Below, in pieces: positions 1-20,914 of a stretch of 20,914 nucleotides of DNA. The notes below the pieces were generated by a model. The model worked only from the letters and a program-made list of their open reading frames with translations, was not told the origin of the DNA and did not search any database. This DNA comes from a virus. Every line of letters starts with the position of its first letter. The first letter of the stretch is position 1. Location of the stretch: the IMG/VR virus record IMGVR_UViG_3300006919_000585, positions 1 to 20,914 of that record; one strand, given 5' to 3'. The translations under genes were made by a program, and so were the position numbers.

Positions 1-489
1 TCCGACGAGGAAGCGGCTACGCTCACGCTCAAGCGTGCGCCCTTCGCAAACCGCTTAGAGGGTTGGCTCAAGGCTTTGCGCAAGAACGGCATCCGTTCAC
101 GCAAGAACCTGAGTCAAGCCGCCATGTCGAAAATGAACCGGGATGCGCCGACCGTGTTTCATACCGGGTATCAGGGCTACGCATACGAGGCATCGGGCGA
201 TGAAGTCTATCGGAAAAGCAACGGCGGTCATGCCGTGCGCATTCTCCACTTCAACCACGACAACATGACCCCTGCGCACTATCAAACCCTGCGTGAATTG
301 CTGGACGCTTACGGCCTCCCGTATGCGTGGGACGGCACGACTGCGAGAAGCATCCAAATCATCACGCCCCACGGCGAGAGATTCGGTTGTGCAGTCTGCG
401 ACTTCTGCGAGGAATTGATGCAGAAGTCTGACGGTGCTGATGTGGACGGTTTCCTCATGTGCAAAGCGTGCGTGGAGGCGAGCGAATGA
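1..489 (+). CDS. Partial protein with C-terminal zinc ribbon (5' end outside window)
   Basis: The frame is open from base 1, so the start lies upstream; the TTG at 76 is probably internal. The visible 162 codons have a mixed alpha/beta body of no family I recognise, then a Cys4-type ribbon near the C terminus: C130-x2-C133 (with C136) and C154-x2-C157. The last residues, EASE, are shared with three other small proteins here because this stretch also carries the Shine-Dalgarno sequence (GGAGG, 474-478) of the next gene, whose ATG overlaps this stop (ATGA). A nucleic-acid or protein-binding role is inferred only from the ribbon. Confidence 0.75.
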   Translation, partial: SDEEAATLTLKRAPFANRLEGWLKALRKNGIRSRKNLSQAAMSKMNRDAPTVFHTGYQGYAYEASGDEVYRKSNGGHAVRILHFNHDNMTPAHYQTLRELLDAYGLPYAWDGTTARSIQIITPHGERFGCAVCDFCEELMQKSDGADVDGFLMCKACVEASE

Positions 490-728
490 AGCGCAAAATC
501 CTCATCCCGCTCGGCATGGAGGAATATGAAGTCTGCGCAGAATGTGGTCGCCAGCATTCCGACCCGAAAGGTATCACCTTCCGCTCGGAGAAAGGGGTCA
601 TCTGTATGCCGTGCGCACTTTCATGCGCTTGGTGTGAGGAACGCTCTCAAGGTGAAATCTTCATCATCGGCGCAGACCGTCAAATCGTGTGCAAGGCGTG
701 CGCAGACTTCACGGAGGCGAGCGAATGA
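486..728 (+). CDS. Small double zinc-ribbon protein (80 aa)
   Basis: The start is the ATG at 486, which overlaps the previous stop as ATGA and has GGAGG 7 nt upstream; the longer in-frame start at 459 would lie deep in the previous gene. The 80-aa protein has four CxxC knuckles, C17/C20, C40/C43, C47/C50 and C69/C72. They pair naturally into two successive Cys4 zinc ribbons. It ends in EASE, where the coding sequence doubles as the ribosome-binding site of the next gene. I recognise no specific family; such proteins in archaeal viruses are usually taken as nucleic-acid or protein-binding adaptors (inference). Confidence 0.8.
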   Translation: MKRKILIPLGMEEYEVCAECGRQHSDPKGITFRSEKGVICMPCALSCAWCEERSQGEIFIIGADRQIVCKACADFTEASE

Positions 729-732
729 GCGC
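713..732 (+). repeat. Junction element with ribosome-binding site, copy A
   Basis: Twenty bases, GGAGGCGAGCGAATGAGCGC, identical to 3006-3025. It contains Shine-Dalgarno GGAGG, the upstream stop and the downstream start (ATGA) and the codons for M-S-A. A 16-base version (GGAGGCGAGCGAATGA) also occurs at 474-489 and 3248-3263. Confidence 0.75.
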
Positions 733-967
733 AGTCCTCGAAGTCATCCAAGCGTGCGCAAGCCTTTGGCTCATGCGTGCAACGCCCGAACACACGGGCG
801 GCGAGGCGTGGGAGTCCCTGCGCAAGTGGACGCAGGCCGCACATCAAAGCGGCGAAACCGAAGCGGCGATTCTTGAAGCCCTGCGAAACGGGCTGAATCA
901 AGGCCGAACCAACCTAATGTTTATATCAGCCGACTCGCTCGGCTCGGATAGGAGAGGACAAAAATGA
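725..967 (+). CDS. Small helical protein, unknown function (80 aa)
   Basis: Starts at ATG 725 in an ATGA overlap, preceded by GGAGG at 713-717. It begins MSAV, like the gene at 3018, because the junction sequence is the same through 20 nt. The protein is mainly helix-forming (Ala, Leu, Glu rich) with no Cys pair, unlike its neighbours. The last 16 codons read through a TATA-like element at 920-926 that probably drives the next gene, so this C terminus is constrained by promoter function. No family recognised. Confidence 0.7.
   Translation: MSAVLEVIQACASLWLMRATPEHTGGEAWESLRKWTQAAHQSGETEAAILEALRNGLNQGRTNLMFISADSLGSDRRGQK
920..926 (+). promoter_or_regulatory. TATA-like promoter, 14-nt leader class
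   Basis: TTTATAT matches the archaeal TATA box. Its first T is 44 nt before ATG 964. Assuming the same geometry as the leaderless promoters here (box start about 30 nt before the transcript start), the mRNA would begin near 950 with a 14-nt leader that contains GGAGAGG. It lies inside the end of the preceding gene. Confidence 0.55.
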
Positions 968-1377
968 ACATCCCCGAAGGCTACACACCCCTGAGATTGA
1001 ACACCATGAGCGGCGAAACCGTTGCTCACATGATTTGCCGCCGTCCTGATGGCGGCGCTTCCGATGTGCGCTTGACGCTCAAGACCCCCGCACTTTCGGG
1101 CATCTGCCCCGCCTGCGGTCGGGACATGGAAGGCGCAAAGGGCTTCTACACCTGCGCCACCGGACACCTTCTCATCAAGATGACGACCAGCGAGGCCACC
1201 GCCCGATTTACCCGCAGTGCGCCCGAAGTCATCGCACAGACCCCGCCTAAGCGCCGCATCACGCACCGCAAGGCAAGCAACGCATTCCCCGCACTGCGCA
1301 CACACCAGCGCATCACGCACACGGACGACGACATTCGTGCCGCAGTGGAGGAAGCCATGAAGGAGATGAACCAATGA
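964..1377 (+). CDS. Protein with CPxC zinc knuckle, unknown function (137 aa)
   Basis: ATG 964 overlaps the previous stop (ATGA) and has a strong GGAGAGG 6 nt upstream. The 137-aa protein has C25, a C48-P-A-C51 knuckle and C64 with H68, consistent with one zinc site in the middle. The C-terminal half is basic (KRRITHRK region) and ends in an acidic-amphipathic helix. It may be transcribed both by read-through and from the TATA element at 920. Zinc plus basic tail suggests nucleic-acid contact, but I recognise no family. Confidence 0.75.
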   Translation: MNIPEGYTPLRLNTMSGETVAHMICRRPDGGASDVRLTLKTPALSGICPACGRDMEGAKGFYTCATGHLLIKMTTSEATARFTRSAPEVIAQTPPKRRITHRKASNAFPALRTHQRITHTDDDIRAAVEEAMKEMNQ

Positions 1378-2588
1378 AAGACCTATGGATTTTGTTTGAC
1401 ACAGAAAGCCCGCGCCCCTCCCAATTTTGGGAGGATGAACCGACCCTTGCGCAGAAGCAGAAGGCCGTTGGTGGCCTCATCGAATATGCGCCCGTGATGC
1501 ACAACGAACCGATGCCCTTCCCGACCCGCTCGGACGGCGTGCGCTTTGCGCAGGTTCAGAATGTCATCGCTCACGAAGAGGGGCGGCTCGTCGCAGACCC
1601 ACAACCGAACATTCTCGCAACGACTGCGTGCTTCGGGAACGCATTCACTGCGCCTTATCCCATCGTTGGCGACTGCATCATTCATGTGCGCTATGACCCC
1701 GAAGGGGAAGGCGCAACAAAGGAAGAGGTTGATGCTTGGCGAGAGAACCTCATGGTCGAGGGCGGCGTGATTCGCCGTTCTTCTGCGCACGGGAACGACT
1801 TCGTGCCGACGACGCACACGAATCATTCGCACCTCCCCGACTACGACGCAGACGGCGAAGAGGGCGAGGAAACGCTTGAGTCATTGGCCGACTTGACCGT
1901 TGATGATATGAACGAAGCAGTGCGCTTCTATCACGCCCTGTTCTTCGGCTGGCGCATCAACCTGAACCCCGACAAAGGCGCAACGAATGCGCAGGGCATG
2001 ACCGTGTTCAAGCACCTCACGCATGAGGCGGCGCACACGCTCAACCGCCTGAACGCCGAAGCCGTCGAGCGACTCAAGGAGGAAGGCCATGATGCGTGGT
2101 CGGTCTGCGCAGGCTTTGCTATGGTCTGCGAATTGTCTGCGCACATTCAAGGCAACATGGACGAATTGCGCCAGCGTTGCGGCGACGAATTGCGCCATGC
2201 GATTCAGTGGGTGAACGGGATGGCTGACATGGAGGGCATCGCGATTTCAGCGTGGACGGACGACCCCGACAATCTGCGCAAGGCACGCGCTAACTTCGTT
2301 CTGCAAACACTGCATGAGCGCATGGCCGCACGGACGCACGACTTCGCACATTCCCCGCTCGGCGGCGGCGAGGCGCAAGGCACGCTTCTCAACGCCCACC
2401 TTCTCCCCCCGTGTTGGGATGAATGGATTGACGGCTTCGTGGAAACCCTTGAAGGCCACACCGAAACCGCTCAGGGCAATATGGAAGAGGTGTTTCAAGA
2501 CTTGGTGGACAGGCACGCCCCCGCCGTTGATTTCGACATTGACGGCGACGACAACGACGACGACCCGTTCAGCGAGGTGGGCGCTTGA
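1374..2588 (+). CDS. Putative HExxH zinc metallopeptidase (404 aa)
   Basis: Start ATG 1374 is ATGA-coupled to the gene before. The key signal is HEAAH at residues 217-221, inside a predicted helix (KHLTHEAAHTLNRL): the HExxH zinc-binding motif of metallopeptidases. About 30 residues later a second helix carries CELSAH, where E253 could be the third ligand. Layout and spacing recall the putative metallopeptidase domain of DUF2201/COG3864 proteins, but no VWA domain follows. The C terminus is very acidic (about residues 390-401). The N-terminal 210 residues are unrecognised. Peptidase activity is inference; a prohead-type or regulatory protease are both possible, and no structural genes are nearby to help decide. 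Confidence 0.8.
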   Translation: MKDLWILFDTESPRPSQFWEDEPTLAQKQKAVGGLIEYAPVMHNEPMPFPTRSDGVRFAQVQNVIAHEEGRLVADPQPNILATTACFGNAFTAPYPIVGDCIIHVRYDPEGEGATKEEVDAWRENLMVEGGVIRRSSAHGNDFVPTTHTNHSHLPDYDADGEEGEETLESLADLTVDDMNEAVRFYHALFFGWRINLNPDKGATNAQGMTVFKHLTHEAAHTLNRLNAEAVERLKEEGHDAWSVCAGFAMVCELSAHIQGNMDELRQRCGDELRHAIQWVNGMADMEGIAISAWTDDPDNLRKARANFVLQTLHERMAARTHDFAHSPLGGGEAQGTLLNAHLLPPCWDEWIDGFVETLEGHTETAQGNMEEVFQDLVDRHAPAVDFDIDGDDNDDDPFSEVGA

Positions 2589-2794
2589 GGATTCATTCCG
2601 AGGAATGGACTGAGGCCAACCCGTGCGCATTGTGCGGGAAGCCCCTCAACGCCCCCTTCGGGCGCAAGCGTGAATACCCCGCCTATGTCGCCTTCACGAA
2701 GCAGTCAAGCAGTGGCGACAAAATTGCGCACGACTTCGACCACAATCGGCGCATTTTCGTCGGCGTTTGTTGTCTTGGGAGGTTGAGCGAATGA
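2585..2794 (+). CDS. Small protein with CxxC knuckle (69 aa, TTG start)
   Basis: The previous stop is embedded in TTGA and the TTG at 2585 opens this frame; no internal ATG gives a comparable product. The protein has C14-A-L-C17 near the N terminus and C62-C63 near the end, which could together bind one zinc. Central residues are polar and basic. The 3' end contains GGGAGG (2778-2783), the ribosome-binding site of the next gene. No family recognised. Confidence 0.7.
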   Translation: MRIHSEEWTEANPCALCGKPLNAPFGRKREYPAYVAFTKQSSSGDKIAHDFDHNRRIFVGVCCLGRLSE

Positions 2795-3021
2795 ACCTCA
2801 TTCCCAAAGTGATACCTCACGCACACCTGCGCATGACCTGCCCCGACTGTGGCGCAGGCGTGGCGGCGGCTCTCACCGTTGCCGACGAAGCCATTCGCTC
2901 TTTCATTGATAAGCACCTATCTTGCGGAACGCCCTCATCCCGATGCTCGGACGAACCGGGGGCGGCAGGGAAGTGGGGCATTCACATCCCCGTTAGGGTT
3001 GTTTGGGAGGCGAGCGAATGA
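2791..3021 (+). CDS. Small zinc-binding protein (76 aa)
   Basis: ATG 2791 overlaps the previous stop (ATGA). C17-P-D-C20 forms a classic knuckle; C45 and C52 are candidate partner ligands. The last six residues, VWEASE, come from the shared junction element GGAGGCGAGCGAATGA, which also serves as ribosome-binding site and start of the next gene. Function unknown; it sits in a run of similar mini-genes (2585-3582). Confidence 0.72.
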   Translation: MNLIPKVIPHAHLRMTCPDCGAGVAAALTVADEAIRSFIDKHLSCGTPSSRCSDEPGAAGKWGIHIPVRVVWEASE

Positions 3022-3025
3022 GCGC
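3006..3025 (+). repeat. Junction element with ribosome-binding site, copy B
   Basis: Perfect 20-base copy of 713-732 at the junction of two unrelated small genes. Looser relatives (GGGAGG, then TTGAATGAGCGC) occur at about 10091 and 10588. Confidence 0.75.
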
Positions 3026-3263
3026 CGTTCCCGACTGCATCCTGTGCGACCTGCCCGTGCATCCCCACCACCACCCCGCAACGGGGGAGGTGTGTTGGAC
3101 GAGAGGCCACAACGCACGACCCCTTGAGGGTCGGGTCTGCGATGCCTGTCATCCTATCGTTCTCGCCGTGCGCTTCGGGTATTCCCTGCCGGACGGACTC
3201 ACTGCCCTGCGCATTCTCGGCAAGGCCGAGCGTGCCGCTTTCGACACGGAGGCGAGCGAATGA
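3018..3263 (+). CDS. Small zinc-ribbon protein (81 aa)
   Basis: I chose ATG 3018, which overlaps the previous stop and follows GGAGG at 3006-3010; a TTG at 3003 would fall inside that site. C7/C10 and C41/C44 frame a single Cys4 ribbon with a His-rich loop between them (HPHHH, residues 15-19) and an additional C26. The C-terminal half is helical. It ends in EASE, from the junction sequence that starts the next gene. No family recognised. Confidence 0.75.
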   Translation: MSAVPDCILCDLPVHPHHHPATGEVCWTRGHNARPLEGRVCDACHPIVLAVRFGYSLPDGLTALRILGKAERAAFDTEASE

Positions 3264-3403
3264 GCAGAGGAACAGTCCCGTCCGTGTATGCAGAATGCGC
3301 ACACTGCGGCAAGAAAGCGCACTGTCCGACCTTTTTCCGTGCCGAGATGGGAATGCACGCCTGTCTGCGCTGTGCCTGCGATGCGATGCAGGGGAAGTGG
3401 TGA
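3260..3403 (+). CDS. Zinc-ribbon microprotein (47 aa)
   Basis: A short frame between coupled starts: ATG 3260 overlaps the previous stop, and its own TGA overlaps the next GTG start (GTGA, 3400-3403). Its 47 residues hold C13-x2-C16, C22 and C35-x2-C38 with C40, enough for a complete zinc ribbon. The compact junctions on both sides and the regular Cys spacing support it as a real gene despite its length. Confidence 0.65.
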   Translation: MSRGTVPSVYAECAHCGKKAHCPTFFRAEMGMHACLRCACDAMQGKW

Positions 3404-3582
3404 AGGTGAAGTGGGGTATGCGCAAAGGCGCACGCACCCGATGTCCTCGATGCAACAAATGCGCAAAGAGGGTTGATGTTTCCTTTGGGCGCTCGCCGTT
3501 CACGCGCTACGACGCACCGCGCCACTATGCCTGCGTGAACGAGGAATGCTCAATGACGACCTTCAACCCCCGATGGGTTTAA
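3400..3582 (+). CDS. Ogr/Delta-like zinc-finger protein (60 aa)
   Basis: GTG 3400 overlaps the previous stop; ATG 3418 is a shorter alternative. The Cys pattern C15-P-R-C18-x2-C21, a Ser/Thr and basic stretch, then H42-Y-A-C45-x4-C50 followed by TTF, closely recalls the Ogr/Delta zinc finger of P2-type phages. Those proteins activate late transcription through RNA polymerase. If the resemblance is real, this is a candidate transcription regulator of the element. The family call is from pattern only. The stop codon TAA lies inside the TATA element for the next gene, so the operon ends here. Confidence 0.7.
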   Translation: MKVKWGMRKGARTRCPRCNKCAKRVDVSFGRSPFTRYDAPRHYACVNEECSMTTFNPRWV

Positions 3583-3583
3583 G
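3578..3583 (+). promoter_or_regulatory. TATA-like promoter, 14-nt leader class
   Basis: GATGGGTTTAAGGG: the box begins 44 nt before ATG 3622, the same distance as at 920 and 15188. The predicted 14-nt leader (3608-3621) contains GGAGAG. The TAA at 3580-3582 is also the stop of the preceding gene. It lies in one of only eight gaps longer than 3 nt in the window. Confidence 0.6.
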
Positions 3584-3621
3584 GGATGAAGCCCCGTAGC
3601 ACGACCACAGGAGAGAGAACC

Positions 3622-3966
3622 ATGACAGACGGAGAGAACCCCAAGCGAGCATTTGAAGGCAAAGCCTGCAACCATGACGGTGCAGACCCGTCCCTTTGGT
3701 GGGACGGTCAAACCTTTGAGGTATCAGGCGAATGCGCCACCTGCGGCGGCGAAGTCGAAGGCGCACAAGCCACTAACGGCTTGGTTATCATTCTGCGCTG
3801 GATTGACTGCGCAGAAATCTGCAACGAATGCGACGAGAAGGAAGAGGATTGCGACTGCCGAGCCTGCGAAGCCTGCGGCGCATTGGCCGACTTTGACATT
3901 TGCACGGACTGCGACCACGACGCAAGCGCAGATGATTGCGACTGCGACACCTGCACGGACGCATGA
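3622..3966 (+). CDS. Acidic, very Cys-rich protein (114 aa)
   Basis: The start is ATG 3622 with GGAGAG about 10 nt upstream; the upstream in-frame ATG at 3586 lies before the predicted transcript start. The 114-aa protein has about fifteen cysteines, most in CxxC or CxC pairs, interleaved with Asp and Glu (DCDCR, CTDCD, CDCDTC). Two or three zinc (or other metal) sites are likely. The strong negative charge makes direct DNA binding less likely than protein binding or metal storage, which is inference. It heads a new transcription unit. Confidence 0.75.
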   Translation: MTDGENPKRAFEGKACNHDGADPSLWWDGQTFEVSGECATCGGEVEGAQATNGLVIILRWIDCAEICNECDEKEEDCDCRACEACGALADFDICTDCDHDASADDCDCDTCTDA

Positions 3967-3978
3967 GGTGGGGTTGTC

Positions 3979-4380
3979 ATGGAACGCAGACCAAGAACCG
4001 CAGAAGAGAAGCACAAAATGCCGAGCGCACCGAAAGCGATGCTCGCCAACCAAATGATGTTGAGCAAAGTCCTCGCACTTGCGCAGGGCGCACTTGCCGA
4101 CGACTACACGCCAGCAGGGAGGAAGCGCAGAAAGATGTTCCCCGAATGGTTCGCAGAAGTCGAAACGCTCTCCGAGTTATTCCTGCAATCGTGCGCGATT
4201 GGCGACGGCCTGCAACGACAATTCGTTCAGATGCTCAACGACGCTCACATCCCAATCCCTGCGCATAGCGCAGACGACCAAGCCCTCGCATCCCTCGCTG
4301 ATGAAATCCGCTACCGCCAATGGTGGCGGGACAACGAATTGCAGGCGCTCGCATCGCACATGGCGAGCAGGCCGTGGTGA
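3979..4380 (+). CDS. Helical protein of unknown function (133 aa)
   Basis: ATG 3979 has GAGGTGGGG about 8 nt upstream, overlapping the end of the previous gene. The N-terminal 25 residues are basic; the rest is predicted helical, with Trp-rich segments (MFPEWF, YRQWWRDNEL). It has no Cys pair. It is one of few mid-sized proteins here that lack a zinc motif. No family recognised. Confidence 0.72.
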   Translation: MERRPRTAEEKHKMPSAPKAMLANQMMLSKVLALAQGALADDYTPAGRKRRKMFPEWFAEVETLSELFLQSCAIGDGLQRQFVQMLNDAHIPIPAHSADDQALASLADEIRYRQWWRDNELQALASHMASRPW

Positions 4381-4384
4381 GCGC

Positions 4385-5032
4385 ATGGTGAACACCTTCT
4401 TCACCGACGACTGCGCCATCGTGTGCGCTCGCAACCTTTGCGATAAGCACCTGCGCAGTCAAGCAAAAGAGCAGGTTCAAATCATCGTTCAAGCGTTGCT
4501 CAATCGAGGCGCACCAGCCGACAAAATGCCGCTAACCGCCAACGGAACGCCGCATAAGGGAGGCTATCCACACCATCCCGTTGTTCTTTGGACGCAGGAA
4601 ACCCTCAGCAATTTCATTTGGGCAATCAGCCACGCACGGGCAATCTGCGAGATATACGAAGAAACCTTCGGCAAAGAACACGCCAGCGCAAAGCAAATCA
4701 CGCACCTTCACCAAAAGGTCGCTTGGTCTGACTTCATACCGAGAGGAAGCCAAACACCGTTCCCCCGTGCGCTCAACCAATCACAGGGGCGCAACCTTGA
4801 CCTGTTGAGCGACAACCTCACCAGCGTTCAAGCATACCGTGCGTTTTACAATCGGGACAAAGCACGCTTCGCAGAATGGACGAAGCGCAGACCGCCTGCG
4901 TGGTTCGTGCCTTCGTGCGCATGGTGCGAGGACGAATTGCCCTATGCTGAAATCGTCAATGCGCCGAAGCGATTCAAGAAAGAGCGCATTTGCGCTTCAT
5001 GCTTTGCGTATTGCGGAGGCGAACCGATTTGA
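4385..5032 (+). CDS. Phage-type 'CDKH...WTKR' family protein with C-terminal zinc ribbon (215 aa)
   Basis: The first ~175 residues match from memory a protein common in marine phages: MVNTFF start, CDKH at 19-22, HPVVLWTQ at 64-71, a YEETFGKEHAS block, IP..TPF at 119-126, and DKARFAEWTKR.PPAWF at 158-174. Homologues are usually annotated hypothetical or compared with pyrimidine-dimer glycosylases; I do not assert an activity. Unusually, the protein continues into a zinc ribbon, C178/C181 and C203/C206 with C210. I chose ATG 4385; the frame extends upstream to 4079, but that part shadows the previous gene. The neighbours are zinc mini-proteins. Confidence 0.82.
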   Translation: MVNTFFTDDCAIVCARNLCDKHLRSQAKEQVQIIVQALLNRGAPADKMPLTANGTPHKGGYPHHPVVLWTQETLSNFIWAISHARAICEIYEETFGKEHASAKQITHLHQKVAWSDFIPRGSQTPFPRALNQSQGRNLDLLSDNLTSVQAYRAFYNRDKARFAEWTKRRPPAWFVPSCAWCEDELPYAEIVNAPKRFKKERICASCFAYCGGEPI

Positions 5033-5166
5033 GGATGTTCTGTCCCAAGTGCGCCGAGCGAATGGATTCCGTGCCTATGAATATCGTGCGCAAAAAGCAT
5101 AACGCCAGCGTGCGAGCGCACTGCTCGAAGTGCGGCCACCGCTACGCTTACCGCCGAAGAGGATAA
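5029..5166 (+). CDS. Zinc-ribbon microprotein (45 aa)
   Basis: TTG 5029 overlaps the previous stop (TTGA), with GGAGG 9 nt upstream; ATG 5035 is an alternative that removes two residues. C5-x2-C8 and C32-x2-C35 form a textbook Cys4 ribbon, and the protein is strongly basic at the end (YRRRG), favouring nucleic-acid binding. Its TAA stop (5164-5166) lies inside the AT-rich element that probably promotes the next gene. Confidence 0.65.
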   Translation: MRMFCPKCAERMDSVPMNIVRKKHNASVRAHCSKCGHRYAYRRRG

Positions 5167-5170
5167 ATAC
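5161..5170 (+). promoter_or_regulatory. TATA-like promoter, leaderless class
   Basis: GGATAAATAC begins about 28-30 nt before ATG 5191 with no Shine-Dalgarno sequence between, so transcription probably starts at the A of the ATG (C|A initiator, TC immediately upstream). It shares its TAA with the stop of the preceding gene. It is the weakest match to the box consensus in the set. Confidence 0.45.
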
Positions 5171-5190
5171 GGGCAACCCCTCTTAGGGTC

Positions 5191-5613
5191 ATGGCGAAAC
5201 CCATGCCCAAAGACGAGGACTATGAATTGTGCGGCTATTGCGACGACCCCCTCCCGCCGATGGAAAACGGCATCAGGCAGTGGTCGAGCGACAAATACGC
5301 AGGCGACACGGTATGGCTTTGCGTGAAATGTCATTACCTTGAGCGATGCGAAACCAACCCCGATTATGCGCAAGAGAGAATCAAGGACTTGAACAACGAA
5401 GGCAAATGCTCGGTTTGCTATCTGCCCCTGACTGCGCACAACACGCACGAACAGGTCGCAGAATGCTTGAGTCTGCAACGCATGAAAGGCGTGCGCTTTT
5501 GGATTGATTCGCTTAGGGAGACAATCGCTAAGGGCGCAGTCGGATGGACTACGGAAGAGGACATCGTGAAATATCGGCGCATCGTTGAGAGCGCAGACCC
5601 ACGGTTTAAATGA
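5191..5613 (+). CDS. Multi-zinc-knuckle protein (140 aa)
   Basis: The start at ATG 5191 is supported by the leaderless promoter spacing. C14/C17 and C44/C47 (plus C53) form one ribbon; C73/C76 with H83, H86 and C92 could form a second, Cys-His type site. The C-terminal 50 residues are helical and without Cys. No family recognised. The stop TGA (5611-5613) directly follows TTTAAA, the box of the next promoter. Confidence 0.78.
   Translation: MAKPMPKDEDYELCGYCDDPLPPMENGIRQWSSDKYAGDTVWLCVKCHYLERCETNPDYAQERIKDLNNEGKCSVCYLPLTAHNTHEQVAECLSLQRMKGVRFWIDSLRETIAKGAVGWTTEEDIVKYRRIVESADPRFK
5605..5611 (+). promoter_or_regulatory. TATA-like promoter, leaderless class
   Basis: CGGTTTAAATGAAC: the box starts exactly 30 nt before ATG 5635 and no ribosome-binding site precedes that ATG. 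Its last T is the first base of the upstream TGA stop. C|A at the ATG fits an archaeal initiator. Confidence 0.6.
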
Positions 5614-5634
5614 ACATCGCGCACTTGCTACGCC

Positions 5635-6501
5635 ATGCACAGGCAGGCGTTTCGGCACTGCGCAGAATGGATAATCGCACCGACCGACCAAATCACCGTT
5701 GAGCGTTTCTTCGGTTGGCGCAGGGGCGCAAAGCGCCGAATGTTTCAGCCGTGCGCAGTCCTCAAGGCTGGCGAGCATCAAATCATCGTTGATGGGCTGG
5801 CCGAAGTCTTTGCGCTCATTGACGCGATTCAGCCGGGACTCCCACGCAACGCGCTCAAGGAGGGGATGAAGGGCGGCTTCATGCTCGAAGGCGAACCGCC
5901 GTTTGCGCACGACCTCCAAGCCTTCCTTCGCGAAAGCGCGTTTGACTTCCTCATTTTCTCTTGCGATTCCGTGCGCATGAGAGAACCCAATTCGGACGCG
6001 ATGTTCGTCGGTTTGAAAATGCGCACTGTCGTCGCTCACACGGCCATGAAATCCCCTCCCGCTACACCCGCCCACCTCGGCGCAACATGGGCGATTAGAG
6101 CGCCTTACAGGGGCAAAAACGGCGAGGTTCTCGCGCCTGCGCTGGTGTTCGGGGATTATCCGCACATCGTCGTCGCCATGAACCTCAATGACACGCCTTC
6201 CTTCTCGTTCAAAGAGCCGACGCTCATTTCAAGTGTGGTCTGCGCAGTGGGTGGTGGGCTTGACCTGCGCCCACACGCTACGGTTAAGCGCGATGACCCC
6301 CACAGAATTATTGATGAAATCGAAAGACGCATCGCGGATATGCACGAAAGCGGTTTTGTGCCTGAACCGTTTCTTGGCGACGACCGCACGGGCGGAGGGA
6401 TGACCTTCAAGGAACGGGACATGATAGAACGGCAACGGGCGATTCAGGCGTTTTGCGACCTTGATACCCCCATTCTTTCAACGGGTCTGAAAGATTTGTG
6501 A
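5635..6501 (+). CDS. Unrecognised 288-aa protein
   Basis: ATG 5635 lies 30 nt downstream of a TATA-like box and lacks a Shine-Dalgarno site, so translation is probably leaderless. The protein looks globular alpha/beta, with hydrophobic strands (FDFLIFSCDS, LAPALVFGD, HIVVAMNL) and a helical acidic segment near residues 215-232. There is no Walker motif, zinc knuckle, signal peptide or membrane segment. It stands as a single-gene unit before the only large non-coding gap, with T-rich sequence after its stop that could terminate transcription. No function assigned. Confidence 0.8.
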   Translation: MHRQAFRHCAEWIIAPTDQITVERFFGWRRGAKRRMFQPCAVLKAGEHQIIVDGLAEVFALIDAIQPGLPRNALKEGMKGGFMLEGEPPFAHDLQAFLRESAFDFLIFSCDSVRMREPNSDAMFVGLKMRTVVAHTAMKSPPATPAHLGATWAIRAPYRGKNGEVLAPALVFGDYPHIVVAMNLNDTPSFSFKEPTLISSVVCAVGGGLDLRPHATVKRDDPHRIIDEIERRIADMHESGFVPEPFLGDDRTGGGMTFKERDMIERQRAIQAFCDLDTPILSTGLKDL

Positions 6502-6609
6502 AAGAAAAAATCAGCGCACTGCTCGCCACTTTCGTTTATTGTTTATTGCGTTAAAGGGATTTTGAAATTAAGAACCTCTTTCTTTTTCAGCATCCTATGA
6601 AAGAAAAAA
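6499..6609 (+). repeat. 12-nt direct repeat TGAAAGAAAAAA, two copies
   Basis: Copies at 6499-6510 and 6598-6609, starting 99 nt apart in the AT-rich gap, with a shorter GAAAGAAAG near 6672. Possible protein-binding sites of an origin or regulatory region; low complexity makes chance likely enough to stay cautious. Confidence 0.45.
6534..6547 (+). repeat. Tandem heptamer GTTTATT x2
   Basis: Two perfect adjacent copies of GTTTATT in the AT-rich gap. They could be protein-binding sites or part of a DNA-unwinding element; two copies alone are weak evidence. Confidence 0.4.
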
Positions 6610-6682
6610 GATTTCACGCTAATGCGCCGCAGTGCTTTGTTTTATTTTTTCTCAATTCTTTCAACGCTACGGAAAGAAAGGG

Positions 6683-6690
6683 TTGATATG
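6683..6690 (+). promoter_or_regulatory. TATA-like promoter, leaderless class
   Basis: GGGTTGATATGGAC: the box begins 30 nt before ATG 6713, with TC|ATGG at the start and no Shine-Dalgarno site. It is free-standing, not overlapping any gene, so it supports the spacing rule independently of coding constraint. Confidence 0.6.
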
Positions 6691-6712
6691 GACGAAGGGT
6701 GTAGGGGTTATC

Positions 6713-7510
6713 ATGGCGTGGGGCTTAACGACTCTCAACGAAACGGACTTCTATGTTGATGAGAGCATCCTGTCCGAGATAACCCATGTGCTTCTCGTCA
6801 ATACGGAGGGCGCATCATCGCTTCCCCAAATGCTCGTTGCGAGCGCAGTCATGGGCGAAGAACCCGTGGGCTACATCACCTCAAAACACGCGCTCGTTGA
6901 ACCGCACCGAACCCTTGATGAAACGACGACGATGTGGCCGATTTTTCGGAAGGGTCTGACTTTGTTCGTGTGCGTGAACGCACTGCCCGTCATATCCCAT
7001 GCGCATAGTGCGCAACGCAACGAATGGTTGTTCAATTATCCACCAGCACGGGACATAGCGGCTTATTTCAAATGGGCGGCGCACTTCGGCATCCTCACGA
7101 CCTATGCGCTCAACCGCTTGTTCGACACAACGCCGCCTGACTTCCCCGCTATGCGTGTGGACGCACGCAAAATGGGAACGGATGAAGCACCGCAGTCCTT
7201 GCAGTCAATATGGGGTTGGTTGCCTGCGCATCTGTTCACGCTCATGTCCGATGAGCCTTCAAGCATTTTCATCATGCCGAGCGAAACGGCGACGGCCACC
7301 TCAAGGGAAGCAATCACCATTGACCCCGCCGACTTTGAAACGATGTGCGACCTGCTCAGGGAGAGCGGCTTCTCAATCCCCAAAGAAACCGCTAAAATGG
7401 CGGAGGATTCATATAACGGGATTTCATCGGAAGCCATAGAGCGAGTCAAGGAATTGATGGGCGCGCATGAAAAGACGATTGACCGAGGAAGCGGAGGGAT
7501 GTATCAATGA
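6713..7510 (+). CDS. Possible PAC2-like protein (265 aa)
   Basis: ATG 6713 fits the promoter 30 nt upstream; the frame extends to 6632, but that part lies in AT-rich non-coding sequence. The layout recalls PAC2 (proteasome assembly chaperone) proteins of archaea: an early strand then a 'quasi-GxG' turn and helix (VLLVNTEGASSLPQMLVASAV), a strand with VGYITS, then LFVCVN, a helix with AYFKWAAHFGI, and a C-terminal helical part (DPADFETMCDLLRESGFSIP) like the conserved end of that family. Some hallmark glycines are absent. In hosts these proteins relate to proteasome assembly. The assignment is pattern-based; unknown function is the fallback. Confidence 0.78.
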   Translation: MAWGLTTLNETDFYVDESILSEITHVLLVNTEGASSLPQMLVASAVMGEEPVGYITSKHALVEPHRTLDETTTMWPIFRKGLTLFVCVNALPVISHAHSAQRNEWLFNYPPARDIAAYFKWAAHFGILTTYALNRLFDTTPPDFPAMRVDARKMGTDEAPQSLQSIWGWLPAHLFTLMSDEPSSIFIMPSETATATSREAITIDPADFETMCDLLRESGFSIPKETAKMAEDSYNGISSEAIERVKELMGAHEKTIDRGSGGMYQ

Positions 7511-7677
7511 TTACCGAGCAAGGATGCAAGTTTCAAGCAGTGAGCGTATGCAACACGACACATCAAGACCGTTTCGGATTCAAGACTCAGCGTGCTGAAA
7601 TCACTTTCAGGTGCTTGCTTTGTGGTGGCGTGAAGAAGGAGACAATGCCCTATCCCGTGCGGAGGTGTGTCAAATGA
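7507..7677 (+). CDS. Zinc-binding microprotein (56 aa)
   Basis: ATG 7507 overlaps the previous stop and its own TGA overlaps the ATG of the MCM-like gene (ATGA at both ends). Cysteines at 7, 15, 36, 39 and 54, with a C36-L-L-C39 knuckle, suggest one zinc site. It is in the same transcription unit as the replicative ATPase, so a helicase partner role is conceivable but not shown. Confidence 0.65.
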   Translation: MITEQGCKFQAVSVCNTTHQDRFGFKTQRAEITFRCLLCGGVKKETMPYPVRRCVK

Positions 7678-8960
7678 CGGACATATTCACACGACTGCAA
7701 ACCTTCTGCGACAAAAACCACTTGGTTGATGTGGAGGACAAAGTGCCTATTTTCATCTGCTCGATTGGCGCACACCTGTTCAACGCCGTGAACAAATGCT
7801 CAATGTGCGACTTCGACCCAATGACTGCGCCCGAAGGTTCGTTTGTGATTGAGGACTGCCCACTGCGCCATGACTCAATCCCGATTTACACGCCAGCATC
7901 CCGCCTTGCCGACACACGCATTAACATCCTGATGCGTGGTGCAAAGGGTTCGGGGAAGAATGTTCTCATTGATTTGTTCTGCGCAGAAAATACGGGTCTG
8001 CTATGGAACAACGAAGCGTTTGAGGGTGTTGGTTTCCGCACGATGATTGGCGCTAACTCCATCACCGAAGCAGGTATGTTCGGCTCGGTGAACGAAGAAG
8101 GGCAAGTGATGGGTCGCCCCCTCGCACGCGATTTGTGCGGCGGCTTCCTATGCTTTGAAGAGTTTAGCGCCATGTCCGACGCAGGCAAGAAAGACCATAG
8201 CATTGACATGAAGAATCAAATGCTCACCTCGCTCGACAGTGGGCGTGTGAACAAAGCCATGCGCAGTGGGTGGGTGCGCTACAACACACGCCTAACGATG
8301 TGGGCGGGAACGCAACCTGCTCGCTTTGAATTGGAGTCGGGTCTTGACCGTCGCTTCTTCATCATTGACATTGAAATGAGTCCCGAAAAGGAATTGCTCT
8401 ATAAGAAAGCGCAGAATGCGCAGGCCAGCCTCACGCCCCAAGAACGGGTTGAATTGGCCGAGGAAGCCATCGCACTGCGCCATTGGTTCATTGACCGCCA
8501 GCGCAAAGTCATGGAGAAGCGGCCTCAAGGTGTTGTCTTTGGCGAGGACTTTGAGGAATGGACGCTTCAAGAGTCTGTGCGCTCATTTGAGAGCGACCTG
8601 TTCCGAAGGCTCGCCATCGGCTATGCGATGATGAACGGCGATTGGGAGGATAAGGAATTGCTCATGGTTAATTTGGACGACCGACTGCGCTCAATCCTCG
8701 AATCGTCGCTCAAAATGCGCAGAAATGTCATGGATGAGGACATTCGCTTGATTCGCACGACCTTTTGGGAGAAGGATGTGCCGCGCTCAACACTGCTCAA
8801 AGACATAGCACGCTTAGTCTGCAACAACGACTATCAATCAGCGAAGCGATGGATGGAGGACTATCTGCTCAATCAGCCGTGGTTCACCGAATACATCCCT
8901 AAGCGCGATGGTCGGGGTCGCCGTGGCGTTATGTGCAGATTCGGATTTGAAGAGGTGTGA
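7674..8960 (+). CDS. MCM-like AAA+ ATPase, candidate replicative helicase (428 aa)
   Basis: I start at ATG 7674 (ATGA overlap); an in-frame start at 7611 would lie inside the microprotein before it. Walker A is GAKGSGKN (89-96) and the Walker B region GGFLCFEEFSAM (156-167) lines up with the MCM block GGxxCIDEFDKM. A pre-sensor-1 stretch (MLTSLDSGRV), sensor-1-like TMWAGTQPARFEL (208-220) and arginine-finger-like GLDRRF (223-228) follow in MCM order. The C-terminal ~70 residues could be a winged helix. There is no MCM N-terminal OB/zinc domain. Two oddities: Asn replaces the Walker A Thr/Ser, and Glu replaces the Walker B Asp. Other members of the MCM/MoxR clade are possible alternatives. Confidence 0.85.
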   Translation: MTDIFTRLQTFCDKNHLVDVEDKVPIFICSIGAHLFNAVNKCSMCDFDPMTAPEGSFVIEDCPLRHDSIPIYTPASRLADTRINILMRGAKGSGKNVLIDLFCAENTGLLWNNEAFEGVGFRTMIGANSITEAGMFGSVNEEGQVMGRPLARDLCGGFLCFEEFSAMSDAGKKDHSIDMKNQMLTSLDSGRVNKAMRSGWVRYNTRLTMWAGTQPARFELESGLDRRFFIIDIEMSPEKELLYKKAQNAQASLTPQERVELAEEAIALRHWFIDRQRKVMEKRPQGVVFGEDFEEWTLQESVRSFESDLFRRLAIGYAMMNGDWEDKELLMVNLDDRLRSILESSLKMRRNVMDEDIRLIRTTFWEKDVPRSTLLKDIARLVCNNDYQSAKRWMEDYLLNQPWFTEYIPKRDGRGRRGVMCRFGFEEV

Positions 8961-8962
8961 GC

Positions 8963-9202
8963 ATGGCGAAGCATACACGATTCCTTGACGCTTGCGCACG
9001 ATACCTTGCGCAGAAGGGCGAAGCCAACATTGACGACATTCTCAACGGCTTGACGACCACGAAAGGAACACGGATGAACAGTCGCCAATTCCCTGAACGA
9101 AAAAGCGCAAAGGTGCGCTTGACGGACGACCCTCGATTTGAACGCATTGAATACGGTGGACGGATAACCTGCTTCCGTCTGCGCAAGAGAGGTGATGAAT
9201 GA
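8963..9202 (+). CDS. Small winged-helix candidate (79 aa)
   Basis: ATG 8963 has GAGG (8952-8955) at good distance; GTG 8957 overlaps the previous stop but leaves almost no spacing. The pattern is helix with RFLDACARYLAQKG, then DDILNGL, then a basic segment and KVRLTDDPRFERIEYGGRITCFRL, in which the final strands would form the wing. Its order of elements is shared with the next gene and with the N-terminal half of the protein at 12069. Likely DNA-binding, by inference. Confidence 0.7.
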   Translation: MAKHTRFLDACARYLAQKGEANIDDILNGLTTTKGTRMNSRQFPERKSAKVRLTDDPRFERIEYGGRITCFRLRKRGDE

Positions 9203-9501
9203 TGCCCAACCCAAAGAGAAGATACCGATACAAACGCTGGCTCGACAAATGCTATGAATATCTGCGGGACACGGGTGATGTGCGCACTGCGCAGTGGTTG
9301 TTTGAAAACATCGGCTACACTGTAAGCGGAGAGCGCATGAAGAACACACTTCCGCCGAATGTTGGAAGTGCGGCGCAAAAATTGTCCCGCGATGGCCGTT
9401 TCCGATGCTTTGATATGGAGGGTGTCTCTTACGGTCGGGACGGGCAAGCATACAAAGCGCACGCATGGGGTGTTGAATATGAAAAGCAAATGGTTGATTG
9501 A
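9199..9501 (+). CDS. Small winged-helix candidate, related to the preceding gene (100 aa)
   Basis: ATG 9199 overlaps the previous stop (ATGA); ATG 9202 follows directly. RWLDKCYEYLRDTG, then a helix pair, then AAQKLSRDGRFRCFDMEG mirrors the preceding protein (RFLDACARYLAQKG ... KVRLTDDPRFERI), suggesting tandem duplication and divergence. The C-terminal part adds about 20 residues. The next gene starts inside its 3' end (23-nt overlap). Confidence 0.72.
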   Translation: MMPNPKRRYRYKRWLDKCYEYLRDTGDVRTAQWLFENIGYTVSGERMKNTLPPNVGSAAQKLSRDGRFRCFDMEGVSYGRDGQAYKAHAWGVEYEKQMVD

Positions 9502-10105
9502 ACAAAGGCTTGCGCACGAAAACGACCCAACCGTAGTCGAAGCACTGCGATGGGTTCTTGAATCACCCGAATGCCCCATGTGCAACCACCGAGGGCGCAA
9601 AGACTTGGAGGTTCAAATCCACTGTGGGAACATTAGCCCCGCATACCTTGAGGCAAAGCACAATTGGGAAGCGGGGATTGTTGAGGAACACATGAGCGAC
9701 CACATGGACTATGACCCCGAAGAAGCGGAGGCCGTTGAACAGGCACGAAGCGAGGCCATCACGACGCTTGACATGGCGAATCAGGTTTTCGCACGCATCC
9801 AGCGTTGGCTTGACGAATGGGAGAGCGAGAAGGACATTAGCGGGATTGACGCAGAATGGCTCGGCACTGCTACACGACTCGTTGCGCAGGCGAACACGAA
9901 CATCAAATTGATAGGCACGCTCAAGAAAGAGATTGGCGTTGATTCCCAAATCCTTCTTGCGCAACAGAATGTGAATGCGGTTATGGGCATCCTCGTTGAT
10001 GTTCTGCGCAACGAACCACGACTTCTCGGACAGGTTGAAATGCGCCTATCCGCACTGAAAGCACCGACGACCGTGATTGACGCAGAATGGGAGGACATTG
10101 AATGA
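9479..10105 (+). CDS. Zinc-knuckle helical protein, possible small-terminase-like (208 aa)
   Basis: The start is ATG 9479, with GGGGTG upstream, overlapping the previous gene by 23 nt. The N-terminal third has C32-P-M-C35 with H37 and C49 and a likely HTH-type stretch (ISPAYLEAKHNWEAG) followed by H71 and H75. The rest is long amphipathic helix; the segment LVAQANTNIKLIGTLKKEIG, then a helix ending PRLLGQVEMRLSAL, recalls the oligomerisation region of some phage small terminase subunits. No large terminase is in the window, so this is only a suggestion. Confidence 0.8.
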   Translation: MKSKWLIEQRLAHENDPTVVEALRWVLESPECPMCNHRGRKDLEVQIHCGNISPAYLEAKHNWEAGIVEEHMSDHMDYDPEEAEAVEQARSEAITTLDMANQVFARIQRWLDEWESEKDISGIDAEWLGTATRLVAQANTNIKLIGTLKKEIGVDSQILLAQQNVNAVMGILVDVLRNEPRLLGQVEMRLSALKAPTTVIDAEWEDIE

Positions 10106-10398
10106 GCGCAGGCGAGCCTGTGCAGTGGCGTGCGCACTTCAACCAATTGATTGCTCGCCCGATTCCCGAAACCGAGTTTCCTGAAATGGCTCGGCGTATG
10201 TTCGATGACGGGTTGATTGCGACTATTGACACCGTGGAGGGTCTGCGCTGGTTCAGTGGGCGTTATCAGGTTCAAGGCGTTGTGGTGCGCCGAATGTGGG
10301 GTCTATCAGAACACCAATTTAAGAGGTTTCACCGTTGGGTTTATATGAACGACCCGTTTATGTCAATGCACAAGGAGGAAAACCCCGATGACGATTAA
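10102..10398 (+). CDS. Unknown protein (98 aa)
   Basis: ATG 10102 overlaps the previous stop and follows GGGAGG. The sequence has an N-terminal MSAG from the recurrent junction and no Cys. Near residues 80-85 the coding sequence is the 19-nt promoter repeat (reads W-V-Y-M-N), so that part of the protein is constrained by a promoter for the next gene. It ends in TAA, unusual here, within the first codons of the following gene. No family recognised. Confidence 0.72.
   Translation: MSAGEPVQWRAHFNQLIARPIPETEFPEMARRMFDDGLIATIDTVEGLRWFSGRYQVQGVVVRRMWGLSEHQFKRFHRWVYMNDPFMSMHKEENPDDD
10332..10350 (+). repeat. 19-nt promoter repeat, copy 1
   Basis: CCGTTGGGTTTATATGAAC, identical to 15180-15198 and one base different from 19194-19212. 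It includes the TATA element and the 8 bases upstream, where the archaeal TFB recognition element would be. Here it is inside a coding gene. Confidence 0.7.
10340..10346 (+). promoter_or_regulatory. TATA-like promoter inside a gene
   Basis: TTTATAT in CCGTTGGGTTTATATGAAC (10332-10350), identical over 19 nt to the element at 15180. The box begins 48 nt before ATG 10388, giving a predicted leader of about 18 nt with GGAGG at 10376-10380. Its spacing differs from the 44-nt class, so confidence is lower despite the perfect repeat. Confidence 0.5.
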
Positions 10399-10603
10399 AC
10401 GATGGGCAGTGAAGGCCAACATGACAAGCGTTGTTTTCTGCGATGAGGACAATTCACCGAATTATGTCGAGCATTTGTTAGAGGGCGCTACACTGCGCTT
10501 TTCGCCAACCGATGAAATCATTGGGCGTGGGTATATCCGTGCTTTCACGCATGAGAACGAGAACATCATCCTCTATATCGGTGATTGGGAGGCGGTTGAA
10601 TGA
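10388..10603 (+). CDS. Unknown protein (71 aa)
   Basis: ATG 10388 has GGAGG about 8 nt upstream and overlaps the previous gene by 11 nt. The composition suggests a small all-beta fold (VVFCDEDNS, ATLRFSPTDEIIGRGYIRAF, NIILYIGDWE), perhaps an SH3- or OB-like barrel. No motif or family recognised. Confidence 0.68.
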   Translation: MTIKRWAVKANMTSVVFCDEDNSPNYVEHLLEGATLRFSPTDEIIGRGYIRAFTHENENIILYIGDWEAVE

Positions 10604-10836
10604 GCGCCGCTTTCAAGTCAGCCCTTAACGGGACTATCCAATCCTTGAAATACGCAAACCGACTTTCAATGCTTGACTTCGTGGAATTGTTCTTCCCCGA
10701 TGCTCTCGAATCCTATTGGATGCCCAAGTGGGAGTTATTTCGTGATAACCCCCTGCATTTTTATTGGTCGCTTGATACCGAGCGCCTAATGCGTCTTTCC
10801 GATTACATCCTCCAACAACAGGGGGATGTTCAATGA
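10600..10836 (+). CDS. Unknown helical protein (78 aa)
   Basis: Coupled start ATG 10600 (ATGA) behind GGGAGGCGG, followed by MSAA as at other copies of the junction. Aromatic-rich and helical (FVELFFPDALESYW, NPLHFYWSL), with no Cys and no clear membrane segment. No family recognised. Confidence 0.68.
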   Translation: MSAAFKSALNGTIQSLKYANRLSMLDFVELFFPDALESYWMPKWELFRDNPLHFYWSLDTERLMRLSDYILQQQGDVQ

Positions 10837-10985
10837 GGTGGGAATTGGATTTTGAGAATCGGCTAAGTGCCGACCCGACCATGCACACCTTCTTCTTCAC
10901 GGGTTCGCCTGCCGAAACACTGTTCTTTGCGCAGGGCTACATGAGCGCAGGCTATGCGCTTCTTTGCATTCGGAGGATGGACTGA
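10833..10985 (+). CDS. Unknown microprotein (50 aa)
   Basis: ATG 10833 overlaps the previous stop; the stop at 10983-10985 is immediately followed by the next ATG. The 50 residues include FFFTGSPAETLFFAQGYMSAGYALLCIRR split over two weakly hydrophobic stretches. Kept because both junctions match the pattern of the operon; function unknown. Confidence 0.55.
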   Translation: MRWELDFENRLSADPTMHTFFFTGSPAETLFFAQGYMSAGYALLCIRRMD

Positions 10986-11252
10986 ATGAGCAAAGCATAC
11001 CGCAAAGTCGCCGTCGAGAAGGCCGTCGCTGGATTTGACGAGCATGAATGGTTCTGCGCAGATTCAATCCTTCCCAAAGCAACCGAGGCGCTTCCTCAAT
11101 CCCACATGAGCATGAATGTTTATGCGGTGGCGAAAGCGTTGAAGGTTCTCGCTGGCCGTGGCGCACTGCTTGAACGAAAGCGCAACGGCGTTAAGGAATA
11201 CAGTCGCGTTCAGGGGGAATGGGGCGATGGGCGTTCTCATTTTCACGCATGA
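10986..11252 (+). CDS. Small protein with possible winged-helix fold (88 aa)
   Basis: ATG 10986 abuts the preceding stop, with CGGAGGATGG upstream. Residues 35-72 (alternating helices, MSMNVYAVAKALKVL, then GALLERKRNGVKEYSRV) resemble a winged helix with recognition helix and wing. Its 3' end contains the start of the next gene (26-nt overlap). No specific family. Confidence 0.68.
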   Translation: MSKAYRKVAVEKAVAGFDEHEWFCADSILPKATEALPQSHMSMNVYAVAKALKVLAGRGALLERKRNGVKEYSRVQGEWGDGRSHFHA

Positions 11253-11883
11253 TGCGCAAAAATACCGAGTCGGTGAATATGTTGAAGGTTCATCGGTTTT
11301 GTGTGCGCCGAATGTCGAAGGCTTGACTGTCATTGTTCATAAGCGCAAACCGACTGCGAAGGAATGCCTCGCTTGGTTGCCTCACATCGCATACCGCATG
11401 GTTTGGGTGTGCGAGCAACCTCCGACGATGAAGAAGAACGACGCAGTTATCATTGATGGTGTGTTCAAGAAGAACGACCACAAACGGGCGATTGAAACGA
11501 CCATGCGTTTGCGCAACAGGAGTCTCGCCTTCACTGAATGCGCAACCGTTCCCGTTCCGTTGATGCTGGCGTTCCTCCGAGAGAACAACAAAGACATTCG
11601 CCTATGGCGCAGACTTGCGCAGGCTTTCACCCACACGCCCGAAGTGTTTCAGCAGGCCATGATTGCTTATGCGCACAAACCCGTTCACCGCATGGCTTGG
11701 CCGAAAAAGAAGAACACCGATGAAATCGAATTGCCCTTCGGTGTTCGCGATACAGACCTCTATTGGGAACGGATTGTGCGCACCGATACCGAAACCGCAA
11801 ACGATGTGCGCATAAACGCGAAGGATGCACTGCCGAAGGGCGTGAAGAAGCGTGTGCAGAAGAACGAGGACGGGTGGCTTTGA
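11227..11883 (+). CDS. Unknown 218-aa protein
   Basis: I chose ATG 11227 behind GGGG; the frame extends upstream to 11158 only by shadowing the previous gene. The N-terminal half looks like an alpha/beta domain (VLIFTHDAQKY, LTVIVHK, RMVWVCEQPP, DAVIIDGVFKK); the second half is helical with RLWRRLAQAFTHTPEVF and a basic C terminus. The layout could fit a degenerate AAA-type clamp-loader partner (delta/RFC-like), given the replication context. No ATPase motif survives, so I leave it unassigned. Confidence 0.8.
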   Translation: MGVLIFTHDAQKYRVGEYVEGSSVLCAPNVEGLTVIVHKRKPTAKECLAWLPHIAYRMVWVCEQPPTMKKNDAVIIDGVFKKNDHKRAIETTMRLRNRSLAFTECATVPVPLMLAFLRENNKDIRLWRRLAQAFTHTPEVFQQAMIAYAHKPVHRMAWPKKKNTDEIELPFGVRDTDLYWERIVRTDTETANDVRINAKDALPKGVKKRVQKNEDGWL

Positions 11884-12041
11884 ACCTCTATGAATTGTTC
11901 TGCTATCAGATGTGCTTTCTTCACATCATCCTCTTTCTGCGCCTTCTGATGTTCAACCCTCAACCTCAAGAAAGCACTGCGGTTGTTCTGCGTCAAGACG
12001 AAATGCCGCCGCAGGTGTGGGCGGCGATGGGCGATAATTGA
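11880..12041 (+). CDS. Small single-pass membrane protein (53 aa, TTG start)
   Basis: TTG 11880 overlaps the previous stop (TTGA). Residues 5-25 (ELFCYQMCFLHIILFLRLLMF) are mostly hydrophobic and could form one membrane helix, followed by a polar tail of about 28 residues. It is the only clear membrane-segment candidate in the window. Its TGA stop (12039-12041) lies inside the TATA-like element TTGATATA of the next gene. Confidence 0.6.
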   Translation: MNLYELFCYQMCFLHIILFLRLLMFNPQPQESTAVVLRQDEMPPQVWAAMGDN

Positions 12042-12045
12042 TATA
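12038..12045 (+). promoter_or_regulatory. TATA-like promoter, leaderless class
   Basis: TTGATATA begins 31 nt before ATG 12069, with no Shine-Dalgarno site between. The stop codon of the preceding gene is the TGA within the box. Confidence 0.55.
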
Positions 12046-12068
12046 CCTTCCTATGCGCACATCAACCA

Positions 12069-12473
12069 ATGGCTCGCAACAACGGCAGGTTGCGCAGAAC
12101 CGTTGCCGAGATTCTCTTTCACGAAGGCAAAATGACCCGTGCGGCGGTTGCCGAGCGACTGCATGAAATGGGTTTGTTCCGTGAAGTCCCTTCGGAATCC
12201 AGCCTCGCCGCCATCATCAGCAAAAATGCGCAGATTGTATCGTGCGGCCATGAGAAGGTTGAGTTGTCCAACGGAAGTGTCGTGAAGAACATGGTGTTCG
12301 ACATTGACAGGGAATTGATTCAAAGCGAAGAGGATTTGCGCTACACCCTTCCCTATTCAAGCATGAGCAACGGCGATAAGGCAAAGAGCGTGCGGTGCGA
12401 GCAGTGCAAGCAAATGCGGCTGATGAAGGAGGGATGGTCTATATGCCTCCCATGTTCCCGCCGTGGGGTTTAA
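12069..12473 (+). CDS. Winged-helix plus zinc-ribbon protein (134 aa)
   Basis: ATG 12069 fits leaderless expression (ATGGC start, box 31 nt upstream). Residues 8-60 (RLRRTVAEILFHEGKMTRAA through IISKNAQIVSCG) look like a winged helix of the kind ending in 'F/I-x-x-x-G', and share the element order of the proteins at 8963 and 9199. The C-terminal end is a Cys4 ribbon, C110/C113 and C126/C129. This architecture suits a transcription regulator. Its TAA stop sits inside the promoter of the next gene. Confidence 0.75.
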   Translation: MARNNGRLRRTVAEILFHEGKMTRAAVAERLHEMGLFREVPSESSLAAIISKNAQIVSCGHEKVELSNGSVVKNMVFDIDRELIQSEEDLRYTLPYSSMSNGDKAKSVRCEQCKQMRLMKEGWSICLPCSRRGV

Positions 12474-12474
12474 G
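12469..12474 (+). promoter_or_regulatory. TATA-like promoter, leaderless class
   Basis: CCGTGGGGTTTAAGAGGAC: box start exactly 30 nt before ATG 12499, with TC|ATGGCG at the start codon. The TAA of the box is the stop of the preceding gene. The upstream CCGTGGGG is close to the CCGTTGGG of the 19-nt promoter repeat. It drives the zinc mini-gene cluster. Confidence 0.6.
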
Positions 12475-12498
12475 AGGACACCACGATTAAGTCGTGTC

Positions 12499-12711
12499 AT
12501 GGCGAAACCACTTCTCCACAAATCGGCGTTGGTCTATGACTTCGCAAACCCCACCTATGCGTGCGGTGCGCCGAAGGAAAACCACCCGAACATGACCGAT
12601 GAACAGGCTATGGCTCTCAAGACCTGCCCCGAATGCTTCCCGAATGGGTTCTCGGCGGCAAAGGTCGCAGGTATCACCAAGAAGCAAGTCGAGCGAGGTG
12701 TGTTGTTTTGA
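12499..12711 (+). CDS. Small Cys-containing protein (70 aa)
   Basis: ATG 12499 matches the leaderless promoter. The frame extends to 12463, but that would start before the box. C22, H29, C43 and C46 (CPEC) could bind one zinc. It is the first gene of a seven-gene cluster of mini-proteins and begins MAKP like the other leaderless protein at 5191. Its stop is coupled to the next gene by TTGA. Confidence 0.7.
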   Translation: MAKPLLHKSALVYDFANPTYACGAPKENHPNMTDEQAMALKTCPECFPNGFSAAKVAGITKKQVERGVLF

Positions 12712-12797
12712 AGCACTGCGAAGTCTGTCTTTGGTCGGGCAAATTGATGCTCGGCTCTATGTGCGTGGATTGTTGGGAGAGGGAGGACTGCGAATGA
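12708..12797 (+). CDS. 29-aa zinc-ribbon microprotein
   Basis: TTG 12708 overlaps the previous stop, and its own TGA overlaps ATG 12794 of the next gene. Only 29 codons, yet it has C4-x2-C7, C19-x2-C22 and C28, enough for a minimal Cys4 knuckle pair. Precise coupling on both sides and the Cys spacing support it; the small size keeps confidence moderate. Confidence 0.5.
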   Translation: MKHCEVCLWSGKLMLGSMCVDCWEREDCE

Positions 12798-12946
12798 TTC
12801 GTCGCATCGGCATCATCCTCGCCAAAATCGGACTGCGCCAGCGTGGTTTGACCCTTTGCCCGTTGTGCGAAGAGAACATTATCGTGGTGCGCCATGAGAG
12901 GGCGTGTTCCCGTTGCACGCACGAAGCCATGTGGGGTGATGTTTGA
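12794..12946 (+). CDS. Zinc-ribbon microprotein (50 aa)
   Basis: ATG 12794 (ATGA overlap), preceded by GGGAGG. A basic, amphipathic N-terminal helix (MIRRIGIILAKIGLRQRG) is followed by a Cys4 ribbon, C22/C25 and C38/C41. The basic helix could contact nucleic acid or membrane. The stop shares its A with the ATG of the next gene (TGATG). Confidence 0.6.
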   Translation: MIRRIGIILAKIGLRQRGLTLCPLCEENIIVVRHERACSRCTHEAMWGDV

Positions 12947-13071
12947 TGTTGTTCCCTGTTGTCTGTTATTTGTGCAAGACGAAGGTGGCGCAATCGCCGC
13001 ATAACTTCAATCAAAAGGTTCTCTATTGCTTTGACTGCGCTCTCAATTTCACAAAGGAGGAAGAACGATGA
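12946..13071 (+). CDS. Zinc-ribbon microprotein (41 aa)
   Basis: ATG 12946 follows in TGATG register. C7/C10 and C28/C31 give a regular Cys4 ribbon with a 17-residue loop. The end of the gene (AAAGGAGGAAGAACG) is the strong ribosome-binding site of the next gene and encodes KEEER. Confidence 0.6.
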   Translation: MLFPVVCYLCKTKVAQSPHNFNQKVLYCFDCALNFTKEEER

Positions 13072-13208
13072 AAACCATTCCTTGCCCTTCGTGCGGCGGT
13101 ATGCAATTCAATGTCGGCTTTGAAAGTCGAGCGTCGGGCAACCGACTCATTATCACCTGCGCTATGTGCGCACGACAAATCCCGTTTGCAGTGGGGGTGA
13201 AGGCTTGA
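13068..13208 (+). CDS. Zinc-ribbon microprotein (46 aa)
   Basis: ATG 13068 overlaps the previous stop, with GGAGG 10 nt upstream, the best ribosome-binding site in this cluster. C6-P-S-C9-G-G and C31-A-M-C34 make a rubredoxin-like or Com-like zinc ribbon: 'CPSCGG' followed by strands and a second knuckle. The resemblance to phage Com translation regulators is only generic. Confidence 0.65.
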   Translation: MKTIPCPSCGGMQFNVGFESRASGNRLIITCAMCARQIPFAVGVKA

Positions 13209-13360
13209 GCAAAATGAGCGACGGCACTGAATGCCTCATCTGCGAGCAGGGCAAAGACTGCGAGAGCAGTGATGATTTGGCTTTGTGTTGCACGGACTGT
13301 CGGGAGGAAGTCGCTTTCCTCGTCGCTGAAATGCGCAGAATGCGTTGGGAGAGGGATTGA
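13205..13360 (+). CDS. Zinc-binding microprotein (51 aa, TTG start)
   Basis: TTG 13205 overlaps the previous stop (TTGA); ATG 13214 is an alternative. Six cysteines, C10/C13, C19, C28, C29 and C32, then a basic-acidic helix (EEVAFLVAEMRRMRWERD). The stop directly abuts the next ATG. Confidence 0.62.
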   Translation: MSKMSDGTECLICEQGKDCESSDDLALCCTDCREEVAFLVAEMRRMRWERD

Positions 13361-13522
13361 ATGACTTTCAAGAAAACGACCGCTATGCGCACATCGGACT
13401 CCCCGACCTGCCTCTATGGTTCACGGTGCGTTTGCTATTGTCATTCGCACGGCGCTCTCGGATGCACTGATTGCTTGAGGGGCTTGAAGTGCGTTGATGT
13501 AAGAATGGAGGGAAACCTATGA
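13361..13522 (+). CDS. Cys-rich microprotein (53 aa)
   Basis: ATG 13361 abuts the preceding stop; the TGA overlaps ATG 13519 of the kinase gene. Seven cysteines (17, 23, 25, 27, 35, 38, 44) and H28, H30 are packed in the middle, unlike the two-knuckle ribbons of the neighbours, perhaps a binuclear or knotted zinc site. It is preceded by GAGAGGG and its own 3' end carries GGAGGG for the next gene. Confidence 0.58.
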   Translation: MTFKKTTAMRTSDSPTCLYGSRCVCYCHSHGALGCTDCLRGLKCVDVRMEGNL

Positions 13523-14130
13523 TTATCGGAATACACGGTCGAATGCGCACAGGAAAGAGCGAATTGGCTCGGCTCATCAAAGCCCACTATGAAAGCGACT
13601 TTTCTCATGTGCGCATCGCTTCCTTTGCGAACCGACTCCGCCAAGAATGCGCAGAAATGATGTTCCCGCTTCACGGAAAGGAAGGCGCTCGCCGCATTTG
13701 GGACGAATACGAGGACTCTTACAAAGAGTCTATGCGTCCCGTGCTTCAAGCGGTGGGTCAGGCAAAGCGTATGCTCATCAACACCGACTATTGGGTTCAC
13801 GCATTGGCGGAGGATAACCCCGACTACGGGAATCATTCAACACTTCTCATCATTGATGATGTGCGCCATGAGAACGAAGCGCGCTGGATTCTTGAGAATG
13901 GCGGCGTATTCATCCGTCTTGACGCATCCCGTGAAACGCTTATCGAGCGTGGCGCAACCGAAGAACGCCTTGCGCACTTCTCCGAAACGGCCATGAGCCG
14001 AATCACGGACACCGAGCGAGAATATGCGCACCGATGTTTGCGCATTAACACTTCGGGACTTTCCGTTCAAGGGACATTCAAGGGTCTGCGCAGATTCATA
14101 ACCGAATTGATTATGGGGGTTGAAGAATGA
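13519..14130 (+). CDS. Deoxynucleoside monophosphate kinase (203 aa)
   Basis: A P-loop, GRMRTGKS at residues 7-14, opens the protein, as in phage dNMP kinases of the T4 gene 1 type, which phosphorylate dNMPs for viral DNA synthesis. Supporting features: AVGQAKRMLINTDYWVHAL (the conserved 'Q..R...D..W' region), LLIIDDVRHENEA (Walker B-like strand with D-x-R), GGVFIRLDA, and a helical lid rich in Arg and Glu. About 200 residues is a typical length. ATGA coupling links it to both neighbours, just before the replication block. Confidence 0.88.
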   Translation: MIIGIHGRMRTGKSELARLIKAHYESDFSHVRIASFANRLRQECAEMMFPLHGKEGARRIWDEYEDSYKESMRPVLQAVGQAKRMLINTDYWVHALAEDNPDYGNHSTLLIIDDVRHENEARWILENGGVFIRLDASRETLIERGATEERLAHFSETAMSRITDTEREYAHRCLRINTSGLSVQGTFKGLRRFITELIMGVEE

Positions 14131-14300
14131 GTCGTGGAGGCATCGGAGTCTGTATGTCCTGCAAGAACCGCCGAAAAATCGTTGCTACGGTTAGCGTCGA
14201 ATTGCTTGGGTGCGACTTCGGCTCTCGCTATCTATGCCGAGCCTGCGCAAAGGAGATGTTCACATGGAAGGACTTTGATTCGGGGAGGGAATTGTATTGA
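14127..14300 (+). CDS. Zinc-ribbon microprotein (57 aa)
   Basis: ATG 14127 overlaps the kinase stop, and the TGA overlaps the TTG start of the clamp-loader gene (TTGA). C9-M-S-C12 and C37-R-A-C40, with an additional C29, form a Cys4 ribbon with intervening strands. The short frame is bounded by exact couplings on both sides. Confidence 0.62.
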   Translation: MSRGGIGVCMSCKNRRKIVATVSVELLGCDFGSRYLCRACAKEMFTWKDFDSGRELY

Positions 14301-15196
14301 TTTGGTGGGAGAAGCACAGGCCGCAAACCCTCGGTGATTTCATCGGGCAAGAGCATATCATTGATGAAATGCGAGCCATCTGCGAAGGTGGTGCGCCAAT
14401 GCAACACTTCATTTTCTATTCCCCCGAAGCGGGAACAGGCAAGACAACCCTCGCAAACATTATTGCGCAGGCACGGGGCTACACCATGCACACATTCAAT
14501 GCGTCGTCCAAGCGCACACGGGGAATCGAGTTTATTGAAGAGGACATTGTGTTCCTCGCCAATTGCGGCAACGATGAAATCATCATCCTTCTTGACGAAG
14601 CAGACCGCCTCACCATTCAAGCGCAGGATGCGCTCAAAGGCGTGATTGAGAACGCCACCTGCTATTTCATTCTCACCTGCAACGACCTGAGCAAAGTGTC
14701 GCCGTGGTTGCAGTCCCGTTGTCAAGTGCGCACATTTTCTGCGCACAGTCAAGACGACATGGTGAACCGACTTGAGCAAATCGCAGAAGCCGAGGGGCTT
14801 GCGTTTGACAGGACGGAGTTATCCACTATCGCCATCGCCCATCGTGGCGACCTGCGCAACGCATTGGGTGCGCTTCAATCAATATCCTGCCTTGAGCCTG
14901 CGGAAGCCGAGCGTTTTCTTTTGCGCTTGAACGAAGGGTTCAATGCTCGACGGTTCTTGACCTTGACAACAAAGGAAAAGGCCGTTGCCGAAGCCGTGAA
15001 AATGACGGGTGCGCAGAATATGCGTCGTATCGTGCGAGAGGTGTTTGACTTCGCCGTTGAGAGCGAAGCAACACCAGCCATGATTCAGCGTGTAGTCGAA
15101 GCATCCATCATCAGTGAACGGGATTTGGTGAACGGGGTGGACGAAAGCATAGTCCGTTGGGACTACGCCCGAATGCTCTCCGTTGGGTTTATATGA
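14297..15196 (+). CDS. Replication factor C small subunit, clamp loader (299 aa)
   Basis: This AAA+ ATPase loads the sliding clamp on primed DNA. Motifs in order: an N-terminal W-x-x-K-x-R-P-x-x-x-x-D box (WWEKHRPQTLGDFIGQ), Walker A SPEAGTGKT (42-50), Walker B IILLDEAD (96-103), sensor 1 FILTCN (124-129), the SRC arginine-finger box (140-142), then sensor 2 region and a helical collar. The first Walker A glycine is Ser. Slightly shorter than host RfcS (about 315-330). Start TTG 14297 overlaps the previous stop with GGAGGG 6 nt upstream. No obvious large subunit is in the window. Confidence 0.95.
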   Translation: MIWWEKHRPQTLGDFIGQEHIIDEMRAICEGGAPMQHFIFYSPEAGTGKTTLANIIAQARGYTMHTFNASSKRTRGIEFIEEDIVFLANCGNDEIIILLDEADRLTIQAQDALKGVIENATCYFILTCNDLSKVSPWLQSRCQVRTFSAHSQDDMVNRLEQIAEAEGLAFDRTELSTIAIAHRGDLRNALGALQSISCLEPAEAERFLLRLNEGFNARRFLTLTTKEKAVAEAVKMTGAQNMRRIVREVFDFAVESEATPAMIQRVVEASIISERDLVNGVDESIVRWDYARMLSVGFI

Positions 15197-15198
15197 AC
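15180..15198 (+). repeat. 19-nt promoter repeat, copy 2
   Basis: Perfect copy of the element at 10332. It spans the last codons and the stop of the RFC gene and the box for the gene at 15232. Confidence 0.7.
15188..15194 (+). promoter_or_regulatory. TATA-like promoter, 14-nt leader class
   Basis: TTTATAT in CCGTTGGGTTTATATGAAC (15180-15198), the 19-nt repeat also at 10332. Box start is 44 nt before ATG 15232, and the predicted leader holds GGAAGTG. The TGA following the box is the stop of the clamp-loader gene, whose last residues (V-G-F-I) it encodes. Confidence 0.6.
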
Positions 15199-15231
15199 AA
15201 CAGGCATAGGGCAGAATACAACGGAAGTGAA

Positions 15232-16470
15232 ATGATGGTTGATAACACAATTATGGAAAGAGTCGCAAAGAATGTCGGATGCGAAGTGCCTCAATTGCAG
15301 GCCAAGCACGAAGAAGTCCTTGCGGCAAACGAAGCCAATTTCAAGGCGATGGGTCTTGAGCAGAACGACATTGAGATGAAGGCTTTGCGCATGGCGGCGG
15401 CTGAATTGCGTGTGGTTGCACAACGACTTGCACGAAGCGGTTGCGAGAACCTTGAAGGAATGTTCATCAGCGTGCCTCGCACGAAGGACATCAGCGCACG
15501 GCAATACGCCAACATGAAGAATACCCTTCGTGGCCTCGATGAAGAAGCACGCACTGCGATGGTTGCGCAAGGCGTGTGCGCACTGTTCCTGAATGACGAT
15601 GTGAACGGCGGTTTCCGCTACATTCACAATTCCTCGCTTGAGAACAAACGCCCCTTTGAAGTGGTTTCCGACGAGAAGCACATGACCGACCTGCCGAAAG
15701 CGGCTATGGACTTGGAGGACGGCACGGGACACTTCGTTTTGATTGCCGACAAATCCGCACCCACTTGGCCTTCGGGCGGCGCTAACTTCCGCTACGGTCG
15801 CTACAAAGCGCAGTCCGAACCAATGCGTGATTGCGTCTTTTTGGGTCGCTCAAAGGACAACAAAAACCTGCGCACAATCCGCATCCGTTTCACGGGCGAG
15901 GACGCAGAAATCCAGCACCCGACCTTCATCCCCGGTCGCATCCCTGCAAAATTGGGACGCAACGGTGATACCGCATACGCAAAGTCGGGCGTTTCCGTTT
16001 TCACGGCAGACCCGGAAGTGGTGAACATTTTCCCTGCACCCCCTCTCGACTCGGACGGCAAGGGCTTGCTTGCAGACCTGACCGATGTTGCCTTGCTCAC
16101 GGGCATGGGCGACCTTGAAACATGGCTCGGCGCTCTCTCGGACAAAGAGAAGTGGGATGCTCAATGCGCAGTGCCTCTTGAGGTTGCGCACATTGACCCC
16201 CGTGAAGGCGGTGGTTATGTCATCACCCTCGCAGACCTCGACATCACCTCCCCGATTCCCCCTATGGATTTGTGGGTTTCCCGTGAAGAGGACGCAAAGG
16301 TGGACTTCTCCGTTGGCTCAATCGTGCTTGCCGTTGGTGGCGCATGGATTGACAAAACGACTGACCTCCCACGCCTCGGTGTGAACGGATGGTGGGTCAT
16401 GGAGTCCATTGAAGCCGTCGCCGTTGAGGAAGTCGTGCTTGAAGAAGGCGCAGAAGAAGGTGGTTGGTGA
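15232..16470 (+). CDS. Possible viral ssDNA-binding protein (412 aa)
   Basis: Placed between clamp loader and RecA-fold ATPase. After a helical N-terminal third (to about residue 80), the protein is beta-rich with OB-like strand patterns (MRDCVFLGRSKDNKNLRTIR and later PLEVAHIDPREGGGYVITLA). The C terminus is acidic and ends in Trp (EEGAEEGGW), like the partner-binding tails of SSB proteins. No zinc site. I chose ATG 15232 because it fits the 44-nt promoter rule; the ATG at 15193, overlapping the previous stop, is the alternative. Function by context and tail, not by recognised homology. Confidence 0.85.
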   Translation: MMVDNTIMERVAKNVGCEVPQLQAKHEEVLAANEANFKAMGLEQNDIEMKALRMAAAELRVVAQRLARSGCENLEGMFISVPRTKDISARQYANMKNTLRGLDEEARTAMVAQGVCALFLNDDVNGGFRYIHNSSLENKRPFEVVSDEKHMTDLPKAAMDLEDGTGHFVLIADKSAPTWPSGGANFRYGRYKAQSEPMRDCVFLGRSKDNKNLRTIRIRFTGEDAEIQHPTFIPGRIPAKLGRNGDTAYAKSGVSVFTADPEVVNIFPAPPLDSDGKGLLADLTDVALLTGMGDLETWLGALSDKEKWDAQCAVPLEVAHIDPREGGGYVITLADLDITSPIPPMDLWVSREEDAKVDFSVGSIVLAVGGAWIDKTTDLPRLGVNGWWVMESIEAVAVEEVVLEEGAEEGGW

Positions 16471-16472
16471 AC

Positions 16473-17438
16473 ATGGCTAACGCTTGGGCAAACGCAAAGG
16501 CGAAGGCCACTTCTGCGCAGGACAATGCGCAGACCGACAAACCTCCTGAGAAGGACTTGAAGGCTCACTACGCTCAATTGTTTGAGCGCAAGCGTTCCCG
16601 CACGCAGTCTATCCGCATGGCTCTCGTCGGCAAGGAGAACACCGCCAAGACAGGCACGGCGATTTCGATTGCTCGCCAACACATCGGCGCAGAAAAGGCC
16701 ATCATCATTTTTGATGTGGATAACTCCGCAGTGCAGACGGTTGCCGCCAATTATGGCGACGATGAGAACATTCACATCATCCCGCTCTATGACGAATTGG
16801 ACGACACCATTTTCAATGACGATAACTCCACGGACTACACTGCGCTCATTGACAAAATGGGACACTTCATCAGCCTCGTTGCGCAGAAGTGCAGGGATGG
16901 TGAAGTCGGTGCAGTCATCATGGACGGTTGCTCAACCTTCCTCAAGTGGTGTGAACACGCCATGACTGATGTGCTGATGAACCGAAGCAAGAATCCAATC
17001 AATGTCGAGGACGGCGACCGATTCAATCAGCAAGAATGGCGCATTCGCAACCAATTGTTCCGTGATGTGATGAACCGTGCGCACCAATTGCCCGTTGATG
17101 CCGTCTTTTACACCTTCCACCTCAAGGATGTGAAGCAATTCGCAGACATCGGCAACGGGCAGAAGGGCTTGATGAAGGTTGGTGAAGTCCCTGAATGGGA
17201 AAAAGGCACTATGCGCCTGTTCAGCCAGCAATTGTGGCTTACCCGATACACCAAGAAAGGCGACATCGCCGCAGGTGTGAAGGCAGACAAAACGCTCTCC
17301 GACAACGAATGGGTCATCCGTTGCTCTATCGAAGAGATGAAGGGCTTCAATCAAGAACACCTCGGCACGACGCACGATGTTCTCTCCGTCAAGGATGGCG
17401 AAGTGAATTGGACGGGACTGCCTTTCTTGAAGTGGTGA
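16473..17438 (+). CDS. RecA-fold ATPase, Sak4-like (321 aa)
   Basis: ATG 16473 follows GGTGGTTGG; the frame extends slightly upstream over the previous stop. A flexible, Ala-rich, charged N terminus of about 45 residues precedes a RecA-like core: Walker A GKENTAKT (53-60), strand IIIFDVDN (78-84), Walker B VGAVIMDG (145-152), and a later strand DAVFYTFH. The layout matches phage AAA_24/Sak4 recombination ATPases, which act with an SSB in ssDNA annealing or strand exchange. Walker A has Ala in place of the second Gly, as in MCM proteins, so ATP binding is plausible. Archaeal RadA is less likely: no HhH domain. Confidence 0.85.
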   Translation: MANAWANAKAKATSAQDNAQTDKPPEKDLKAHYAQLFERKRSRTQSIRMALVGKENTAKTGTAISIARQHIGAEKAIIIFDVDNSAVQTVAANYGDDENIHIIPLYDELDDTIFNDDNSTDYTALIDKMGHFISLVAQKCRDGEVGAVIMDGCSTFLKWCEHAMTDVLMNRSKNPINVEDGDRFNQQEWRIRNQLFRDVMNRAHQLPVDAVFYTFHLKDVKQFADIGNGQKGLMKVGEVPEWEKGTMRLFSQQLWLTRYTKKGDIAAGVKADKTLSDNEWVIRCSIEEMKGFNQEHLGTTHDVLSVKDGEVNWTGLPFLKW

Positions 17439-17439
17439 T

Positions 17440-17712
17440 ATGCGCAAAGTCGTTAAGCGCGTCGTCCTTGCGAGCAATCGCAGTGAGCGTGCGCACTACG
17501 CAGTCGAATGTGCGCAGAACGGGCGTTTGTCCTATGTTCTGTGCCGTGGCTTCCCGTCAATCGGCGCACATCAGCGCATCCCCGAAAGCGAAGTCGGACG
17601 GGAATGCAAACAGTGCGCAAAGACGCTTGAGAAGATGCTTCGATTGCAGGGCGACAGGTTTATATTGACGACAGTGGGTGGTGAAAAACATGACAAAGAT
17701 GAAGAAGTCTGA
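17440..17712 (+). CDS. Small basic zinc-binding protein (90 aa)
   Basis: ATG 17440 lies one base after the previous stop. C24, C35 and C56-x2-C59 could hold one zinc. The protein is basic at the N terminus (MRKVVKRVVL) and acidic at the very end. Its last 20 codons run through the clamp promoter (TTTATAT, 17659) and over the clamp start, so its C terminus is doubly constrained. No family recognised. Confidence 0.7.
   Translation: MRKVVKRVVLASNRSERAHYAVECAQNGRLSYVLCRGFPSIGAHQRIPESEVGRECKQCAKTLEKMLRLQGDRFILTTVGGEKHDKDEEV
17659..17665 (+). promoter_or_regulatory. TATA-like promoter for the clamp gene, leaderless class
   Basis: CAGGTTTATATTGAC: box start 31 nt before ATG 17690 with C|A at the ATG. 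It lies inside the preceding gene and would allow the clamp to be made independently of the upstream operon. A GGTGG at 17676-17682 could also support translation of longer mRNAs. Confidence 0.55.
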
Positions 17713-18520
17713 TTTGTTGGCCTTGCTGAAAATGACGAAGCGGGAAGCCGTTGTCGGTGGGAAGAAGTTATCGCAGGTTTCCTCGACGGTTCTGCAAGCG
17801 AATGGCGACTACATCACCACGACTTCAATCGTGCGTGATGGCGTTTCGAGCATTGGCCGATTCACTGTTCCCACGACCGACGACGAACCTGCTCTTGAGA
17901 ACATCACCGTTGCGAACATTGACCTGCTCATCGGCGCACTTTCTGCGCACGGCTCGGACATTGACATTTCATACGCAGACGGCAAAATCACGCTCAAATC
18001 GGGAAGCAAGCGCACGACCCTCGCAAGCGACGGGAGAGCGAAGGCATTCCCGCACACGAATAAGACCGTTGGTGAATGGTCTGCCGATTCCGAGGCACGA
18101 TTCACGAAGTCCCTGTGCGACATTGAATTGAACCAATACACCATGCAGGACGGCACTTCTCTTGATGGCGTGGTCGCCACTGTTCCCACGAAGGACTTGC
18201 TCGACGCTATCCGCAGTGGTTCAATCAACGGGCAGATGATTGAAGCGACCCGACTGAACCTGAATCCCGACTGCACGCTTGAGGTGGTCGCAGGTGATGA
18301 AATGAAGGGCGCTACACGCACTGTTCTTGATAGTGGCTCTCCCGAAGGAACGACGCTCACAACCTCCATCGGCGGTGGCTTTGAGAACATTCTTGCGCAC
18401 ACCGAGTCCGAGAATTGCGACTTGGTTTTCTTCGACTTCTCGGCGTATGACGCTGGCGTTGCCGTTGTTCTGCGCACAAACGAGGCAGTCGTCTTTCAAC
18501 GGGAGGCCAACAATGGTTGA
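17690..18520 (+). CDS. PCNA-like sliding clamp (276 aa)
   Basis: Position next to RFC, SSB-like and RecA-like genes, length near that of PCNA (about 250), and a duplicated all-alpha/beta pattern support a DNA sliding clamp. It would encircle DNA and tether PolB. Signals: LSQVSSTVLQANGDYITTTS (first-domain strands), an interdomain linker around FPHTNKTVG (residues ~120-135), FTKSLCDIELNQYTMQDGTS, a second-domain helix (TKDLLDAIRSGSINGQMIE), then DCTLEVVAGD strands like those of PCNA domain 2. Sequence similarity is weak, so the call rests partly on context. I chose ATG 17690 by the leaderless promoter; ATG 17699 and GTG 17678 are alternatives. Confidence 0.85.
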   Translation: MTKMKKSDLLALLKMTKREAVVGGKKLSQVSSTVLQANGDYITTTSIVRDGVSSIGRFTVPTTDDEPALENITVANIDLLIGALSAHGSDIDISYADGKITLKSGSKRTTLASDGRAKAFPHTNKTVGEWSADSEARFTKSLCDIELNQYTMQDGTSLDGVVATVPTKDLLDAIRSGSINGQMIEATRLNLNPDCTLEVVAGDEMKGATRTVLDSGSPEGTTLTTSIGGGFENILAHTESENCDLVFFDFSAYDAGVAVVLRTNEAVVFQREANNG

Positions 18521-18902
18521 TTTGTCGGAGAAGCGACACGATGCACAATATGTTCATAGCGCAAACGCAAGTGTGTGCAACCTGAACAAAACGCAAATCG
18601 TGGATATGCTCGCCTTGATGGGCGAGGCGCTATCCGACAGAAAAATGAATCGCAAAATTGCGCTGATGGCTGGCTTGATGTATCATAAGGAGGTCGGGGA
18701 ATGGTTCTATGCGCCGCAAATGACCGACATTGTGAACGAAAATTATATGCGTGCTTACACGCGAGTCAGCGCAAGCACAACGGCGAACCTGCTCATCCTC
18801 TTCGAGAAGTGGGGGATTGTTGAATCCGCACGATGCCCGAATAGAACACGCGACGAAGAAGGAAAGAGAAGTCCATTGAAGAGATACAGGAGACTGAAAT
18901 AA
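18513..18902 (+). CDS. Putative HTH/winged-helix protein (129 aa)
   Basis: ATG 18513 with GGGAGG 7 nt upstream, overlapping the clamp stop by 8 nt; the frame extends far upstream only as a shadow of the clamp gene. The C-terminal half (MTDIVNENYMRAYTRVSASTTANLLILFEKWGIVE, then a basic tail of Arg and Lys) suggests a winged helix: helix, recognition helix with Ser/Thr, and a loop with basic residues. Possible transcription or replication regulator; family unknown. It ends with TAA. Confidence 0.75.
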   Translation: MVDLSEKRHDAQYVHSANASVCNLNKTQIVDMLALMGEALSDRKMNRKIALMAGLMYHKEVGEWFYAPQMTDIVNENYMRAYTRVSASTTANLLILFEKWGIVESARCPNRTRDEEGKRSPLKRYRRLK

Positions 18903-19193
18903 ATGAAAACAAATTGCCCCATCTGCGCAGAAGCCTTGAACATCAACACCGATGAGAACCACACCACCGAATGCCCTTATTGCGGCGGCGGTTTGTCGGT
19001 TGAAATCACCATTTCCCCTGCGCAAAAGCAGGCGCACTACACCGACGAGGCATGGTTGCGCAAAGAATATGAAGAGAACCGTCGCTCGATGGCGAACATC
19101 GCTGAACAGTGCGCCGTTTCCCCGATGACGATTAACCGATGGCTGAATGTTCACGGCATCCCGACTCGCCGCCGAGGGCAGACAGGGCTTTGA
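18903..19193 (+). CDS. Zinc ribbon plus HTH DNA-binding protein (96 aa)
   Basis: ATG 18903 abuts the previous stop, with CAGGAGAC upstream. The N terminus is a Cys4 ribbon, C5-P-I-C8 and C24-P-Y-C27-GGG; residues 50-88 (WLRKEYEENRRSMANIAEQC, then AVSPMTINRWLNVHGIPTRR) form the classic 'IAe..gvs..TI.rWL..hGIp.R' homeodomain-like HTH found in phage and archaeal DNA-binding proteins and homing-endonuclease tails. No nuclease domain is attached, so it is best read as a small transcription factor, perhaps autoregulatory. Confidence 0.85.
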   Translation: MKTNCPICAEALNINTDENHTTECPYCGGGLSVEITISPAQKQAHYTDEAWLRKEYEENRRSMANIAEQCAVSPMTINRWLNVHGIPTRRRGQTGL

Positions 19194-19212
19194 CCGTTGG
19201 GTTTATATCAAC
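19194..19212 (+). repeat. 19-nt promoter repeat, copy 3
   Basis: CCGTTGGGTTTATATCAAC, one mismatch to the other two copies. It begins right after the stop of the HTH gene, so this copy is non-coding and the conservation cannot be due to protein sequence. Confidence 0.7.
19202..19208 (+). promoter_or_regulatory. TATA-like promoter, leaderless class
   Basis: TTTATAT in CCGTTGGGTTTATATCAAC (19194-19212), differing by one base from the repeats at 10332 and 15180. Box start is exactly 30 nt before ATG 19232, with TTC|ATG and no Shine-Dalgarno site. It would drive the acetyltransferase and DNA polymerase genes. Confidence 0.65.
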
Positions 19213-19231
19213 ATAGGGGTGTGTTCTCTTC

Positions 19232-19735
19232 ATGGGAAGCAGACCTTTGACAAAAGTGTTTCACGCGAGTCAGCGTGCTTTGATGGTTGAATATGTGGAG
19301 GGATGGCCTTTCGGCCTCAAAAATGCGAGCGAGAAGGGTTATCCGAAGGTGATGAACCAAGCCATGTATTTCTGCAAGTTTATGGATGTGGATTGTCATA
19401 ACCACATTGAAGCATACACAACGGCGGTCGAAGTCGCAGAATCCGTCTATTTGGTCGGCAACACTTGGGTTGATGAGGATTACAGGGGGCAGGGAATCCA
19501 CGCTGAAATGCTTCGATGGCGCAACGGTGTTCTCAAGGAAACCTTCGGCGCAACCGACATTATCACGCTTCTGAATCCGCAGGAGGGTGCAAGTCTTGAG
19601 CAATTGCAGAAGGTCGTTTCTTCGCTCGGCTATCGCCGTTTGAAGTGGTCTGATTTGCGCAAAATGGGTGTGCCTATCACCGTGCGTATGCAGATTCGCC
19701 GCAGTCGCCTCCAATTTTGGGGGAAGTCCCTTTGA
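19232..19735 (+). CDS. GNAT-family acetyltransferase (167 aa)
   Basis: Core motif A of GNAT enzymes is visible: strand VYLVGNTWVDEDYRGQGI (residues 72-89) with the acetyl-CoA pyrophosphate-binding loop R85-G-Q-G-I, then helix HAEMLRWRNGVL, strand DIITLLNP, helix and LGYRRL at the usual positions of motif B. The N-terminal 60 residues vary, as usual. The acceptor substrate cannot be told; protein, ribosomal or small-molecule targets are all possible. The start is fixed by the leaderless promoter. Its TGA overlaps the polymerase start (TTGA), so the two are cotranslated. Confidence 0.85.
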   Translation: MGSRPLTKVFHASQRALMVEYVEGWPFGLKNASEKGYPKVMNQAMYFCKFMDVDCHNHIEAYTTAVEVAESVYLVGNTWVDEDYRGQGIHAEMLRWRNGVLKETFGATDIITLLNPQEGASLEQLQKVVSSLGYRRLKWSDLRKMGVPITVRMQIRRSRLQFWGKSL

Positions 19736-20914
19736 TTGTCGAGCGTGGCCGGGGCAACGAAGTTATCGTGCGCTATCGTGATGAGGCAGGTTTGCGCAAA
19801 GAGCAGAAGTTAAGCGCAGAACCGTTCTGCTTCGTGCAGAAAGACGACCTGTTCAAAATCAATCGTGCGTTCACCAAACAAAGCGGAGAATACCGTGGTC
19901 TTTACGGCGAGGAATTGTTGAAGGTTCAATTTTCAAGCACTGAGGATATGCGGGAGGGAATCAAGGGTGTGCGCACATGGGAAGCGAACATCGCACATGA
20001 GAACCGTGTTCTCGTTGAGAACGATTTCACCCTGCCGATGTATGAGCATCGGGTCTGCTATTTTGACATGGAATGGATGATGGAGTCGGGTCAAATCACT
20101 ATCATTGTCGTTCACGATTCGGAGGAAGGGGAATATGTGTTCTTCACCCATCCCGACTATGCGCAGGGGTATTATGACACCATTCAGTGCGCAAATCACC
20201 CCGATGGATTGACGGAGATTCACGCTGGCGAGCGCAAAATGAAGTGCTTCGCAGATGAACGGTCTATGCTTCTCGACTTTGCTCGCCTTCTGCGCAAACG
20301 GGACTATGACATTATCACGGGCTGGAATGTAGTCAATGCCGACATTCAGCAATTGTTCAAGCGATTCAAGGCTAACGACATTCAACCGAACCTGCTCTCT
20401 CCCATGAAGCGCATACGGTATGATTTCAAGGATTGGGGGCAACCCATCGTGGGAACGAATGTCATTGACTTGATGGTGGCTTTCAAGAAGTTATGGACGC
20501 TCAAGAACGGTCAATTGCCTTCGATGGGACTTGGTGCGGTTTCTGCGCACTGCCTCGGAGAAACGAAGGTTGAATTGGCTGACGGACACAACACCTATTT
20601 CAGCGACTTCGGGACATACCTTGACTACGCACGACAGGATGTGCGCCTGTTGCCTCGCCTTGACGATATGGTGGGCGCTCTCAATTATTTCACCGCCGTT
20701 CAGCACATCACGGGATGCGACATACGCACGACTCCGTGGGTTTCAAGACTCTTCCCCATCCTCGCCCTGCGCGACTCCGACTTTAAACGGCGCATACCGT
20801 CCAAACCACAATTTGAGAAGGTGGACTATCCCGGCGCAGACATTCAAACGGCTGATGCTGGTGTTTATCGGAATGTCGCCATCATGGACATCAAAGCCAT
20901 GTATCATAGCAACA
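19732..20914 (+). CDS. Family B DNA polymerase, N-terminal and exonuclease part (partial, 394 codons in window)
   Basis: The replicative polymerase candidate, reading beyond the window. TTG 19732 overlaps the previous stop. 3'-5' exonuclease motifs are in order: Exo I YFDMEW (110-115, D112 and E114), Exo II IITGWNVVNAD (194-204; the usual Phe before the Asp is Ala), Exo III Y299-x3-D303 (YARQD). Polymerase motif A begins at the very end, IMDIKAMYHS (384-393), matching D-x-x-S/A-L/M-Y-P/H-S with Pro replaced by His. The N-terminal domain before Exo I is about 105 residues, short for archaeal PolB. With the clamp, RFC and MCM-like genes this makes an archaeal-type replisome. Confidence 0.95.
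   Translation, partial: MIVERGRGNEVIVRYRDEAGLRKEQKLSAEPFCFVQKDDLFKINRAFTKQSGEYRGLYGEELLKVQFSSTEDMREGIKGVRTWEANIAHENRVLVENDFTLPMYEHRVCYFDMEWMMESGQITIIVVHDSEEGEYVFFTHPDYAQGYYDTIQCANHPDGLTEIHAGERKMKCFADERSMLLDFARLLRKRDYDIITGWNVVNADIQQLFKRFKANDIQPNLLSPMKRIRYDFKDWGQPIVGTNVIDLMVAFKKLWTLKNGQLPSMGLGAVSAHCLGETKVELADGHNTYFSDFGTYLDYARQDVRLLPRLDDMVGALNYFTAVQHITGCDIRTTPWVSRLFPILALRDSDFKRRIPSKPQFEKVDYPGADIQTADAGVYRNVAIMDIKAMYHSN

Follow-up and report, generated by a model that had tools for sequence, protein, structure and literature searches.

A diverged MCM-like AAA+ protein with a variant nucleotide-binding site, encoded beside a PAC2-fold gene in uncultured viruses

Background

MCM-like helicases have been described in mobile elements, among them the MCM-like helicase of SCCmec and the Bacillus cereus MCM (PMC5862659). 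The magroviruses (Magrovirales, Aoguangviridae), archaeal tailed viruses with genomes of 90-110 kb, encode an MCM helicase together with their own PolB, clamp and clamp loader (PMC10768690), and chaperonin genes are likewise known from viruses of marine group II archaea (PMC5332604, PMC10768690). An archaeal MCM core is reported to unwind DNA without the N-terminal tier, which adds processivity even when supplied separately (PMC4619765, citing Barry et al. 2007). A different group of archaeal proteins is also relevant here: the HbYX motif, through which proteins dock to the proteasome, forms the tail of PbaB (PMC3605417).

The window analysed here, which is the whole of a 20,914-base virus record, contains an open reading frame at 7674-8960 (+) that encodes an AAA+ P-loop protein of 428 aa. 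The original prediction described this ORF as MCM-like, with GSGKN at Walker A and CFEEF at Walker B, and re-reading of the sequence returned exactly these coordinates and motifs.

Results

A conserved gene in uncultured viruses

Relatives of the protein were found by a profile scan in at least 184 IMG/VR stretches. A tblastn search of 50,697 phage records gave zero matches, and 47 pattern matches from a scan of GTDB genomes included no true relatives. Neither the single protein nor the family produced anything significant against Pfam, PHROGs, NCBIfam or PDB sequences, and no Pfam or NCBIfam model reached its cut-off; the Pfam MCM model matched only one of 45 family members, at an E of 0.034 that does not reach the cut-off, and AAA_5 (PF07728) matched seven of 45 with a best E of 0.012. 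A BFVD search returned one nameless viral protein, 58% identical, the remaining matches being weak. The ORF is a real gene under selection: it is intact at full length in 100 distinct sequences, and dN/dS is 0.02-0.08 across ten close pairs. The carriers are uncultured marine viruses that make up a large group, and their hosts are probably archaea.

Similarity to the MCM motor

An AlphaFold (AF2) model built from 45 sequences (pLDDT 85.2, pTM 0.86) was compared with known structures. The best 50 matches listed by Foldseek against the PDB were all MCM-containing entries (best E 9e-10), and the best 50 PDB entries in VIA-align were likewise all MCM, with Z of 21.7-23.6; 8kg6_5, for example, aligned with a Z of 23.5 and an rmsd of 2.9 over 288 residues. 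The model has an MCM-type AAA+ core, with both the helix-2 insert and the pre-sensor-1 hairpin. When the family profile was compared with 61 archaeal MCMs, the whole protein scored 74.5% (E 2.7e-5, 260 columns) and the core alone 86.3% (E 4.8e-6), in an alignment that spans the SITEAG/STAAG helix-2 region and the sensor-1 strand. The seed of the MCM search was a consensus-like piece, which served only for fetching real archaeal proteins. Control comparisons scored at most 1.9% for 30 shuffles, 1.7% for the reversed profile, 19.7% for clamp loaders (RFC small subunit), along 78 columns that do not include the P-loop, and 4.2% for a CobS/MoxR-like profile that is shallow, holding two sequences. 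The weakness of the RFC match, and the presence of a separate clamp loader in the same virus, distinguish the protein from an RFC clamp loader. The original prediction had proposed comparing the protein with the MCM and MoxR families, and had favoured a diverged MCM-like viral helicase; this remains the leading reading, as MCM chains head both structural searches and the MCM profile outscores every control. Together, the predicted model and the profiles support an MCM-like protein, and do not support a canonical MCM.

Several elements of the MCM motor can be placed along the chain. Profile alignment and DSSP of the model position a helix-2-insert region, SITEAGMFGSVNEEGQVMGRPLA (8067..8132, +), as MCM STAAGLTAAVVRD...LEAGALVLA. 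A predicted pre-sensor-1 beta hairpin at residues 191-204 (8244..8285, +; model strands 191-196 and 199-204) has at its tip, as in the AKAG hairpin of MCM, a basic residue 197 that is R or K in 100/100 sequences. The invariant T213-Q214 (8310..8315, +) falls on the ANP of MCM in the profile alignment and corresponds to sensor 1, for which MCM uses the Asn of AANP. The arginine-finger candidates are the invariant pair R226-R227 (8349..8354, +), in LDRRFF where MCM has LLSRFD, while R303-S-F-E306 (8580..8591, +), likened by eye to MCM R-Q-L-E, is sensor-2-like, with R303 kept in 99/100 and E306 in 100/100 distinct sequences; R226/R227 and R303 stand at plausible places for the arginine finger (SRF) and the trans-acting sensor 2 Arg of MCM. 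The order of helices and strands in the model suggests that residues 336-424 (8679..8945, +) form a winged-helix-like segment. The C-terminal piece alone scored 2.3% against the MCM profile, leaving the lid and winged-helix parts without profile support of their own, and the winged helix is therefore assigned from secondary structure only.

Variation in the nucleotide-binding site

The Walker A motif of the window is GAKGSGKN (residues 89-96; 7938..7961, +), in which residue 96 is Asn, encoded by AAT at 7959-7961. The Walker B motif is FLCFEEF (residues 158-164), with E162-E163 in FLCFEE (8145..8162, +). Among the 100 distinct sequences, window included, GSGK is invariant, whereas 69 carry Ser at position 96 and the other 31 carry Asn. 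The Glu-Glu pair is present in 100/100 and is, on this comparison, a property of the whole family. Whether the two unusual residues are kept in relatives, a question raised in the original prediction, is thus answered differently for each, the Glu pair being universal and the Asn limited to one branch plus one outlier. The further suggestion that the Asn and Glu changes compensate each other did not hold up, because E162 does not track Asn96: Glu-Glu is constant, while Ser or Asn differs by branch.

Thirty of the Asn96 sequences form one supported branch of the tree (SH-aLRT 97), with a single long-branched outlier (L075) placed elsewhere, and monophyly of all Asn96 rows was not rejected (p-AU 0.146). 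Asn96 is written as AAT in 27 sequences and AAC in 4, which argues that it has been kept by selection or descent and does not stem from a single error; Ser96 is written with five codons. Within the Asn96 branch, dN/dS is 0.03-0.08 and every other catalytic position stays invariant. Sequencing error can be discounted as the source of the Asn and Glu-Glu motifs, since a 100% identical protein occurs in two independent assemblies and a 95% identical one in three more, all five keeping both. The original prediction had named canonical residues in close relatives as the mark of such an error; all close relatives carry Asn, and Ser is found only in the farther branches. Sequence comparison thus indicates that Asn96 is a genuine inherited variant of one branch, with no sign of a dead enzyme.

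Two other positions accompany Asn96. Asp100 is present in 31/31 Asn96 sequences, as is Ser189, which occurs in just two of the 69 with Ser96. This pairing is not proof of compensation, as no more than one or two independent changes can be counted on the tree. The window's branch would have changed Ser96 to Asn, or the reverse, the tree being unrooted. The likeliest reading is that Asn96 would still serve the Mg site through its side-chain oxygen, or that Mg would be bound more weakly, yet sufficiently. A literature search for natural Asn at the Walker A Ser/Thr position of AAA+ proteins found nothing on point, and the Ser/Asn split within this family offers natural pairs for asking whether Asn serves the Mg site of a P-loop.

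The N-terminal region

Only about 83 residues lie ahead of strand 1. In the structural alignment they fall where the AAA+ part of MCM begins, and this N-terminal piece scored 1.5% against the MCM profile. The N-terminal tier, comprising the A domain, zinc finger and OB fold, is absent from the chain. The original prediction, that neither an OB nor a zinc domain is attached, was therefore right for the OB fold and mistaken for zinc, as a putative zinc knuckle, C42-x2-C45-x16-C62-x3-H66 (7797..7871, +), is present in cis. It follows the N-terminal helices and precedes strand 1, in the loop ahead of Walker A that joins helix 24-44 to strand 84-88 of the AF2 model, and its residues are kept in 97-100 of the 100 distinct sequences (C42 100, C45 100, C62 97, H66 99). 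From its pattern of residues, this motif may bind zinc. The zinc finger of MCM sits in the N tier, whereas the motif of the viral family is placed before Walker A. Because archaeal MCM cores unwind DNA without the N tier (PMC4619765), its absence here does not conflict with a helicase function.

A 56-aa Cys-containing ORF (7507..7677, +), between the upstream gene and the MCM-like gene, had been proposed as a zinc domain acting in trans. It is not conserved: anything similar is confined to the closest kin, and its absence from most relatives speaks against such a role. Short ORFs, this one among them, separate the two genes in the window and in part of its kin.

The upstream PAC2-fold gene

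The gene upstream (6713..7510, +) encodes a 265-aa protein with a predicted PAC2 fold, similar to PbaA and PbaB. In 85 of 87 loci, these being the loci with a readable upstream gene of at least 225 aa, this position is occupied by the same family, and in 51 of the 87 its stop codon overlaps the start of the MCM-like gene as ATGA; the window itself is without such an overlap. The model of the upstream protein (pLDDT 90.1) has the PAC2 fold, with PbaA as the best structural match (Z 15.5, rmsd 4.2 over 217 residues, 9% identity), and the Pfam PAC2 model left it unmatched. A profile score of 0.1% and the PAC2 fold led to rejection of the idea that it represents an MCM N tier split off as a separate gene. 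A strict HbYX C-terminus, a motif that many but not all PAC2 proteins carry, is found in 9 of the 87 upstream proteins, including that of the window (MYQ). The looser ending hydrophobic-[YFW]-any occurs in 27 of 28 upstream proteins of the Asn branch, and is missing from 45 of 59 in the Ser branches.

That an MCM-like gene is so constantly paired with a PAC2-fold gene is the most unexpected finding of the analysis, and one that can be tested directly. We know of no MCM relative that works with a PAC2 protein. It is conceivable, though doubtful, that the two form one machine, in which a chaperone-type ring would act as a collar or loader replacing the MCM N tier, or would link the viral helicase to the host proteasome.

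Replication genes in the window and its longer relatives

Downstream in the window are genes for a deoxynucleoside monophosphate kinase (13519..14130, +; phrog_139, E 7e-28) and an RFC small-subunit-like clamp loader (14297..15196, +; phrog_168, E 2.5e-42; PF00004), and, tentatively, a RecA/Sak4-like P-loop ATPase (16464..17438, +; phrog_124, E 0.09 only) and a sliding clamp (17678..18520, +; E 0.015 against bacterial beta clamps, from a profile of 4 sequences). Two small ORFs directly 3' of the MCM-like gene (8957-9202 and 9199-9501) look winged-helix-like by eye and have no meaningful Pfam match. Elsewhere in the window, GAGGCGAGCGAATGA is present in four exact copies (475-489, 714-728, 3007-3021 and 3249-3263), where shuffling gives an expectation of 0.1 with up to two mismatches allowed. 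The copies lie at junctions of small Cys-rich ORFs, leading to a common EASE C-terminus, and look like reusable start/stop coupling elements.

PolB is present in 18/18 long relatives, which are linear records of up to 72 kb and possibly incomplete. In these 18 records, SF2 (PF00271) and UvrD (PF00580) models found no match, a DnaB search gave two sub-threshold P-loops, one of them within a dNMP kinase-like ORF (G002), and no true helicase, and no canonical MCM was found. As the records are linear and may be incomplete, this does not prove that other helicases are absent. By coverage, the nearest counterparts of the G002 PolB are polymerases of haloarchaeal viruses, and the same record encodes ERCC4 and PD-(D/E)XK nucleases. 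A chaperonin gene (PF00118, E 1.3e-16) is found in another long relative (G008; L030:16359-17285), and the candidate primase of the relatives had no match in the PDB.

Two of the long relatives have Pfam MCM matches that were considered as a second, true MCM and rejected. The matches belong to separate, longer ORFs, and the G002 copy is of AAA_5/CobS-MoxR type, matching AAA_5 at E 1.4e-13 as against 4.3e-5 for MCM. This second AAA+ protein has a hydrophobic N-terminal segment (L082:13086-15188 in G002; G003:34229-36055 in L085). HRTV-27 gp63 (L172:28799-30283), a hypothetical P-loop protein beside the primase of a haloarchaeal virus, was also tried as an equivalent and set aside, with no detectable profile match.

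Discussion

The protein is probably a minimal, diverged MCM-type viral replicative helicase. Such a protein would be a ring reduced to the AAA+ motor, which contains the helix-2 insert and the pre-sensor-1 hairpin, and to a winged-helix-like tail behind it, and would lack the N-terminal A/OB tier. It would most likely be hexameric, with ATP bound between subunits for its presumed ATPase activity; the pore hairpins would move the ring along DNA, and the viral genome would be unwound to serve the PolB, clamp loader and clamp that the virus itself encodes. Some observations count against a helicase. Walker B is Glu-Glu and sensor 1 is Thr-Gln, the family has no significant match among Pfam, NCBIfam or PDB sequences, and the nearest conserved gene encodes a PAC2-fold protein and not a replication protein. 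Furthermore, MCM-type AAA+ cores can be repurposed, and a common fold alone shows no function.

One alternative is a degenerate or dead ATPase, in which, with the Mg-binding Ser/Thr and the Walker B Asp both gone, a structural or regulatory ring would be left. The same change at Walker A cripples other NTPases such as Ras, in the S17N type of P-loop mutant, and here the usual Mg-binding residue is changed in the window and Walker B across the family. An inactive enzyme, which the original prediction had also allowed for, is nevertheless unlikely: 69 of the 100 distinct sequences carry the normal Ser, the Asn branch keeps its other catalytic positions invariant at low dN/dS and writes its Asn with two codons, and the strongly purifying selection on the gene argues against it. 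Another alternative dispenses with DNA unwinding and makes the protein an AAA+ remodeller or unfoldase, working with the PAC2-fold protein and possibly also with the 20S proteasome of the host. This would accord with the near-constant upstream family and its frequent ATGA overlap, with the structural match of that family to PbaA/PbaB (Z 15) and with the HbYX-like tails of the Asn branch. The match of the motor core, however, is to MCM rather than to the proteasomal AAA clade, the strict HbYX motif is confined to those nine upstream proteins and even the looser tail is missing from most of the Ser branches, and other helicase candidates were not found in the records of the long relatives; an unfoldase is accordingly given a low probability.

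The protein might alternatively melt origins, or act as an initiator or loader, with the host MCM carrying out elongation in place of a viral helicase travelling with the fork. A winged-helix-like tail and a missing N tier would fit a protein that remodels DNA in this way, and the long relatives yielded no canonical MCM. Against this stand the profile similarity to MCM, the basic tip of the pre-sensor-1 hairpin and the poor showing of the ORC/Cdc6-like Pfam model (only E 0.08, in 5 of 45 family members), which together make this role quite improbable. If the replicative helicase reading is correct, the MCM motor with which this widespread group of marine viruses replicates lacks the N tier, carries its zinc-type motif at a different place and has Glu-Glu at Walker B, and the family represents a natural test of which parts of MCM are needed for unwinding.

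Comparison with known systems

The AAA+ tier of archaeal and eukaryotic MCM is the closest counterpart of the viral protein (Z of about 23 over about 280 residues), sharing the helix-2 insert, pre-sensor-1 hairpin, STAAG/SITEAG region and, judged by predicted secondary structure, a winged-helix-like C-terminal tail. Unlike MCM, the viral family has no N-terminal A/OB/zinc tier and carries its zinc-type motif before Walker A, replaces DE with EE at Walker B and Asn with TQ at sensor 1, and gives no significant single-sequence or Pfam match; one branch also has Asn in place of Ser/Thr at Walker A. The upstream protein shares its predicted fold with the PAC2 family (PbaA, PbaB, Pba1-Pba2), in which PbaA and PbaB are archaeal proteasome chaperones, and differs in being viral, in lying beside an MCM-like AAA+ gene and in having a docking-like tail in only part of the family. 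In the Asn branch this tail recalls the proteasome-docking HbYX tail of PbaB (PMC3605417), which most other branches are without.

The SCCmec and Bacillus cereus helicases, compared by description only, are similar in being MCM-like motors of mobile elements. The magroviruses are alike in their set of PolB, clamp, clamp loader and helicase, the helicases again being compared by description, and the chaperonin is shared with one relative of the window, although their genomes of 90-110 kb exceed the records found here, which reach 72 kb. The gene content of the window and its long relatives, one of which has the chaperonin, resembles that of the marine group II archaeal viruses.
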